From: Chryseobacterium sp. KLBC 52
GTDB taxonomy: Bacteria; Bacteroidota; Bacteroidia; Flavobacteriales; Weeksellaceae
Length of the DNA stretch: 64,000 bases
NCBI RefSeq assembly: GCF_003347605.1
Contig: NZ_QDFZ01000023.1
Coordinates: 1-64,000, forward strand
Direction: 5' to 3'
Shown: piece by piece, positions 1 to 64,000 of the stretch
How the letters are laid out: each line of letters starts with the position of its first letter
Position numbering within the stretch: the first letter of the stretch is position 1
The notes under the pieces: model-generated
Databases searched by the model: none
Told to the model about the DNA's origin: nothing
The model's input: the letters and a program-made list of their open reading frames with translations, nothing else
Translations under genes and position numbers: made by a program

Positions 1-6
1 TGTCTC

Positions 7-26
7 GTCCTGAAAAAGGTTGACTA
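7..26 (+). repeat. IS3 left inverted repeat
   Basis: Twenty bases that are the exact reverse complement of 1325-1344. They contain the core CCTGAAAAAGGTTGAC and mark the left end of the insertion sequence. Confidence 0.9.
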
Positions 27-51
27 AAAAACCATAAAATTAGTCACCCTT

Positions 52-414
52 ATGAATCTAAAAAAAACATCGTCCCCTGTCCAAGAATACAGTGAGGCAT
101 TCAAACGACAAGTTGTCTCTGAATATGAACGGGGATTATATACAAAATCCCAATTGCAAACTCGATACAATATTCGGGGTAATTCATGCATTTCAAGTTG
201 GTTAATAAAATATGGTAACTTTACTTATGAAAAACAATTAAGTAAAGGCAGACCTATGAAAGATCCACAGAAACAAAAGATTAAAGAGCTTGAAGCTGCT
301 TTATCCAAAAAGGAAGAAGAGCTCAAAGTGTTTAAGAGATTTATAGAAATCGCAGAGCGTGAGTTGAAGATTGAAATTGTAAAAAAGTCTGGTTCCAATC
401 AATCCAGGAAATAA
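52..414 (+). CDS. IS3-family transposase OrfA (DNA-binding subunit)
   Basis: A 120-residue OrfA of an IS3-family element. It carries an N-terminal helix-turn-helix (about residues 12-60, with FKRQVVSEYERGLYTKSQL and the SWLIKYG recognition region) and a C-terminal coiled coil or leucine zipper (about 72-110) used for multimerisation in this family. OrfA alone binds the ends and tends to repress transposition. The heptamer A AAA AAG lies at 381-387 in its reading frame. A -1 slip there moves ribosomes into the OrfB frame, so the active product should be the fusion. Without a slip translation stops at 412-414. Confidence 0.92.
   Translation: MNLKKTSSPVQEYSEAFKRQVVSEYERGLYTKSQLQTRYNIRGNSCISSWLIKYGNFTYEKQLSKGRPMKDPQKQKIKELEAALSKKEEELKVFKRFIEIAERELKIEIVKKSGSNQSRK
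381..387 (+). promoter_or_regulatory. Programmed -1 ribosomal frameshift site
   Basis: The heptamer A AAA AAG is in register with the OrfA codons GTA AAA AAG. A one-base backward slip makes the next codon GTC at 387. The frame is then open without a stop through VWFQSIQEIRPYTNLS into the OrfB frame to 1304. This is the classic IS3-family slippery site and predicts an OrfAB fusion of about 417 residues. The call rests on exact heptamer, register and open frame; slippage itself is inferred. Confidence 0.85.
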
Positions 415-452
415 GGCCGTATACAAATCTTTCACTGGAAGATATCTGCCGA

Positions 453-1304
453 TTGTTTGGATACAGTAAACAAGCTTATTATAAAAGGAAGAAACAGCCT
501 GATTCTATCAATAATCAAAAAAGGATTATAGAACTGGTATTATCAATTCGTAAGAAGATGCCTAAAATAGGGACTCGAAAACTTTATGTATTACTTAAAA
601 ATGATTTTTCAAAAGAGGATCTTCGTATAGGAAGAGATCGGCTATTTCAACTTTTAAGATCGAATTATCTTTTAATTCCCAGAAGACACAGTTATTTTAA
701 AACAACCAATTCCAGACATTGGATGAAGAAATACCCGAATATTATTAAAGAAAAGGAGTTGAAATGTTCAGAAAAAGTTTGGGTTGCAGATATTACCTAT
801 CTGAAGACTAAAGAGAAAAATTATTATCTTCATTTGATTACCGATGCCTATTCAAAGAAAATTGTAGGATATGAACTAAGTGATAATTTACAGACTGCCT
901 CCACATTGAAAGCATTAAAACAAGCCATAAAGAACAGGGTGTATAAACATTCTTTAATTCATCATTCAGACAGAGGATTGCAGTATTGTAGTAAAGAATA
1001 TACTGAAACGTTAAGGAAAAGTGATATTCTTATCAGTATGACCGAGAACTCGGATCCTTATGAGAATGCTGTAGCAGAGAGGGTAAACGGCATTCTGAAA
1101 TATGAGTTTGGATTGATTGATACTTTTGAAAACTTTAAGAATCTCTCACAGCAGCTTGATCAATCAATTTATTATTATAATAATTTAAGACCTCATTTTT
1201 CCCTAAATTATAACATCCCTAGCCAAGTGCATATGAAAAATAACGTGAAATTAAAAACATACAAAAAACAAAATCAGAATAGGAAAATTCCTACTCTGAT
1301 TTAA
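453..1304 (+). CDS. IS3-family transposase OrfB (DDE catalytic subunit)
   Basis: Catalytic part of the transposase, with the rve integrase fold. Counting from the ATG at 453, the triad is Asp113 (VADITY), Asp173 (HHSDRG) and Glu209 (AVAERVNG), giving the DD(35)E spacing of IS3 transposases. An HTH_21-like region lies in about residues 1-60. The ATG at 453 may not be used: the frame is open back to the slippery site at 381-387, and the true protein is probably the OrfAB fusion. All catalytic residues are present and there is no frameshift other than the programmed one, so the copy looks active. Confidence 0.92.
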   Translation: MFGYSKQAYYKRKKQPDSINNQKRIIELVLSIRKKMPKIGTRKLYVLLKNDFSKEDLRIGRDRLFQLLRSNYLLIPRRHSYFKTTNSRHWMKKYPNIIKEKELKCSEKVWVADITYLKTKEKNYYLHLITDAYSKKIVGYELSDNLQTASTLKALKQAIKNRVYKHSLIHHSDRGLQYCSKEYTETLRKSDILISMTENSDPYENAVAERVNGILKYEFGLIDTFENFKNLSQQLDQSIYYYNNLRPHFSLNYNIPSQVHMKNNVKLKTYKKQNQNRKIPTLI

Positions 1305-1324
1305 GTATATTTGAAATATTAAAC

Positions 1325-1344
1325 TAGTCAACCTTTTTCAGGAC
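1325..1344 (-). repeat. IS3 right inverted repeat
   Basis: Exact reverse complement of 7-26, lying just downstream of the OrfB stop. Confidence 0.9.
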
Positions 1345-1440
1345 TAGTCAGTAAACAAAAAGTGCTGACGAGCCTCTTATCCGGATTTTATCTTTTATGT
1401 AAGAGTTTTTTTTGGGGGGGATTTTGAGTGAAATTCTATA

Positions 1441-1471
1441 AACCTAACAGGTTTTTAAAACCTGTTAGGTT
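1441..1471. repeat. Near-perfect palindrome of the AACCTAACAGGTT family
   Basis: Arms of 15 bp (1441-1455 and 1457-1471) are perfect reverse complements around a single base. The same AACCTAACAGGTTT / AAACCTGTTAGGTT palindrome recurs inside the tandem array at 57452-57858, so this is a dispersed family. It may act as a terminator-like or REP-like element; no T-tract follows. The rest of 1351-1625 holds no gene. Confidence 0.8.
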
Positions 1472-1600
1472 TAATTTGTTACCGGTCCTCCTATGCAGTT
1501 TCTGTCGAAAATTCTTCATACCGGATTCATGCATTCAGAATTTCTGTTTTTTATAGAGATGAACCTTAAATTTCAACCTGAGAATTTCTCTGTAATTCCG

Positions 1601-1608
1601 TATCTTTG
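1601..1608 (+). promoter_or_regulatory. -7 promoter box of menB
   Basis: TATCTTTG matches the Bacteroidota -7 consensus TAnnTTTG and lies 18 bp before the menB start. No clear TTG -33 box is seen at the usual spacing, so the call rests on the -7 box and position. Confidence 0.55.
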
Positions 1609-1625
1609 AGAAAAATTTTTCTAAG

Positions 1626-2462
1626 ATGATCGAGTGGAAAACCGCCAAGGAATACGAAGATATTACCTATAAAAAATCTAACGGAGTAGCAAGAATTGCT
1701 TTCAACAGACCTGAGGTGCGTAATGCTTTCAGACCTAAAACAACTTCAGAATTATACGATGCTTTTTATGATGCCTATGAAGATCCTTCAATAGGGGTTG
1801 TATTACTTTCAGGAGAAGGGCCAAGTCCTAAAGACGGTGGCTGGGCATTCTGCAGCGGAGGGGATCAAAAAGCCAGAGGACACCAGGGGTATGTAGGAGA
1901 AGATGGAAGACACCGTTTGAACATCCTTGAAGTTCAGCGTCTGATCCGTTTCATGCCGAAAGTAGTAATCGCCGTGGTTCCGGGATGGGCAGTTGGTGGA
2001 GGACACTCACTTCACGTAGTATGTGACCTTACTTTGGCAAGTGAAGAACATGCTATTTTCAAGCAGACAGATGCTGATGTTACCAGTTTTGATGGTGGTT
2101 ATGGTTCGGCTTACCTTGCTAAAATGGTAGGACAGAAAAAAGCCCGTGAAATTTTCTTTTTAGGAAGAAATTATTCTGCTCAGGAAGCTTTCGAAATGGG
2201 AATGGTCAATAAAGTAGTTCCTCATGCAGAATTAGAAGACACTGCTTACGAATGGGCACAGGAAATATTAGCCAAATCTCCAACTTCTATCAGAATGCTG
2301 AAATTTGCCATGAACCTTACAGACGACGGTATGGTAGGACAGCAGGTTTTTGCGGGAGAAGCTACCCGTCTTGCTTATATGACAGAAGAGGCTCAGGAAG
2401 GAAGAAATGCTTTCCTTGAAAAAAGAAAGCCCAACTTCGGAGAAGATCAATGGATATCATAA
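1626..2462 (+). CDS. menB: 1,4-dihydroxy-2-naphthoyl-CoA synthase (MenB)
   Basis: Converts o-succinylbenzoyl-CoA to 1,4-dihydroxy-2-naphthoyl-CoA, the ring-closing step of menaquinone synthesis in the cytoplasm. The 278 residues form a crotonase fold: the substrate-entry segment FNRPEVRNAFRPKT near residue 30, the SGGDQKARG loop, the oxyanion-hole segment PGWAVGGGHSLH near 120-130, and the DGGYGSAYLAKMVGQKKARE stretch typical of MenB rather than of other crotonases. The length is normal for the family. It is followed after 81 bp by menA, which acts two steps later, so the two form a menaquinone pair even though the rest of the pathway lies elsewhere. Confidence 0.96.
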   Translation: MIEWKTAKEYEDITYKKSNGVARIAFNRPEVRNAFRPKTTSELYDAFYDAYEDPSIGVVLLSGEGPSPKDGGWAFCSGGDQKARGHQGYVGEDGRHRLNILEVQRLIRFMPKVVIAVVPGWAVGGGHSLHVVCDLTLASEEHAIFKQTDADVTSFDGGYGSAYLAKMVGQKKAREIFFLGRNYSAQEAFEMGMVNKVVPHAELEDTAYEWAQEILAKSPTSIRMLKFAMNLTDDGMVGQQVFAGEATRLAYMTEEAQEGRNAFLEKRKPNFGEDQWIS

Positions 2463-2465
2463 CAT

Positions 2466-2540
2466 GAGTGATGAGTAATAAGTAATGAGCAATATTTTTC
2501 ATTACTTATTACCCATTACCCATTACCTATTACTTATAAA
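2466..2540. repeat. Quasi-periodic inverted repeat between menB and menA
   Basis: The gap is made of short words such as TGAGTAATAAGTAATG and their reverse complement CATTACTTATTACCCA, forming a hairpin with a 13-bp perfect core (GTAATAAGTAATG with CATTACTTATTAC). The right arm goes on as repeated CCCATTA units. A related tract (ATTACTCAT words) lies at 17405-17438. The role is unknown. Confidence 0.7.
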
Positions 2541-2543
2541 TTT

Positions 2544-3473
2544 ATGACACATTGGATAAAAGCCGCAAGGCTAAGAACTTTACCGCTTTCCCTAAGCGGA
2601 ATAATTATGGGGGCTTTCATTGCAAAATGGAGACTTTATGGAGAGGGAGGAGTCTGGGACTGGAAAATCCTTGCGCTCGCTCTTTTGGTTACGCTTTTAT
2701 ACCAGATTTTATCAAATTATGCGAATGATTATGGGGATGGAGTAAAAGGAACCGATGCCAAAAGAATCAATGAAGCAGAAGCAAGAGCTGTAGCATCAGG
2801 CAAAATTACTGCAAAACAAATGAAGAATGCAGTAATCCTTTTCGCAGCATTATCTTTCATTGCTACCATTGCTTTGCTATATGTAGCCTTCATTCCAAAT
2901 TATATGAATGAATTCTATATCTTCATAGGATTGGGAGTAGCATGCATTCTTGCTGCAATTGGATATACGGTAGGTAAAAAACCTTACGGATACATGGGAT
3001 TGGGAGACATCTTCGTGTTTATCTTTTTTGGACTGGTTTCTGTATGTGGAAGCTATTTTTTATTCACAAAAACTTTCAGCTGGGATATATTATTACCCGG
3101 AACAGCAGTTGGAATGATGAGTATGGCTGTTCTTAACCTGAACAATATGAGAGATATCGAAAGTGATAGACTATCTGGGAAAAACAGCTTTGCATTGAGA
3201 ATCGGATTCAAAAATGCGATGATCTATGAAATGGTTCTGTTGCAGCTGCCATTATTGCTTATTCTTGTATTTTTAGGAATGAATGGATTTATGCAACAGC
3301 AAAACTATTATGTCTTCATCGTAATGATTCTGTTGTTTCCACTATCAAAACTAAGAAGAAAGATATTATCTGTAAAAGAACCGAAAGAATTAGATCAATA
3401 TTTGAAGCAGGTAGGGATCATGACTTTTGTAATGGCGATTCTTACAGCTGCCGGACTTAATTTATTTAACTAA
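2544..3473 (+). CDS. menA: 1,4-dihydroxy-2-naphthoate polyprenyltransferase (MenA)
   Basis: Attaches the polyprenyl chain to 1,4-dihydroxy-2-naphthoate at the inner membrane, giving demethylmenaquinone. This is an UbiA-superfamily protein of 309 residues with about eight or nine membrane helices. The first Asp-rich Mg-diphosphate motif reads NDYGDGVKGTD (residues about 71-81) and the second NNMRDIESDRLSGK (about 199-212). The N-terminus WIKAARLRTLPLS is typical of MenA. It follows menB and is followed after 16 bp by a START-like gene, suggesting cotranscription. Confidence 0.95.
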   Translation: MTHWIKAARLRTLPLSLSGIIMGAFIAKWRLYGEGGVWDWKILALALLVTLLYQILSNYANDYGDGVKGTDAKRINEAEARAVASGKITAKQMKNAVILFAALSFIATIALLYVAFIPNYMNEFYIFIGLGVACILAAIGYTVGKKPYGYMGLGDIFVFIFFGLVSVCGSYFLFTKTFSWDILLPGTAVGMMSMAVLNLNNMRDIESDRLSGKNSFALRIGFKNAMIYEMVLLQLPLLLILVFLGMNGFMQQQNYYVFIVMILLFPLSKLRRKILSVKEPKELDQYLKQVGIMTFVMAILTAAGLNLFN

Positions 3474-3489
3474 TCCAAAATAGTATATC

Positions 3490-3939
3490 ATGAGTTCTAA
3501 TGTCTATGTTGAAGCTCAAATGCTTATCAGAAAACCGGTTGAAGATGTTTTTGAAGCATTCATCAATCCTGAAAAAACTACGAATTTCTGGTTTACCAAA
3601 TCCACCGGAAAATTGGAAGAAGGCAAGACCGTTACCTGGGAATGGGAAATGTACGGAGTAAAAAACGTAGTGAAAGTTCACGAGATCATTCCCAATCAGC
3701 TGATCAGAACAGAGTGGGGAGAGCATTCAACCAACGTAGACTATGAATTCAAAACCATGGAAAAAGGAACTCTTGTTATCATTAAAAGCTATGGATTCAG
3801 CCAAACGGGTGAAGATCTGCTTAAAGTAATTAATGACAATACAGGAGGTTTTACCACAGTTTTAGACGGTTGTAAAGCATATCTGGAACATGGGATTAAT
3901 TTAAGATTGATTGAAGATAAATTCCCGGCGAAAAAATAA
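3490..3939 (+). CDS. START-like SRPBCC/AHSA1-family protein
   Basis: A 149-residue soluble protein of the AHSA1-type SRPBCC fold. It opens with the usual strand-helix pattern (AQMLIRKPVEDVFEAFINPEK) and has the FWFTKSTGKLEEGKTV segment near 30-50. These proteins form a helix-grip cavity for hydrophobic ligands; the ligand cannot be read from sequence. It starts 16 bp after menA and so is probably cotranscribed with menB-menA, though a link to quinones is only positional. A second, partial member lies at the right end of the window (63726-64000). Confidence 0.85.
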   Translation: MSSNVYVEAQMLIRKPVEDVFEAFINPEKTTNFWFTKSTGKLEEGKTVTWEWEMYGVKNVVKVHEIIPNQLIRTEWGEHSTNVDYEFKTMEKGTLVIIKSYGFSQTGEDLLKVINDNTGGFTTVLDGCKAYLEHGINLRLIEDKFPAKK

Positions 3940-3950
3940 ATTAAAGAAAA

Positions 3951-4028
3951 CACAGATGGCACGAATGCTTTCACGAATATCACTAATCTCATGTGCTCTT
4001 TGTGAAATTATTTGAGTCATTTGTGTTT
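3951..4028. repeat. Dispersed intergenic repeat (GATGGCACGAATGC type)
   Basis: This gap carries the phrase GATGGCACGAATGCTTTCAC at 3955-3974, which recurs as AATGGCACGAATGCTTCAC at 6669-6687. AT-rich words of the type ATTTGTG and ATTAGTG follow in both places. It is non-coding and of unknown role. Confidence 0.6.
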
Positions 4029-4053
4029 AATAATAATTGAAATTAAATTTAAA

Positions 4054-4740
4054 ATGAAAATACAATTCCTAGGGCAAAATTGTTTCCTGTTCACGTACAA
4101 GGACAAAACAATTCTGAGCGACCCTTTTTACAACTACAAAAAAGCAGAATCAGGTTTTGATATCGCTGCTCAAAAAATCGACTACATTCTGTTGACTCAT
4201 GCACATGGTGATCATATCGCCGATGTAGCAGAAGTATTACAGCATCATCCGGATGCTACCATCATTGGAGTTCCTGAAGTATGCGGTTATTTCCAGCAGG
4301 CTAAAAATAAAGACGATGTGAACTTAGGAGGATCGGCAAAAATCGACGATCTTAAAATTTCCATGGTTCCGGCTCACCACACAAGTTCTTTCCCGGATGG
4401 AAGCTATGGAGGCGTTCCTGTAGGATATATTTTCAGACTTCCTGAAGGTAAGAACATCTATTTGGCAGGTGATACAGGAGTAATGGCTGATATGGAGCTG
4501 TTCCCGAGACTATACGGAAACATCGATCTTTCTATTCTTCCCATCGGAAGCCACTACACTATGTGTCCTAGAAAAGCTTCTTTTGCAGCAGCAGAGCTAT
4601 TAAAAACACCGAAAGTAATCGGATGCCACTTTGATACTTTCCCTGCAATCGAAATCAATCATGAAAGTGCACTACAACATTTTGCTGATAAAAATGTAGA
4701 ACTTATTTTACCAAAATTAGGAGAGACGTTCGAATTTTAA
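4054..4740 (+). CDS. UPF0173 metal-dependent hydrolase
   Basis: A 228-residue metallo-beta-lactamase-fold hydrolase of the UPF0173 (YtkL-like) family, probably cytoplasmic. The metal site is complete: THAHGDH near residues 47-53, PAHHTSSF, GDTGVMAD and GCHFDTFP. The ATG at 4054 is preferred over one at 4012 because MKIQFLGQNCF is the family N-terminus, and the extra 14 codons come from a low-complexity spacer. The in vivo substrate is not established. It stands alone, 114 bp after the START-like gene. Confidence 0.9.
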   Translation: MKIQFLGQNCFLFTYKDKTILSDPFYNYKKAESGFDIAAQKIDYILLTHAHGDHIADVAEVLQHHPDATIIGVPEVCGYFQQAKNKDDVNLGGSAKIDDLKISMVPAHHTSSFPDGSYGGVPVGYIFRLPEGKNIYLAGDTGVMADMELFPRLYGNIDLSILPIGSHYTMCPRKASFAAAELLKTPKVIGCHFDTFPAIEINHESALQHFADKNVELILPKLGETFEF

Positions 4741-4861
4741 TCAATAACTGAACCGGAGGTAATCTGAAAATTAGAAAAATGAAAATGATGCGTAAGGTAT
4801 TAAAAACAAAAAAAGATAATTATCAAATTACCTCTCTTCTTACTTTAAAACAAAAAAAAAT

Positions 4862-4954
4862 GGCAAGCTACCTAAATCACACCGCTACGACCGATTACCT
4901 TTGCTGCGTTCCCACCCTGGAGGATTCTCAGGAGCTGGTTGTTTAGGACTTGCC
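4862..4954 (-). ncRNA. ffs: Signal recognition particle RNA (small bacterial, 4.5S type)
   Basis: Read on the minus strand the transcript begins GGCAAGTCC at 4954 and ends CTTGCC at 4862, so its ends pair. The apical part carries the conserved SRP domain IV core as CCAGGGTGGGAACGCAGCAAAGG, that is, a GGAA-type loop flanked by the asymmetric internal loop that binds Ffh. A run of T follows the 3' end, as in a terminator. The length, about 93 nt, fits the small bacterial SRP RNA. No ORF explains this stretch. The remainder of the 4741-5086 gap is promoter and AT-rich spacer. Confidence 0.88.
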
Positions 4955-4958
4955 GTTG

Positions 4959-4988
4959 CAAAGGTAGGAATATTTTATAAACTTCAAA
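4959..4988 (-). promoter_or_regulatory. Promoter of the SRP RNA gene
   Basis: On the minus strand TTTG (4985-4988) is followed by an 18-bp spacer and TACCTTTG (4959-4966). These match the Bacteroidota -33 TTTG and -7 TAnnTTTG boxes, and transcription would start about 5 bp on, at the first base of the RNA. Confidence 0.82.
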
Positions 4989-5086
4989 ACTTTATCAAAG
5001 AAAATTAGTTGAAAAAATGCAGTGGTAAAGCTAAACGCCTGACATTTAGAGGGAAAAATTTTCAACTTTTTTTTAAAAATTTAAAT

Positions 5087-5689
5087 ATGACGAAAAGTCC
5101 ATCAACACTAGGAATTATACTTTTTATCGCTACAATGATCGTTTTCTTTGTAGTATATACTTTTTTCTCAGGAATCAATTATTTTGATATCTCTTTGAAA
5201 GCCAATGCTTTTGTTTTGCCTCTTTTATATGCCGGAGCTGCATTCTGGTCTGTAAAATCGTTTTGGAACAACCATAGAGTCGTAAAATTCAAAGAAGCTT
5301 TTAAGAGAGCGTTCGTTCCGATGTTCATCGGAGGGATTCTTTCCATCTTCAGTATTTATGCATTTTTAACCTTCGTTGATCCTGCCGCAAAAAGCCTTTT
5401 GAACTATCAATATGTTCAGAGACAAAAATCAGAACTGGATACAGAATACACTTCTGCAAGAAAAATTCTCAAGCATCAGAAGGATATTGATGAGCTGGAT
5501 CAGAAATACAAAGAAAGACTGCAAAGCTTCACGCCAGAGGCGGTTAAAGGAAAAGATATGCTTACCGCAAGTCATTTTTCAGGATATTTTGCAGCAATTC
5601 TTATATTTTACGTAGTTTTGTCGGTGTTTTTCGGAGCGTTTTTCAGAACAAGAACGATACATCAGCCCGAAGAAACCAATCAAGCCTAA
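5087..5689 (+). CDS. DUF4199 family membrane protein
   Basis: A 200-residue inner-membrane protein of the Bacteroidota DUF4199 family: about four membrane helices (near residues 10-30, 40-60, 75-98 and 165-190) with a charged, probably coiled-coil loop between the third and fourth (about 105-155). The ATG at 5087 is chosen; a TTG at 5009 would add 26 residues of poor quality. It ends 16 bp before the GT2 gene. This pairing suggests the two act together, perhaps on a lipid-linked sugar, but no activity is known. Confidence 0.82.
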   Translation: MTKSPSTLGIILFIATMIVFFVVYTFFSGINYFDISLKANAFVLPLLYAGAAFWSVKSFWNNHRVVKFKEAFKRAFVPMFIGGILSIFSIYAFLTFVDPAAKSLLNYQYVQRQKSELDTEYTSARKILKHQKDIDELDQKYKERLQSFTPEAVKGKDMLTASHFSGYFAAILIFYVVLSVFFGAFFRTRTIHQPEETNQA

Positions 5690-5705
5690 TTTTTATTAAA
5701 ATTAA

Positions 5706-6656
5706 ATGAATTTATCTATAGTTATTCCGTTACTGAACGAAGAAGATTCTCTGGAAGAGCTTTTTTCAAGAATTGATAAAGTATGCACAACCAGCAATTT
5801 ATCTTATGAAATCTGGTTCGTAGACGATGGAAGTACGGATTTGTCGTGGAGTATTATTGAGAATATGAAAGTTCAGTATCCTCAGATCCACGCTATTAAA
5901 TTTTCCAGAAATTATGGAAAATCACAGGCGCTTCATGCCGCTTTTGAAAGAACAAACGGAGATGTCGTCATCACAATGGATGCCGATTTACAGGATTTCC
6001 CGGAAGAAATTCCGGAATTGTATAATATGGTGATTCATGATAATTATGATATCGTTTCCGGTTGGAAAAAGAAGCGTTTTGATAATGTGATGACGAAAAA
6101 CATTCCGTCAAAACTATTCAATGCGGCAGCAAGAAAAGTTTCCGGAGTTTATCTTCACGATTTTAACTGTGGTTTGAAAGCCTACAAAAAACAGGTGGTA
6201 AAATCTGTGGATGTTTACGGGGATATGCACCGTTATATTCCGGTATTGGCGGCCAACGCTGGTTTCAGAAGAATCACGGAAAAAGAAGTACAGCACCAGG
6301 CAAGACCTTACGGAACTTCAAAATTCGGGACCGAAAGATTTGTAAGAGGTTTTCTGGATTTGATAACGCTTTGGTTTGTAAGCCGTTTTGGAGGAAGACC
6401 AATGCATTTCTTCGGAGCTGTGGGAACTTTAATGTTTATTGTTGGTTTTCTTTCCGCACTTTGGCTGGGAATTTCTAAACTGATTGATGTGGCAAGAGGA
6501 ATTTACGGACATTTGATTACCAATAACCCTTGGTTCTTTATTGCATTAACCATGATGATTATGGGAACCCTTCTCTTTATCGCAGGATTCTTGGGAGAAA
6601 TGATCATAAGAACCAACCGTGAGCATAAGAATTATAATATTGATGAAGTGATATAA
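5706..6656 (+). CDS. Family 2 glycosyltransferase with C-terminal membrane anchor
   Basis: A 316-residue GT2 enzyme of the dolichol/undecaprenyl-phosphate sugar transferase type. The N-terminal GT-A domain shows LSIVIPLLNEE, FVDDGSTD (nucleotide binding), MDADLQD (DxD metal site, near residue 95) and the acceptor-side RPYGTSKFG segment. Two membrane helices follow (about 232-258 and 275-300). Such enzymes move a sugar from a nucleotide to a polyprenyl phosphate for later use by GT-C transferases; two candidates for those lie at 30710-35778. It is probably in one operon with the DUF4199 gene 16 bp upstream. Confidence 0.9.
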   Translation: MNLSIVIPLLNEEDSLEELFSRIDKVCTTSNLSYEIWFVDDGSTDLSWSIIENMKVQYPQIHAIKFSRNYGKSQALHAAFERTNGDVVITMDADLQDFPEEIPELYNMVIHDNYDIVSGWKKKRFDNVMTKNIPSKLFNAAARKVSGVYLHDFNCGLKAYKKQVVKSVDVYGDMHRYIPVLAANAGFRRITEKEVQHQARPYGTSKFGTERFVRGFLDLITLWFVSRFGGRPMHFFGAVGTLMFIVGFLSALWLGISKLIDVARGIYGHLITNNPWFFIALTMMIMGTLLFIAGFLGEMIIRTNREHKNYNIDEVI

Positions 6657-6660
6657 TCTT

Positions 6661-6780
6661 TAAACACTAATGGCACGAATGCTTCACAAATGACACTATA
6701 GGTGTTTGTGATATTGGTGAATAAAATTAGTGGATATTAGTGTATAAAATTTGTGTAATTAGTGGTTTTTAATAACCACA
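6661..6780. repeat. Dispersed intergenic repeat, second copy
   Basis: This holds AATGGCACGAATGCTTCAC (6669-6687), close to the phrase at 3955-3974, then loose copies of ATTAGTG and TTTGTG words. It is non-coding. Confidence 0.55.
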
Positions 6781-6808
6781 ATTAATAATAACTTCATCTT
6801 AATAAATA

Positions 6809-6837
6809 AAAGCACTCTGTCAACAGGGTGCTTTTTT
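6809..6837 (+). terminator. Rho-independent terminator after the GT2 gene
   Basis: Stem AGCACTCTG / CAGGGTGCT (one G-T pair) around TCAA, followed by a T-run. Confidence 0.8.
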
Positions 6838-6864
6838 GTAATTTTATAAAAACTTTTAATCTCA

Positions 6865-7254
6865 ATGTTTCAACTCAAATCAATCCTTTTTTATCTTCTT
6901 TTATTCCTGATAATTTCCTGTTCATCCAACAAACTCTCTGGTTCGTGGGAGTTTATCAATATTTATGATGGAGAAATTCACCAGACAGATACACTGAAAA
7001 GCAAAACAAATAATTCCAGATACGGAACAGGAATTCTGACCTTTTATCAGGATAAAACTTTCACTTCAATGGGGAACAATGGAACTTACCAGATAGAAAA
7101 TAAACTGTTGAAAATGAAGTATAATGACGATGAAAATATAACCCCGATGAAAATTTCCAATGTAAGTAAAAATTATCTTCTTTTATTTTCAATGGCGGGA
7201 AGTCCTAAAACATGGTTTTATAAAAAAGTAAAAGGAATTGATAATAAGAAATAG
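6865..7254 (+). CDS. Lipocalin-like lipoprotein
   Basis: A 129-residue exported lipoprotein. The N-terminus is a short signal peptide ending in the lipobox LIISC near residue 19, followed by SSNKLSGSWEF. The GSW motif at the start of a small beta-rich domain resembles the lipocalin-like domains common in Bacteroidota. No catalytic residues or known partner. The fold is inferred from the strand pattern and the GSW/GTY signatures only. It is a single gene between a terminator and a 189-bp gap. Confidence 0.7.
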   Translation: MFQLKSILFYLLLFLIISCSSNKLSGSWEFINIYDGEIHQTDTLKSKTNNSRYGTGILTFYQDKTFTSMGNNGTYQIENKLLKMKYNDDENITPMKISNVSKNYLLLFSMAGSPKTWFYKKVKGIDNKK

Positions 7255-7443
7255 CCTCTCCTGAAAAGTAAAAAATTGAAAATTATCAGGTATTTTATTG
7301 TCAAAAGACAAAGATTTTTAGAAATTTTAATCCTATTTTTGTTCAAAATAATATTGAAAGTCCTGTGAGAGACCTGAAAAAAGCTTTCAGAGATTTTCAG
7401 TAAAGATCGTCACGATTATAATATAGAATATTTAAAATTAAAT

Positions 7444-8145
7444 ATGAAAAAAGTTGTATACACATTGATGCTGGTGGCAGTCGTTTCCTGTGGAAAAGTT
7501 TCTCCAAAAGGGAATATTGAAAAGAAAGATGTGGATGTTTCGGAATTCGTTAACCTTGATCTGGAAGGTAAATTCCGTGTATTTTATGCCAGAGGTCCGA
7601 AAAATTTTGTAGAAATAGAAACCTATCCGAATGTAGCGAGCAATCTGGATGTGGATGTAAAAGATAAAACCCTTTTTATTAAAGAAAAAAGAGGGACAAA
7701 AGGGGTAGATTTTTACAATGTAACGATTTATTCCAAATATAATCTGGAAAAAGTTGCTGTTTCTGATTCTGTGGAAGTGAATATCTCAAGTGAAATCAAA
7801 ACAGACAATTTCAGGCTTACTATGAAAAATAATGCAAGCTTCATGGGATCTGTGAATACCAGAAGAGCAGAAGTGGAAATGCACAACAGAAGCCGCGCCA
7901 ACTTTCTGGGATTGTCTAAAGATGCTCTTATAAAGATTTCAGATACAGCAAGTTTAATTGCTCCTTACTGGAAAATTACCAATTTGAATATTGATTCTAA
8001 AAACGGAAATTACGCAGAAGTAAATGTAAAAGATTCTTTAAAAGGGCATATTCAGAACACTGCAAAATTTATTTATTACAACGATCCGATCAGAGCGTTC
8101 AAAATTGATAAAACGACGAAAGTCGAAAACAAAAAGCTGGATTAA
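7444..8145 (+). CDS. GIN-domain (DUF2807) lipoprotein
   Basis: A 233-residue envelope lipoprotein. The lipobox VVSC ends a 16-residue signal peptide. From about residue 30 the protein is a run of short beta strands beginning DVSEFVNLDLEGKFRVFYARG, the pattern of the head GIN / DUF2807 domain, a right-handed beta structure frequent in Bacteroidota. No enzyme site is visible. It is followed after 64 bp by the phosphohexomutase gene. Confidence 0.8.
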   Translation: MKKVVYTLMLVAVVSCGKVSPKGNIEKKDVDVSEFVNLDLEGKFRVFYARGPKNFVEIETYPNVASNLDVDVKDKTLFIKEKRGTKGVDFYNVTIYSKYNLEKVAVSDSVEVNISSEIKTDNFRLTMKNNASFMGSVNTRRAEVEMHNRSRANFLGLSKDALIKISDTASLIAPYWKITNLNIDSKNGNYAEVNVKDSLKGHIQNTAKFIYYNDPIRAFKIDKTTKVENKKLD

Positions 8146-8209
8146 AAAACAGCATTATTTAAACTAGAAACTAGGAACTTTACAAACTATAAAAGAACAA
8201 CTTATAAAT

Positions 8210-9925
8210 ATGAATACACTAGAAAAAGCGAAACTTTGGTTAAGTGATACCTTCGATAAGGAAACGAGAGATGCTGTACAATTACTGATTGACAGCAATT
8301 CCCCTGATCTGGAAGATTCTTTCTACAGAGAACTGGAATTCGGTACAGGAGGTATGCGTGGGATAATGGGAGTAGGAACCAACCGCTTGAATAAATATAC
8401 ATTAGGGCAGGCTACTCAGGGATTGGCCAATTATATGCTTCAGCAGTTCAAAGGAGAAGAGATTAAAGTGGCTATCGCTTATGATGTTCGTAACAACTCA
8501 AAAGAATTCGGGAAACTGGTAGCAGATGTTTTGACAGCTAACGGAATTAAAGTTTTACTTTTCAAAGATCACAGACCGACTCCGGAATTGTCATTCACGG
8601 TACGTGATAAAAAATGTAATGGAGGAATTGTTTTAACAGCTTCTCACAACCCGCCGGAATATAACGGTTATAAAGTATACTGGAATGATGGAGCACAAAT
8701 TGTTCCACCTAATGATGAAGCGATTATCAATGAAGTATATTCTGTAAAATTCGAAGAAATTAAATTCAACGGAAATGATGATCTGATCGAATGGATCGGA
8801 GAGGAGCAGGACGATGTGTATATCGATGCGTGTATTGAAAACTCTACGTATCAGAATGTTGGAAAAGAAAATTTAAATATTGTTTTCACCTCTATCCACG
8901 GAACAACGTATACTACAATCCCGAAAGCTTTAGAAAAAGCAGGATTCAAAAAAGTAGATCTTGTAAGAGAACAGATGATCCCAAGCGGAAATTTCCCTAC
9001 CGTAGATTCTCCAAACCCGGAGGAACCTGCAGCTTTGGAAATGGCAATGGATCTGGCAAGAATTACCAATGCAGACATCGTGATCGGAACAGATCCGGAT
9101 GGAGACAGACTAGGAATTGCAGTAAGAAACCTTGATGGTGAAATGCAATTATTGAACGGTAACCAAACCAATACAATTCTTACGTATTACATTCTGAATG
9201 AGTGGAGAAAACAAGGGAAAATTACCGGAAAAGAGTTCATAGGTTCTACCATCGTAACTTCAGATATCTTCTTTGATATTGCACAGAAATTTGGGGTAGA
9301 ATGCAAAGTAGGTCTTACCGGATTCAAATGGATCGGAAAAATGATCCGTGAAGCAGAAGGAACGCAGAAATTTGTGTGCGGTGGTGAGGAGAGTTTCGGA
9401 TTCATGACCGGAGATTTTGTACGTGATAAAGACTCTTGCGGAAGTATCCTTGTAGCTTGTGAAATTGCTGCATGGTGCAAAGCCAACGGAAAAACTATGT
9501 ACCAATACATGATCGAAATCTACGAAGATCTTGGAATGTATTATGAAGGATTAATCAATATCGTTAGAAAAGGAAAAGAAGGCGCTGAAGAAATTCAGAA
9601 TATGATGAAAGACTTCCGTGAAAATCCTCCAAAAGAATTGGCAGGTTCATTAGTAGAAGAAGTGAAAGACTTTAAAGAACAGACAAGCCTTACCATTTCT
9701 ACGAACGAGAAAAAAGTAATGAATGATATTCCGAAGTCTAACGTTTTGATCTATTACACACAGGATGGAACAAAAGTATGCGTAAGACCTTCAGGAACAG
9801 AACCTAAAATCAAGTTCTATGTTTCAGTGAAGGATTCCATTACTTCAGAAGCTGATTTCAGAGACAAATTAAAATCATTGGAAGCTAAAATTGGAGCCGT
9901 TAAAACAGATTTGAAACTGGATTAA
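8210..9925 (+). CDS. Phosphoglucomutase / phosphomannomutase
   Basis: Cytoplasmic alpha-D-phosphohexomutase, 571 residues, of the long PGM2-like branch. It interconverts hexose 1- and 6-phosphates for sugar-nucleotide supply. All four loops are present: the phosphoserine loop TASHNPPEYNG (Ser145), the metal loop DPDGDR (Asp295, 297, 299), the sugar-specificity loop CGGEESFG (near 394-401) and the phosphate loop RPSGTEPK near the C-terminus. Glucose and mannose preference cannot be told apart from sequence. The next gene starts 18 bp on. Confidence 0.94.
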   Translation: MNTLEKAKLWLSDTFDKETRDAVQLLIDSNSPDLEDSFYRELEFGTGGMRGIMGVGTNRLNKYTLGQATQGLANYMLQQFKGEEIKVAIAYDVRNNSKEFGKLVADVLTANGIKVLLFKDHRPTPELSFTVRDKKCNGGIVLTASHNPPEYNGYKVYWNDGAQIVPPNDEAIINEVYSVKFEEIKFNGNDDLIEWIGEEQDDVYIDACIENSTYQNVGKENLNIVFTSIHGTTYTTIPKALEKAGFKKVDLVREQMIPSGNFPTVDSPNPEEPAALEMAMDLARITNADIVIGTDPDGDRLGIAVRNLDGEMQLLNGNQTNTILTYYILNEWRKQGKITGKEFIGSTIVTSDIFFDIAQKFGVECKVGLTGFKWIGKMIREAEGTQKFVCGGEESFGFMTGDFVRDKDSCGSILVACEIAAWCKANGKTMYQYMIEIYEDLGMYYEGLINIVRKGKEGAEEIQNMMKDFRENPPKELAGSLVEEVKDFKEQTSLTISTNEKKVMNDIPKSNVLIYYTQDGTKVCVRPSGTEPKIKFYVSVKDSITSEADFRDKLKSLEAKIGAVKTDLKLD

Positions 9926-9943
9926 TGCGCTGAAATACAGCAG

Positions 9944-10855
9944 ATGATAAAAAGAATTATAGCAATATGCATACTATCTGCAGCTGTAGTTTCCTGTAAA
10001 AAGGAAACTGCAGTTTCAGAAGTAAAACCGGTAAACGATTCGATTACCAAAACTGAATCCGAAGAAGATCAGTACAAACCCATAGACACCGCTTGTTCAT
10101 CCGCTAACAAAACGGAGGATTATATCACGTCTCTTCAATGGTATCGTACGAAAATCGAAAAAGAGATGGCAGCTAACAGTCCGGAACAGAATGACAGAGT
10201 ATACGAAGATTATTTAAAAATAAGAGGGAAGTATACCGGATGTCTGATGAATCTTCATACTGATGTTTTGGATAAATATGTAAATTATTATAATTACGAG
10301 AAGGATCAGTACAATTTTCCGGATAACGTTAAAAAAATAGCCTCAGAACTGAAAAAAGCTGGTCTTGAATTCAGGGAAGTGGGAGAAGGAATGACTGAAA
10401 TATGGACCATTCCGGGATATTATTCCTCTCTTTTTAAAAATAAAGTGACTCCGGATTATGAAGCTTATATTTCACAAACGGATAAAGAGAGTGAAACCAA
10501 TTATGCAGCAGATGCAGGATTGATAATCAGCTGGGAACAATTAGGAAACAGATTGATTTTCTGGGAGAATTTCATGAATAAATATCCTGAAAGCAAGCTG
10601 ATAAAGACTGTAAAACAAGACTATAACTACTATTTGTCCGATTATCTTTTAGGAATGGATAATACACCCACCTATGAAAGAGAACAGGACAAAGGAACCG
10701 GAAAACTAAACGATGAAAACAGAGCGGAATTCAACAGGATGATTAAAAAATATCCGAATTCCAATACGGCAAAAAAAGCAAAAGAAGTAATGATCCTTTT
10801 TGATGCACAAACACCCGTAGATCAAATAGATGAGAGAATCAATGGAGAACGATAA
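9944..10855 (+). CDS. Uncharacterised lipoprotein
   Basis: A 303-residue lipoprotein with lipobox AVVSC near residue 18 followed by KKETAVSE. The mature part is acidic and helix-rich. A motif YPESKLIKTVKQDY (about 218-231) and a second, KYPNSNTAKKAKEV (about 266-279), resemble tetratricopeptide or tol-pal-type repeat edges, but no domain is recognised with confidence. It lies 18 bp after the phosphohexomutase and 22 bp before an aminotransferase, so it is probably cotranscribed with both. Function unknown. Confidence 0.75.
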   Translation: MIKRIIAICILSAAVVSCKKETAVSEVKPVNDSITKTESEEDQYKPIDTACSSANKTEDYITSLQWYRTKIEKEMAANSPEQNDRVYEDYLKIRGKYTGCLMNLHTDVLDKYVNYYNYEKDQYNFPDNVKKIASELKKAGLEFREVGEGMTEIWTIPGYYSSLFKNKVTPDYEAYISQTDKESETNYAADAGLIISWEQLGNRLIFWENFMNKYPESKLIKTVKQDYNYYLSDYLLGMDNTPTYEREQDKGTGKLNDENRAEFNRMIKKYPNSNTAKKAKEVMILFDAQTPVDQIDERINGER

Positions 10856-10877
10856 TATAAATTTAAAATAAGAAAAA

Positions 10878-12131
10878 GTGAAAGTTTCAAAATTAGCAGC
10901 GAACCTGATCGGTTCTGAAATTGTAAAAATTGGTAACGAAGTAAATGATTTAAAAGCAAAAGGAGCGGAAATTGCCAATCTTACTATTGGTGATCTGAAT
11001 TCTAATATCTATCCTATTCCGGCATTGCTGAAGGAAGAGATTCAGAAAGCATATCAGAATAATCTGACGAACTATCCGCCTGCCAACGGACTTTTATCTT
11101 TAAGAAAAGAAGTTTCCAAAGACCTTAAAAAAAGATGGAATCTTGACTATTCTCCCGAAGATATCCTGATTACTGCAGGATCAAGACCTTTGATCTATGC
11201 TGTGTACAAAACCATCGTAGATGAAGGAGATAAAGTAGTATATCCTACACCATCATGGAACAACAATCACTATGCTTACCTTACTTCAGCCAACGCCGTA
11301 GAAGTGAAAACAAAACCTGAAACCAATTTCCTTCCGACTGCTGATGATTTAAGACCTCATTTGGATGGAGCGGTGTTATTAGCTTTGTGTTCTCCATTGA
11401 ACCCTACGGGAACCATGTTTACAAAAGAACAGCTTTCAGAAATCTGTGAACTGGTCATTGCTGAAAACAAAAAAAGAGGAGCAGACGAAAAACCGTTATA
11501 CTTAATGTATGACCAGATCTACTCTTGCCTTACATTCGGTGCTGAGCACGTAGATCCGGTTTCTCTTTTCCCTGAAATGAAAGACTACACCATCTATATC
11601 GACGGTATTTCAAAATGCCTTGCAGCAACAGGAGTACGTGTTGGATGGGGATTCGGACCAGCTCATATCCTGGATAAAATGAAGGCACTTCTTACTCACG
11701 TTGGAGCATGGGCACCAAAACCAGAGCAGGAAGCAACGGCTAAATTCTATGAAAATTCAGAGAATGTAGATACTTTCGTGAATGATTTTAAAGCTAAACT
11801 TGAAAACAGCTTAAAAGTACTTCACAACGGAGTTCAGGATTTAAAAGGAAAAGGACTTGCTGTTGACAGTATTGAACCAATGGGAGCTCTTTATCTTACT
11901 ATTAAATTAGATTATATCGGGAAAACAAAACCAGACGGAGCTGTACTTGAAAACTCTTCAGACCTGGTATTCTACTTAATCAATGAAGCAGGAGTGGCAT
12001 TAGTACCATTCTCAGCTTTCGGAGAGGAAAAATCAGAACCTTGGTTCCGTGCTTCTGTAGGAGGATTGGCTGTAGATGAGATCAAAGTAATGCTTCCAAA
12101 ACTGGAAAGTGCTTTGAACAAATTAAAGTAA
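10878..12131 (+). CDS. Class I/II PLP-dependent aminotransferase
   Basis: A 417-residue fold-type I aminotransferase of the aspartate aminotransferase group. It begins with GTG (10878), in line with the conserved N-terminus VSKLAANLIGSEI. Seen: the substrate loop TNYPPANG, PLP-phosphate segment ITAGSRPLIY, the SPLNPTGTM motif, the YDQIYS segment and the Schiff-base lysine Lys246 in IDGISKCLAATGVRVGW. The C-terminal arginine segment PWFRASVGG binds the substrate carboxylate. The amino acid used is not evident. Last gene of a probable operon with the phosphohexomutase and lipoprotein. Confidence 0.9.
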   Translation: MKVSKLAANLIGSEIVKIGNEVNDLKAKGAEIANLTIGDLNSNIYPIPALLKEEIQKAYQNNLTNYPPANGLLSLRKEVSKDLKKRWNLDYSPEDILITAGSRPLIYAVYKTIVDEGDKVVYPTPSWNNNHYAYLTSANAVEVKTKPETNFLPTADDLRPHLDGAVLLALCSPLNPTGTMFTKEQLSEICELVIAENKKRGADEKPLYLMYDQIYSCLTFGAEHVDPVSLFPEMKDYTIYIDGISKCLAATGVRVGWGFGPAHILDKMKALLTHVGAWAPKPEQEATAKFYENSENVDTFVNDFKAKLENSLKVLHNGVQDLKGKGLAVDSIEPMGALYLTIKLDYIGKTKPDGAVLENSSDLVFYLINEAGVALVPFSAFGEEKSEPWFRASVGGLAVDEIKVMLPKLESALNKLK

Positions 12132-12149
12132 TCTTTACATAAAATATAA

Positions 12150-12230
12150 ATGCTTCGACTCTGTCCGGCATGGCATCGTTAAAATATATCTTTTAGTATT
12201 AGCAATGTCACGCTGAGCGGAGTCGAAGCG
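12150..12230. repeat. GCTTCGAC / GTCGAAGC dispersed inverted repeat
   Basis: It begins TGCTTCGACTC and ends GGAGTCGAAGCG, with TAGTATTAGCAATGTCACGCTGAGC inside. The inner part matches TAGTATTAGCGTTGTCATGCTGAGC found several times at 36417-37210. The remaining 12231-12457 region is AT-rich with no gene. Confidence 0.7.
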
Positions 12231-12457
12231 TTTTACACACCCTATAAAACCATGAAACTTCCTTGGAAATCCTTTTTTGAAACAAAATACGTGTTTTTTC
12301 AACACGGATGATGTTAAAAAGTTTCGGGTTCGGACTTTTCTATTCTTTTCTTTACATTTCCTGCATGTATTGAATTATTTTTCTGATCAAACATTTGCAT
12401 TGAAGCTGCGTTTATTAATCAAAAAATTAAATAAATATTAAAAGTTAAATAATCTCT

Positions 12458-12488
12458 TTGTACGACACATAACAAGGAATTATCTTTG
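12458..12488 (+). promoter_or_regulatory. Promoter of the PAP2 gene
   Basis: TTG (12458-12460, within CTCTTTG), a 20-bp spacer and TATCTTTG (12481-12488) match the Bacteroidota -33 and -7 boxes. The gene starts 43 bp downstream. Confidence 0.75.
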
Positions 12489-12531
12489 AGACTTTTACAC
12501 ACCTGAATATAATAAAGTCGAAAATTACACG

Positions 12532-13518
12532 ATGAAAAAACTGAGATTTCTACTCTTACCAGTTTCAATACTGGTATGCTCACAAGAGGTTGATACCTTG
12601 AAGGTAAAAGAGCTTCCCAAGGAACTTGAATTACCAAAAGTACAAACCTACACCTTAAAAGACGGATCTGTCCGCACCTATCCCAAACCTAAATTATTGG
12701 ATTTTGTAACCAAATTACCCCGAAACTTTATCAACACCAATAAAGATTTCGTAGCCAAAGATCATGCTTATTATCTGGGAGGTGCTGTTGCCGCTACGTT
12801 GATTCTTCTGCCATTTGATCAGAAACTGATTGACAACTCAAGAGAGCTTGCAGAAAAATGGGGAATGGATAAGGACAATAACTACCACAAAGTAGGAGGC
12901 GTTTTTAAAATCCCTAAAGATGTAGGATCTGCACTGTACCTGATAGGAAATGGTTCCACATTAGTATTGCTAGGAATTGGTTTCGGTACCTATGGATTGA
13001 TTAAAAATGATTACAGAGCACAGGCTACAGCGAGCGGTTTGATGGAAAGTTTAATTCTTTCCGGAGTTTTCACCCAGACCCTTAAAAGAATTACCGGAAG
13101 AGAAAGTCCGTTTATTGCCGAAGAATACGGACACAAAGGAGGCGCATGGAATCCGTTTCCAAGTTTCTCCGCATTCAGTAAAAACACCTCGAATTACGAT
13201 GCCATGCCGTCGGGGCATTTAACCACCTTCATGGCTGGAATCACAGTCATTGCAGATAACTATCCGGATGCCAAATGGATCAAGCCTGTAGGATATACAC
13301 TGGCAGGAGCATTATGCTTTCAAATGATGCAGAGTAAAGTTCACTGGGCTTCAGACTATCCGCTAGCCCTATTAATGGGATATTTTATAGGAAAAACCAT
13401 CTCAAAAAGCAGATATACTTCATCAGAAGGAACTATAGGGAAGACAAAATATAATCTCAACTTCACGGCATCCCGCCAATGGGAATACAATATGGTAGGC
13501 GTAAAACTCTCTTTTTAA
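12532..13518 (+). CDS. PAP2-family phosphatase, exported
   Basis: A 328-residue membrane-associated phosphatase of the PAP2 (type 2 phosphatidic acid phosphatase) superfamily, which removes phosphate from lipid phosphates on the periplasmic side. It begins with a signal peptide (to about residue 18). The three phosphatase motifs are present: KRITGRESP (about 184-192), MPSGHLTTF with the catalytic His (about 225-233), and KVHWASDYPLALLMG (about 266-280), where the second His and the Asp fall. The third motif lacks the usual SR start. Hydrophobic helices lie between motifs. Substrate (undecaprenyl diphosphate or phosphatidate) is unknown. Confidence 0.86.
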   Translation: MKKLRFLLLPVSILVCSQEVDTLKVKELPKELELPKVQTYTLKDGSVRTYPKPKLLDFVTKLPRNFINTNKDFVAKDHAYYLGGAVAATLILLPFDQKLIDNSRELAEKWGMDKDNNYHKVGGVFKIPKDVGSALYLIGNGSTLVLLGIGFGTYGLIKNDYRAQATASGLMESLILSGVFTQTLKRITGRESPFIAEEYGHKGGAWNPFPSFSAFSKNTSNYDAMPSGHLTTFMAGITVIADNYPDAKWIKPVGYTLAGALCFQMMQSKVHWASDYPLALLMGYFIGKTISKSRYTSSEGTIGKTKYNLNFTASRQWEYNMVGVKLSF

Positions 13519-13657
13519 ACTCCGAAATCTCTGTTTTGTAGAGGAAATAAAATACTTTTCACTACATTTGATCTCAGGATAAAAGGTGTATCCGGACTTT
13601 TATAAATGCCGGAATGAAACCTCCTGATTTAAAAAGAATTACTTAATATTGTATTGA

Positions 13658-14380
13658 ATGAAAATAATCGCTGTCATCCCTGCCCGTTATGAAGCAAGCC
13701 GTTTTCCAGGGAAACTAATGCAGATTTTAGGAGAAAAAACCGTGATTACTACAACCTATCAGAATGTAGTGGAAACCGGACTGTTTGATGAAGTATTTGT
13801 CGCCACAGACTCTGAAATTATTCTTGATGAAATCGTAAAAAACGGAGGAAAAGCCGTAATGACAGGACAACACGAGACCGGAAGCGACCGTATTGCTGAA
13901 GCAGTACAGAATATAGACTGTGATATCGTCATTAATGTTCAGGGAGATGAACCTTTCCTTAAGTTAGAACCTTTACGTCAGCTGATTGAAGTTTTTAAAC
14001 ATGACGACCAGCAGGAAATATCTTTAGCTTCCTTGAAAATACAACTGCATGAAAAAGAAGAAATTGAAAATCCGAATAACGTAAAAGTGATTACTGATAA
14101 CAATGGTTTTGCCTTGTATTTCAGCCGTTCTGTAATTCCTTTTCACAGAGAAGTTTCTTATGATGTAAGTTATTTTAAACATATCGGTGTTTATGCCTTC
14201 AGAAAAGAAGCGCTGTTGCAGTTTTCAAAGCTGGCTATGAAACCATTGGAAATATCAGAAAAGATTGAATGTATCCGCTATCTTGAATATGGAATGAAAA
14301 TCAAAATGATAGAAACCAATTTCGTAGGAGTAGGCATTGATACTCCGGAAGATCTTGAAAAAGCACGAAAGTTAATTTAA
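13658..14380 (+). CDS. kdsB: CMP-KDO synthetase (KdsB)
   Basis: 3-deoxy-manno-octulosonate cytidylyltransferase, 240 residues. It activates KDO with CTP for lipopolysaccharide core synthesis in the cytoplasm. The N-terminal nucleotide-binding sequence [17 protein letters not shown], the ATDSEI segment, [11 protein letters not shown] and the metal-binding INVQGDEPF are all family signatures. The gene for the preceding pathway enzyme, kdsA, lies 23 kb away at 37339. Single gene, 139 bp after PAP2 and 98 bp before a separate promoter-driven gene. Confidence 0.96.
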
Positions 14381-14429
14381 AATCAGAAGAACCAACAAAA
14401 CAAATTGGCCTTTTAGATTTGTCGTGTTT

Positions 14430-14460
14430 TTGCAATTTTACATAAATCCCCCTATATTTG
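14430..14460 (+). promoter_or_regulatory. Promoter of the 14479 gene
   Basis: TTG (14430-14432), a 20-bp spacer and TATATTTG (14453-14460) match the Bacteroidota promoter. The start codon follows after 18 bp. Confidence 0.78.
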
Positions 14461-14478
14461 AATTTATAAATAAAATTA

Positions 14479-15141
14479 ATGAAGAAGTTATTATTAGTAT
14501 TTGGACTGATATTTTCGCATGTGATATTCGGACAGACCGCAAAGGAAATTATTGACAAAAACATTGAATTATCCGGAGGGTTAACCAATTGGAAATTATT
14601 AAACTCAGTATTGCTTCAGGGAAAAGTAATTCTGGGAATTAAAGATGAATATCCGATAAGAATTTTTCAACAGCGTCCAAATCTTACTAAAACATTGATT
14701 ACGACCGGAGGAAAAGAAAGTGCTATTGAAGGTTTTGACGGTTCCAAAGGGTATGCAATGAATTATGCGGCCAACAAGCTTCAGGAATACCCTGAATATG
14801 TGCCGGAAAGTTTTGATAATGACTTCATTGATTGGGAAAACAAAGGATTTGACGCCAAATATCTTGGAAAAGAAAAAGTAGGAGAGATCTACTGTCATAA
14901 GGTAGAGCTTACCAAAAATGTCAATAAGAATATGTATTATTTTGATACAAAAACGTATATGCTGATCAAAGAAGTGAAAAAAGATGAAACGCTGATCTAT
15001 TCTGATTTTAAAAAAGTTGGAAACCTGATCATGCCTTTCAGAATTGAATCTTCAAGTGCTAAAAAAGACGGAGATTATGTGATGTTATTAAACAAGGTAG
15101 ACATCAATAAAGTTTTCCCGGCCAATATTTTTAAATTTTAA
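14479..15141 (+). CDS. Exported protein with LolA-like fold (putative)
   Basis: A 220-residue protein with a clear signal peptide (MKKLLLVFGLIFSHVIFGQ, cleavage after residue 19). The mature start TAKEIIDKNIELSGGL and the later pattern (EKVGEIYCHKVELTKN, MYYFDTKTYMLIKEV, YSDFKKVGNLIMPFRIE) resemble the outer-membrane lipoprotein-sorting / LolA-like periplasmic proteins of Bacteroidota. It lacks a lipobox, so it is probably soluble in the periplasm. The assignment rests on pattern likeness; the role is not known. It is followed after 34 bp by the glutathione peroxidase gene. Confidence 0.72.
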   Translation: MKKLLLVFGLIFSHVIFGQTAKEIIDKNIELSGGLTNWKLLNSVLLQGKVILGIKDEYPIRIFQQRPNLTKTLITTGGKESAIEGFDGSKGYAMNYAANKLQEYPEYVPESFDNDFIDWENKGFDAKYLGKEKVGEIYCHKVELTKNVNKNMYYFDTKTYMLIKEVKKDETLIYSDFKKVGNLIMPFRIESSSAKKDGDYVMLLNKVDINKVFPANIFKF

Positions 15142-15175
15142 TTCAATGGCAGTTCGCTGCACAAAATTATAAGAA

Positions 15176-15751
15176 ATGAAAAAGATTTTTTTACTGCTGC
15201 TTTCTTTCATGGCATTTCTGCAAAGCTGCACCAACCAGAAAAGTGAAATTTCTAAAGCTAAAACCACAGAACTTATGGGAAAAACAATATATGACTTCAA
15301 AGTAGAAAGTCTTGATGGCAAAGAAATCAATTTTGCAGATTTTAAAGGAAAGAAAATTCTGATTGTCAATACCGCTTCAGAATGTGGATTTACCCCACAA
15401 TACGCGGATCTCGAAAAGGTATACGAACAATATAAAGATAAATTGGTAGTGGTAGGTTTCCCTGCAAACAACTTCGGTGGACAGGAACCTGGAACCAATA
15501 CTGAAATTGGTGCTTTCTGCCAGAAAAATTATGGGGTAACATTCCCGATGGCAGCTAAAGTTTCTGTAAAAGGTGATGATACAGCTCCTATCTTTAAATA
15601 CCTAACTGAACAGGAATTGAACGGAGTAAAGAATACAAGCATCCTTTGGAACTTCACCAAATTCCTGATAGACGAAAACGGAAAACTGATCGACTCTTTC
15701 GTAAGTACTACAAAGCCTACTGATCAGGCGATCACAAAGTATCTGAAATAA
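15176..15751 (+). CDS. Glutathione-peroxidase-family thiol peroxidase, lipoprotein
   Basis: A 191-residue thiol peroxidase of the GPx family. The first 18 residues form a signal peptide with lipobox FLQSC, so the enzyme is predicted to sit in the envelope. The catalytic Cys70 is in NTASECGFTPQY (Cys rather than selenocysteine). The Gln of PANNFGGQEPG and the Trp-Asn pair of LWNFTKFL complete the active-site set. Such Cys-type enzymes usually use thioredoxin-like reductants instead of glutathione. It probably reduces lipid or organic peroxides. It may be cotranscribed with the upstream gene (34 bp) and the downstream ADP-ribosylglycohydrolase (11 bp). Confidence 0.92.
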   Translation: MKKIFLLLLSFMAFLQSCTNQKSEISKAKTTELMGKTIYDFKVESLDGKEINFADFKGKKILIVNTASECGFTPQYADLEKVYEQYKDKLVVVGFPANNFGGQEPGTNTEIGAFCQKNYGVTFPMAAKVSVKGDDTAPIFKYLTEQELNGVKNTSILWNFTKFLIDENGKLIDSFVSTTKPTDQAITKYLK

Positions 15752-15762
15752 TAAATTATTAT

Positions 15763-16668
15763 ATGGATTTTCCGGATCGGTTTGAAGCTTGCATTGTTAG
15801 CGGAGCAATTGGAGATGCGTGGGGAAGCAGCTATGAAAATGAAGTTGAAACCGATGATTCACAGATTTATTATCTAGGAAAAAAGAATATAAAGCAAAGA
15901 GTTTGGAGTATTACGGATGATACACAAATGACTTTGGCAACTTGTGAAGTTTTGTCTGAAGGCAGCTTTACTCCTGAAAATCTTATCAATAAATTTTTAA
16001 AATATTACAGAAGCCATAAATTAACAGGAATTGGAGCTTCTACACTTAAGGCAATTTTAGATACAGAAGCTGGTATTCATTGGAGTCAGGCTGGTAGAAT
16101 TGGAGAGTTTGCCGCAGGAAACGGAGGAGCGATGAGAATTGCTCCTTTTGCTTTTTTCTCAGATATTACAAGACAAGATGTTTACGATGCTTGTAAGGTA
16201 ACACACAGAAATGATGAAGCCTTTTCTGGAGCTTTGGCTGTTTTTCTTTCTATAAAAGCAATCCTCAATTCGGATTGGAATGGGAAAAATAATCTTTTTG
16301 ATATTATCATTCCGGAAATTCCTGATACCAATGTAAGAGACAGGTTAATCGAAATTAATTCAACAGAAAATAATTCTTCAATTTCAGAAATATCAAAATT
16401 GGGTAATAATGGCTATGTTGTTAATTCAGTTCCTTTCGCAATTTATTGTTCAACCAAAATTATTGATTTAGGTCTGGAAGAAATGTTGAAACAAATTATC
16501 AGTTCGGGAGGAGATACAGATACTAATGCTTCAATTGCCGGACAAATTGCAGGAACATTGATCGGAACTGAAAATATTCCCCATGAATTAATTTTGAAAC
16601 TTAAAAAACTACCGGATTATAAATGGATCAAGCCAATTATTGATGCAACAAAACAGAAAATCAGTTGA
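15763..16668 (+). CDS. ADP-ribosylglycohydrolase family protein
   Basis: A 301-residue all-helical hydrolase of the DraG/ARH family, which removes ADP-ribose from modified proteins or nucleic acids. The binuclear magnesium site is complete: GDAWGSSYE near residue 17, SITDDTQMTL near 50, and SGGDTDTNASIAGQIAG near 246-262. It lies 11 bp after the peroxidase gene. No ADP-ribosyltransferase is nearby, so the target cannot be guessed. Codon use looks a little more AT-rich than the neighbours. It converges on the next gene with only 4 bp between stops. Confidence 0.9.
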   Translation: MDFPDRFEACIVSGAIGDAWGSSYENEVETDDSQIYYLGKKNIKQRVWSITDDTQMTLATCEVLSEGSFTPENLINKFLKYYRSHKLTGIGASTLKAILDTEAGIHWSQAGRIGEFAAGNGGAMRIAPFAFFSDITRQDVYDACKVTHRNDEAFSGALAVFLSIKAILNSDWNGKNNLFDIIIPEIPDTNVRDRLIEINSTENNSSISEISKLGNNGYVVNSVPFAIYCSTKIIDLGLEEMLKQIISSGGDTDTNASIAGQIAGTLIGTENIPHELILKLKKLPDYKWIKPIIDATKQKIS

Positions 16669-16672
16669 ATCA

Positions 16673-17329
16673 TTATCCATTGCTTTTCTCCGCAAAACAG
16701 AAAATATTCCCCAGTTTGATACTAGAGTAGCCATTACTTTTTATTTTTGAAGAATTAATCATCGCCTTTGCTAAAATATCTGTTGGCAGAGGTTTTTGAC
16801 TTTCTAACAGCCCAAGTTTATTGGCAAATTTAATAATGCGGCTTCCCAATACTTCTCCGGTTCTTTCAGAATCTTTTCGTTCAAGCATTCCCGGTTTAAA
16901 AATAGTGATCTTATTGAAATGCAGTTGTTTTACAGCTTCTTCCAGTTCGCCCTTCATTTTGGAATAGAAAATTTTAGACTGTGGATTGGCTCCGTAAGCT
17001 GATACCAGAATATAATCTTCCACTTCATTCTCTTTCGCCGCTTTTGCAAATTCATACTGATAATCAAAATCTACTTTCTTTTGGGCTTCTTTGCTTCCGG
17101 CATCTTTTAAAGTAGTTCCCAGACACGAAAATGCAACATCCCCTTTCACCATCTCTTTCCATTCCTCCGGTTTTTCAAAATTCACCACATGAACTTTCAG
17201 CTTATTATTCTGAATATCGACAGGTTTTCTGACAAAAATATCCACTTCATCAAACTCTTTGTCATTCAATAACTGATTGACAAGATCTTTTCCTGTGGCA
17301 CCTGTAGCACCTATTACCAGAGCTTTCAT
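16673..17329 (-). CDS. NAD(P)-binding atypical SDR-like protein
   Basis: A 218-residue Rossmann-fold protein. The N-terminus MKALVIGATGATGKDLVNQL holds the GxxGxxG nucleotide-binding loop. AFSCLGTTLKDAGS and the LVSAYGA-x-SKIFYSKMKGELE segment match the atypical short-chain dehydrogenase family (NAD(P)H-binding, yeast Fmp52/HTATIP2-like). The YxxxK catalytic pair is present as YSKMK. The substrate is unknown. Transcribed alone on the minus strand. Confidence 0.84.
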   Translation of the reverse strand: MKALVIGATGATGKDLVNQLLNDKEFDEVDIFVRKPVDIQNNKLKVHVVNFEKPEEWKEMVKGDVAFSCLGTTLKDAGSKEAQKKVDFDYQYEFAKAAKENEVEDYILVSAYGANPQSKIFYSKMKGELEEAVKQLHFNKITIFKPGMLERKDSERTGEVLGSRIIKFANKLGLLESQKPLPTDILAKAMINSSKIKSNGYSSIKLGNIFCFAEKSNG

Positions 17330-17404
17330 AATAATTGCGATTTTGTGAGATTATTTCTTTCTTAAATTTACTAAATTTGATTCAAAGATTAAAGAATTAA
17401 TTTA

Positions 17405-17438
17405 ATCATTACCCCATTACTCATCACTCATTACTCAT
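17405..17438. repeat. ATTACTCAT low-complexity tract
   Basis: Repeated near-identical words (CATTACCCCATTACTCATC, CACTCATTACTCAT) just before the MmcQ/YjbR start. It is the same word family as the menB-menA spacer at 2466-2540. Confidence 0.6.
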
Positions 17439-17445
17439 ATTGAAT

Positions 17446-17799
17446 ATGGATGCCAACGATATTTTAGACTATTGCCTTGCCAAAAAAGGAGTTACGGAAA
17501 GTTTTCCGTTTGATAATGAAACACTTGTACTGAAAGTAGATACCAAAATGTTTTTACTGATGGGACTTGAAAGACAGCCATTAGTAATTAATGTAAAAAC
17601 CGATCCTGAATGGAGTGCAGAACTTCGTGAGCAATATCCTCAGATCACGGGCGCTTATCATATGAACAAAACCCACTGGAATTCCGTAGCAGTAGATGGC
17701 CTGAAAAGAGATCTGATTTTTAAGCTTATTGACCAATCCTATGACCTGGTTTTTAAATCTCTGACAAAAAAAGCTCAGAATGAAGTCAATTCTTTATAG
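17446..17799 (+). CDS. MmcQ/YjbR family protein
   Basis: A 117-residue protein of the MmcQ/YjbR family, a small double-wing-like fold reminiscent of CyaY. Seen: the N-terminal LDYCLAKKGVTESFPF, the core strand MFLLMG and the conserved HMNKTHWNSVAVDG segment. The ATG at 17446 is taken; a TTG two codons earlier is less likely. DNA binding has been suggested for the family but is not established. Single gene. Confidence 0.88.
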   Translation: MDANDILDYCLAKKGVTESFPFDNETLVLKVDTKMFLLMGLERQPLVINVKTDPEWSAELREQYPQITGAYHMNKTHWNSVAVDGLKRDLIFKLIDQSYDLVFKSLTKKAQNEVNSL

Positions 17800-17882
17800 T
17801 AAATAAAATAAGTTTGAGGTACGGAATTTGTTATCTATTACCGGTGAAATAACATATTTAACGTTAATAAAATAAATAACAA

Positions 17883-18374
17883 ATGAGAAATCACCTTTTA
17901 TTATTCGCAGCAGCCGGAACATTGATGCTGTCAGGCTGCACCAAGCCGATAAATAAGAACACTACCGAAAAAAGCACTTCTGCTGTATCAGCCTCTGAAA
18001 AATCTCCCGAAACTCTTAAATTAGAATTTTCAGGAACAGACGCATTTACCATTAAAAATGCCCGACTGAAAGTGAGTTTATATGGAATGGACGAAAAACT
18101 GGCTGATGCTCCAGCTACTTTAATTACAGAACAGGAATATGAACAGAAATCAATACCTTTCACCATCAATCTACCAATACCTGAAGATGCTGAAAGCAAG
18201 ATCAATCCAAAACCCGCAGGTCCTGCAAAATACTATGTAACGATAAGCTGGGATTCGGATGGAAACGGAAAAGCGGATGAAAAAGGAGACATCTTCATTG
18301 ATTATGACAAGCAGTTCCCGAATGTGAAACTGAACAATGAAACCCAGAAAATCTACTTAAAAGTATTGAAATAA
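17883..18374 (+). CDS. Uncharacterised lipoprotein
   Basis: A 163-residue lipoprotein with lipobox MLSGC near residue 19. After a Ser/Thr-rich linker (20-45) comes a beta-rich domain that ends with WDSDGNGKADEKGDIFID (about 123-140), an EF-hand-like calcium-binding loop pattern, followed by a final strand. The family is not recognised; a calcium-stabilised beta domain is a reasonable guess only. A hairpin follows directly after the stop. Confidence 0.75.
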   Translation: MRNHLLLFAAAGTLMLSGCTKPINKNTTEKSTSAVSASEKSPETLKLEFSGTDAFTIKNARLKVSLYGMDEKLADAPATLITEQEYEQKSIPFTINLPIPEDAESKINPKPAGPAKYYVTISWDSDGNGKADEKGDIFIDYDKQFPNVKLNNETQKIYLKVLK

Positions 18375-18379
18375 TCATA

Positions 18380-18412
18380 AAGGCTATTCGGTGAGAATAG
18401 CCTTACTTTTTA
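18380..18412. terminator. Shared terminator hairpin
   Basis: Perfect 10-bp stem AAGGCTATTC (18380-18389) / GAATAGCCTT (18395-18404) followed by a T-rich run on the plus strand. It terminates the 17883 lipoprotein gene, while its right part lies inside the last codons of the convergent acyltransferase gene. Confidence 0.78.
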
Positions 18413-19433
18413 ATAAATCTTTATATTCTAATGCTTTCTTTTCAATCAGATGCCAGGAAGCATATCCAAATAGAATAGATAGCGGTAATGAAAGTATAAA
18501 TAACATCGCTGTATCCAGTTTAACGAAATACATCAGCGTCTGTTGTATAGGGAAAGAATAAATATAAATACCGTAAGAAGTATCTCCGATAGTCTCTCCA
18601 ACTTTATTAAGATATCGGGTAGAGCTTTTCCCAAGAAGAATAACCAGCAGAGGCAGGGTAATGTAGCAGGTATACTGATTAATATTTAAATAAACACTGG
18701 CAATAAGAACAGCGAAAGACAGTATAATAAGAATGTTTTCTGTTCTTTTATTGGTATTCAGATAAGTCATGATCATTCCTCCAACGAAAAAGCACATCAG
18801 ATTATAAAAGTGATTACTTCCCAGTTCCATTTTCATGAATAGTCCGTGAAGGAAATAGGGATGAAAAAGACTTAAGAGATAACTTGATATAAATAGAAGA
18901 ATGATGACCGTTTTCACAAATGTTTTTTCCCGGATAAAGAAAAGTAGTGAAACCATGACATACATGCTGAATTCGTAGCATATAGTCCACAAACTTCCAT
19001 TGATACTATGTTTGTAAGGATTGTTTTCGAAAACACCGTCGATACCTTTCTGACGGAAGAATAGTGTTATATTTTGAGGAATATATGTGTATACAGATTT
19101 GTTCTGTAAATAAGGAACAGAACTTTCATAGACTGCAGGTGCTAATAAAACAGTAAGAAAAAGTACCACTAAGAGTGCCGGAAAAAGTCGTAAAAGTCTT
19201 TTCCAGTAAAAATCGGGAAGACTTTTGCAACGAAGCAGACTTTTAAAAATCAGATATCCGGAGATAATAAAAAAACCATGAACTCCCAGATAAGAAAATT
19301 CCATCTGGCCGCTGGTAAGCTGTGACAGTAGATCACCATGAGCAGCTCCTGAAAGAGCATAGGAATGGGAAATGACAACAAAGCTTGCAAAAACAAGCCT
19401 TAGAAAGTCAAAATTATTACTCCTTGAATTCAT
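18384..19433 (-). CDS. Acyltransferase family 3 (OafA-like) membrane protein
   Basis: A 349-residue inner-membrane acyltransferase with about ten helices. The N-terminal FDFLRLVFASFVVISHSYALSG carries the catalytic His of the family; YLGVHGFFIISGYLIFKSLL follows, and the ending SILFGYASWHLIEKKALEY is typical. These enzymes O-acetylate surface sugars. The start overlaps the end of ribF by 17 bp, so the two are translationally linked, although their roles appear unrelated. No polysaccharide cluster is nearby. Confidence 0.9.
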   Translation of the reverse strand: MNSRSNNFDFLRLVFASFVVISHSYALSGAAHGDLLSQLTSGQMEFSYLGVHGFFIISGYLIFKSLLRCKSLPDFYWKRLLRLFPALLVVLFLTVLLAPAVYESSVPYLQNKSVYTYIPQNITLFFRQKGIDGVFENNPYKHSINGSLWTICYEFSMYVMVSLLFFIREKTFVKTVIILLFISSYLLSLFHPYFLHGLFMKMELGSNHFYNLMCFFVGGMIMTYLNTNKRTENILIILSFAVLIASVYLNINQYTCYITLPLLVILLGKSSTRYLNKVGETIGDTSYGIYIYSFPIQQTLMYFVKLDTAMLFILSLPLSILFGYASWHLIEKKALEYKDLLKSKAILTE

Positions 19434-20343
19434 ATATTTGTGTTAATCTTTTATCCTCATCCAGTCTTTCAATCAACTTGTCAAGACCTTCAAATTTGAT
19501 TTCATCATGAAGAAAATCCCTGAAACTTACCGTAATCTTTTCTTCATAAATATCATCATCAAAATCAAGGATATAAACTTCCACAGTTAGTTTTTCACCG
19601 TTTACCGTAGGATTGGTTCCCACGCTCAGCATTCCTTTATACTGGTTGCCTTTTACAAATACTTCTACAATATAAGCTCCTTTTTTAGGTAAAAGCTTGA
19701 TAGATTCCGTATCAATATTAGCTGTTGGATATCCGATGGTTCTTCCAATCTTTTTTCCATGAACTACAGTTCCGGAAACAGAGTAGAAGTATCCCAGCAT
19801 TTCGTTGGCCTCTTTAACATTTCCTGCTAAAAGCGCATTACGCACTTTCGTGGAACTGATATTATTTTCATGAATATTAATCGCTTCCATCTGTTCTACC
19901 TCAAAATCAAGTTCTTTTGATAATTTCTGAAGAAGCTCAAAATTTCCGCTTTTATTTTTTCCGAAAGAATGATCGTATCCTATAATAAGATATTTTACAT
20001 TCAGTTTATCAACTAAAATCTGACGTACGAATTCTTCTCCGGTCAGATTTCTGAATTCTTCATCAAACTCTTTCAGGAACAAATTATCAATGCCATATTT
20101 CTCCACCAGCTGTTTCTTTTCTTCCAGTGTATTCAGGAGTTTTAAATCTTCATTAGGATTAAAAACAAATCTTGGATGCGGCCAGAAAGTAAGGATTGCT
20201 GTTTCCAGATTATTTTCTGTACCTATTTTAGTCAGTTCATCGATAATACTCTTGTGCCCTAGATGTACCCCGTCAAACATTCCTAAAGACAATGCTAATG
20301 GCTTCTGTGAGGAGTAATCTGTAAAATTCTTGAAAACTTTCAA
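19417..20343 (-). CDS. ribF: Bifunctional riboflavin kinase / FAD synthetase (RibF)
   Basis: A 308-residue enzyme that phosphorylates riboflavin to FMN and adenylates FMN to FAD. The N-terminal adenylyltransferase domain shows LGMFDGVHLGH (residues about 20-30) and the NNISSTKVRNALLAG motif (about 160-174). The C-terminal kinase domain shows GRTIGYPTANI (about 199-209) and the GVLSVGTNPT-like MLSVGTNPTVNG. The length is normal. It begins 287 bp from the divergent atpD gene. Confidence 0.95.
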   Translation of the reverse strand: MKVFKNFTDYSSQKPLALSLGMFDGVHLGHKSIIDELTKIGTENNLETAILTFWPHPRFVFNPNEDLKLLNTLEEKKQLVEKYGIDNLFLKEFDEEFRNLTGEEFVRQILVDKLNVKYLIIGYDHSFGKNKSGNFELLQKLSKELDFEVEQMEAINIHENNISSTKVRNALLAGNVKEANEMLGYFYSVSGTVVHGKKIGRTIGYPTANIDTESIKLLPKKGAYIVEVFVKGNQYKGMLSVGTNPTVNGEKLTVEVYILDFDDDIYEEKITVSFRDFLHDEIKFEGLDKLIERLDEDKRLTQIYEFKE

Positions 20344-20580
20344 AACGGAAAAATTTTGATTGCAAATATAAAACCTTTATTTTTAATGTAGCGGAGGGAA
20401 CCTGAAAATTTGAAAATGAAAAATTTTGAAAATATTCTGCAATATATAATATTATAATAACAACAAATTGATGAATTGCAAATTTGCTGTTAAATATAAT
20501 GATAAATATTGAATTTTACCTAGTAAATGACAAACTCATTCATCTCTTCAAAAGCATGATAAAAATCTTTTTTTTACCAA

Positions 20581-22139
<1,559 letters not shown>

Positions 22140-22144
22140 ATTAT

Positions 22145-22215
22145 TAACAATTTGAGATTTGAAATTTGAAATTCGATGAGTAATTTCAAATTTCAAACAT
22201 CAAATTTCAAATTTG
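22145..22215. repeat. TTTGAAATTTGAAATT inverted repeat between atpD and atpC
   Basis: The short spacer is built from GAAATTTGAAATT words, then their reverse complement AATTTCAAATTTC twice, so it can fold into a long hairpin within the operon. Confidence 0.65.
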
Positions 22216-22220
22216 TTTCT

Positions 22221-22502
22221 ATGAATATAAAAATTTTAACACCAGAATACGTAGTTTTTGAAGGAGAAGTAGACTCAGTATTATTGCCTGGAAAAAATGG
22301 TGAATTTCACATCATGAAAAACCACGCAGGAATTGTTTCTTCTTTAATCGGTGGTGATGTAAAGCTTTTTGCTAATTCTATTGATGAGGCTTATGCTAAA
22401 AACTTCACTAAAGAAACTGGAAAAGACTCTGTTTTTGCTTATGCTATCAAAAGCGGTGTTGTAGAATTTAATCATAATAAAGGAATTATCCTTTGTGAAT
22501 AA
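22221..22502 (+). CDS. atpC: F1Fo ATP synthase subunit epsilon (AtpC)
   Basis: Epsilon subunit, 93 residues, containing only the N-terminal beta-sandwich domain (MNIKILTPEYVVFEGEVDSV, GEFHIMKNHAGIVSSL). The C-terminal helical hairpin that inhibits ATP hydrolysis in other bacteria is short or absent, as is common in this phylum. The ATG at 22221 is preferred; an ATG at 22176 would add residues coded by the spacer repeat. Confidence 0.92.
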   Translation: MNIKILTPEYVVFEGEVDSVLLPGKNGEFHIMKNHAGIVSSLIGGDVKLFANSIDEAYAKNFTKETGKDSVFAYAIKSGVVEFNHNKGIILCE

Positions 22503-22533
22503 TTAAATGAAAAGCTAAATATATTTTCAAGAA

Positions 22534-22560
22534 AGTGTAACTTTGTGTTACACTTTTTTT
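22534..22560 (+). terminator. Terminator of the atpD-atpC operon
   Basis: Perfect stem AGTGTAAC (22534-22541) / GTTACACT (22547-22554) followed by a T-run. Confidence 0.88.
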
Positions 22561-22583
22561 TATTGATGTAAAAGTCTGATGGT

Positions 22584-23402
22584 ATGAAGAAAGGCATAAT
22601 CATATTCTTTACAGTTCTGGGTATTTTCCTCCATGCTCAGAATATTAAAACCAAGAGAGGAATTATTAATCTTGACGGTATTCCGGTAGCTAAGCTCTCC
22701 AACAAATCCAGCGAATATACTTTTATGGATTTAAAAGAGACTCCGCTCTATACGATAAAATTTATTGATAAAAGCATCGTTGATTCCGTTCGTGACAGCT
22801 ATATCAGTGTCAACAGAGTCTACAACAGGGATAAAACTATCGAAATTGATTATTCATCACCTTCTGCATTTTCCGGAGAAGAAAAATCGGCTGTCTTTAC
22901 TTCAGTTAAAGATCTTAAAATCATTGATAACAAAGGAATCAATGTCAAAAATCTTGATGAGCTTTTCTCCAATGTACCCAAGAGAAAACTGGATACCAAG
23001 ACGAAAGATGCATATGCCATCCGAAAGAAAATTGATAAAATGAATATTGAGGTCAATAAAGTAGGAGAGATCCTTAGTAATGGCGTTCCTGTAGGGTATT
23101 TTACCAATCTGCCGGTAAGTTTTGGTTCGGAAGATACCATTATGGACAAAACACCTATTGATATTGAAATCTATGATGCTAAAAGTAAACTTATCGGAAG
23201 ATATATCACCACAACAAAACAGCTGAAAACAGCGGGTGGAAAGTCTTTTACAATCTATAGGGAAATGTCGGGCAGAGCTTCTATCCTGAAGTTTCCGACT
23301 TACAAAGCACTTGCAGAACGCATGGCCATTATGGATCCCAATTTTATCAAAATACAGGAAAAAGTAAACGTAGGTACTGTTTCAAAAGAGACCCCTAATT
23401 AA
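22584..23402 (+). CDS. Uncharacterised exported protein
   Basis: A 272-residue protein with a signal peptide (MKKGIIIFFTVLGIFLHAQ; cleavage after residue 19, soluble form expected). The mature part is beta- and turn-rich at the start (LDGIPVAKLSNKSSEYTFMD, later repeated in theme as NGVPVGYFTNLPVSFGSED), suggesting two related halves. No known domain is recognised. It is bounded by terminators on both sides and is monocistronic. Confidence 0.78.
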   Translation: MKKGIIIFFTVLGIFLHAQNIKTKRGIINLDGIPVAKLSNKSSEYTFMDLKETPLYTIKFIDKSIVDSVRDSYISVNRVYNRDKTIEIDYSSPSAFSGEEKSAVFTSVKDLKIIDNKGINVKNLDELFSNVPKRKLDTKTKDAYAIRKKIDKMNIEVNKVGEILSNGVPVGYFTNLPVSFGSEDTIMDKTPIDIEIYDAKSKLIGRYITTTKQLKTAGGKSFTIYREMSGRASILKFPTYKALAERMAIMDPNFIKIQEKVNVGTVSKETPN

Positions 23403-23759
23403 TGTAATACAGATTTTATCAATAGGAACGGGCTTTAGCCCGTTTTTTTATTATGGATCAAATTCATCCGGCTTTAGCCAAAACTCTAAACCACCCCGTC
23501 AAAAATTCTTTGAATGTTTTGCCACCCCTCCGGAGGAGGGGAATATTTTGCCGGTTTATCTATGGCAGCTAGAAATTTGGATTAATCTCTTCTGAATGTG
23601 AAAATGGAATGTCTTATCCTCTCAAATCCAAATCAGCTTAATCTGCAAAATCAGCGAGAGGTTATCATTCAATCGAAACAGGTTTTATTCATACAGAAAA
23701 TTAACAATTCATAGAAAATTCACCAATTTTAAAAATCCCTGAGAAAAAAGTAGAAGTTT
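23403..23759. other. Gene-free stretch with hairpins
   Basis: After the terminator at 23427-23450 there is a GC-rich hairpin at 23525-23541 (CCCCTCCGGAGGAGGGG), of a kind found dispersed in this phylum, then AT-rich DNA. No gene is seen. The downstream gene ends at 23760 on the other strand. Confidence 0.6.
23427..23450 (+). terminator. Terminator after the 22584 gene
   Basis: Stem ACGGGCT / AGCCCGT around a short loop, then seven T. Confidence 0.85.
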
Positions 23760-25949
23760 TTATAAACTTAAAATCACCCCATTTTCCTTCAATTGCTGTA
23801 TCGGTTTTGAGAACCAGAATAACTCAAAATCATCGAAATTTTCTTCAAATTGATTCTTAAGTTGTTGAACTGTAGGTTTTTTAGAATTTTCAATAGCATT
23901 TTCTTCCAATACATTCATCAGCCATTCTGCCTTTTCCTGTTCCAGCTCCACCTTCACAATATTGGTTTTTAAGTGGAATGTAAGCAACGTATACGTACCA
24001 GAATATTTCTTTTTATTTTTTACGCGATTCTCAGCGATTACATTTTTGGTCAAAAAGACAACTTTTGAATTTGCTTTCAGACTGAACTGTTCATCTTCCA
24101 AAAGGCAGTCATGAATATAATCCGGGTGAATGGTAGTCCTTGGAATTTTAAAATCAAACCATTCCTGAAGCGGCAGTTCGAAATTGACTCCATGCATATA
24201 ATTAAACAGAGATTTTTTTAATCCGAAGCTGAACTTATTGTGATCGATTCCGGTTTTATCTTTAAAGTCAATATCATTATTGGCAAACAAAATTTCCTGC
24301 TTTACCGGAACCACTCCAAAATCTTCAGGGTTGATTCCTACAGGTGAATGGGCTGTCATGGCAAACTGATGCCAGAAACCACTTTGAAGAATTCCCATCT
24401 CGAACATCTGCCGAATCATTTCCAGAGAATCTACTGTTTCCTGAACGGTTTGGGTAGGGTAGCCATACATCAGATAAGCATGAACCATAATTCCGGCTTC
24501 GGTAAAATTTCGTGTTACATTCGCTACCTGATCCACAGAAACTCCTTTATCAATTAACTTCAGCAATCGGTCACTGGCCACTTCCAGGCCACCGGAAACG
24601 GCAACACATCCTGAAAGTTTCAGAAGATAGCAGAGATCACGGGTGAAGCTTTTTTCAAAGCGGATATTGGTCCACCATGTAACCACAAGATTTCTTCTGA
24701 GAATTTCCAGAGCAACCTCCCTCATTAAGGCAGGTGGTGCTGCTTCATCTACAAAATGGAATCCTGTTTCGCCGGTTGTACGGATTAATTCTTCAATTCG
24801 GTCTACCAGAATTTTGGCAGAAATAGGTTCGTAGATTTTAATATAGTCTAAAGAAATATCACAGAATGTACATTTTCCCCAGTAGCATCCGTGTGCCATC
24901 GTCAGTTTGTTCCATCGTCCGTCACTCCATAAACTGTGCATCGGATTGGCAATTTCGATAACGGAAATATACTGATCAAGTTTTAAATCTGTATAATCAG
25001 GAGTTCCTATTTCAGACTGTTTGAAGTCGTGTCTTTTAGAATTGTTCTTGTAGACAACTTCTTTATTTTCGAGAAGAAAAGTTCTTTTAAATTCTCCGTC
25101 TTCAGATGCAGTTTCTAAATTCTGGTAAAGAAGTTCCAGAGGAAGTTCACCATCATCTAAAGTAATAAAATCAAAAAATTCGAATACCCTCTGATCTTTG
25201 ACTTCTCTTAATTCCGTATTGGGAAATCCTCCTCCCATAGCAATTTTAATGTGAGGATAATGCTTTTTGATCCATTGGGCACATTTGAATCCGGAATACA
25301 GATTACCAGGAAACGGGATGGAAAAACAAACAAGCTTTGGCTGAACAGTTTCAATTTTTTCCTGAAGAATTTTTAAAGTGAACTCATCTATGAATGTAGG
25401 TTCACCAGATAGTTTAGAATATAATTCATCAAAAGAATTAGCACTTTTTCCAAGGCGTTCCGCATATCTGCTGAAGCCAAAATCAGCATCAATATTTTCT
25501 ACAATATAGTCTGAAATATCTTCCAGATACAAAGTAGCCAGATGTTTGGCTTTATCCTGAAGTCCCATATTTCCAAAAGCAAATTCCATATCATCCAGCT
25601 GGTTGAAACGGGAAGCTTCGGGAAGAAAGTTCATGCTGCAGATCTGTCTTGCCAGTGTAGGAGTCTTATCCTGTAAAAAAGTAATGACCTGATCTATTGT
25701 TTTTAAATATTCCTCTCTTAAGGCATAGATTCTCTGAGAGTTTTCAGAGGTGCTATGAAGGTCAATTTCTTTACTGAAAATCTTCTGGATTCCATCCTTT
25801 GAAAATAATTCCAAAATAACATCGATCCCCAAATCTACCTGATAGCTTGAAATATTCTTGGTATTTAAAAACCCTTTTATATAAGCTGTTGCAGGATAAG
25901 GAGTATTAAGTTGGGTAAAAGGCGGAGTAATAAGAAGCAGGTCTTTCAA
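23760..25949 (-). CDS. B12-binding-domain-like radical SAM protein, unusual cluster motif
   Basis: A 729-residue protein. The N-terminus (DLLLITPPFTQLNTPYPATA) and a second block near 210-260 (PKLVCFSIPFPGNLYSGF, IAMGGGFPNTEL) form the Rossmann-like cobalamin-domain fold, but the DxHxxG cobalt-ligand motif is absent. The radical SAM barrel follows: Cys355, Cys360 and Cys363 in HGCYWGKCTFC, a CX4CX2C spacing where CX3CX2C is usual. ETGFHFVDEAAPP and VSGGLEVASDRLLKLIDKGV (about 470-490) are radical SAM features. The long insertion (40-200) and C-terminal region (600-729) are not recognised. No operon partner. The reaction is unknown. Confidence 0.82.
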   Translation of the reverse strand: MKDLLLITPPFTQLNTPYPATAYIKGFLNTKNISSYQVDLGIDVILELFSKDGIQKIFSKEIDLHSTSENSQRIYALREEYLKTIDQVITFLQDKTPTLARQICSMNFLPEASRFNQLDDMEFAFGNMGLQDKAKHLATLYLEDISDYIVENIDADFGFSRYAERLGKSANSFDELYSKLSGEPTFIDEFTLKILQEKIETVQPKLVCFSIPFPGNLYSGFKCAQWIKKHYPHIKIAMGGGFPNTELREVKDQRVFEFFDFITLDDGELPLELLYQNLETASEDGEFKRTFLLENKEVVYKNNSKRHDFKQSEIGTPDYTDLKLDQYISVIEIANPMHSLWSDGRWNKLTMAHGCYWGKCTFCDISLDYIKIYEPISAKILVDRIEELIRTTGETGFHFVDEAAPPALMREVALEILRRNLVVTWWTNIRFEKSFTRDLCYLLKLSGCVAVSGGLEVASDRLLKLIDKGVSVDQVANVTRNFTEAGIMVHAYLMYGYPTQTVQETVDSLEMIRQMFEMGILQSGFWHQFAMTAHSPVGINPEDFGVVPVKQEILFANNDIDFKDKTGIDHNKFSFGLKKSLFNYMHGVNFELPLQEWFDFKIPRTTIHPDYIHDCLLEDEQFSLKANSKVVFLTKNVIAENRVKNKKKYSGTYTLLTFHLKTNIVKVELEQEKAEWLMNVLEENAIENSKKPTVQQLKNQFEENFDDFELFWFSKPIQQLKENGVILSL

Positions 25950-26107
25950 CAGAAATTTTTTGCAAAGTTATTCTAAAGTTTTTTTAGAAAAAAATTTTTT
26001 CTCCTGATTATAAACAGTGAAGAAAAGTCTTTAGAGATATTGCATTTTATTACTATTCGATTTTCTTGATTCTTCTTATTGCCAATTCATAAAAACAATA
26101 AATTATT

Positions 26108-26869
26108 TTAGAACAAATTAGAAGGTTTATTAAACAAAGCATCCGGAGAATAGCTGTCAATAAATGTCAAAAAAGCATCTTCGTCAAAATATCCGTCTTC
26201 ATCCAGAATTTCAGCTTTCAGCAATCCGATTTCACCTGGTTTTTCAAGGCTTATATTTTCGATAAACTTTCCGGTTTTCCCTGTTATTTCATTATGAAAA
26301 CTGATTAAGTATCTGGAATAAATATTTCCTTCAGCTACAGTGTAATGTCCGTTTTCTGCAATAAGAGAAGTCATAATGCTTCCTCCGATATAGGTTTCAT
26401 TATCATTCCCCGAAGCCCCAAACAATACTTTTGAGGTAACATTTCCGGAGCAATATAATGACCCGTTGACGATAATATTTTCAGCCTGTATATTACCTGT
26501 AACAATGAGAACAATATAATCTTCCACAAACAGTTTTTTGGATAGCTGAAGATCACCTTCTATAAGAATTATTTTGTATCCTTCATCTTCAGTGGTAATT
26601 AATTCAAGAGAAATGTTGTCTTCATTTTCTATCAGAACAATTTCAGGGGCGTTATCCTCATTGTTGATATACAGAGAAGCATCTTTGATCTTTTCTGCTG
26701 TTTCATCATCCAGCATTTCGAGAAATTCAGCAAGGCTTTCCTCGTCTAAATAGCTTTCATTGAAAAAATTGTTTTCCAGGGCTTCATGAACAATGCTATA
26801 TAGATCTTCTGATTTTTCTTTGAGCTGTTTGTATAATTGGTCTTTGGTAAGTTTTTGCAATTCTTTCAT
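26108..26869 (-). CDS. Uncharacterised acidic protein with beta-solenoid-like centre
   Basis: A 253-residue soluble protein without a signal peptide. The N-terminal 70 residues are helical and acidic. The centre (about 110-215) has short evenly spaced strands: EGDLQLSKKLFVEDYIVLIVTGN, then NIIVNGSLYCSGNVTSKVLFG, a rhythm like polymer-forming bactofilin-type or beta-helix proteins. The C-terminus (EDGYFDEDAFLTFIDSYSPD) is acidic again. No family is recognised. It stands alone between a 158-bp and a 278-bp gap. Confidence 0.7.
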   Translation of the reverse strand: MKELQKLTKDQLYKQLKEKSEDLYSIVHEALENNFFNESYLDEESLAEFLEMLDDETAEKIKDASLYINNEDNAPEIVLIENEDNISLELITTEDEGYKIILIEGDLQLSKKLFVEDYIVLIVTGNIQAENIIVNGSLYCSGNVTSKVLFGASGNDNETYIGGSIMTSLIAENGHYTVAEGNIYSRYLISFHNEITGKTGKFIENISLEKPGEIGLLKAEILDEDGYFDEDAFLTFIDSYSPDALFNKPSNLF

Positions 26870-27147
26870 CGGTTTTTAAAAGTATATACATGGATCTATT
26901 CAGTGGGGGAAACACCTGTTAATAGACCAATGCAATATAATCAGATAAATTTGGTTATGCCATAAAGTGATGTATTTATTTTTTCAAATATTTTTCTTAT
27001 AGATGATTTCTTAAGTTCAGATATTATATTCCTTTCACTGCAAATCTGTTTTTTTAGACTTCCTTTACGATAAATGAATGCTGATATAAAAGAGATCAGG
27101 TGGAATTAATCATATGATGATGCTTTATATCAGCATATTAATCTGTT
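26870..27147. other. AT-rich gap without a recognised feature
   Basis: The gap between the 26108 gene start and the EamA gene end holds no ORF with coding character. A TATATCAGCATATTAATCTG-type AT-rich imperfect hairpin (27100-27145) may end the EamA transcript. Confidence 0.4.
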
Positions 27148-28026
27148 TTAAATATGTCCTATTTTCTTTTGATCTCCGATTACATTAAGAGTAACTCCGA
27201 AAAGAATTAAAGTAATCCCGATGAGCAAATTGGGTGTAAATTTTTCGTGAAACATCAAAACACTGATCAGTACAGCAACTACAGGTTCCAAAGCTCCTAA
27301 AATGGCAACAGGAGTAGATCCGATATATTTGATAGCAAATACAAGACATAAGCTGGAAATAACCGTAGTCAGAAATGCGAAAATAAGGAAGTTAATAAAA
27401 ACTGCTGTTGAAGGAATAGCAAAAGATTCATTGGCCATCAAAGCTTTGGTCATAAAGAACATGGAGGTGAAAAGCATAGAATAAAACGTAAGCTTAAATC
27501 CTGAAACCTTTATATTTGATTTGTTGACGATCACCATATATAAAGCATAGAATAGTGAGCTGAGCATTACGATTCCCAATCCTGCAAAATTGATTTCCAG
27601 TCCGTTTCCCTTCAAACATAAAACAATAACTCCCGCGAAAGCAAGAAGTAAAGACGCCCCCGATAGCCTGGTCAATCTCTCTTTGTAAAAGAAAAGCATG
27701 ATGAGTGCTACAATAATCGGATAAATAAATAAAACGGTAGAGGCAATTCCCGGCGTGAGAAAATCATATCCTAAAAACAGAAACTCCGAAGAAAGGGCAT
27801 AGCAAATTCCAAGGATGGCCAGAATTAAGGCTTCTTTTTTATTGATTTTAAAACTTTCCTTAGAATACAGCAGATATCCTCCCACCATTAGAGCAGAAAA
27901 GAAAAATCTGTAAAACAATGTAATATCCATTGAAAAGTGTGCCTGTTTAACAGGCAGGATAAAAATAGGAATCAGACCATAGGAAACGGCTGATAAAATT
28001 CCCAATGTGTAACCTCTAAGTTTCAT
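27148..28026 (-). CDS. EamA/DMT-family transporter
   Basis: A 292-residue inner-membrane transporter with ten predicted helices in two EamA repeats (first about 5-135, second about 150-285). The GLIPIFILPVKQAHFSMDITLFYRF start and the SSLCLVFAIKYIGSTPVAILGALEPV segment in the second repeat are typical. The ATG at 28026 gives the family start MKLRGYTLGILSAVSYG; an upstream start at 28065 would read through the terminator of the preceding gene. It probably exports a metabolite; the substrate is unknown. Confidence 0.9.
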   Translation of the reverse strand: MKLRGYTLGILSAVSYGLIPIFILPVKQAHFSMDITLFYRFFFSALMVGGYLLYSKESFKINKKEALILAILGICYALSSEFLFLGYDFLTPGIASTVLFIYPIIVALIMLFFYKERLTRLSGASLLLAFAGVIVLCLKGNGLEINFAGLGIVMLSSLFYALYMVIVNKSNIKVSGFKLTFYSMLFTSMFFMTKALMANESFAIPSTAVFINFLIFAFLTTVISSLCLVFAIKYIGSTPVAILGALEPVVAVLISVLMFHEKFTPNLLIGITLILFGVTLNVIGDQKKIGHI

Positions 28027-28045
28027 GTGCTTTATAGTTATTAAA

Positions 28046-28073
28046 CAAAAAAACCACTGAATCAATCAGTGGC
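28046..28073 (-). terminator. Terminator of the SPT-like gene
   Basis: On the minus strand the stem CCACTGA / TCAGTGG is followed by a T-run. It lies between the SPT-like gene and the EamA start. Confidence 0.85.
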
Positions 28074-28093
28074 TTTCTTTTATTTTTAAGATA

Positions 28094-29368
28094 TTAAATC
28101 GGTTTAAAACTTAATCCTTGTTCCTGCAGTAATTTTTGTTCCTGCTCTTTGTAGTAGCCACCTACTAATTTATCATGAATTGCTTCAAACGCTGCCAGAG
28201 TTTCATTGATCTCTGCATCGGTATGAGAAGCGGTAGGAATAAGCCTTAAAAGAATCATTCCCTTCGGAATGACCGGATATACCACCACAGAGGTAAAGAT
28301 ACCGTAATTTTCTCTTAAATCTTTTACCAATAGAGTAGCTTCTACAGGAGTTCCCTGCATCATTACCGGAGTTACACAAGTATTGGTGTCTCCAATATTG
28401 AATCCTCTTTCTGTAAGTCCGTTCTGTAGTTTGTAAACATTCTCCCAAAGTTTAGCCTTGATCTCAGGTCTTGATCTCAATAGCTCCAGTCTTTTTAATC
28501 CTCCGATTACCATTGGCATCGTAAGAGATTTTGCAAAGATTTGTGATCTTAAGTTGAATTTCAGATATCTGATGATTTCTTTGTCACCCGCAAGGAATGC
28601 TCCGAAACCTGCCATAGATTTAGCAAAAGTAGAGAAGTATACATCAATCTGATCGTTACAATCCTGCTCTTCACCTACACCTGCCCCTGTTGTTCCAAGT
28701 GTTCCGAAACCATGAGCATCATCTACTAAAAGTCTGAACTGGTATTTAGATTTAAGATCGCAGATCTCTTTAATTTTTCCCTGTTGTCCTCTCATTCCGA
28801 AAACACCTTCCGTAATCACAAGAATACCTCCTCCTGTTTCTTCAGCTACCTTGGTTGCTCTCTGAAGGTTTTTCTCAAGACTTGCCATATCATTGTGCTT
28901 GTAGGTAAATCTTTTACCGGAATGAAGTCTTACTCCATCCACGATGCAGGCATGAGAATCCATATCATAAACAATAACATCATTTCTGCTTACCAAAGCA
29001 TCAATGGTAGAAACCATTCCCTGATAACCGAAATTCAATAGATAAGCTGATTCTTTTTTTACGAAGTCCGCCAGTTCTCTTTCCAGCTGAAGGTGCTGAT
29101 CTGTTTCTCCAGACATTGCTCTTGCTCCCATTGGATAAAACATCCCGTATTCTGCAGCCGCTTTTGCATCCGCTTCTATTACTTCAGGATTATTACACAA
29201 TCCTAAATAATCATTGGCACTCCAGAAAATTACTTCTCTCCCCTGAAACTGCATTCTAGGGCCGATAGGTCCCTCTAATCTCGGGAAAATAAAATAGCCT
29301 TCACCATAATCTGCAAATTGTCCAAGTGGTCCTGGATTTTCTTTTATTCTTTCAAAAATATCCAACAT
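28094..29368 (-). CDS. Alpha-oxoamine synthase, probable serine palmitoyltransferase
   Basis: A 424-residue fold-type I PLP enzyme of the alpha-oxoamine synthase family (with KBL and BioF). It condenses an acyl-CoA with an amino acid. The catalytic Lys250 is in FSTFAKSMAGFGAF, the Asp of VDDAHGFGTLG binds PLP, and SANDYLGLCNNPEV is near residue 55. The pattern YPMGARAMSGETDQH and the 424-residue length with an N-terminal extension match the Bacteroidota enzymes that make 3-ketosphinganine for sphingolipids, but KBL or BioF cannot be fully excluded by eye. The start at 29368 (MLDIFERIKENPGP) is preferred; an upstream ATG at 29416 falls inside the terminator of the cysteine-synthase-like gene. 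Confidence 0.86.
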   Translation of the reverse strand: MLDIFERIKENPGPLGQFADYGEGYFIFPRLEGPIGPRMQFQGREVIFWSANDYLGLCNNPEVIEADAKAAAEYGMFYPMGARAMSGETDQHLQLERELADFVKKESAYLLNFGYQGMVSTIDALVSRNDVIVYDMDSHACIVDGVRLHSGKRFTYKHNDMASLEKNLQRATKVAEETGGGILVITEGVFGMRGQQGKIKEICDLKSKYQFRLLVDDAHGFGTLGTTGAGVGEEQDCNDQIDVYFSTFAKSMAGFGAFLAGDKEIIRYLKFNLRSQIFAKSLTMPMVIGGLKRLELLRSRPEIKAKLWENVYKLQNGLTERGFNIGDTNTCVTPVMMQGTPVEATLLVKDLRENYGIFTSVVVYPVIPKGMILLRLIPTASHTDAEINETLAAFEAIHDKLVGGYYKEQEQKLLQEQGLSFKPI

Positions 29369-29384
29369 TGTATCGTAATTTTTA

Positions 29385-29425
29385 AGTAAAAAAGCCTTTT
29401 TTGTCTGAACACGCAAAAGGCTTTA
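29385..29425 (-). terminator. Terminator of the cysteine-synthase-like gene
   Basis: On the minus strand AAAGCCTTTT and AAAAGGCTTT form a stem with a 14-base loop, followed by a T-run. Confidence 0.8.
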
Positions 29426-29449
29426 TTTGTATCGTGATTTTATTCGTTC

Positions 29450-30487
29450 TTATTTGATAAACTCCGTTTTGAAAACTTCGTCGTAATTGTGAACACAGTT
29501 GTTGACAAATCCTTGTTCGGCCATCCATTTATCACTGTATACTTTTGTGATATATCTGGAACCGTGGTCAGGATATATTAAAACAACTATATCATTTTCT
29601 GTAAGCTCATGAGACTGGGCATACTGCATCAATCCCTGGGTTACAGCTCCGGTAGTATAACCTCCCATAATAGCTTCTTTCAAAGCGATTTCACGGGTTC
29701 TGTACGCGGACATTTCATCATTTACCCTTACAAACTCATCTACTTTGTCGAAAAGCAGGGCAGAAGGGATAAGGTTTTTACCCATTCCTTCAATCTGATA
29801 AGGATGTACATCTTCTTTGTGGATTTCTCCTGTCTCGTGATAGCTTTTCAGGATAGAACCATCTGCGTCTACTCCGATAATCTTGATATCCGGATTTTTT
29901 TCTTTCAGAAACTTCGCAGAACCCGACAGCGTGCCACCCGTTCCGGTGCAGGCAAAAAGGTGAGTAATCTTACCTTCCGTCTGTTCCCAGATCTCGGGAC
30001 CTGTTGTCTGATAATGTGCATCAATATTAAGCTCATTAAAATATTGATTGATGTAAATAGAATTAGGTGTTTCCTGAGCGATTCTTTTAGCTACTTCATA
30101 ATATGATCTCGGATCATCTGCCGGTACATTGGCCGGGCATATATACACCGTGGCTCCCAATGCTTTCAGATAAGCAATTTTTTCAGGTTTTGTTTTATCA
30201 CTTACTGCAAGAATACATTTATATCCCTTAATGATACACACCATCGCAATAGAAAACCCGGTATTACCGGAAGTAGTTTCTACAACTACAGAATCTTCCT
30301 TTAAAAGGCCTTTTTTCTCTGCGTTTTCTATAATATGAAGTGCGATTCGGTCTTTGGTGGAATGTCCAGGATTATATGATTCTAACTTGGCGTAAACGGT
30401 TGCTGGAATATCTTTTGTAACAGTATTTAGCTTCACCATCGGAGTGTGTCCTATCAGGCCAAGAATATTATCGTAAACATTACTCAT
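29450..30487 (-). CDS. Cysteine-synthase / cystathionine-beta-synthase-like enzyme
   Basis: A 345-residue fold-type II PLP enzyme. The PLP lysine is Lys45 in ESYNPGHSTKDR; the substrate loop TTSGNTGFSIAM and the phosphate loop CTGTGGTLSG are complete. Residue choice (NPGHSTKDR rather than the CysK-type NPSxSVKDR) and an extended C-terminus (KVYSDKWMAEQGF) resemble cystathionine beta-synthase-like enzymes of Bacteroidota. It uses serine or O-acetylserine with a thiol or sulfide; which, cannot be read. Its own -7 box TATTTTTG lies on the minus strand at 30518-30525. Confidence 0.88.
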   Translation of the reverse strand: MSNVYDNILGLIGHTPMVKLNTVTKDIPATVYAKLESYNPGHSTKDRIALHIIENAEKKGLLKEDSVVVETTSGNTGFSIAMVCIIKGYKCILAVSDKTKPEKIAYLKALGATVYICPANVPADDPRSYYEVAKRIAQETPNSIYINQYFNELNIDAHYQTTGPEIWEQTEGKITHLFACTGTGGTLSGSAKFLKEKNPDIKIIGVDADGSILKSYHETGEIHKEDVHPYQIEGMGKNLIPSALLFDKVDEFVRVNDEMSAYRTREIALKEAIMGGYTTGAVTQGLMQYAQSHELTENDIVVLIYPDHGSRYITKVYSDKWMAEQGFVNNCVHNYDEVFKTEFIK

Positions 30488-30517
30488 TATTTGTTATTTT
30501 CAATAAAAATCTGACTG

Positions 30518-30525
30518 CAAAAATA
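30518..30525 (-). promoter_or_regulatory. -7 box of the cysteine-synthase-like gene
   Basis: TATTTTTG on the minus strand matches TAnnTTTG, 30 bp before the start codon. The -33 region (TTTAG) is weak. Confidence 0.5.
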
Positions 30526-30709
30526 CAAAAAAATAAATAATTACTAAACTTTTGTTTGATTTCTAGGGCATAGTTTGTAAAAAAATATTTTAGTATTTTC
30601 AGTTTTGACACGAGTATAATCGCAAATACTACGCCAAAATTTTTAAATTTTGTTAAAACCCGCATAAAATAAGATAAAAGCCTTATTTTCGCATAATTGA
30701 TTTAATACT

Positions 30710-33700
30710 ATGAAAAATTGGACTTTTAGGCAATGGAACACCGTTTCAGGATGGGTGATTTTCGTCATTGCTTTTTTCACGTACTTGTCCACCATAGAAC
30801 CCAATTTCAGTTTCTGGGATTGTGGCGAGTACATTTCTTCTGCAGTAAAACTTGAAGTAACGCATGCTCCCGGAGCTGCTTTATTCCAGATAGTGGGTGC
30901 CGTGGCAGCCATTTTTGCATTAGGGAAAGGCGAAAACTATTCTATCGTGATCAACGCGATGTCTGCATTGTTCAGTGCGCTGACTATTTTATTTTTGTTT
31001 TGGACGATCACCCATTTTGTGAGAAGACTTTTAAACAAAGATTTTGAAGAAATTACAAAACATCAGGAAATCTCTATTTTATTTGCAGGAGCAGTAGGAG
31101 CACTTTGCTTTACGTTCTCAGATACATTCTGGTTTTCGGCAGTAGAAGGAGAGGTTTACTCTATGGCTTCAATGTTTATCGCGCTTTTGGTCTGGTTAAT
31201 CACCAAATGGGAGAATGAATATCAGGCGGGAGACAGTGAAAGATGGATTATTCTTATTTTCTTCGTTTTAGGACTTTCTGTGGGAGTACACATGATGTGT
31301 ATGCTTGCTATTCCTGCAGTATGTCTGGTATACTATGCTAGAAATTATAAGTTTACCTGGAAAAACTTTATCTGGGCAAACCTTATTACACTGGGAATTT
31401 TGATTATCGTTTTCAAAATTATCTTCCCTTTAATTATGACGATGTTCGGAAGACTTGAGATTTTCTTCGTAAATGGTCTTGGACTTCCTTTCCATTCAGG
31501 AACAATTGCAGCGTTTATTTTAATGGTAGCGATCTGCTACTTCTTAATCAAATATGCAAGAAAGGCAAAAAGGAACATTTATCAGACGGCTGCATTATCT
31601 GTAGTTTTCATGATGATCGGGTTCTCCTGCTGGATGGTTATTCCTATCAGAGCGAATGCTAATCCGCCGATGAACCTTAATGATCCGGATACAGCAATTG
31701 GTATGCTGGATTATTATAACAGAGAGCAGTATGGTGACTGGCCAACGATTTACGGACAAAACTACACGGCTTTCCTTGATGCTAACGGAATTGAGAAAAA
31801 CGAAGACGGAAGCTTTAAGACACAGAAAACCGGAGAAATTTACGAAAAAGACGAAAAAACCGGAACCTACAGAAAAACCGGAGACCGTTTCAATTATGTA
31901 TTCAACAAGTCTCAGGTAAGCTTAATGCCAAGAATGTTTAATGAGGACAAGGATGTAATGGCGAACTATATTTCTATGTATGGTGCTCCTGATTTTACAT
32001 TCAACTATAGTAATGAAGATGTGGCAGACAATCCGCAGGCTAAGCAGATTTTTGATGAACTGAGAGTTAAATATGAAGACAAATCCATTACTGCTTCAGA
32101 TTATCTGAAAGTAAAACCTTATAACCTGATCAATGTTCAGAAGCCTTCATTCCTTCAGAATATGGATTACTTTATTACTTTCCAGAACGGATATTACTTT
32201 GTAAGATATCTGATGTGGAACTTCGTAGGAAGACAGAATGATCTTGAAGGAAATATGGAAAGCACAAAAGGAAACTGGATTTCCGGTATTCCTTTTATTG
32301 ATAATGCTACGGTGGGAAATCAGGATAAAATGCCTGCTAAATTCAAGAATGAGAGTACGGTAAAATTCTTCTTCCTTCCATTAATTTTAGGTTTGATCGG
32401 ATTCTTTTTCCAATTGAACAGAGACTTCGGAAGATTCTATGCCCTGTTATCTTTATTTATTCTAACAAGTGTAGGGATTATCTTCTACACTGGAGTAAAA
32501 CCTTTTGAACCGAGAGAAAGAGATTATGCGATGGTAGGTTCTTTCTATGCATTTGCGATCTGGATCGGATTGGGGGCAGGAGCCATCCTATGGTTCTTAC
32601 AGTCTAAAATAAAATCAAACGGAGCTAACATTGCTTTAGGAGTAGTTTTATTAGGAGTACCTTTCATGATGGGCTTCCAGAACTACAATGTTCACGACAG
32701 AAGCAACCGATATACAGCGTATGATTATGCATATTCCGTTTTAAAATCATTACCGAAAAACGATATCCTTTTCGTTTACGGAGATAACGATACTTACCCA
32801 GTTTGGGCTATTCAGGAGACGGAACAGTTCAGGGATGATGTGAAGGTGGTTAACTTTACCCTGGCTTCAACTCCTTGGAACCTTGACCAGATCAAAAGAA
32901 GAACTTACAATGCGATGGGAATCCCTAGCCAGCTAACACATGAAGATTACAGAGATGGGGTAAACGATCAGATCTATATGATGAAGAAGGAAGATTGGGA
33001 AGGTGTTTTCTCTATGCTGAAAGAGCAGGGAGCTCCGGAAACAGAATTCCAGTCGTTCAGAAAATATCTTACTCAGGATTCTTTAACGTTGAAACAAGCA
33101 ATTGAATTCATTAAGTTCAAATCTCCTGAAAAAGATGAGTTATTAAAAATGTACTTCGGAGAAGAGAAATTTGAAAAATACAATATCCTTCCGGTAAACA
33201 AATTCATCCTTCCTGTGAATAAAGAAAATGCTTTAAAAGCAGGAATCATCAACAAAGAAGATCTTCCAAACGTAGCCAATCAGATCATGATTACTTACAA
33301 AGGAAACACGCTTTATAAGAACAACCTGATTTTGATGGATCTTTTAGCGAACTTCGACTGGAAGCGTCCGATCAACTTCTCATCAGGAGGTATTTACGAC
33401 AGTGAGAATATTTTCTATCTGAATGATTACCTTCAGTTTGATGGATTCAGTTACAGATTAATTCCTATCCAGACACCTCCGAGCGCTGATGGAGATATGG
33501 GAAGAGTGGATGCCAATTCTCTTTATAATGTAGTGAAAAACTTCAGATGGGGGAACTTTAAGAATTTAAATGCTCACTTTGATGAAACAGCTACTTCCAA
33601 TATCATCAGCTATAGAATGTCAGCAAGCAGAGCGGCTTCAGCCCTGGCGTTAAGCGGACAGAAAGCTAAAGCATTAGAAATTCTGGATCTTGCAGCGAAA

Positions 33701-34195
33701 GAAATTCCGGCAGAGAAATATAATGATCCTCGTTCTTTAAGTTCAATTGTTTCAGGATATATTATCGCTGGTCAGGAGCAGAAAGGTCTTCAGATTGCTG
33801 AGGTACTTAAGAAAGGAATCTTCGAAGAGTATGATTATTATTTAAGTCTTTCCAAAGCGGATCAAAGCTACCTGAGAAGACAGATGAGAACAAAACCTAT
33901 GGAATACTCTCTTGTGGTTTCTGCAGTAACAGATGCTTACACCAAGATTGGACAGAAAGAAAAAGCATATGCTTATCTGGTAAAATCCATAGAGCCGATT
34001 GACAAGAAGTTCAATGTATTTATCAAAGATCTACAGGAAATGGGAAGAGATAAGGCGATGAAAGAGTCTGAAAATGTTCAGCAGATCACGCCATTCTATC
34101 AGTACTTATTTGATGTCATGGAACCTTATGATTCTACGTATTCAAAAGAAAAGGAAAGTCAGATTACCAACGCGATTATTAAAGCGACAAAATAA
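30710..34195 (+). CDS. DUF2723 membrane protein (protein O-mannosyltransferase-like)
   Basis: A very large inner-membrane protein, 1161 residues, of the DUF2723 family, a GT-C-like group in Bacteroidota. The N-terminal 340 residues hold about eight helices, with the acidic motif EPNFSFWDCGEY near residue 30-41 in the first periplasmic loop where GT-C enzymes carry their catalytic Asp. Further helices lie near 540-660 and include PFEPRERDYAMVGSFYAF. The C-terminal 500 residues are soluble and end with helical repeats (about 990-1110, ALALSGQKAKALEILDLAAK) resembling TPR. It probably transfers a sugar from a lipid carrier. It is followed by a terminator and a second GT-C-like gene. Confidence 0.88.
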   Translation: MKNWTFRQWNTVSGWVIFVIAFFTYLSTIEPNFSFWDCGEYISSAVKLEVTHAPGAALFQIVGAVAAIFALGKGENYSIVINAMSALFSALTILFLFWTITHFVRRLLNKDFEEITKHQEISILFAGAVGALCFTFSDTFWFSAVEGEVYSMASMFIALLVWLITKWENEYQAGDSERWIILIFFVLGLSVGVHMMCMLAIPAVCLVYYARNYKFTWKNFIWANLITLGILIIVFKIIFPLIMTMFGRLEIFFVNGLGLPFHSGTIAAFILMVAICYFLIKYARKAKRNIYQTAALSVVFMMIGFSCWMVIPIRANANPPMNLNDPDTAIGMLDYYNREQYGDWPTIYGQNYTAFLDANGIEKNEDGSFKTQKTGEIYEKDEKTGTYRKTGDRFNYVFNKSQVSLMPRMFNEDKDVMANYISMYGAPDFTFNYSNEDVADNPQAKQIFDELRVKYEDKSITASDYLKVKPYNLINVQKPSFLQNMDYFITFQNGYYFVRYLMWNFVGRQNDLEGNMESTKGNWISGIPFIDNATVGNQDKMPAKFKNESTVKFFFLPLILGLIGFFFQLNRDFGRFYALLSLFILTSVGIIFYTGVKPFEPRERDYAMVGSFYAFAIWIGLGAGAILWFLQSKIKSNGANIALGVVLLGVPFMMGFQNYNVHDRSNRYTAYDYAYSVLKSLPKNDILFVYGDNDTYPVWAIQETEQFRDDVKVVNFTLASTPWNLDQIKRRTYNAMGIPSQLTHEDYRDGVNDQIYMMKKEDWEGVFSMLKEQGAPETEFQSFRKYLTQDSLTLKQAIEFIKFKSPEKDELLKMYFGEEKFEKYNILPVNKFILPVNKENALKAGIINKEDLPNVANQIMITYKGNTLYKNNLILMDLLANFDWKRPINFSSGGIYDSENIFYLNDYLQFDGFSYRLIPIQTPPSADGDMGRVDANSLYNVVKNFRWGNFKNLNAHFDETATSNIISYRMSASRAASALALSGQKAKALEILDLAAKEIPAEKYNDPRSLSSIVSGYIIAGQEQKGLQIAEVLKKGIFEEYDYYLSLSKADQSYLRRQMRTKPMEYSLVVSAVTDAYTKIGQKEKAYAYLVKSIEPIDKKFNVFIKDLQEMGRDKAMKESENVQQITPFYQYLFDVMEPYDSTYSKEKESQITNAIIKATK

Positions 34196-34206
34196 AAATA
34201 CTTTAA

Positions 34207-34231
34207 AACGGAACTTCGGTTCCGTTTTTTT
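34207..34231 (+). terminator. Terminator after the DUF2723 gene
   Basis: Perfect stem AACGGAAC / GTTCCGTT around the stable TTCG loop, then seven T. Confidence 0.9.
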
Positions 34232-34284
34232 ATTATTGGCAATCCTGAATATTAAGGTTATATTTGTGAAAGTAAAAATACATA

Positions 34285-35778
34285 ATGTCCGAAACACAAA
34301 ATAGCAAATTCCCAATCTATGCCGTCATTGCTACGGTTCTTTTTAAACTTCTATTTTTATTAACGCACTACATTCAGGAAGATGCATTTATCACCTGGAG
34401 GGTTGCCCAGAATCTGTTGGATTATGGAGTCATTGGCTTCAATGGAGACACCAAGATTTCTGCCTCCACCACACATCTGTATGTATTTGTATCCTATATT
34501 TTCAATCTAGTTTTTGGAAAAGAAAACTTTATTGAACCTCTTTTGATTTTTAATTCTCTACTGTTTACCATAGGAACGTTATGGCTGTCTCATCTGGTTT
34601 TAAAAAATCCATGGCATAAAGCCATCTTTATATTTCTGATCGGGATTTTGCCGCCCTCCATTAAAATTTCAATCCTTGGAATGGAATACGGAATATTGTT
34701 TTTTCTGGAGATTGCATTGCTGTATTACGGCTTCCATAAAGGGAAAAAATGGGTTGTGACATTCCTTCCTGTATTAATTATGTTTACGAGAATTGATACA
34801 GTAATTTTCCTCGGAATTGTATTTCTTGTAGATCTATTCTGGAACAGAAAAATCAGATGGAATTATATTTTTGGCGGAGCGCTAGGAGTCTTAGCTACAG
34901 TGGCTTTCAACTGGTTCTACTTTGGCGAACTGGTGAACAATACCATTACTGCAAAAAAACTGCTGTACAGTGAAAATTTTACCATCCAGCAGCATATTGG
35001 GTATTTCTTTAAAAGTTTCGGAAACTTCTGGGGAATGCTGAAAGTTCCGGGAGATTTTAATCCTATGACGATTGTAGTATTGATTTTTGAATTGCTTTGC
35101 TTTATTTACCTGATCAGACAAAGAGAAAAGAGAAACTATTTTTTATGGATGATTTTTCTTTTCGGATGGGCAAAACAAATTATTTTTATTTCTCAGAAAA
35201 GCTTGTTCGACTGGTATTACTGGGTGCCACAGCTTTTACTTTTCGTTCCCGTTCTTATTTTTGTACTGGAACAGAAAGAGAAGAGAAACCTATGGTTGTC
35301 ATTGCTTGTGATATTCTATATCTTCCCAATGCTTGTCTTCCAGACAGTTCACTGTATTGCAACAGGAAACGGAGAATGGAACTACCGCAGAACAATTGGT
35401 ACCTTTTTAAATCAATATGAAAAAGACAAAAACCAGTGGATCTTATTGGAACCCGCAGGTTATGTGCCTTATTTTTCAGGATTAAAAACAATCGATGAGG
35501 TTGGATTGGTTGATAAACAGATTCAGGAGGAAATTAAAAAGGACAAGGTTAATTACTGGATCAACACGGTAAAAAACAGAAAACCGAAATATCTTCTTTC
35601 TTATCAGAATTTATACGAAGAAAAGAATGCCAATTCAGAATACTATAAAACTCATTATAGACTTTTAAAAGAGTTCAGAGTTAAAGATCATCTGAAAAGT
35701 GACAACAAAATTTTAGAAAAAATTTACCACCTGAAACCTTCCGGTACAGACTATAATTTGTACATTAGGGTTGATTAA
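34285..35778 (+). CDS. GT-C-type membrane glycosyltransferase (putative)
   Basis: A 497-residue protein with about ten membrane helices in the first 350 residues and a short soluble C-terminus. Near the N-terminus HYIQEDAFITWRVAQNL gives the acidic pair in the first loop that marks GT-C transferases, followed by NGDTKISASTTHLYV, similar to arabinofuranosyl/mannosyl transferases of that fold. It probably uses a polyprenyl-phosphate sugar. The GT2 enzyme at 5706 is a candidate donor maker. Substrate unknown. Confidence 0.75.
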   Translation: MSETQNSKFPIYAVIATVLFKLLFLLTHYIQEDAFITWRVAQNLLDYGVIGFNGDTKISASTTHLYVFVSYIFNLVFGKENFIEPLLIFNSLLFTIGTLWLSHLVLKNPWHKAIFIFLIGILPPSIKISILGMEYGILFFLEIALLYYGFHKGKKWVVTFLPVLIMFTRIDTVIFLGIVFLVDLFWNRKIRWNYIFGGALGVLATVAFNWFYFGELVNNTITAKKLLYSENFTIQQHIGYFFKSFGNFWGMLKVPGDFNPMTIVVLIFELLCFIYLIRQREKRNYFLWMIFLFGWAKQIIFISQKSLFDWYYWVPQLLLFVPVLIFVLEQKEKRNLWLSLLVIFYIFPMLVFQTVHCIATGNGEWNYRRTIGTFLNQYEKDKNQWILLEPAGYVPYFSGLKTIDEVGLVDKQIQEEIKKDKVNYWINTVKNRKPKYLLSYQNLYEEKNANSEYYKTHYRLLKEFRVKDHLKSDNKILEKIYHLKPSGTDYNLYIRVD

Positions 35779-35832
35779 AAGATTAAAATATTTAGAAATT
35801 GAAAGTATTCAGAAAAAAAGTTTTATAATAAC

Positions 35833-35868
35833 TCTTTCACTCTAATACTCTCAAACCCTCAAACTCAA
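35833..35868. repeat. CTCTAATACTCTCAAACCCTC tract
   Basis: ACTCTAATACTCTCAAACCC is the reverse complement of the phrase GGGTTTGAGGGTATTAGAGT (with one change) that occurs twice at 63515-63620. It is therefore a dispersed intergenic word. Confidence 0.65.
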
Positions 35869-35891
35869 AACAAACCTAATACCTGAAAAAG

Positions 35892-36416
35892 ATGAAATAC
35901 TGTGCTTTTCTCCGTGGCGTCAACGTAAAAGGAACCAATATGAAAATGGCGGATGTATGCCAGGTTTTTAAAGATGCAGGGATGAAAGAAGTGAGTTCAA
36001 TACTGGCTTCCGGAAATATTGTTTTTTCTTCAGATAAAAATACGACAGAATTAAAAACCATTCTGGAAAAAGCGATGTCGGAACATTTTTCTTATGAAGC
36101 CTTTTTGTTTGTAAAATCTCAGGAAGAAACAGAAGTTTTCTGGAACAGTATTCCTTTTGAAAAAAAAGACGAACTTCATATTTATGGTTTTGTCGGAATT
36201 CCGGGAGTGGATAAGGTTTTAATGGAAGAGTTTCAGAAAGCAGGTCAGGTAGAAAATGAAAAGGCTGCAATCGTTAATGATATATTTTATTGGCAGATTC
36301 CGAAAGGAAATACCTTAGATTCAACTTTCGGAAAAGTGCTGGGTAAAAAAAGCCTAAAAGATCAGTTTACCAGCAGGAACGTGAATACGTTTGAGAAGAT
36401 TCTGAAGAAATTCTAA
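35892..36416 (+). CDS. DUF1697 family protein
   Basis: A 174-residue soluble protein of the DUF1697 family. The start MKYCAFLRGVNVKGTNMKMAD and the ILASGNIVFSSDKN segment (about 37-50) are signatures. The family has a ferredoxin-like double fold and no settled function. The last 25 codons are repeated downstream at 36720-36805 with only a few changes, as part of a 389-bp duplication. Confidence 0.92.
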   Translation: MKYCAFLRGVNVKGTNMKMADVCQVFKDAGMKEVSSILASGNIVFSSDKNTTELKTILEKAMSEHFSYEAFLFVKSQEETEVFWNSIPFEKKDELHIYGFVGIPGVDKVLMEEFQKAGQVENEKAAIVNDIFYWQIPKGNTLDSTFGKVLGKKSLKDQFTSRNVNTFEKILKKF

Positions 36417-36615
36417 ATATATTATTGCAGATGCTTCGACAGGCTCAGCATGACACCGTTATAAATTAACTTTTAATGTAGCATTAACCCGATGCTTTTT
36501 GGATAATTGGATAAATCATTAGCTATTATATTTTTCATGTTAAAACAGATAGTATTAGAGCTGTCATGCTGAGCTTGTTGAAGCATCTATCACTTTAATA
36601 ATTTTAGATTCAATA
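36331..36615. repeat. 389-bp-offset duplication, copy 1
   Basis: This stretch, from the last 29 codons of the DUF1697 gene through the flanking non-coding DNA, is repeated at 36720-37005 at a constant offset of 389 bp. It contains two opposed copies of the GCTTCGACAGGCTCAGCATGACA-type element (around 36430-36455 and 36560-36590). The two copies differ by small substitutions and short indels. Confidence 0.88.
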
Positions 36616-36719
36616 GTTTATCCATAAAAGTGAAAGCCATTGGCTTCAGCCAAAACCTATCTTTGTAGCTATGTAGAGTTTCCCACAGATTTCTCAGATT
36701 TACACAGATTTTATCTTGG

Positions 36720-36805
36720 GAAAAGTGCAGGGGAGGAAAAGTCTAAAAGATCAGTTTACCAGCAGGAGTGTGAATATGTTTGAGAAGGTTTTGAAGAAAT
36801 TCTAA
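36720..36805 (+). pseudogene. Duplicated 3' fragment of the DUF1697 gene
   Basis: The last 25 codons of the DUF1697 gene recur in the same frame to the same stop (LKDQFTSR then VN, FEK, LKKF), with changes such as Asn to Ser, Thr to Met and Ile to Val. There is no start or 5' part, so it is a fragment left by the tandem duplication, not a gene. Confidence 0.85.
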
Positions 36806-37005
36806 ATATATTATTGCAGATGCTTCGACAGGCTCAGCATGACACCGTTATAAATTAACTTTTAATGTAGCATTAACCGATGCTTTTTGGATAATTGGAT
36901 AAATCATTAGCTATTATATTTTTCATGTTAATATAACAGATAGTATTAGAGCTGTCATGCTGAGCTTGTCGAAGCATCTATTACTTTAAGAATCATAGAT
37001 TCAGA
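36720..37005. repeat. 389-bp-offset duplication, copy 2
   Basis: Second copy of 36331-36615. Differences include GTAATA-type base changes, a 1-base deletion (TAACCGATGC against TAACCCGATGC) and a short insertion (TTAATATAACAG against TTAAAACAG). Confidence 0.88.
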
Positions 37006-37013
37006 AGTCTTTT

Positions 37014-37210
37014 GATTACTCTGCTTCTTGCTCTGGTTTTCACTTTAATATAACAGCTAGTATTAGCGTTGTCATGCTGAGCCTGTCGAAGCATCTACGA
37101 GTTAATAATTAGAGATTCAGTAGTTTTTTGATTACTCTGCTTCTTATTCTGGTTTTCACTTTAATATCACAGCTAGTATTAGCGTTGTCATGCTGAGCCT
37201 GTCGAAGCAT
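37014..37210. repeat. 116-bp direct repeat, two copies
   Basis: GATTACTCTGCTTCTT at 37014 recurs at 37130, an offset of 116 bp. Both copies go on through GGTTTTCACTTTAATAT, CAGCTAGTATTAGCG and TTGTCATGCTGAGCCTGTCG. The second copy ends near 37210. Together with 36331-37005 this makes at least six copies of the TGTCATGCTGAGC core in 0.9 kb. The stretch 36417-37338 has no gene apart from the fragment at 36720. Confidence 0.85.
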
Positions 37211-37338
37211 CTATCAATAAATAATCGGAAATCCAAAAGCCAAAAACTATTGCAGCCATAGCCTGTTAAAGCAATCAAATAATTTCCATTTGTGAAACTT
37301 TCTCAGTATTTTTACTGAACTTTTTAATTACAACAAAA

Positions 37339-38148
37339 ATGATTCAGTATTTAGATAATATTTCGCACAAAGATTCAAAAAACTTTTTCCTTATTGCCGG
37401 ACCTTGTATTATTGAGGGGGAAGATATGGCATTAAGAATTGCTGAAAAAGTAATCAGCATTACCGATAAATACAATATTCCTTATATCTTCAAAGGAAGC
37501 TTCAAAAAGGCTAACAGAAGCCGTGTAGATTCTTTCACAACCATTGGTGAAGAGAAATCTCTTGAAATCCTTAGAAAAGTAGGAGAGACCTTCAATATTC
37601 CTACCACAACCGATATTCATGAAAATGAGCATGCGGCATTAGCAGCACAATATGTAGATGTTTTACAGATTCCTGCATTCCTTGTACGTCAGACCGATCT
37701 ACTGGTGGCTGCAGCCCAAACAGGAAAATGTGTGACTTTGAAAAAAGGGCAGTTCCTTTCTCCGGAAGCGATGAAGTTTGCGGTTCAGAAAATTACAGAT
37801 TCCAATAACGAGAAAGTAGCGATTATTGAAAGAGGAAATTCTTTCGGATATACAGATCTGATCGTAGACTACAGAGGAATTCCTACGATGAGAGAATACG
37901 CTCCAGTGATTTTGGATGTTACACACTCTTTACAACAACCTAACCAAAGTTCAGGCGTTACAGGAGGAAGACCAGATCTTATTGAAACCGTTGCCAAAGC
38001 AGGAATTGCCGTAGGAGCAGACGGAATTTTCATCGAAACGCATCCTACACCGGAAACGGCATTATCTGATGGTGCCAACATGTTAAGATTAGATTTATTA
38101 GAAGATTTGTTACAAAAATTGACAAGAATTAGAGAATCGATTTTGTAA
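37339..38148 (+). CDS. kdsA: KDO-8-phosphate synthase (KdsA)
   Basis: 3-deoxy-8-phosphooctulonate synthase, 269 residues, joining phosphoenolpyruvate and arabinose 5-phosphate in the cytoplasm for lipopolysaccharide. The signatures FFLIAGPCIIEGEDMALRIA, FKGSFKKANRSRVDSF, DVLQIPAFLVRQTDLL and VTGGRPDLIETVAKAG are all present. TTTDIHEN and the IFIETHPTPE end complete the TIM barrel. The PAFLxRQTD segment carries the catalytic Arg. It follows the repeat-rich gap. It works with kdsB at 13658. Confidence 0.97.
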   Translation: MIQYLDNISHKDSKNFFLIAGPCIIEGEDMALRIAEKVISITDKYNIPYIFKGSFKKANRSRVDSFTTIGEEKSLEILRKVGETFNIPTTTDIHENEHAALAAQYVDVLQIPAFLVRQTDLLVAAAQTGKCVTLKKGQFLSPEAMKFAVQKITDSNNEKVAIIERGNSFGYTDLIVDYRGIPTMREYAPVILDVTHSLQQPNQSSGVTGGRPDLIETVAKAGIAVGADGIFIETHPTPETALSDGANMLRLDLLEDLLQKLTRIRESIL

Positions 38149-38191
38149 TTGTTAAAAAAACATTAATTTTAGAAATTCTAAAACATTTCTT

Positions 38192-40429
38192 TTGAAAAAA
38201 CTAGTTTTACCGCTAAGCCTTATGGTCCCTGTACTGTTTTTCTCCCAACAAAGGAAAAAAGATACAGCGACTACTAAAGTAACCGATATAGAGGAAGTTG
38301 TCTTCCAGAAAAAAGCAACAGGAAGAACCAATGACCTTACCAACGTAAGAATTTCAGCGAAAGAAGCGAAATCAGTAGCTTCTATTAATGGAGGAATTGA
38401 AGGATTGCTTAAAACACTACCTTCCGTAAACTCCAACACCGAGCTGTCTTCACAATATATGGTTCGTGGTGGAAACTATGATGAGAACCTTATCTACATT
38501 AATGATATTGAAATCTACAGACCTTTCCTGATCAGAAACTCTCAGCAGGAAGGGATGAGTATCATTAACCCGGATATGGTTTCCACAGTGAATTTCTCTG
38601 CAGGAGGATTTGAAGCCAAATATGGTGATAAAATGTCTTCTGCTTTAAATATCTATTACCGTGAGCCTGAAAAATTTGAAGTTTCAGGGGAGGCAAGTTT
38701 AATCGGAGGCAGGCTTACAACAGGTCTGGCTTCAAAAAATAAAAAATTTACAGCCTTATTTTCCGGTAGATACAGAAACACCAATCTTGTTCTTAATACC
38801 TTAAAAGAAGATACAGACTTTAATCCAACCTATTGGGATTTTCAGTCTTATCTGAACTATCATGTCAGTGATAAATTCACGATGTCATTCATCGGATATT
38901 ATTCCAAGAATGATTATGAAATGATCCCAAGGGCAAAAAGTGTTACATTCGGAAGCCTTCAGCAGCCTATAACCGTAAATATTGGCTATGGAGGACAGGA
39001 AAATGACCAGTATAAAAATATGATGGGTACATTTTCCATGAACTATAAGCCTGCAGACAAATGGAAGCTTACCCTGGATGCCTTTGCTTATCAGAACAGA
39101 GAAAGAGAGTATTACACAATACAGTCAGCCTACGAGCTTCAGACTTTTGATCCTGTTACGCAGCAACCTGTAACGTCTTTCGATGTTGGAGGGCAGATAG
39201 AACATGCCAGAAATGACTTGTTTGTAAGAACATATGGGACGCAGTTCAGAGCAAAATTCTCCCCCAATGTCAATACAGACTTTGAGGTTGGATTTAAATA
39301 TGAAAAAGAAAATCTGAAAGATCTTACCAACGAATGGAAATTGGTAGATTCTGCAGGATACAGCATTCCAAGACCCGAAGTCATTGACCCGAGAACCGGA
39401 ACTACAGGAGATCTTAAGCTTGCTTATTATATTGCCGGACAAAATAATATCGAACCAACAAGACTTTCTGCCTATGCACAGTATTCACAGAAGTTTTATT
39501 GGGGAGCCAGTAAAGTATTCGTGAATGCGGGAGTACGTGTAGCGAACTGGAGTTTTAATAAAGAAATAATATTTTCTCCAAGAGCTCAGTTTGCGATAAA
39601 GCCTGATTGGGACAGCGATATGTTGTTCAAAATTTCAGGGGGAATCTACTACCAGGCTCCTTTCTATAAAGAAATCAAGGATTTGGATGGTAATTTTAAC
39701 TCTAATATAAAATCGCAGCGTTCTATCCAGGTCATTCTTGCCAATGATTATGAGTTCCAGATGTACGACAGACCATTCAAGCTTACTACGGAACTTTATT
39801 ATAAAAAATTGGATAACCTGATCCCGTATTATATGGATAATGTAAGAATCCGTTACTCAGGGCAGAATAATTCCAAAGGATATGCGTATGGTATTGATAC
39901 CAGATTATTCGGGGAATTTGTTCCAGGTGTAGATTCTTGGCTATCTGCGAGTTATGCCAGAGTGTATGAAAATATAGATGGCAGAGGAGATATTCCAAGA
40001 CCTACAGATCAGAGGTTGAGGTTTGCGATGTTCTATCAGGATTATATGCCAAGCTTTCCGAGTATGCGTGTGAACCTTACCTTAGTGTATGCTATGGGAT
40101 TGCCTACGGGAGCTCCTGTAATGTTTAACAGCAACGGACAACCAGATTTTGGTTCAGCTTATAATTATCAGCAGACGCTGCCTTCTTATAAAAGAGTAGA
40201 CTTAGGATTAACAAAGGTCTTTATTGATCCGAAAGAAAAAAATAAGAGATCCGGTTTCTGGGGTAATTTTGAGGAACTGACGTTAGGTGTTCAGGTTTTC
40301 AATGCATTTAATATCAATAATACGGTTGCCAACCAATGGATCACAGACTATAACAGCAATTATATGTATCCTGTTCCGGTACGTCTTACAGGACGTTTCT
40401 TTAATGTGAAACTGGAATTCAAACTATAG
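38192..40429 (+). CDS. TonB-dependent outer-membrane receptor
   Basis: A 745-residue receptor. It starts with TTG (38192), giving a signal peptide KKLVLPLSLMVPVLFFSQ. The plug domain is at about 40-150 (IEGLLKTLPSVNSNTELSSQYMVRGGNYDENL). The rest is a beta-barrel of alternating strands ending in a Phe-rich C-terminus (FFNVKLEFKL). It lacks the carboxypeptidase-like N-terminal domain of SusC proteins, and no SusD gene is adjacent, so it is more likely a metal, vitamin or siderophore receptor than a glycan one. It lies 43 bp after kdsA and may share its transcript, which is odd for the roles. Confidence 0.9.
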   Translation: MKKLVLPLSLMVPVLFFSQQRKKDTATTKVTDIEEVVFQKKATGRTNDLTNVRISAKEAKSVASINGGIEGLLKTLPSVNSNTELSSQYMVRGGNYDENLIYINDIEIYRPFLIRNSQQEGMSIINPDMVSTVNFSAGGFEAKYGDKMSSALNIYYREPEKFEVSGEASLIGGRLTTGLASKNKKFTALFSGRYRNTNLVLNTLKEDTDFNPTYWDFQSYLNYHVSDKFTMSFIGYYSKNDYEMIPRAKSVTFGSLQQPITVNIGYGGQENDQYKNMMGTFSMNYKPADKWKLTLDAFAYQNREREYYTIQSAYELQTFDPVTQQPVTSFDVGGQIEHARNDLFVRTYGTQFRAKFSPNVNTDFEVGFKYEKENLKDLTNEWKLVDSAGYSIPRPEVIDPRTGTTGDLKLAYYIAGQNNIEPTRLSAYAQYSQKFYWGASKVFVNAGVRVANWSFNKEIIFSPRAQFAIKPDWDSDMLFKISGGIYYQAPFYKEIKDLDGNFNSNIKSQRSIQVILANDYEFQMYDRPFKLTTELYYKKLDNLIPYYMDNVRIRYSGQNNSKGYAYGIDTRLFGEFVPGVDSWLSASYARVYENIDGRGDIPRPTDQRLRFAMFYQDYMPSFPSMRVNLTLVYAMGLPTGAPVMFNSNGQPDFGSAYNYQQTLPSYKRVDLGLTKVFIDPKEKNKRSGFWGNFEELTLGVQVFNAFNINNTVANQWITDYNSNYMYPVPVRLTGRFFNVKLEFKL

Positions 40430-40454
40430 TTACGATTAAAAATAAAATAGCAGA

Positions 40455-40484
40455 AAGCTTCCGAGAATCCGGAGGCTTTTTTGT
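40455..40484 (+). terminator. Terminator after the TonB-dependent receptor
   Basis: Stem AAAGCTTCCG / CGGAGGCTTT with one G-T pair, followed by a T-run. Confidence 0.85.
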
Positions 40485-40543
40485 TTACCCGAATTTTATA
40501 ACAACATTACCAAATTCTATAACAACGGTTTCAGATATATTTT

Positions 40544-40551
40544 TAACTTTG
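40544..40551 (+). promoter_or_regulatory. -7 box upstream of the copper cluster
   Basis: TAACTTTG matches TAnnTTTG and ends 8 bp before the ATG of the HYC_CC_PP gene, which would give an mRNA with almost no leader. No good TTG -33 box is seen. Confidence 0.5.
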
Positions 40552-40559
40552 TCTTACCA

Positions 40560-40940
40560 ATGAAAAAGATTCTTGCCATAGTGTTTTCTATTTTCTACTT
40601 CGGGTTTTCTTCCGGAGCAGCTTTTAGCATTCATTATTGTATGAAAGAATTTGTTTCTGTAAGCCAGAAAGCGGATGATATCTGTGCTAAATGCGGCGTT
40701 AAGGAAAAAAAAGGATGCTGCAAAACGGAGATCAAAATCGTAAAAGTAGACGATTCACAGAAATCAGATTATCTGAATGTGGATTTCTTAAGTGCAGTTT
40801 CAGAAATTCCGGTGAAACATCAGTTCACTGTTATTGACAAATCGTTTTCTGCAACCAAATTTACTCAAATTCAGATTAATGCGCCGCCTGAATTCCGGCC
40901 GGTCCCTATCTACATCAATCATTGTAATTTTAGAATTTAG
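40560..40940 (+). CDS. HYC_CC_PP family exported protein
   Basis: A 126-residue exported protein. The N-terminal 20 residues are a signal peptide; the mature part starts FSIHYCMKEFVSV. The motifs that name the family are in order: HYC near residue 25-27, a Cys-rich patch CAKCGVKEKKGCC (about 42-54) and APPEF near 109-113. His and Cys placement suits binding of a soft metal such as copper. In Bacteroidota such genes sit next to copper-resistance genes, as here: DUF3347 and a multicopper oxidase follow. A metallochaperone role is inferred. Confidence 0.85.
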   Translation: MKKILAIVFSIFYFGFSSGAAFSIHYCMKEFVSVSQKADDICAKCGVKEKKGCCKTEIKIVKVDDSQKSDYLNVDFLSAVSEIPVKHQFTVIDKSFSATKFTQIQINAPPEFRPVPIYINHCNFRI

Positions 40941-41057
40941 AATCCGTCAGTCGTTTCCGGTATAAACATGTACTGCTATGGGACGACATGTTCTGACGCA
41001 TTTACCGATGCGTGATCCATTATTCTTTATTAAAAATTAATTCTAAAATTTAAAACA
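40941..41057. other. Leader between the first two copper-cluster genes
   Basis: This 117-bp gap contains GACATGTTCTGACGCATTTACCGATGCGTG, read across 40984-41013, in which CGCAT and ATGCG can pair as a small hairpin, and two ACATGT words. No gene. It could hold a regulatory site of the cluster, but none is recognised. Confidence 0.35.
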
Positions 41058-41531
41058 ATGAAAAAATATATTATCACAGCAGCCCTATCTTTATTCTCAA
41101 TCGTGTCATTATCTGCACAATCTAAAAAGGATGCGCAGGTTTCTAAACTGTATCAGAATTATATTGCTATCAAGTCAGCATTAGCTTCGGATGATGCGGA
41201 TAAAACTTCAAAAGCCGCAACAGAATTTATCAAGACAGCTTCAGCCATTGATTATAAAGTAGTTTCTGAGGGAAATCTTAATGTTTTAAGAAAAGACGCT
41301 TCTGTAATTTCTGATTCCCGAACTATTGCAGCACAAAGGGAAACCTTTTTCAATCTTTCGGATAATATGATCGCCTTGACCAAACAATTCAAACTTTCTG
41401 AAAAACCAGTCTACGTTCAATATTGCCCAATGGCAGACGGAAGCTGGCTAAGCGATGAAAAACAAATCGCTAACCCATACTATGGGAAGTCTATGCTTTC
41501 TTGCGGAAGTGTAAAGTCAGAAATTAAATAA
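41058..41531 (+). CDS. DUF3347 periplasmic protein, copper-cluster member
   Basis: A 157-residue protein with signal peptide (cleavage after SLSAQ, residue 21). The helical DUF3347 domain runs from KLYQNYIAIKSAL to the end. The C-terminal segment VYVQYCPMADGSWLSDEKQ plus NPYYGKSMLSCG (about 124-153) has Cys and Met placed as in metal-binding DUF3347 proteins fused to or near CusB-type exporters. It lies between the HYC_CC_PP gene (117 bp) and the multicopper oxidase (90 bp). Probably a periplasmic copper-binding partner. Confidence 0.88.
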   Translation: MKKYIITAALSLFSIVSLSAQSKKDAQVSKLYQNYIAIKSALASDDADKTSKAATEFIKTASAIDYKVVSEGNLNVLRKDASVISDSRTIAAQRETFFNLSDNMIALTKQFKLSEKPVYVQYCPMADGSWLSDEKQIANPYYGKSMLSCGSVKSEIK

Positions 41532-41621
41532 TTGCTGTATTATTCTTTAAAACAATAAGTTGTATGGTTTTAGGTTATCTTTAACTTTAAGCTGTACAAC
41601 TTGCAAAAAGTTCGAAATATT

Positions 41622-44387
41622 ATGAAAAAGCTTGTAATGTTTCTGATGCTGTTATTCACTGTTTTTACTTTTGCACAAACTACAAAAACGTATTATACTT
41701 GTCCGATGCATCCGGAAGTAGTGTCTTCAAAACCTGGAGACTGTCCCAAATGCGGAATGACCCTGGTAAAAAAGACCGTTATCATAAAACCCAAAGTAGT
41801 TGCAAAACCGGAAACGAAACCTGTCCCTAAAACAGAGTCGAAAACAAAACCCACAGAAACTAAAATAAATAAAGTTAGTAAAGCAAAAGTTGCTGAGAAA
41901 ACTAAGATTATAAAATCTTCTGTTAAGCCAGAGGTAAAAAAGGTATTGCCGGTAAAAAATCAGGCTTTAACTCAAGCTCAAACTACCTATACCTGCACTA
42001 TGCATCCGGAAATAGTTTCGGACAAGCCGGGAAAATGTCCTAAATGTGGAATGGAGCTGGTAGAAAAAGAAGCTCAGTCCCATACACAGGCTGAAAATCC
42101 TAAAGAAGAAAAATCTATTTTAAAACGTAATTCAGAAAATGGAAAGATTACTTTTGGAGGAAAAACGATTCGTTATGATCTGTATGTAAAAGATACTATC
42201 GTCAATTTTACAGGAAAAAACAGAAGAGCCATTGCAATCAATGGTAAACTTCAGGCTCCGACTTTATATTTTACCGAAGGAGATACTGCAGAGATCTATC
42301 TGCACAATATGCTTAAAGAAAATACAGGGCTGCACTGGCACGGAGTGATCCTTCCCAATGAGCATGACGGTGTTCCCTATCTTACGACCAAGCCTGTAAA
42401 ACCGGGCGAGACGCATTTATATAAATTCAGAATCTCGCAAAATGGAACGTACTGGTACCATTCTCATGAAGCCCTTCAGGAACAGATTGGGATGAACGGT
42501 ATTCTGGTTTTCAAAAAAAGAGAAGGTGAGCCGAAAACAATATACAATGCTGAAATTCCGGTATTACTTGGAGATTGGAGTGATGATGATCCGATGCAGA
42601 TTGCAAGAAGGCTTCATATGGCCAATACAGACTGGTATGCGGTAAAGAAAAATGCGGTACAGAGTTACTGGGAAGCCATTAAGTCCGGGAATTTAGGAAC
42701 AAAAGCCCTGAATGAATGGAAAAGAATGGAAGCCATGGATGTAAGTGATGTTTATTACGATAAATTCTTAATCAATGGTGCACCAAGTTCAGATTATTCT
42801 AATGTAAAAGCTGGTGATAAAGTAAGACTGAGAGTTGCCAATGGAGGTTCATCTACCTATTTCTGGCTGAACTATGGTGGAGGAAAGATAAAAGTAGTGG
42901 GAAATGACGGAAATGATGTTGTTCCAATAGAAGTCGACCGTCTGATTGTAGGAGTTTCTGAAACTTATGATATTGAAGTGACCATTCCTGAAAACAAAAG
43001 CTTTGAGTTCAGGGCGACTTCTGAAGACAGGATAGGGCACGCTTCTCTCTGGCTGGGTTCAGGTGAAAAGGTTGAAGCGCCCAATCTTCCAAGATTAATG
43101 CTTTTTGAAGGAATGAAAATGATGAATGGTATGATGGAAATGAGCGGAAATATGAAGCCGATGAATATGACGATGGGAAATCAAATGATGGATATGAATG
43201 AAGTGATGTATCCGGAATTGTCTGAAAATCAAAGGAAAACTACAGCGAAGCATATCAATGAAATGATGGGTGTGAAGACGAAAGATGATAAGAAAGAAGA
43301 TCATTCTCAACACTCAGGAATGGAGATGAAAGAAGAGAAAACAATCAAAAGACTGTCTTACAATATTTTGAAATCTCCTGAGAAAACCATTCTTCCCACA
43401 GACAGCATTCGTGAAATGAAATTTACGCTTGAGGGGAATATGAATCATTATCTGTGGACACTGGATAATAAAACGGTTACAGAAACAGATAAAATTCTGA
43501 TTAAAAAAGGAGAGGTTCTTAGAATCAAGATGTATAATAATTCTATGATGCGTCACCCGATGCACCTTCATGGTCACGATTTCAGATTAATTAATTCAAA
43601 AGGAGAGTATTCTCCATTGAAAAACGTTGTGGATATCATGCCGATGGAAACCGTAACAATAGAATTTGCTGCGAATCAGGATGGCGACTGGTTTTTCCAC
43701 TGTCATATTCTATATCATATGATGGCTGGAATGGGAAGAATCTTCAGTTATGAAAACTCAAAACCCAATCCTCAGCTTCCGAACAGAAAACTGGCCTGGA
43801 AAAACTTTATACAGGATAATAAAATGACCAGTTCCATGGCGATGCTGGATGTTGCAAGTAATAAGATCCACGCAGAAACAATGACGATGTTCGGACCGAG
43901 ATGGGCCAATCTGAATGAGTTTCATTCCAACTGGAATTTTGATCATTTTGAAGGAAGTGCAAAGGTAGGGCGTTTCTTAGGAAAATTTCAATGGGCATTA
44001 CCTTATGCAGGAATCAGGGTTCAGAAAAATCATGAGATCATGGAGAGACAGATGGCAGAAGATCTGGGAATGGATTTTCATGGGAAAAAGACCTGGTTCG
44101 GACAGCAGAAGGCTTCGAAAAATAGATTTGCATTCATTGTTGGTATGCAGTATGTATTGCCAATGCTGATTACTGCTGACGCAAGTGTTGATCAAAACGG
44201 AAAAGTGTTATTGGAACTTAGCCGAGAAGATATACCGCTTTCCAGAAGGCTGAGAGGAAATTTCAGTGTCAATTCAGATGGTGAGTTCTCAACAGGATTG
44301 AGATATATCGTTCAGAAATGGCTGTCTCTTTCAGGAAATTATGATAATGAAATGGGCTGGGGTGCAGGTGTTACTTTAACCTACTAA
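41622..44387 (+). CDS. Multicopper oxidase with two heavy-metal-binding domains and C-terminal barrel
   Basis: A 921-residue exported protein, likely a CopA-type cuprous oxidase for copper resistance. The start at 41622 gives a signal peptide ending FTFAQ (residue 19). Two heavy-metal-binding domains follow, CPMHPEVV-CPKCGM (about 24-47) and CTMHPEIV-CPKCGM (about 126-149), split by a Lys/Pro-rich linker. The oxidase core has all copper motifs: HWHG (His238, 240), WYHSH (His280, 282), HPMHLHGHDF (645-654) and HCHILYHMMAGM (Cys694). A Met-rich, His-containing stretch (about 495-570) precedes the last cupredoxin domain. From about 745 to Tyr921 the sequence alternates like beta-strands and ends with a terminal aromatic, suggesting a small CopB-like outer-membrane barrel fused on. 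The fusion is inferred. Confidence 0.88.
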   Translation: MKKLVMFLMLLFTVFTFAQTTKTYYTCPMHPEVVSSKPGDCPKCGMTLVKKTVIIKPKVVAKPETKPVPKTESKTKPTETKINKVSKAKVAEKTKIIKSSVKPEVKKVLPVKNQALTQAQTTYTCTMHPEIVSDKPGKCPKCGMELVEKEAQSHTQAENPKEEKSILKRNSENGKITFGGKTIRYDLYVKDTIVNFTGKNRRAIAINGKLQAPTLYFTEGDTAEIYLHNMLKENTGLHWHGVILPNEHDGVPYLTTKPVKPGETHLYKFRISQNGTYWYHSHEALQEQIGMNGILVFKKREGEPKTIYNAEIPVLLGDWSDDDPMQIARRLHMANTDWYAVKKNAVQSYWEAIKSGNLGTKALNEWKRMEAMDVSDVYYDKFLINGAPSSDYSNVKAGDKVRLRVANGGSSTYFWLNYGGGKIKVVGNDGNDVVPIEVDRLIVGVSETYDIEVTIPENKSFEFRATSEDRIGHASLWLGSGEKVEAPNLPRLMLFEGMKMMNGMMEMSGNMKPMNMTMGNQMMDMNEVMYPELSENQRKTTAKHINEMMGVKTKDDKKEDHSQHSGMEMKEEKTIKRLSYNILKSPEKTILPTDSIREMKFTLEGNMNHYLWTLDNKTVTETDKILIKKGEVLRIKMYNNSMMRHPMHLHGHDFRLINSKGEYSPLKNVVDIMPMETVTIEFAANQDGDWFFHCHILYHMMAGMGRIFSYENSKPNPQLPNRKLAWKNFIQDNKMTSSMAMLDVASNKIHAETMTMFGPRWANLNEFHSNWNFDHFEGSAKVGRFLGKFQWALPYAGIRVQKNHEIMERQMAEDLGMDFHGKKTWFGQQKASKNRFAFIVGMQYVLPMLITADASVDQNGKVLLELSREDIPLSRRLRGNFSVNSDGEFSTGLRYIVQKWLSLSGNYDNEMGWGAGVTLTY

Positions 44388-44405
44388 ATAAAATCAGACT
44401 ATAGT

Positions 44406-44436
44406 AAAAAGCTGTCTCTTATTGAGGCAGCTTTTC
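44406..44436 (+). terminator. Terminator of the copper cluster
   Basis: Stem AAGCTGTCTC / GAGGCAGCTT with one G-T pair, followed by T residues. Confidence 0.8.
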
Positions 44437-44695
44437 TTGATCAGATACATGTCGTAGGGAAACTTTTTATGGACGCAAAGAATAGAGTATTCTAATGCTT
44501 AATTTTAGGAGGCAATGAGCTGCGACTTTGTCGCTGATGAAGCTATAAGTTATACATTTGCTTAGAAAGAATCAATGAAATTGATTCTGGCTTTGCTCTC
44601 TTAAAATACTACAGATTAAAAATGAAACCTTTGCGTTTTAAATACTACCCTGCAAAGTGTCTTTATATCTGCATACTTATTACTTTTACATTTAT
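44437..44695. other. Gap with no recognised feature
   Basis: After the terminator there is AT-rich DNA with no coding frame or RNA gene recognised. Confidence 0.4.
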
Positions 44696-44974
44696 TTATA
44701 AGTAATGATCAATAATTACTTTACAGGCTTTGGAAACTTCTTTGTCAAAGTAAGCTTTGCCATCTTCAAAGTCATAATTTTGATATGTACATTTAGATGC
44801 AAACTCCTTTGCTAAAGTTACTTTCCTTAGGAAACTTACCGGATTCACCAATCTATTATTCTTTTTAGTAAGTCTTTTAAGAGTAATAAATTGAGACAAT
44901 TGCTTTTTAACTAGCTTTTCAATTTTTCTTTTTCTTTTACATTCATAATAGTAATTTTTATTATTAATATTCAA
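44696..44974 (-). CDS. Small hypothetical protein
   Basis: A possible 92-residue lysine-rich basic protein with no signal peptide or known motif. It has two Cys (12 and 62) and helical character in the centre (KIEKLVKKQLSQFITLKRL). No promoter or neighbour supports it beyond the open frame and an ATG; the base composition is more AT-rich than in neighbouring genes. It may be a real orphan or chance. Confidence 0.35.
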   Translation of the reverse strand: MNINNKNYYYECKRKRKIEKLVKKQLSQFITLKRLTKKNNRLVNPVSFLRKVTLAKEFASKCTYQNYDFEDGKAYFDKEVSKACKVIIDHYL

Positions 44975-45100
44975 ATGTAATGTGTTGGTTTTATGTAATT
45001 GATGAGTATAATTTTAATAAGAAAAATGTTAATAATTTAGCTAAAAACAAAAACCACCTCATTTTCACGAGATGGCTTTATGTAATTGATGCAAATGCTT

Positions 45101-47134
45101 TTATTTAGAAGCTCCTGCTGCTTTTTCAGTCTTTGCTGGTGTATAAGTAACTTTTGAAATATCAACCGTCATTTCCTTCAGACGTTTTGCCACATTTTCA
45201 GGCATTTCTTTCTGATATCTTCCTCCGATTACTTCAGCAAGGAATTTTTCGATTTCAGCATACATCGCCATATTGTTCACAGGTTTACGGAATCCATGGC
45301 CCTCATCATCAGCAAGAATGTAGTTTACCTTTTTTCCTTTATCACGAAGAGCGATGACAATCTGATCTGCTTCAGCCTGCTTTACTCTTGGATCATTAGC
45401 TCCCTGAACAATCAGTAAAGGTTTGTTGATTTTATCTACACTGAATAGGGGACTTGCATCATGCATACGTTTTTTACCTTCTTCCGTTTTTGGATCACCT
45501 ACCATCCCATAAAGGAATGCCCGGGCAGCTTCCCAGTAAGCAGGAACTGAATCCAGTAAAGTAAATAAGTTACTTGGTCCTACGATATCTACTCCTGCAG
45601 CATATACATCCGGAGTGAAAGCCAGCCCGGCCAGCGTTGCATATCCACCATAGCTTCCTCCCATGATGACTACTTTATTTTTATCTGCAATTCCCTGATC
45701 GATCAGATATTTTACGCCCCAGGTAATATCATCCTGCATCAGTTTTCCCCACTGAAGATCTCCACCATTCTGGAACTTTTTACCATAACCGCCACTTGCT
45801 CTGAAGTTAGGCTGAAGCACGGCATACCCTCTGTTAGCTAAAAACTGTACGGTTGAGTTATATCCCCAATAATCTCTTGGACCTTTCGGGCCTCCATGAA
45901 CCAAAACAACAACAGGAATATTCTTGCCAGATGAACCTACAGGTAAAGTCAGGTAAGCCGGAATTTCAAGTCCGTCACTGCTTTTGTAGCTGATAGGAGT
46001 CATTGCTGCCAGATACTTTTCAACTTTTTTCAGTTCTGTTCTTGGTGTATACTGGAATATCAGCTGTTTTGTCTTGGCATCAAAGAAATAGGCTTCTGAA
46101 GCATATTTATCTCCTCCTACAGAAACAAGGAACTTAGAATAATCATTGGTAGAACTTGCAAAACCAACCTCTCTTCCAGGGAATTTACTTTGCAGGAATT
46201 TGTAGTTAGCTTCCCAGGCTTTATCTTTCCAGTAATATTCTGTTTTATCTCCGGTGTAAGAAGTGTAGATCATTTTTCTTGTATTTCTGTCTAGGAACAG
46301 TCCTCCAAAATCTACTTTATCTTTAGGATCACTTTCTATTTTTGTAATCTGTTTTGTTTTCGGATCCATCAGGAATAGTGCAGATTTATCAAGATCTCCT
46401 TTATTGGTTACCAGATAAAACTTAGAATTGTCTTCGTTCCAGTTGGAGATATAAGCACTTTCTGTAACCAGTGTTTCGTAAATAGGAGTCAGTTTATCAC
46501 CTTCTTTATAAAAAAACTGTGTCGTTCCTTTATCATCCGTTTTGGAAAGAACTCTCAATTTTTCATCCCAGTCAAAGTCGTAGCTTGTGATACGGTCTGT
46601 ATTTTCGTAAATCTTTTTCAGTTCTCCTGTAGAAATTTTCACCGAATACAGATCGTGCCATGCTTTATCGCGGTTATTCAATCCGATCATCAGCAAATCG
46701 GGATCTTTTCTGCTTGCCATGTAGATACTGGCAGTTACGTCTTTAAGCGGTGTAATATTCCTTGATTCCGGAACTCCTTTTGTTACTTTTGCCATAGGAT
46801 CTACTGCAAAAATATTCATGTTTTCATCACCGTTATTATCTTTTACATACAGAATATATTTTCCGTCTTCTGTCCAGAAATATCCATTCAACGGGCGTTT
46901 GCTGTTTGTTAAAGGACGTGCTTTTTCAAAAGGTTCATCAATTTTTTTTACCCAGATATTCATAATCCCTTCATATTCTTTTGTAAAGGAAATCCATTTC
47001 CCATCGGGACTCAGCTGTCCTCCGGCAATTTCCGGGTTACCAAAGAATAAAGCTCTGTCCAGTACCGGGACTTCCTGTGCTCGTGCTGTATGTACTCCTA
47101 TGAGCAGGAGCAATACATAAAAGATTTTTTTCAT
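45101..47134 (-). CDS. S9-family prolyl oligopeptidase, exported
   Basis: A 677-residue serine peptidase with signal peptide (to about ARAQE, residue 20). An N-terminal seven-bladed propeller (about 35-390) gates a C-terminal alpha/beta-hydrolase domain. The catalytic triad is Ser494 in [12 protein letters not shown], Asp581 in GANDPRVKQ and His613 in DEGHGF. The oxyanion segment is [15 protein letters not shown] (near 416). It belongs to the acylaminoacyl-peptidase-like S9C group and degrades peptides in the periplasm. Monocistronic by spacing (73 bp from the next gene). Confidence 0.94.
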
Positions 47135-47207
47135 GTTTTTAAGTTTTAGTTGTTATTAATAAATTGTTGATGATTTTTAAATTTTTATCAATTTTTATAA
47201 TAATGAA

Positions 47208-48326
47208 CTACATTTCCAGTTCAATGATTTTTTTTGCCATTTTCTGATTTATGCTTTCCGGAATTAAACCCAACAGAAAGTTACGTAGGGAATTCCCTTT
47301 TTCCCATTGAGAAACCTTTCCGATGGTACGGCTTGTATGAACGATATAATCAACCTTTTTCCTTCTGGTACTTTGAAACTTTTTGAAAATAGTATTGAAA
47401 TCCTGATGACTTTCCAGCAATTTCCCAATGATATAAGCGTCTTCAATGGCCTGGCAGGCACCTTGTCCCATATTGGGAGTTGTGGCGTGAGCAGCATCAC
47501 CAATCAGGCATAGATTTTCAGAATACCATTTGGGAATAGGAGCGAGGTCGGAAATTGTATTACAAATAATATCTTCGTTTGCTGTAGCTTCAATAAGTTG
47601 TAAGACCAAAGGATCAAAATCATTAAAAATCTCTGCAATTTCAAGATATCTCCCGAAGCTTTTTTCATTGATACAGGCATACCAGTATACTTTTCTATCA
47701 GAAATTTTTACAAAACCGAAACGTTTTCCTTTGCCCCACATTTCAAAAGCTTCCTGATGATGTTTTTCCGGAAGATCAAAATCTACCAGTCCACGCCAGC
47801 ATTTCTGCCCGGAGTTTCTTATGATACCCATTTTCAGGATCTGATTACGGATAGGAGATTTTATGCCGTCTGCACCAAAAACAATGGTACTTTCAATCCG
47901 GGTTCCATTGTCAAAATCTAAAATATAGTTTTCCTCTTTTCTTATTTTTTGTAATGAATGATTTAATTTGATACAATCAGACGAAAGGTTTTCTGCCAGA
48001 ATTTTCTGAAGTTCAGCCCGGTGAATGGCAACATTACAGGAATTATACTGCTTTTCCAATTCCAGAATTTCTGTTTTGGAGATGGTCTGCAAAGACTCAT
48101 TGGCGATAACGATTCTATGGATCTTATTACCTGCATTTTCAATCTTTTCTTTTAAACCCAAACGGTCAAAAACCTGCATGGCATTGACGGCCATCATAAT
48201 TCCGGCTCCTACGGGTTTTATTTCGGGAGCAGATTCATAGATCGTAAAATCATACTGATGCTGTTTCAGTACATTTCCGAGGGTAAGTCCTCCTATTCCG
48301 GCTCCGATGATTGAAATAGTTTTCAT
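47208..48326 (-). CDS. FAD-dependent monooxygenase
   Basis: A 372-residue class A flavin monooxygenase of the PHBH/salicylate-hydroxylase/TetX group. The FAD-binding GxGxxG is in ISIIGAGIGGLTLGN at the N-terminus; the DG motif is FGADGIKSPIRNQ (near 147-159), and the GD motif is LIGDAAHATTPNMGQGACQA (about 274-293). The substrate is unknown; a tetracycline-modifying role would need comparison with TetX. The C-terminus is short and lacks a membrane helix. Confidence 0.9.
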   Translation of the reverse strand: MKTISIIGAGIGGLTLGNVLKQHQYDFTIYESAPEIKPVGAGIMMAVNAMQVFDRLGLKEKIENAGNKIHRIVIANESLQTISKTEILELEKQYNSCNVAIHRAELQKILAENLSSDCIKLNHSLQKIRKEENYILDFDNGTRIESTIVFGADGIKSPIRNQILKMGIIRNSGQKCWRGLVDFDLPEKHHQEAFEMWGKGKRFGFVKISDRKVYWYACINEKSFGRYLEIAEIFNDFDPLVLQLIEATANEDIICNTISDLAPIPKWYSENLCLIGDAAHATTPNMGQGACQAIEDAYIIGKLLESHQDFNTIFKKFQSTRRKKVDYIVHTSRTIGKVSQWEKGNSLRNFLLGLIPESINQKMAKKIIELEM

Positions 48327-48381
48327 GGATATTGTTTTTTGCAGATTTTCACAACGTTGCGAAAGATTCTGTTTGATTACT

Positions 48382-48882
48382 CTATAACGTTAAAATATAA
48401 CTCTCCGATACTTTTTTAAAACCATATTTACTGAAAAAGTTGTGAGCGCCATGGTTGTTGACTCCGCTTTCCAATAAAATAAAACTGATATTCCAGTTTT
48501 TAGATTCATGAATGGCTTTCTCCAAAAGGGTACTTCCCAGGGACTGACCTCTTACAGATTGATCCAGGAGCATATCCTCCAGAATGGCGTATTTTTTAAA
48601 AGGACTGTTGATGACGTTGAAAACCATCATACCGACAATTTCTCCACCTTCATTTTCTGCGATCAGAATATTCAGTTTGGAACTGCCGTCAGAATTAAAA
48701 TCGGTGATCAACTGTTCTGTCAGGATCAGTTCAAGATCAGGATTCCAATGGTGAGAGTCTATGGCTCTGCCGGACATCATTTCGCCATGAGAAATATAAG
48801 AATCTGTTTTATGGGTAATAAAAAAGTCTACGAGGTCTTTTACTCGGCTTTTATCGGTAAGCCATTGGGTAGTATATTTCAT
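48382..48882 (-). CDS. GNAT-family acetyltransferase
   Basis: A 166-residue N-acetyltransferase. The acetyl-CoA loop is RGQSLGSTLLEKAI (near residue 114-127), preceded by the strand AILEDMLLDQSV and followed by NWNISFILLESGVNNHGAHNFFSKYGF, the usual C-terminal substrate-side motif. Substrate unknown. It ends 56 bp from the monooxygenase gene. Confidence 0.88.
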   Translation of the reverse strand: MKYTTQWLTDKSRVKDLVDFFITHKTDSYISHGEMMSGRAIDSHHWNPDLELILTEQLITDFNSDGSSKLNILIAENEGGEIVGMMVFNVINSPFKKYAILEDMLLDQSVRGQSLGSTLLEKAIHESKNWNISFILLESGVNNHGAHNFFSKYGFKKVSESYILTL

Positions 48883-48897
48883 GAAGTGTGATGGTTT

Positions 48898-49506
48898 TTA
48901 TTTTAAATTTTTCAGTTCTTGCAGCAATGTATTCTGCTTGTTGATAAATTGATTGAGACTATCTGTTTTCAGAGGGTGAGCCTTTTGATATTTTTCAATT
49001 TCAGGAAGTGTTTTTCTGATTTTGAATACAAGATATTGATCATGAAGTGTGGTCCTGTTTGCTTTTATTTTTGCGATGAGGTCTTTGATCGTCTGTGTTT
49101 TTACATTATATTTTTCAGCACTTGCTTTTATCTCTTTTTCAATTTGCTTCTTTGTAACAGAATCGGTTACCGAATTTGATAGTGCCGTTGCATCATTATA
49201 ATATGTTTCCGATTTACCGATAATATCATCATATTCCGAAATGGAGGTTTCAGCTTCCTTTTGAATATTGTCTATTCTCGTATCAAGATCCTGTAAAGCT
49301 TTGTCATTTTTTATAAGTTCCTGATAGATTTCATGAACAAGGTTTCCCTCACGTGAGGAGTATCTGGTGTTTTTCTTAATAGCTCCTGAAACTGAAGATT
49401 CAGCATTGTCAACTGCATTTTCTACTACAGGTGCCTGCTTCGATTTGTTTTCGCTGCAGGAAATTAGAGATAAAGCCAGAATAGAAGCGAAAAATATTTT
49501 TTTCAT
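48898..49506 (-). CDS. Coiled-coil lipoprotein
   Basis: A 202-residue lipoprotein with lipobox LSLISC near residue 17. The mature part is almost wholly helical with heptads (LQDLDTRIDNIQKEAETSI and the EIEKYQKAHPLKTDSLNQF end). No known domain. It lies 15 bp upstream of the acetyltransferase gene on the same strand, so they may be cotranscribed. Confidence 0.78.
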   Translation of the reverse strand: MKKIFFASILALSLISCSENKSKQAPVVENAVDNAESSVSGAIKKNTRYSSREGNLVHEIYQELIKNDKALQDLDTRIDNIQKEAETSISEYDDIIGKSETYYNDATALSNSVTDSVTKKQIEKEIKASAEKYNVKTQTIKDLIAKIKANRTTLHDQYLVFKIRKTLPEIEKYQKAHPLKTDSLNQFINKQNTLLQELKNLK

Positions 49507-49639
49507 AGTATGTTTTGTTTTGGTTGAAGATCAGCATCATATCCAAAGCAACTAAAATTAATCATTTCAATGCTAATACAGGTGATCAAAGGATATGATT
49601 TTAATTAGTTGAACAAACCTTGAAAAATGTTACATCCAT

Positions 49640-49669
49640 AAAAAAACGGAGCCTGAAACCAGACTCCGC
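49640..49669 (-). terminator. Terminator of rpoD
   Basis: On the minus strand the stem CGGAGTCTG / CAGGCTCCG with one G-T pair is followed by seven T, just after the rpoD stop. Confidence 0.88.
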
Positions 49670-49692
49670 CTATAAAATTTTTTACGCTAAAA

Positions 49693-50559
49693 TTATTTAC
49701 CCAGGTAAGATTTAAGGATCTTGCTTCTGGTATTGTGTTTTAGTCTCTTAATTGCTTTTTCTTTGATCTGACGAACTCTCTCTCTTGTAAGATCGAAAGT
49801 TTCACCAATTTCCTCTAAAGTCATTGGGTGTTTTCCGTTCAGTCCGAAGTACAATCTTACCAGATCAGCCTCTCTTGGCGTCAAAGTATTCAATGCTCTT
49901 TCAATCTCAATTTGTAGAGATTCCAGCATCAGATCTTTATCAGGACTTGGAGATTCTCCTGAACGTAATACATCATAAAGATTAGAATCTTCACCTTCTA
50001 CCAAAGGCGCATCCATAGACAGGTGTCTTCCGGAGTTTTTCATAGATTCTTTGATATCTTCCTCGCTCATGTCAAGAACTTCAGCCAATTCTTCCGGAGA
50101 AGGTGGTCTTTCATTTTCCTGCTCAAGGTGAGCGTATGCTTTATTGATTTTGTTGATCGATCCAATTTTGTTCAACGGTAATCTTACAATTCTTGACTGT
50201 TCAGCCAATGCCTGTAAGATTGATTGACGGATCCACCATACTGCATAAGAGATAAATTTGAAACCTCTAGTTTCATCGTACCTTTTTGCCGCTTTCATTA
50301 ATCCTAAGTTACCTTCATTGATCAAATCGGGTAAAGAAAGACCTTGATTTTGGTATTGTTTAGATACAGATACTACGAAACGAAGGTTGGCTTTGATTAA
50401 TTTCTCAAGTGCGGCTCTGTCGCCTGCACGTATTCTTTGTGCCAATTCTACTTCCTCGTCCGCAGTGATCAGTTCCACTTTACCAATTTCCTGCAAATAC
50501 TTGTCTAATGAAGCAGTTTCCCTGTTGGTAACCTGCTTAGTGATTTTTAATTGTCTCAT
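49693..50559 (-). CDS. rpoD: Primary sigma factor RpoD (sigma A type)
   Basis: Housekeeping sigma-70 factor, 288 residues. Region 1.1 and the non-conserved insertion are missing, as in Bacteroidota. Region 1.2 ([22 protein letters not shown]), region 2 ([19 protein letters not shown] to [14 protein letters not shown] for -7 recognition and melting), region 3 ([16 protein letters not shown]) and region 4 ([32 protein letters not shown]) are complete. This factor reads the TTTG/TAnnTTTG promoters seen through the window. Monocistronic. Confidence 0.96.
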
Positions 50560-50778
50560 TTATTTTATCCTCAAAAAAGAGTTACTATAATATATACGTA
50601 TGAAAAGGTAAAAAGGTTACACAAGGTGCAATATTTTTTGTACAATGAATAATGCAGAAGGTATTAGTATTATTTTAAATAAATTTAATTATCTGATAAT
50701 GAGTAGTTTGATCTTTTTCTTGATGACGGGATAAAATTTAAATTAATAATGAAAACACTACTTAGAATCCCGTAATTT

Positions 50779-50820
50779 CCTTAAACCTTAAACCTTAAAC
50801 CTTAAACCTTAAACCTTAAA
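50779..50820. repeat. (CCTTAAA)6 tandem heptamer
   Basis: Six perfect consecutive CCTTAAA units, followed by the degenerate CTTTGAAC. A related tract AACTTTAAACCTTGAACTTTAAAC lies at about 51924-51947 upstream of the tss operon. Confidence 0.85.
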
Positions 50821-50828
50821 CTTTGAAC

Positions 50829-50857
50829 AAAAAAAAACGAAACCGAAGTCCCGTTTT
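50829..50857 (-). terminator. Terminator of the S1/P1 nuclease gene
   Basis: On the minus strand AACGGGAC, loop TTCG, and GTTTCGTT (with two G-T pairs) are followed by a T-run. It is next to the stop of the nuclease gene. Confidence 0.75.
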
Positions 50858-50924
50858 TATCTCTAAGAGCTATATTGTAAATGGTTTTGGGTTAAAAACC
50901 CGCAACCCGCAATTCGAAATCTAC

Positions 50925-51716
50925 TTAGAAAAGCTCATTCAATATTTTTGCCAGTCTTAATCCACCGTATAGAAGCTGTCTTTCCATTGTTTCATTAAAC
51001 TTGTACTGATAGTCGTAAGCTAATTTAGAATCGTTTGGAGTCTGTGCATAGATTTTGTTGGCGATTTTATGAGAATCATACAACCAGTCTTCCAGGGTTC
51101 CGGATTGGATCTGTGCCACTTCTTCGTTAGATTTGATATCCAGAAGTTTAGAATATTCAGTATAGCTGTATTTTTGAGAATCTACTAACTTTCCATCCCA
51201 AACAGAGTGTAAATTGGTTTTTTCCCCGAAATAGGTAACATTGATTTTGTTTCCGCCTAAGTCTTCAGCTCTTCCTACGTGTAGAGGCTGTGCAAGATCT
51301 CCCATAATGTGGATAAGGAAGATTAAAGCAATTTTTCTGTCTTTTTCAGAAGTGTTTTTGTCTTTGATCTGACTTGACAATGTGTTTACCTGTGTATAAA
51401 GGCTTGGTCCTGCCTGTGCTTTTAAATTTTGTTCAAATGCTTTAAAATCAGTCATCGGATCAATGTTTACATAATGCCATGATGAAGCCTGCTTCCATGC
51501 ACCTGTGGTATCCGATTTGATAAAATCCGGCCAGTTTGCCCAGTAAGCGAGACGTTCTTTTCCCATGATCTTTTTAATCTCTCTTCTTGCTTTGCGGGAA
51601 AGGTGGTTTTGTGCAATGTCTGCAATCACTCTGTGTCCCGTTAATCCCCACGCATAAGAATAAAGTGAAGAGGCCATGAATGCTAAAATCAGAATTTTAG
51701 AATAAATACTTTTCAT
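50925..51716 (-). CDS. S1/P1-type nuclease, exported
   Basis: A 263-residue secreted zinc nuclease of the S1/P1 family. The start at 51716 (MKSIYSK) is preferred to a TTG further out. The signal peptide ends YSYA, leaving Trp at the mature N-terminus, which is a zinc ligand in this family (WGLTGHRVIADIAQ). Further zinc ligands: ANWPDFIK, SWHYVNID, FLIHIMGDLAQPLHVG and NLHSVWDG. All nine expected positions look filled. It degrades single-stranded nucleic acids outside the cytoplasm, probably for phosphate or nucleoside gain. The divergent tss operon starts 446 bp away. Confidence 0.92.
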   Translation of the reverse strand: MKSIYSKILILAFMASSLYSYAWGLTGHRVIADIAQNHLSRKARREIKKIMGKERLAYWANWPDFIKSDTTGAWKQASSWHYVNIDPMTDFKAFEQNLKAQAGPSLYTQVNTLSSQIKDKNTSEKDRKIALIFLIHIMGDLAQPLHVGRAEDLGGNKINVTYFGEKTNLHSVWDGKLVDSQKYSYTEYSKLLDIKSNEEVAQIQSGTLEDWLYDSHKIANKIYAQTPNDSKLAYDYQYKFNETMERQLLYGGLRLAKILNELF

Positions 51717-52162
51717 TTTAAATAACAATTTTCAGTCTGCAAAGATACGGCCCGCTTTCGGAATGAGCATGCTTTATCCTGAATTTATTCCATATGATGA
51801 TATTAATAAAATTTAATTTAAATAAAAGAAGCAATTACAGTAGGTTTGACGGCTTGAATTTTTCCGGTAATAAAGGGACAGCAGAGAACAATACAGATTA
51901 CAATTTAAAACGTGAATCACAACTTTAAACCTTGAACTTTAAACTATAAATTAAAACCCTTTAATCGATTGATTCTGAATAGTTAATTTTAAATTTAAAA
52001 AAGCAAATAAATAGGCTATTTACCGTATTTTCACGGAATTTGTAGAAAAATATTCCTATTAGTGTCAATAAATTACTACTTTTAGGATAAAATTGTTGTA
52101 AAAATATTTTTTCAAACTTATGAGATATATTATCTTTACAAGTCATAATCAGAGGAAACACT
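51717..52162. other. Divergent promoter region nuclease / tss operon
   Basis: AT-rich gap with no gene. It holds a TTTAAAC-type word tract (51906-51950) related to the CCTTAAA array at 50779. Upstream of tssG there is TATCTTTA near 52131, one base off the -7 consensus, but no -33 TTG at the right spacing, so the tss promoter is not assigned. Confidence 0.45.
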
Positions 52163-53104
52163 ATGTATGAGAATAATATTGTAGATATGCATTACAATAA
52201 GCTGCAGACAGACTTTAAGGCTGAAGCTGTGGCTGTAAACCTCTTGAAATACCATCGTGCGGTAAGCAATATATTCATTGAGCGTGTCGGCGTGAACGAC
52301 AGGGCTTACCTGAAGGATATAAAAAGTATTTCAAGCAGTTATTTAGGATTTGACGAGGAAGTTTTTACTATAGAGAGTTACAGAGAAGGTATTTACGACT
52401 ATCTTCCGGAAGGATTATTTCATCCGCCGTCTCTGGGAGCTTCCAGAAAGAATGTTGATACTGTGGTAAGGGAAATCCGTAAACAGAAAAGGGTAGAGGA
52501 TGATGCCCGTAAGTTTTTCCGACCTTTTGAGCTGGAAGTATTTTTTACGGAAATCAGTGCTTTGCTTAAAGAATCAGAATTTGATATCACCAGCAGTACA
52601 GATTCTTTGCTGGAAACAGTAAGTGAGCTTTGGCCCATGATCAAAATGCTGGACAAGCAGAGTGCCTATATTTTTATGCATATTTTACCTTTTTTCCATC
52701 AGATCAGAGGAGACAAAAGATGGTTTGAAAGATGTATGACTGCTTTTCTGCAGGTACCGGTACAAGTAACTTTTTCACCTAATATTATTGACGGAATTGA
52801 GAAAAATGATGATTCCATGTTATTGGGAAATTCAAGATTGGGAGTCACCTATATTCCAAGCGGTCCTCATATGGACGGGCAGCGAAACTGGGTGGTGAAC
52901 ATTGGCCCTATTCCTTATGGGGATATGAAGAAGTATATTCCGGGAAGTCCGTTCAGAAATGTGCTTCAGTCACTGTATGACTATTTTCTTCCTGTAACAG
53001 TGGATGTGGAAGAGAATTTTGTTACAGAAAAAGAGGAATATTCATTCAGTCTTGAAGACGATGGAAGAAATGCCAGCCGCCTTGGATACTCTACATTCCT
53101 CTAA
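52163..53104 (+). CDS. tssG: Type VI secretion baseplate subunit TssG (Bacteroidota type)
   Basis: A 313-residue protein matching the layout of TssG. The C-terminal half has the family signature: SRLGVTYIPSG, then WVVNIGPIPYGDMKKYIPGSPFRNVL, then the ending NASRLGYSTFL (parallel to the LG-STWL end of TssG from other phyla). The N-terminal part starts with a helical region (VDMHYNKLQTDFKAEAVAVNLLKYH). TssG forms the baseplate wedge with TssF, TssE and TssK. It heads an operon with tssN (54 bp) and tssK. A weak SD-like AGAGGAAA precedes the ATG. No tssF gene is adjacent. Confidence 0.8.
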   Translation: MYENNIVDMHYNKLQTDFKAEAVAVNLLKYHRAVSNIFIERVGVNDRAYLKDIKSISSSYLGFDEEVFTIESYREGIYDYLPEGLFHPPSLGASRKNVDTVVREIRKQKRVEDDARKFFRPFELEVFFTEISALLKESEFDITSSTDSLLETVSELWPMIKMLDKQSAYIFMHILPFFHQIRGDKRWFERCMTAFLQVPVQVTFSPNIIDGIEKNDDSMLLGNSRLGVTYIPSGPHMDGQRNWVVNIGPIPYGDMKKYIPGSPFRNVLQSLYDYFLPVTVDVEENFVTEKEEYSFSLEDDGRNASRLGYSTFL

Positions 53105-53158
53105 ATTATTTTATTATATTTACAACTACCAACAAAGTATAAATTCGAAAAGAAACAA

Positions 53159-54061
53159 ATGGAAATTTCTTCAGTAAAAGGTATTTTTTTAAGGTATATC
53201 TTAATGCCTTTAATCGCAATTATTATGATGGTTATACTCGGTGTAATCAGGAGAAATAAACCTGCGATCAAAATTAAAGTTATTATTATATATGTACTCC
53301 TTTGCAGCTTATGTCTGGCTATCCCGGGCGTTTTTGGATTTGCAGGAAATCTTTTTAATCCGTACTGGTATCTTATTGCACAGGTGATCTACCTTATTTT
53401 TGGGATTATTCATGTGAATCTGCTGCATAAATATTTCAAAAAGCATATTGATTCTCTGGCAATGAGTATTTTGTTTGAATCTATCCTTTCATTGACGTGT
53501 ATTGCTTTGGGCGGATATCTTTTCACCCTGATCTTCAACTGGATGAGCAAAGGCACAGGATACGCTGTGATGGCGGCAACAAGTATGGTGATCTTTGTGG
53601 TTCCGATGGTATTTTATTACTGCTATATCCAGTTTATCAGCATTCCTTTTGATATTTATAAAACATGGAGATATTCACCGGAGCAGAAGCTGCCAGATTT
53701 TGAAGGGGCAGATTTTGACAGACTAATGGTACTGAATGTTGAACTGAGCAAGAAACTGGAAGATACCAACCGTTTCAGAATTAAAGCGAAAACACTTCCT
53801 ACAGGGGTTACTTTCGGAGATTGGTTCTATAGAGTAGTAGATGATTACAACCACAAAAATCCAGGTTCCATTATTCATCTTTCTGACGAAGGAAATGAAC
53901 CTTATTACTGGATCTTCTACACCAAAAAATCGTTTTTCAGCTTTAGAAAATATATAGATTTCGACCACGACATTACGACAAACAACATTTCTGAAAATGA
54001 AGTGGTGATTTGTAAGAGAGTTATTCAGCATGAAGAGGAGGGAGTCACAAGAAAATCATAA
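53159..54061 (+). CDS. tssN: Type VI secretion subtype iii protein TssN
   Basis: A 300-residue membrane protein with about five or six helices in the first 165 residues and a cytosolic domain (about 175-300) containing FEGADFDRLMVLNVELSKKL and ISENEVVICKRVIQ. This arrangement is that of TssN, found only in the Bacteroidota T6SS (subtype iii), where no TssJLM trans-envelope complex is present. TssN is thought to serve part of that membrane role. It lies between tssG and tssK in one operon (26 bp to tssK). Its presence is strong support for the T6SS reading of the neighbours. Confidence 0.82.
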   Translation: MEISSVKGIFLRYILMPLIAIIMMVILGVIRRNKPAIKIKVIIIYVLLCSLCLAIPGVFGFAGNLFNPYWYLIAQVIYLIFGIIHVNLLHKYFKKHIDSLAMSILFESILSLTCIALGGYLFTLIFNWMSKGTGYAVMAATSMVIFVVPMVFYYCYIQFISIPFDIYKTWRYSPEQKLPDFEGADFDRLMVLNVELSKKLEDTNRFRIKAKTLPTGVTFGDWFYRVVDDYNHKNPGSIIHLSDEGNEPYYWIFYTKKSFFSFRKYIDFDHDITTNNISENEVVICKRVIQHEEEGVTRKS

Positions 54062-54087
54062 ACACAAAAAATTAAAAAGTATTAAAC

Positions 54088-55227
54088 ATGATACAGCCTA
54101 TTAAACATTTTGCCATCAATTGGGTGGATGGGATGAAAGTTTCCCAGAGACACCTTAATGATCAGGATAATTTCTTAATTGATACCATTAGAGATTCCAA
54201 TTCCCTTGGAATTACTACATATAACTACGGGCTTCTACCTATTTCCAATGAGTTTACAGACCGTACCATTTTTGATGTTCACAACACGGCAACCAATGAT
54301 GTACAGTTGGTCATCAAGCGTTGCAGCGCTGTGACAATGGCAGGGTACCGTATTGAACTTACGGACCGAAGAATCAGCGTGAAATCATTGGCGAAATCAA
54401 TGAATGAAGAGCAGGCTGATGGTGAATATTATATTTTGATCTCTGTAAATCCTTTTGATAAAGTACCTTTTGGAGATATTGATCCTGAGGAAATTCCGCC
54501 ACGCCACCCGAGTGCACAGCCGAATCACCATATTGAACTGCTTCCTGTAACGTCTTTAAACAGCAGCTATTCCGGAGGAAATTATCTTATCATCGGTAAG
54601 GTAGATTTAAAAGGAAATATTGCTCAGGTGGACTCCAACTTTATTCCACCTTGTACTTCTGTACAGAGTCATCCGGCTTTGGTGGATTATTACAGCAGCT
54701 ATGCGAAGTCTATCGGAAATCTTCAGCAGTATGCTTTTAAAATCATTCAGAAAGCATCCCATAAAAATCAGAATACCGCATTGGCACAAAACGTTAAGTT
54801 CTTGTGTACTACTATGGTGAATACTTTTGGAGATATGTATTTCCAGTTCAGAAATATTACGCCTTGGCAGCCGCCAGTATTTTTAATTGAGTCTTTTGCG
54901 AGACTGGCGCTTCATTTATACAATTCAACCCAGCTTCTTGTTCCTGCAGAATTGGAGGAAATGCTGAACTACAGTTTGGAATGGAGTGAAATTGCCCCTC
55001 ATACTTTACTGAACCAGTTGTCTATTGTAGCAGAAACAAACTATGACCACCATAATTGTGGTGAACCATTGCTTTATATTCAACAGATGTTGAGAAGCCT
55101 TGAAATTATCTTCTCTAAACTGAGCGAGCTGGATTATATCGGTCAGAGAAAAGAAAATATTATCGTTAATGAGCAGGAAGTTTCCACAAACACAAACCCA
55201 AAAAGAGGTTGGAGTGTTTTAGATTAA
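54088..55227 (+). CDS. tssK: Type VI secretion baseplate subunit TssK (Bacteroidota type)
   Basis: A 379-residue protein. The N-terminus INWVDGMKVSQRHLNDQDNFL has the characteristic TssK opening (W-x-GM followed by QH/RH and a D-rich helix), leading to a beta-rich shoulder (about 55-175) and a helical centre (about 205-300). TssK joins the baseplate to the membrane complex, here probably TssN. It ends the operon; a terminator lies at 55249-55275. Protein is somewhat shorter than proteobacterial TssK (about 440-450), as expected for this phylum. Confidence 0.8.
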   Translation: MIQPIKHFAINWVDGMKVSQRHLNDQDNFLIDTIRDSNSLGITTYNYGLLPISNEFTDRTIFDVHNTATNDVQLVIKRCSAVTMAGYRIELTDRRISVKSLAKSMNEEQADGEYYILISVNPFDKVPFGDIDPEEIPPRHPSAQPNHHIELLPVTSLNSSYSGGNYLIIGKVDLKGNIAQVDSNFIPPCTSVQSHPALVDYYSSYAKSIGNLQQYAFKIIQKASHKNQNTALAQNVKFLCTTMVNTFGDMYFQFRNITPWQPPVFLIESFARLALHLYNSTQLLVPAELEEMLNYSLEWSEIAPHTLLNQLSIVAETNYDHHNCGEPLLYIQQMLRSLEIIFSKLSELDYIGQRKENIIVNEQEVSTNTNPKRGWSVLD

Positions 55228-55248
55228 AATCATTGAATAAAAAATAGA

Positions 55249-55275
55249 GTCCCGGATGAAAATTCGGGATTTTTT
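55249..55275 (+). terminator. Terminator of the tss operon
   Basis: Stem GTCCCGGAT / ATTCGGGAT around GAAA, followed by a T-run. Confidence 0.78.
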
Positions 55276-55327
55276 ATAGGCCTATTTAGCAAAAATTAAA
55301 AGTACATTTGTTGTAAGGATTGATAAA

Positions 55328-56503
55328 ATGAATTTAGAGGTTATAAGACAGGAAACTCCGGGATGTTCGGATAAGATATTTTTAAACAGTGCAGGGGCTT
55401 CATTAATGCCTAAATCGGTTGTGGAGACTACCATTAAGTTTTTATATGAAGAACAGGAATTGGGAGGATATGCAGCGGCGGTGCAAAACCCTGATATCAT
55501 CAATCAGTTTTATGAAGAGACTGCAAAATTGATTAATACAAAACCTTCCCATATTGCATTTGTAAGCAGTTCTACAGATGGATATGCAAAAGCTTTATCC
55601 AGTATTGATTTTAAAGAAGGAGATTGTATCATCACCACCAATGATGATTATATCTCTAATCAGATTGCGTTTATTTCGTTGCAGAAAAGATATCGTATTG
55701 AAATCATCAGAGTGGCCAATCTTCCTGACCATGAATTGGATCTTGAAGATTTTGAAAATCTGATCAAAAAACATAACCCTAAATTAATTGCTGTTACTCA
55801 CATTCCTACCAATTCCGGTTTAATTCAGAATGTAGAAGGAGTGGGGAAGTTATGTAAACAGTATGATGTTCTGTATCTTGTGGATGCCTGTCAGTCAGTA
55901 GGACAGATTGTGGTGGATGTAGAAAAAATCCATTGTGATTTTCTGACGGCAACCGGAAGGAAATTTATGCGAGGGCCCAGAGGAACTGGATTTTTATACG
56001 TTTCAGATAAAATATTAAACCAGAAAATGTATCCTCTGTTTTTAGATAGTTTTGGTGCTCAATGGACATTATTTGATGATTTTCAGCTCCATGATACTGC
56101 TAAAAGATTTGAGCTTTTTGAAAGACCTTATGTTGCTTTAGCTGGATTCGCAGAGGCTTTACGCTATGCCAATGCGATTGGAATGGATCAAATTGAGAAT
56201 TACAACCGGAAATTGACCGATACTTTAAGAATTAATCTGCAGAATAATGGTTTCAAAGTACTTGATAAAGGAAACAGGCTAAGCAGTATTGTGACTTTTT
56301 GCCAGACAGATGGAAAGGTTGAAAAGATTCATAAAGCTTTGAGTGATCATAACGTGTTTTTTAAGGAAAACCGCAGACAGGATGCATTAATTGATTTTAC
56401 CTCTAGAAATGTAGATCATGCAATCCGTTTATCCCCTCATTACTTCAATACAATGGAAGAAATTGAAAAAATATCACAACTTTTAGAAAATATACAACAT
56501 TAA
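55328..56503 (+). CDS. Class V aminotransferase (cysteine-desulfurase-like)
   Basis: A 391-residue fold-type I PLP enzyme of the class V group. It opens FLNSAGASLMPKSVVE; the PLP phosphate site is FVSSSTDGYAKALSS near 78, the Asp-Gln pair is VDACQSVGQ near 186, and the Schiff-base Lys is in LTATGRKFMRGPRGTGF near residue 214. The Cys loop of true cysteine desulfurases is not evident. Substrate unknown. Monocistronic; it converges on the beta-lactamase gene. Confidence 0.88.
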   Translation: MNLEVIRQETPGCSDKIFLNSAGASLMPKSVVETTIKFLYEEQELGGYAAAVQNPDIINQFYEETAKLINTKPSHIAFVSSSTDGYAKALSSIDFKEGDCIITTNDDYISNQIAFISLQKRYRIEIIRVANLPDHELDLEDFENLIKKHNPKLIAVTHIPTNSGLIQNVEGVGKLCKQYDVLYLVDACQSVGQIVVDVEKIHCDFLTATGRKFMRGPRGTGFLYVSDKILNQKMYPLFLDSFGAQWTLFDDFQLHDTAKRFELFERPYVALAGFAEALRYANAIGMDQIENYNRKLTDTLRINLQNNGFKVLDKGNRLSSIVTFCQTDGKVEKIHKALSDHNVFFKENRRQDALIDFTSRNVDHAIRLSPHYFNTMEEIEKISQLLENIQH

Positions 56504-56515
56504 AATGATGGTTTT

Positions 56516-56557
56516 AAATTTAAAGAGCCCTGGCATTCGCCAGGGCTCTTTAAATTT
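56516..56557. terminator. Bidirectional terminator, 19-bp perfect stem
   Basis: AAATTTAAAGAGCCCTGGC (56516-56534) and its perfect complement at 56539-56557 flank an ATTC loop. A T-rich run follows on both strands. It serves both convergent genes and its right arm overlaps the beta-lactamase stop codon. Confidence 0.9.
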
Positions 56558-57284
56558 ATTTTTTATTCAGAAGATCAAGGGTGTGTTCTACGTGTCCGCC
56601 TCCTTTCCATTCATCGTGTCCAGGGATGATCAAGGTCGCTTGTGAATATTTGTTTTTAAGTTTTGTCATGGTTTGTGGCCATTGGGCAACGTTGGCTTCT
56701 CCCGTGTAGCCAAGATCAACGGCTGCTTTGCTCTTGACAAGACATCCTCCGTCCAGTATTTTATATTTCGGAAACCAAACCACTACATTATCAGCAGTAT
56801 GTCCTTCCCCAAGAAAGTCAACTATAAATTCCTCTCCACCAATGCGATATGGCTTTCCTGTTTTAATAAGCTCAGTAGAAGTTGCTTTTCCATCTTTCTT
56901 CAAAAGCTCGTTGGTTTTCGCTGTAGCGTAGGTTTTGATGCCTTTCTTATTATAAAAGCTTAAATCTCCGGCTCTGTCTTCATGCGAATGAGTGGCAAAT
57001 ACCGCAATAACTGGAAGGTTATGTCTTTTCTGAATAGTATCTAAAAGACTTTGATACTGTGTTTTCTGCCAGGGAACATCAAACAAAACAACTCCTTTTT
57101 TTGTCACCAGATAAACCGCATTGGTAGAATATTCTTTCCCTCCGAATACTCCGAAAGTTTTATAAATATAAAAATTGGGTTGAATCTGTGGTTCAATAAC
57201 AAAATCTCTTACCTGAGTGGTTTGAGCCGTTGCCAATGGACTTAGCAACATCGAAATAATAAAAAACGGAATGCTTTTTTTCAT
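56556..57284 (-). CDS. bla: Subclass B1 metallo-beta-lactamase, IND-like
   Basis: A 242-residue exported zinc beta-lactamase expected to hydrolyse penicillins, cephalosporins and carbapenems in the periplasm. The signal peptide ends ATAQ (residue 21). Zinc site 1: His99, His101 (THSHEDRAGD) and His162 (GEGHTADN). Zinc site 2: Asp103, Cys181 (DGGCLVKS) and His223 (PGHDEWKGGG). The whole protein, including KTFGVFGGKEYS, DGKATSTELIKTGKPYRIGG and the VEHTLDLLNKK end, closely resembles the IND enzymes of Chryseobacterium. It is a chromosomal gene without mobile-element neighbours, so likely intrinsic. Activity is not shown by sequence alone. Confidence 0.94.
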   Translation of the reverse strand: MKKSIPFFIISMLLSPLATAQTTQVRDFVIEPQIQPNFYIYKTFGVFGGKEYSTNAVYLVTKKGVVLFDVPWQKTQYQSLLDTIQKRHNLPVIAVFATHSHEDRAGDLSFYNKKGIKTYATAKTNELLKKDGKATSTELIKTGKPYRIGGEEFIVDFLGEGHTADNVVVWFPKYKILDGGCLVKSKAAVDLGYTGEANVAQWPQTMTKLKNKYSQATLIIPGHDEWKGGGHVEHTLDLLNKK

Positions 57285-57451
57285 AATTTTTTTAAGTAAT
57301 AATTAAAGATTGGGTATTTGTCGGAAAGACAAAGCCTGTAGAAAGTTTTGCAAACCTAGGTAAAAATAAATTTTCGGCTATTTAGAGAAGGAGAGTTTAA
57401 CCGTTTTTTAACAGTTTGAGGAAGATAATAAATGCAGATTTGTATGAGTAT

Positions 57452-57858
57452 CAAACCTAAAAGGTTTCAAAAACCTGTTAGGTTTATTTGGGATAGGGCA
57501 GTAAGTAACTTTTCGCTGTAAGCTTAAAATCAGAATGATTTATCTTAACGGTACTTTATTTCTTAAATCTTCCTTAATGGTTTAAATTTTTTGATGAATT
57601 AAAGCAAACCTAACAGGTTTCAAAAACCTGTTAGGTTTATTTGGGATAGAGCAGTAAGTAACGTTTCGCTGTAAGCTTAAAATCAGAATGATTTATCTTA
57701 ACGGTACTTTTTTTCTTAAATCTTCCTTAATAGTTTAAATTTTTTGATGAATTAAAGCAAACCTAACAGGTTTCAAAAACCTTTGAGGTTTATTTGGGAT
57801 CGAGCAGTAAGTAACATTTCGCTGTAAGCTTAAAATCAGAATGATTTATCTTAATTAT
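57452..57858. repeat. 153-bp tandem repeat, about 2.7 copies
   Basis: Three copies begin at 57452, 57605 and 57758 (constant 153-bp step). Each starts with the AAACCTAACAGGTTT / AAACCTGTTAGGTTT palindrome (changed to CTTTGAGG in copy 3, CTAAAAGG in copy 1), continues with GGGATAGAGCAGTAAGTAAC, TTCGCTGTAAGCTTAAAATC and ends with TTATCTTAACGGTAC. The third copy runs into the last codons of the downstream DtxR gene. The region 57285-57451 before it is AT-rich and featureless. No CRISPR-like spacing. Confidence 0.92.
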
Positions 57859-57861
57859 GCT

Positions 57862-58515
57862 TTATTTCTTAACCAGTATTTTCTCAGTCGCTTTTTTGCT
57901 TAAAATTTCTGTTTTTCCCTCAATCTCTATCGTCATGGATTTATCAAAACTTTCTATTTTTACAATTTTTACCTTGGTGTTGAGCAGCAATTTCCTGTCA
58001 TTCAGATAGGTAAGGAAAGCATCGTCGGAAAGGGTAACAGAGGCAAAGGTGACAGTCTCTCCCGGTTCACAACTGCTTAATTTTTGCAGATCCTGAGCAA
58101 TGATATTACCATCTTTATCAGGGATAGGTTCTCCATGAGGATCGAATTTAGGATGATCCAGAATTTCGTCCATTTTATCAAAGAAGATTTGAGAATGCAC
58201 ATGCTCAAGCTGTTCTGCAATCTCATGAACGTTTTCCCAGCCGAAATTCATTTTCTTAACCAGGAACATCTCGGTAAGCCGGTGTTTACGAACGACCAGG
58301 GCAGCTTCACGTCTTCCGCTTTCTGTAACGATTAAGGGTTTGTAGGTTTCATAAATGACCCACTTTTTTTCCGCAAATTTCTTCATCATGTTATTGACAC
58401 TCGGCATTTTTACATTTAAAAATTTGCTGAGCTCATTAATCGTAACCTTTCCTTCATTGTCAACTAAATGAAACAAAGCTTTCAGGTAATTCTCTTCTGT
58501 TAGGGTTGTTTTCAA
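57862..58515 (-). CDS. DtxR/MntR-family metal-dependent repressor
   Basis: A 217-residue metalloregulator. The N-terminal winged helix-turn-helix (about 1-65, EENYLKALFHLVDNEGKVTINELSKFL) is followed by the dimerisation and metal-binding helices, including HRLTEMFLVKKM and HEIAEQLEHVHSQIFFDKMDEIL with the H/E ligands, and DPHGEPIP. A C-terminal SH3/FeoA-like domain (about 145-217) is present. It would repress Mn or Fe uptake genes when metal is plentiful. No target gene is adjacent. It is transcribed away from the aldolase gene, with 85 bp between the starts. Confidence 0.92.
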   Translation of the reverse strand: MKTTLTEENYLKALFHLVDNEGKVTINELSKFLNVKMPSVNNMMKKFAEKKWVIYETYKPLIVTESGRREAALVVRKHRLTEMFLVKKMNFGWENVHEIAEQLEHVHSQIFFDKMDEILDHPKFDPHGEPIPDKDGNIIAQDLQKLSSCEPGETVTFASVTLSDDAFLTYLNDRKLLLNTKVKIVKIESFDKSMTIEIEGKTEILSKKATEKILVKK

Positions 58516-58600
58516 AATGTTAGATGATTTTCAGTACAAATCTAACAAAATAAAATGAAAAGTTGACTCTTGGTATTTTAACTTTTTTTACTTTTACTCT

Positions 58601-59629
58601 ATGAAATTTTCATTCAAAAACGATTATTCTGAAGGCTGTCATCCTAATATTTTACAGGCACTTTCACAGCATAATCTTGTACAGCAGGCTGGCTATGGAG
58701 AAGATGAGTATTCATTAAAAGCGAAAGCATTAATTAAAGAAAAAATCAATAACCCGGATTCGGAAGTCTTTTTGGTTTCAGGTGGAACCCAGGCTAACTT
58801 AATTGTTATTTCTGCCATTCTAAAACCTTATCAGTGTGTTATTTCTGCTGCTCCCGGGCATATCCTGAATAATGAAACGGGAGCTATTGAAGCTACAGGC
58901 CATAAAATATTGAGCATTGAAACGGCAGATGGAAAAATAAAGCCTTCGGATATTGTTCCAATTTTAGAGGGACACAGTAATGTGCCACATCAGGTAATGC
59001 CCAAATTGGTTTATATTTCCAATTCTACAGAGCTGGGAACAATCTACCAGGCAAAAGAACTGGAAGAACTCTCCGTATTTTGTAAGGAAAATAAATTATA
59101 TCTCTTTATGGATGGGGCAAGACTTGGGCATGGGCTGACAGCGGAGATCAGTGATCTGACCCTGGAAAAAGTAGCTGCTCTGACTGATATTTTCTATCTT
59201 GGAGGAACTAAAAACGGAGCTTTGATAGGAGAAGCAATCGTAATAAATAATCCTGTGCTACAGGAAGATTTTGCTTTTAATATCAAACAAAAAGGAGCGT
59301 TACTGGCAAAAGGAAGACTGTTGGGAATTCAGTTTATGGAACTCATGAAAGACAATCTGTATTTCGATCTGGCACAACATGCCAATCAGCAGGCGATGAA
59401 AATTAAAAAGGCTTTGCAGGAAAAAGGAACTGCTTTTCTTTCCGATACCTATACCAACCAGATTTTTCCTATTCTAAGTAATGATCTTATTGAGGTATTG
59501 TCTGAAAATTTTGAATTCTATGTCTGGAAAAAAGTAGATGAAAATTTTTCAGCCATTCGTCTTATTACTTCGTGGAGTACAGGAGATGAAGCTGTGAACC
59601 GTTTTATTGAAATGATTGAACAGAATTAG
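58601..59629 (+). CDS. Threonine-aldolase-like PLP enzyme
   Basis: A 342-residue fold-type I PLP enzyme of the beta-eliminating-lyase / low-specificity L-threonine aldolase family, cleaving threonine to glycine and acetaldehyde. Seen: FLVSGGTQANLIVIS near residue 56, LFMDGARLGHGL near 168 (Asp to the PLP ring), and the Schiff-base Lys in FYLGGTKNGALIGE near 206. The N-terminus FKNDYSEGCHPNIL is typical. It is divergent from the DtxR/MntR gene, sharing an 85-bp region. Confidence 0.9.
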   Translation: MKFSFKNDYSEGCHPNILQALSQHNLVQQAGYGEDEYSLKAKALIKEKINNPDSEVFLVSGGTQANLIVISAILKPYQCVISAAPGHILNNETGAIEATGHKILSIETADGKIKPSDIVPILEGHSNVPHQVMPKLVYISNSTELGTIYQAKELEELSVFCKENKLYLFMDGARLGHGLTAEISDLTLEKVAALTDIFYLGGTKNGALIGEAIVINNPVLQEDFAFNIKQKGALLAKGRLLGIQFMELMKDNLYFDLAQHANQQAMKIKKALQEKGTAFLSDTYTNQIFPILSNDLIEVLSENFEFYVWKKVDENFSAIRLITSWSTGDEAVNRFIEMIEQN

Positions 59630-59638
59630 CATAAAATG

Positions 59639-59768
59639 AAAGCTGTCTCAAAAGTGTCATTCTGAACGAAATAAAATGTAGTGAAGAATCTCATGTAGTT
59701 GTTTGTCATAGAGATTCTTCCTTCGTCAGAATGACAAAAATCCACTAGTGGACTTTTGAGACAGCTTT
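59639..59768. repeat. Triple-nested inverted repeat element (possible MITE-like terminator)
   Basis: Three nested perfect arms: AAAGCTGTCTCAAAAGT (59639-59655) with 59752-59768; GTCATTCTGA (59656-59665) with 59726-59735; GAAGAATCTC (59683-59692) with 59711-59720. The outer arms end in T-rich tails. The element fills the gap between the convergent aldolase and lipoprotein genes and can serve as a two-way terminator. Confidence 0.85.
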
Positions 59769-59784
59769 TTTGTTTTATAACAAA

Positions 59785-60288
59785 TTATTTTTTCAAAGCT
59801 TCACTTACGACCTTACAATCTGCAGGAGTTAGCTTCTGTCCGTCTTTATAGCTGATTTTTTTCTCGTCGGCATATTTGGTTTGTCCGTCTTCTTCCTTAT
59901 GATCACCAATACCTTCCGTTAAAACATTATCCTTTTGAAGGAAGTAGATGTCTCTTTTGCTCTTTTTACCTTCAGAGCTGAATTCATAAGTTAGTTTCAG
60001 GGTATCTCCGGATTTGAAACCCGTTACATCTCCTTTTGAACTGTCTTTTTCGCTGTTTTTATAAGAGAATTTTCCGGTGATTGTTCCTAAATTGTCATCA
60101 ATAGAAGCAAAAACACTGTCTTTTCCTGTAGCCCCGATATAACAGAACGATTTTGGTCCAAGAGTATCTATTACAGGTTCTTCCACAGCAATGGTATCTG
60201 CTTCCACTTTGGGAGCCGGTGCTTCAGTTTTCTTATTACAATTGATTAAAAAAGCTGATACAGCGCCCAATAAGATTAATTTTTTCAT
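59785..60288 (-). CDS. Uncharacterised lipoprotein
   Basis: A 167-residue lipoprotein with lipobox FLINC near residue 17. A Pro/Ala/Glu-rich linker follows (20-45), then a compact domain beginning PKSFCYIGATGKDSVFASIDDN and including the repeated theme of short strands up to LTEGIGDHKEEDG. Two further Cys (about 49 and 159) may pair. No known family. It is monocistronic. Confidence 0.75.
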   Translation of the reverse strand: MKKLILLGAVSAFLINCNKKTEAPAPKVEADTIAVEEPVIDTLGPKSFCYIGATGKDSVFASIDDNLGTITGKFSYKNSEKDSSKGDVTGFKSGDTLKLTYEFSSEGKKSKRDIYFLQKDNVLTEGIGDHKEEDGQTKYADEKKISYKDGQKLTPADCKVVSEALKK

Positions 60289-60466
60289 ATCCTTAATTGT
60301 TAAAAATCAAATTTCTATTCTGCTAAAATAATAATAGTATTTGTATATTAAAAATAGGATATGAAGAGATAATGATTTTTTGGTGAAAATTAATATTTCA
60401 TAAAATGGATTTAAGGAAAAATATCAATTAAAGAAATACATTGAAATTACCAATACTTACGGTACG

Positions 60467-60626
60467 AATTAACAGGTCGCTCCTCCGGAGCTATAATTTT
60501 AAAACCAATACGTTCTATTAACAGTTAGCTCCTATTGGAGTTGAATTGTTCCCATTGGGATATACTATTAATAGAAAAAATGAAGTTTCCGTAATAATAA
60601 AGCTCCAGAGGAGCGATCTGTTAATT
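60467..60626. repeat. 160-bp inverted repeat element
   Basis: Arms of 26 bp (60467-60492 and 60601-60626) match 24 of 26 as reverse complements (AATTAACAGGTCGCTCCTCC against AATTAACAGATCGCTCCTCT). Inside are two smaller hairpins, AGCTCCTATTGGAGTT and TTCCCATTGGGATA. No ORF. The gap 60289-60753 has no gene otherwise. Confidence 0.82.
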
Positions 60627-60753
60627 ATACTTTAATCTAATTGGAGAACAATGTTTAAAATATTGCTCATAATGAAATACTATTTTAATGCTATTAAAAA
60701 TATCTAAAGTTTTTAGGCACGGAAAATGATTTACTTTTTAAAATTGATTGTTA

Positions 60754-61716
60754 ATGAAAAAGATTGCTCAGGTGCTGAGTTTAGGATTATTTATTTTAGG
60801 TATATATTTTGTGCCGGGACAGGCTCCTCAGAATTATATTTATACTTCCTCAGGAGATCTGCATAGAATTGAAAAGATGATAACCCGCAAAGATATTGGC
60901 GGAGTACAGATTGTTTATAACTGGAAGGCTTTGGAAATATCAAAAGATGTATATGATTTTTCTGTTATTGAGAAAGATCTGAGTTACCTGACGAGCCTCA
61001 ACAAAAAACTATTTATCCAGCTTCAGGACAGGTTTTTTGAGCCACAGGCAAAATATATTCCTGAGTATGTGTTGAAAGATAAAGAATATACAGGAGGATT
61101 GGTTCCTCAGTATGATAATCCGGGCGAAAATAAACCTGTTGGAAATGGTTGGGCTACCCAGCAATGGAATCCGGCGGTCCGAATGAGATTTCAGAAACTG
61201 ATAGGAGAGCTGGCAAAGCAATTTGATGGAAAAATCCAGGGGATTAATCTTCCGGAAACAGCGATAGATATTGATATGAAAAAAGACACAACAGGCTTTA
61301 GCTGCGACCGTTATTTTCAGGCTGAATTGGAAAATTTACAATTTGCAAGATCTGCTTTCCACCAGTCTTACGTATTGCAATATGTCAATTTCTTTCCGTG
61401 TGAATGGGAAAATGATCACCAATATATGTCCAGACTCTTCGATTTTGCTTATAAAAATAAGATCGGATTGGGTGGACCTGATATTGTTCCGGATAAAAAA
61501 GCACAAATGAAAAATTCTTATCCTTTTTTTAATCAGTACAAAGGAAAGCTTTCTCTGGTTGCCATGGCTGTTCAGGAGCCGACGCTGACTTATAAAAACC
61601 CGAAAACGAAGAAACCTTTTACCAAAGAAGAATTTACAGCATATGCTGAAAACTATCTTGGCGTTAATATTATTTTCTGGAGTGTGGAATCTCCCTGGTT
61701 GAGAGATCCCAGCTAA
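60754..61716 (+). CDS. Exported glycoside-hydrolase-like TIM-barrel protein
   Basis: A 320-residue protein with a signal peptide (MKKIAQVLSLGLFILGIYFVPG). The sequence GGVQIVYNWKALEISKDVYDF near residue 48 and the later KLFIQLQDRFF, GINLPETAID (a candidate acid/base Glu near 167), FFPCEWENDHQYMS and a final NIIFWSVESPWLRDP all resemble barrel strands of retaining GH enzymes (GH42/GH5-like). No Pfam-level family is claimed. The ATG at 60754 is used; a TTG two codons earlier is less likely. Substrate unknown. Confidence 0.65.
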   Translation: MKKIAQVLSLGLFILGIYFVPGQAPQNYIYTSSGDLHRIEKMITRKDIGGVQIVYNWKALEISKDVYDFSVIEKDLSYLTSLNKKLFIQLQDRFFEPQAKYIPEYVLKDKEYTGGLVPQYDNPGENKPVGNGWATQQWNPAVRMRFQKLIGELAKQFDGKIQGINLPETAIDIDMKKDTTGFSCDRYFQAELENLQFARSAFHQSYVLQYVNFFPCEWENDHQYMSRLFDFAYKNKIGLGGPDIVPDKKAQMKNSYPFFNQYKGKLSLVAMAVQEPTLTYKNPKTKKPFTKEEFTAYAENYLGVNIIFWSVESPWLRDPS

Positions 61717-61726
61717 TAATTGTCCT

Positions 61727-62281
61727 TTATACTTTTAATAAACCTCTAAAGCCTCTTGCGGCGTAATAAGAATCTGCACCGTTGTGATAAGTAAATACGG
61801 TATTGTATCGTCTGTCACAGAAAATAGCGCCTCCAAGTTCACGGATCTGTGGTGGTGTTTTGATCCAGCTTGAAGTCTTCTGGTCAAATTTTCCCAATTC
61901 CTGAAGTTGGCGGTATTCTTCCTCTGTCAAAAGTTTAATGCCCATTTCAGAAACGGTATCAATGACATTGCTTTCCGGTTTGTTGGCTTTTCTGGCCTCC
62001 CAGGCAGGATAATCATAGCATAAGCTTCGGCGTTTGGGGCTTTCAGGAGAACAGTCAACGAAGGAATATTCGTCTGTTTTTTTATTATAATCTACCACGT
62101 CAGGTTCACCTTCTGTAGTTTCCATTTCGTATAAAGACCGGATCTTTTCGGGATGGGCTTCCAGTTTTTGCTGGATTTTTTCCCATTTCAGATCTTTATG
62201 ACGGTTCATGTTTTTTTCAAAACGGGCTTTTAGTGTTTTCAAAAGCTCGTTGATTTGTTCCTGGGTTAGTTTATTTTTCAT
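61727..62281 (-). CDS. DUF4256 family protein
   Basis: A 184-residue soluble protein of the DUF4256 family. The conserved central block (VDYNKKTDEYSFVDCSPESP, RSLCYDYPAWEARK) and the end FCDRRYNTVFTYHNGADSYY are clear. The C-terminal AARGFRGLLKV is invariant in the family. No function is known. It is convergent with the GH-like gene, 10 bp between stops. Confidence 0.9.
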   Translation of the reverse strand: MKNKLTQEQINELLKTLKARFEKNMNRHKDLKWEKIQQKLEAHPEKIRSLYEMETTEGEPDVVDYNKKTDEYSFVDCSPESPKRRSLCYDYPAWEARKANKPESNVIDTVSEMGIKLLTEEEYRQLQELGKFDQKTSSWIKTPPQIRELGGAIFCDRRYNTVFTYHNGADSYYAARGFRGLLKV

Positions 62282-62486
62282 GTCAAATTTTGTTTTGTTG
62301 TATTGTTGGATATCGCAAAGGCGCAGGTTTTGTTAATAAGGGAGTGTTTAAGACGCAAAGATTTTATCTTCGATAAAATTTTTACTTTTAAGCTTAAAGC
62401 GAAGCTCACCGTAATATTCTTAACAACTTAATACAATCTTAATGTTTCAAAAATAAAGGTTTCAAAGACTTTTAATATTAAAATTA

Positions 62487-62885
62487 TTAATCAGTAATCG
62501 TGATTTTTCTTTCTGCTGGTCTGAAATACCAGGAAATAAGAACCAGTACTAATAATAATAGTGCCGGAAAAGTTCGTCCTGCTGTGTCACCAACGATAAG
62601 ATGGGAAATTACAGCGCCTGACATGACAAAGAAAAAGCCTGCATAAGCCCATTCTTTTAAAAGCAGACCCTTAGGAATTAAGATGGCAATAATGCCCAGA
62701 ATTTTCCAGACTCCGATGATGGTCATCAGATAAGAAGGGTAGCCGAGATTGGTAAAATTGGCCAGTTCATCTTTGTTTTTCATCAGTTGGACAATGGCTG
62801 TTGAAACCATTCCCAAAGCCATCCAAAGGGTGAATAACCAATAGATGATTTTTGTTCTTTTTTGTGATGGTTGTGGTGTGTTCAT
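62487..62885 (-). CDS. DoxX-family membrane protein
   Basis: A 132-residue inner-membrane protein with four helices of the DoxX-like type (about 14-34, 47-70, 72-92 and 100-120). The segment NLGYPSYLMTIIGVWKILGI is typical of the DoxX-like transmembrane family. Role unknown, sometimes tied to redox or thiol stress. It lies 19 bp from the YdeI-like gene on the same strand and is probably cotranscribed with it. Confidence 0.86.
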   Translation of the reverse strand: MNTPQPSQKRTKIIYWLFTLWMALGMVSTAIVQLMKNKDELANFTNLGYPSYLMTIIGVWKILGIIAILIPKGLLLKEWAYAGFFFVMSGAVISHLIVGDTAGRTFPALLLLVLVLISWYFRPAERKITITD

Positions 62886-62904
62886 GATTGTTTTTTTTAT
62901 GTCA

Positions 62905-63483
62905 TTAGTCGTTTAATCCTATTCCTTCCATGATTTGTGGAATGCATTTTTCAATGCGCGCTTCACGGGTTTTGGACTGTTTGGCAGAAGAAAAGTGGAG
63001 TAGATAAGCTCTTTGTCTTCCGGGAGTTAATGCTTTAAAAGCGTCTTGTAATGCAGGATCTTGATTCAGCTTCTCCTGAAACTCTTCAGCCATTTCAAAC
63101 TCCTTTGTTTTCTTCATTTCCACTTTAGCACCCGATTCTTCTATTTCAACAGCTTGAAACATATAAGAACGAAGAACTTCTTCCAGATCATTAATCTGCG
63201 CTACTTCGGTAAAACGAATCTGCCTTGCAGCCTGTACATTTTTAGACTGCTGAATAAGGATATTGTCAGGATCTTTCATCAAAGCTCCTTTAAAGAAGAG
63301 AAGCGCACAATATTCTTTAAAACCATGGATCAGGAAAATATTTTTCCCTTCATAAGTATAACAGGGGCAGCCCCATTTTAAATCTTCTACAAGATCAGTA
63401 CTAAGGGCAATAGCTCTTAACTTTTCAAATTCTTCCTGCCATTGTCCGGCATTTTCGAAGAAAAAATTAACTTTTGGATTCAT
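62905..63483 (-). CDS. YdeI/OmpD-associated family protein (DUF1801 plus OmdA)
   Basis: A 192-residue cytoplasmic protein. The N-terminal DUF1801 part (about 10-115, KLRAIALSTDLVEDLKWGCP, IFLIHGFKEYCALLFFKGAL) is followed by a C-terminal OmdA-like domain (about 130-190) with the signature ALTPGRQRAYLLHFSSAKQSKTREARIEKC. Biochemical role unknown. First gene of a probable operon with DoxX. Confidence 0.9.
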   Translation of the reverse strand: MNPKVNFFFENAGQWQEEFEKLRAIALSTDLVEDLKWGCPCYTYEGKNIFLIHGFKEYCALLFFKGALMKDPDNILIQQSKNVQAARQIRFTEVAQINDLEEVLRSYMFQAVEIEESGAKVEMKKTKEFEMAEEFQEKLNQDPALQDAFKALTPGRQRAYLLHFSSAKQSKTREARIEKCIPQIMEGIGLND

Positions 63484-63510
63484 TGTGTGGTATGTTTGAG
63501 GGTTATTTTA

Positions 63511-63648
63511 GGTCAGAGGGTTTGAGGGTATTAGAGTGGGAGAGTTTCGGGTTTCGGGATGCGAGATTCGGGGTGTTTAGGTTAGAGGGTTTGAGGGTAT
63601 TAGAGTGGGAGAGTTTTGGGTTTCGGGATGCGAGTTATTCAGGGTAGT
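63511..63648. repeat. 69-bp tandem duplication
   Basis: The block AGAGGGTTTGAGGGTATTAG ... GGGTTTCGGGATGCGAG occurs at 63515 and again at 63584 (69-bp step) with few changes. Later, ACCTCGAAACCCGTATCCCGTA (63670-63692) is a reverse-complement echo, so the gap folds on itself. Reverse-complement words also occur at 35833-35868. The stretch 63484-63725 has no gene. Confidence 0.85.
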
Positions 63649-63725
63649 TTATAAACCTCGCACCCCGCACCTCGAAACCCGTATCCCGTATTTTTGATTT
63701 AATATTTCCTATAACCTATTATCTG

Positions 63726-64000
63726 CTACCTGCTACCTAATATCTCCTGCAGACGATTATGCGCCATATTGATACCCTGTGCAAAAGGCATTTTCAGGTG
63801 CTGATCTCTGAAGTCTACAGATTTATAAATGGTTTGGATCGTGATTTTGCTGGTGGTATCCGTTAATTTTTCAAATTCTAAAAATTCCATCTGAGCCGGA
63901 AAAGGAGTGTTTTCCATCTGGAAAGTTCTTATAATTTTCTCATTCTGAACAATGTCATGAATCGTTCCATTGGCACTGAAAACCACATCGCCCTGAGGGT
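63726..64000 (-). CDS. START-like SRPBCC/AHSA1-family protein, partial
   Basis: The C-terminal part of an AHSA1-type START-like protein; the frame runs off the right edge of the window, so the start is missing. Read upstream of the GTG at 63986, the frame is still open (PQGDVVFSANGTIHDIV). The visible part has IIRTFQMENTPFPAQMEFLEFEKL, SKITIQTIYKSVDFRD and the helical end FAQGINMAHNRLQEIL, all typical of the family's last strands and C-terminal helix. It is related in fold, not necessarily in role, to the gene at 3490. Confidence 0.88.
   Translation of the reverse strand, partial: PQGDVVFSANGTIHDIVQNEKIIRTFQMENTPFPAQMEFLEFEKLTDTTSKITIQTIYKSVDFRDQHLKMPFAQGINMAHNRLQEILGSR

Follow-up and report, generated by a model that had tools for sequence, protein, structure and literature searches.

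A CopA-like multicopper oxidase predicted to carry its own PcoB-type outer-membrane barrel in Chryseobacterium and other Bacteroidota

We argue that a single gene of Chryseobacterium sp. KLBC 52 probably encodes the CopA/PcoA-CopB/PcoB pair as one polypeptide, in which a Cu(I) oxidase would sit beneath an outer-membrane pore of its own. Structure prediction and comparison, on which this reading is built, show a CopA-like multicopper oxidase (MCO) followed by what is modelled as a 12-stranded barrel related to CopB/PcoB.

Domain layout of the fused protein

The gene lies on the forward strand of the window (the whole stretch of 64,000 nucleotides that was analysed) and is laid out as follows.

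41622-44387, forward strand: fused multicopper oxidase/predicted outer-membrane barrel gene, 921 amino acids plus stop (ORF, Pfam, structure model)
41622-41678, forward strand: N-terminal signal peptide, residues 1-19 (judged by eye; twin-arginine motif absent)
41691-41774, forward strand: first HMBD (PF19335), residues 24-51 (Pfam)
41994-42053, forward strand: second HMBD motif, residues 125-144 (Pfam, in two stretches, and motif position)
42189-43754, forward strand: multicopper oxidase domains PF07732, PF00394 and PF07731, residues 190-711 (Pfam; TIGR01480, 370 bits)
43107-43346, forward strand: Met-rich stretch within the oxidase, about residues 496-575 (sequence; model confidence partly low)
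43827-44381, forward strand: predicted 12-stranded PcoB-like barrel, residues 736-920 (structure prediction, fold search, profile comparison, strand faces)

The frame (41622-44384) yields 921 amino acids from the ATG at 41622 and is closed by the stop at 44385-44387; an alternative, longer frame has a TTG start at 41601. The signal, judged by eye, is probably of the Sec type. Behind the HMBD part (PF19335, 95.3 bits in two stretches and over cut-off; motifs at residues 27 and 125), Pfam placed Cu-oxidase_3 (190-301), Cu-oxidase (335-469) and Cu-oxidase_2 (598-711) over their cut-offs, and the same protein carries the motifs HWH (238), HSH (280), HLH (648) and HCHILYH (693), which we take to be the four copper-ligand motifs of multicopper oxidases; the three domains and the four motifs together identify it as a member of this class. 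The best NCBIfam model was copper_res_A (TIGR01480), with 370.2 bits and thus below its cut-off of 478.95, as compared to 114 bits for the CueO model. Furthermore, 19 Met fall within residues 490-580, and many of those in the Met-rich stretch are invariant in the alignment of relatives. On sequence evidence, the assignment of the oxidase part to complete CopA/PcoA-like MCOs holds. Beyond residue 711 no Pfam model exceeded its cut-off in the window protein. Within the source genome PF07732 matched one gene, the fused one, whose closest relatives are from Chryseobacterium; promoter and terminator scans gave results near chance level. The single-frame layout that the initial annotation had read from the letters (signal, two metal domains, full oxidase, Met-rich loop, C-terminal strands and aromatic end) is borne out by the ORF, Pfam, the motifs and the structure model.

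Fold of the C-terminal part and its kinship with CopB/PcoB

From an alignment of 33 C-terminal parts, AlphaFold predicted a barrel of 12 strands (mean pLDDT 85), in agreement with the barrel proposed in the initial annotation. In a Foldseek search of the PDB, PcoB (7pge) was the top match of this model (E 1e-5), followed by FapF (E 4.8e-4), with TM-scores to PcoB of only about 0.5. VIA-align likewise ranked PcoB first (Z 14.8, 155 aligned, 3.2 A), although OmpLA (Z 14.0, 156 aligned, 3.1 A) is tied with it by Z, so that VIA does not separate the two predicted likenesses. In a model of residues 172-921 the same 12 barrel strands were retained behind the MCO, from which they are set apart by a short linker with one predicted helix; CueO, which shares the periplasmic cuprous oxidase fold and is without a barrel, was among the Foldseek matches of this longer model. 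The two faces of the 12 predicted strands differ by 0.41 in mean hydrophobic content across 41 core rows, as compared to 0.215 (sd 0.045) after shuffling, and none of 5000 shuffles reached the observed value. Moreover, the last residue is Tyr in 109 of 110 related rows (which include the window's own locus and count some genomes twice), the exception (L046) running into a contig end. The viral library fold search was uninformative, with one match at E < 0.001 (TM-scores < 0.3), and the 33-member barrel profile found a single match among solved structures by sequence, an unrelated enzyme at E 0.72. Taken together, the models and fold searches support a 12-stranded outer-membrane barrel of the PcoB fold as the predicted C-terminal part of the fused protein.

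The HMM check against CopB (PF05275, gathering cut-off 27 bits) that had been envisaged at the outset turned out negative for the window protein, for its barrel and for the whole source genome, as well as for all of the 33 aligned core barrels (the window's included). For profile work the 110 rows were reduced to 41 core rows by removing tails of < 185 residues (L046) and rows > 80% identical, the 33-row alignments being the subset of named-contig rows plus the window. Taken alone, the core barrels gave a weak hhalign match to CopB (probability 10 and 16). Twelve divergent fused proteins were found by profile search, and only with these joined to the core barrels did the family profile match CopB + PcoB strongly (score 44.7, probability 87); the highest score among 100 column-shuffled CopB profiles was 29.2. 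In the OmpLA control, the barrel family scored 13.9 (range 13.9-15.6) and the CopB and OmpLA profiles scored 15.2 against each other. OmpLA (PF02253), without a match in the source genome, shares the predicted 12-stranded fold (Z 14.0) and shows no profile similarity to the barrel (13.9). If forced, the alignment with CopB spans the whole barrel. PF05275 was found below its cut-off in 4 of the 10 divergent fused barrels scanned (best E 1.9e-4) and in a fusion on an Ilyobacter plasmid (E 0.0057), generic OMP models matching the divergent barrels with similar E. As the profile enriched in divergent members matches CopB and the Pfam model fails on the window's barrel, sequence comparison places the latter as a putative distant relative of CopB/PcoB and not as a PF05275 member.

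The carboxylate pairs of the PcoB pore (D97-E207 and E130-E223) are kept in part: the position equivalent to D97 holds D in 19 of the 41 core rows, that of E130 holds E in 29 and that of E207 holds E in 33 (all of them in fewer of the 12 divergent rows), and E223 falls in a gap of the barrel-PcoB alignment. The selectivity of the fused pore may hence differ. R868 is present in all 41 core rows, and 8 of the 21 positions invariant in the 33 barrels are charged or Gln.

Distribution of the fused and the separate form

The barrel was found in 51 of 100 genomes of the same family (own genome included) and in 51 of 296 genomes of the phylum. A search with TIGR01480, in a phylum draw of the same size and with the same genome handles where listed, recovered an MCO at E <= 1e-30 in 74 genomes, i.e. 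all 51 barrel genomes, 21 with a separate CopA over the TIGR01480 cut-off and two weak ones (G327, G350). The overlap between barrel genomes and separate-CopA genomes is zero, and in none of the listed genomes does the fused form occur together with a separate CopA. PF05275 exceeded its cut-off in 15 of 198 genomes, all of them among the 21 with separate CopA, and in each of the 15 CopB adjoins CopA (with overlapping frames where read); the other six separate-CopA genomes lie, by handle number, outside this 198-genome draw, and in one of them (G335) a CopB motif stands next door to CopA. The separate oxidase ends 26-33 residues past its last HCH motif, as compared to 205-234 residues in the fused form (178 in the cut-short L046). 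Within one family code (f22), and even one genus code (g79, g92), members have one form or the other. These observations support the conclusion that the separate CopA + CopB pair and the fused form are mutually exclusive by distribution. The proposal that the gene joins a CopA-type oxidase to a CopB-like barrel, made in the initial annotation, is accordingly strengthened by the structure model, the fold search with PcoB first, the controlled profile match, the sub-threshold PF05275 matches and this exclusive distribution.

A standalone barrel gene was found in neither the family nor the phylum search, from which very distant barrels would escape. Barrels outside a long frame occurred at 5 of 62 places in the phylum search (the two rows of G127 counted as one gene): one at a contig end (G147), two in broken frames (G182, contig 11; G364), one as a broken fragment at a contig end (G353) and one as a remnant in a 47-aa frame (G101). 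The exceptions in the family search were oxidases split over two frames (G068, G062 and G007), two rows that begin at a contig start (G052 and G057) and a 45-residue piece (G094).

Among plasmids, 22 records carry the barrel (13 of them from Hymenobacter), and there is one fusion in Ilyobacter polytropus (Fusobacteriota) for which Pfam finds the MCO in the same protein. As 21 of the 22 records annotate the gene simply as a multicopper oxidase (the remaining one is without a listed gene), the membrane half is invisible in annotation.

Several side observations were made at individual loci. A fusion on a Fusobacteriota plasmid typed as conjugative (L223, 2219-4246) has another MCO, a cupredoxin and several periplasmic metal sensors in its vicinity. 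In three genomes with separate copA + copB (L214-L216) an extra, distant MCO of about 480-510 aa lies no more than about 6 kb from copA. The tblastn match at L087 and L090 continues well past the fused gene, a hint that a further piece or copy lies downstream. L168, L170, L171, L225 and L226 are broken fused copies, in which the frame is disrupted either within the oxidase or in the stretch that leads from it to the barrel.

Genomic neighbourhood and the HMBD front

Three genes precede the fused gene on the same strand.

38192-40429, forward strand: TonB-dependent receptor that has a Plug domain (PF07715) and precedes the HYC_CC_PP gene
40560-40940, forward strand: HYC_CC_PP family protein, 126 aa (NF047658, 35.7 bits, cut-off 28)
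41058-41531, forward strand: DUF3347 protein, 157 aa (PF11827, 57.2 bits, cut-off 25.5)

This DUF3347 gene is the only place in the source genome that PF11827 matches. Partners were counted at 80 loci (phmmer E <= 1e-3, up to 5 kb from the fused gene): a DUF3347 relative was present at 71 and a HYC_CC_PP relative at 34, which makes DUF3347 a wide partner of the fused gene and HYC_CC_PP not. The compact three-gene copper system of the initial annotation consequently stands as a description of this window, where both upstream genes are found, and is to be narrowed to DUF3347 for the relatives at large. The DUF3347 protein is likely a copper partner; the open-access papers that we searched yielded none on DUF3347 with copper. 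A TonB receptor match occurred near the fused gene at 28 of the 80 loci, all of them named Chryseobacterium, and the receptor might belong to the copper cluster. At some Chryseobacterium loci (L031, 7773-8402; L033, 7763-8410; L038, 7485-8135) a second, weaker DUF3347 match lies directly downstream of the fused gene.

The HMBD motif was found in at least 39 of 80 relatives, a lower bound because the motif pattern is strict, and many Flavobacterium members begin almost at the oxidase. The HMBDs are optional metal-binding accessories and not a defined sensor, and the 'metal-sensing' character at first ascribed to this front found no support.

Phylogeny and export

In the tree of the MCO domain, 37 fused rows cluster together (support 99), apart from a second group (support 100) made up of the 13 separate CopAs, out of 21, that were used here. 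A single fusion event is allowed by this topology and not proven, as the outgroup is distant and its joins unsure. Under the same scanning rule for both forms, a twin-arginine motif preceded the oxidase in all 21 separate CopAs examined, in 1 of 80 fused proteins (L095) and in none of the 12 divergent fused ones; the window protein is without it at its N-terminus. The start of L095 was mechanically chosen, and a later in-frame Met opens an ordinary signal. Extending the scanned stretch into the oxidase by 15 residues brought in seven further fused proteins, which matched via NRRAIA, a sequence inside the oxidase domain. Since each of the 20 genomes checked (source genome included) has TatC, a missing Tat system is not the reason for the Tat-less fused proteins. 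Substrates of BAM reach it unfolded, via Sec, and a C-terminal barrel should therefore rule out Tat; the apparent change of route from Tat to Sec would be expected of an outer-membrane barrel. As the two groups are each one clade, this change may have been a single event.

Discussion

The closest known system is the PcoA + PcoB pair (CopA + CopB; Proteobacteria and part of the phylum draw), in which a CopA-type MCO is likewise coupled to a 12-stranded outer-membrane barrel. The literature describes PcoB as an OmpLA-like barrel of 12 strands with both termini periplasmic, which passes Cu(II) in liposomes (PMC9210255), and reports that the level and stability of PcoA depend on the disordered N-terminal region of PcoB, whose loss lowers PcoA, a docking of PcoA on PcoB with Cu(II) transfer being proposed (PMC12509749). 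The fused form differs from this pair in being one polypeptide instead of two and in being without a Tat motif; its oxidase stands where PcoB has its long N-terminal region, its barrel stays below PF05275 detection and its MCO below the TIGR01480 cut-off. In the open literature searched, we recognised one earlier paper describing such an oxidase-barrel fusion: residues 611-809 of the Bizionia argentinensis MCO G2EDV6 are noted there as porin-like with some similarity to PcoB, and in the passages available these C-terminal 200 residues receive a brief remark, without analysis of fold, distribution, partner or export (PMC11213822). The present work goes beyond that remark by testing fold and profile likeness against controls, by finding that the fused and the separate form exclude each other among genomes, and by describing the clade, the difference in export and the association with DUF3347.

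Under the reading that we favour, the fused protein would be exported unfolded by Sec and its barrel inserted by BAM, which gives a predicted location in the outer membrane. An even number of strands would leave both barrel ends periplasmic (as in PcoB), and with them the oxidase would be suspended directly below the pore, on the periplasmic side of the membrane. In this position it would oxidise Cu(I) to Cu(II) (an activity that we infer from the family), with the Met-rich stretch, the HMBDs where present and the DUF3347 protein encoded nearby as helpers. The Cu(II) would cross the outer membrane via the fused pore, and we take a net export of copper out of the periplasm to be the likelier direction of flow.

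The opposite flow, in which the barrel would admit Cu(II) from outside and the oxidase together with the DUF3347 protein would buffer or use it in the periplasm, appears unlikely to us. P-type ATPases bring copper into the periplasm as Cu(I), and the oxidase, whose class acts on Cu(I), would sit on the periplasmic side. The charged residues conserved in the barrel are nonetheless compatible with entry, and for PcoB itself the direction is disputed in the literature, uptake being argued in the structure paper (PMC9210255) and efflux being described for the Caulobacter protein (PMC12509749). There is a rather slim chance that the barrel serves solely to anchor a CueO-like oxidase in the outer membrane, without passing copper: the scarcity of D97 equivalents (19 of 41 core rows) and conserved arginines that could close the lumen (R868 above all) speak for it, but the share of charged or Gln residues among the invariant positions (8 of 21) is more than an anchor seems to need, and the fused form stands in for the copA + copB pair, where CopB is the pore.

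We consider it improbable that the oxidase works mainly on another substrate (e.g. Mn(II) or phenols), which the barrel would hold or pass, for copper_res_A is the nearest NCBIfam model by a wide margin, the neighbours look copper-related and the Met-rich stretch keeps many invariant Met, even if MCOs are diverse and the TIGR01480 cut-off was missed (370 of 479 bits). Very improbable, in our judgement, is a C-terminal part that forms a soluble beta domain and not an outer-membrane barrel: soluble barrels of the nitrobindin type do occur further down the VIA list (Z up to 7.8), but the model is a 12-stranded barrel with outer-membrane proteins in the top ranks, its strand faces alternate, the terminal Tyr is nearly constant and the Tat motif is absent.

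On the reading of an oxidase held under its own pore, many relatives carry the joined form and not the pair, a circumstance that allows a natural test of how the two halves cooperate, and the existence of a natural covalent PcoA-PcoB in many lineages argues that both work as a single unit at the outer membrane. In the fused protein the PcoA-PcoB contact would be permanent, and its 1:1 make-up lends itself to measuring oxidation, handover and direction; an enzyme class that is Tat-exported when separate would moreover have been refitted for Sec, and DUF3347 emerges as a likely copper partner. We put forward tentatively, and at somewhat less than even confidence, that the common answer of Bacteroidota to CopA/CopB may be a single-polypeptide oxidase-plus-pore, which would have arisen by one fusion event with a switch from Tat to Sec, would hold the oxidase in a lasting position below its own channel, new Cu(II) passing straight into the pore, and would have long retained the DUF3347 protein as its copper partner.
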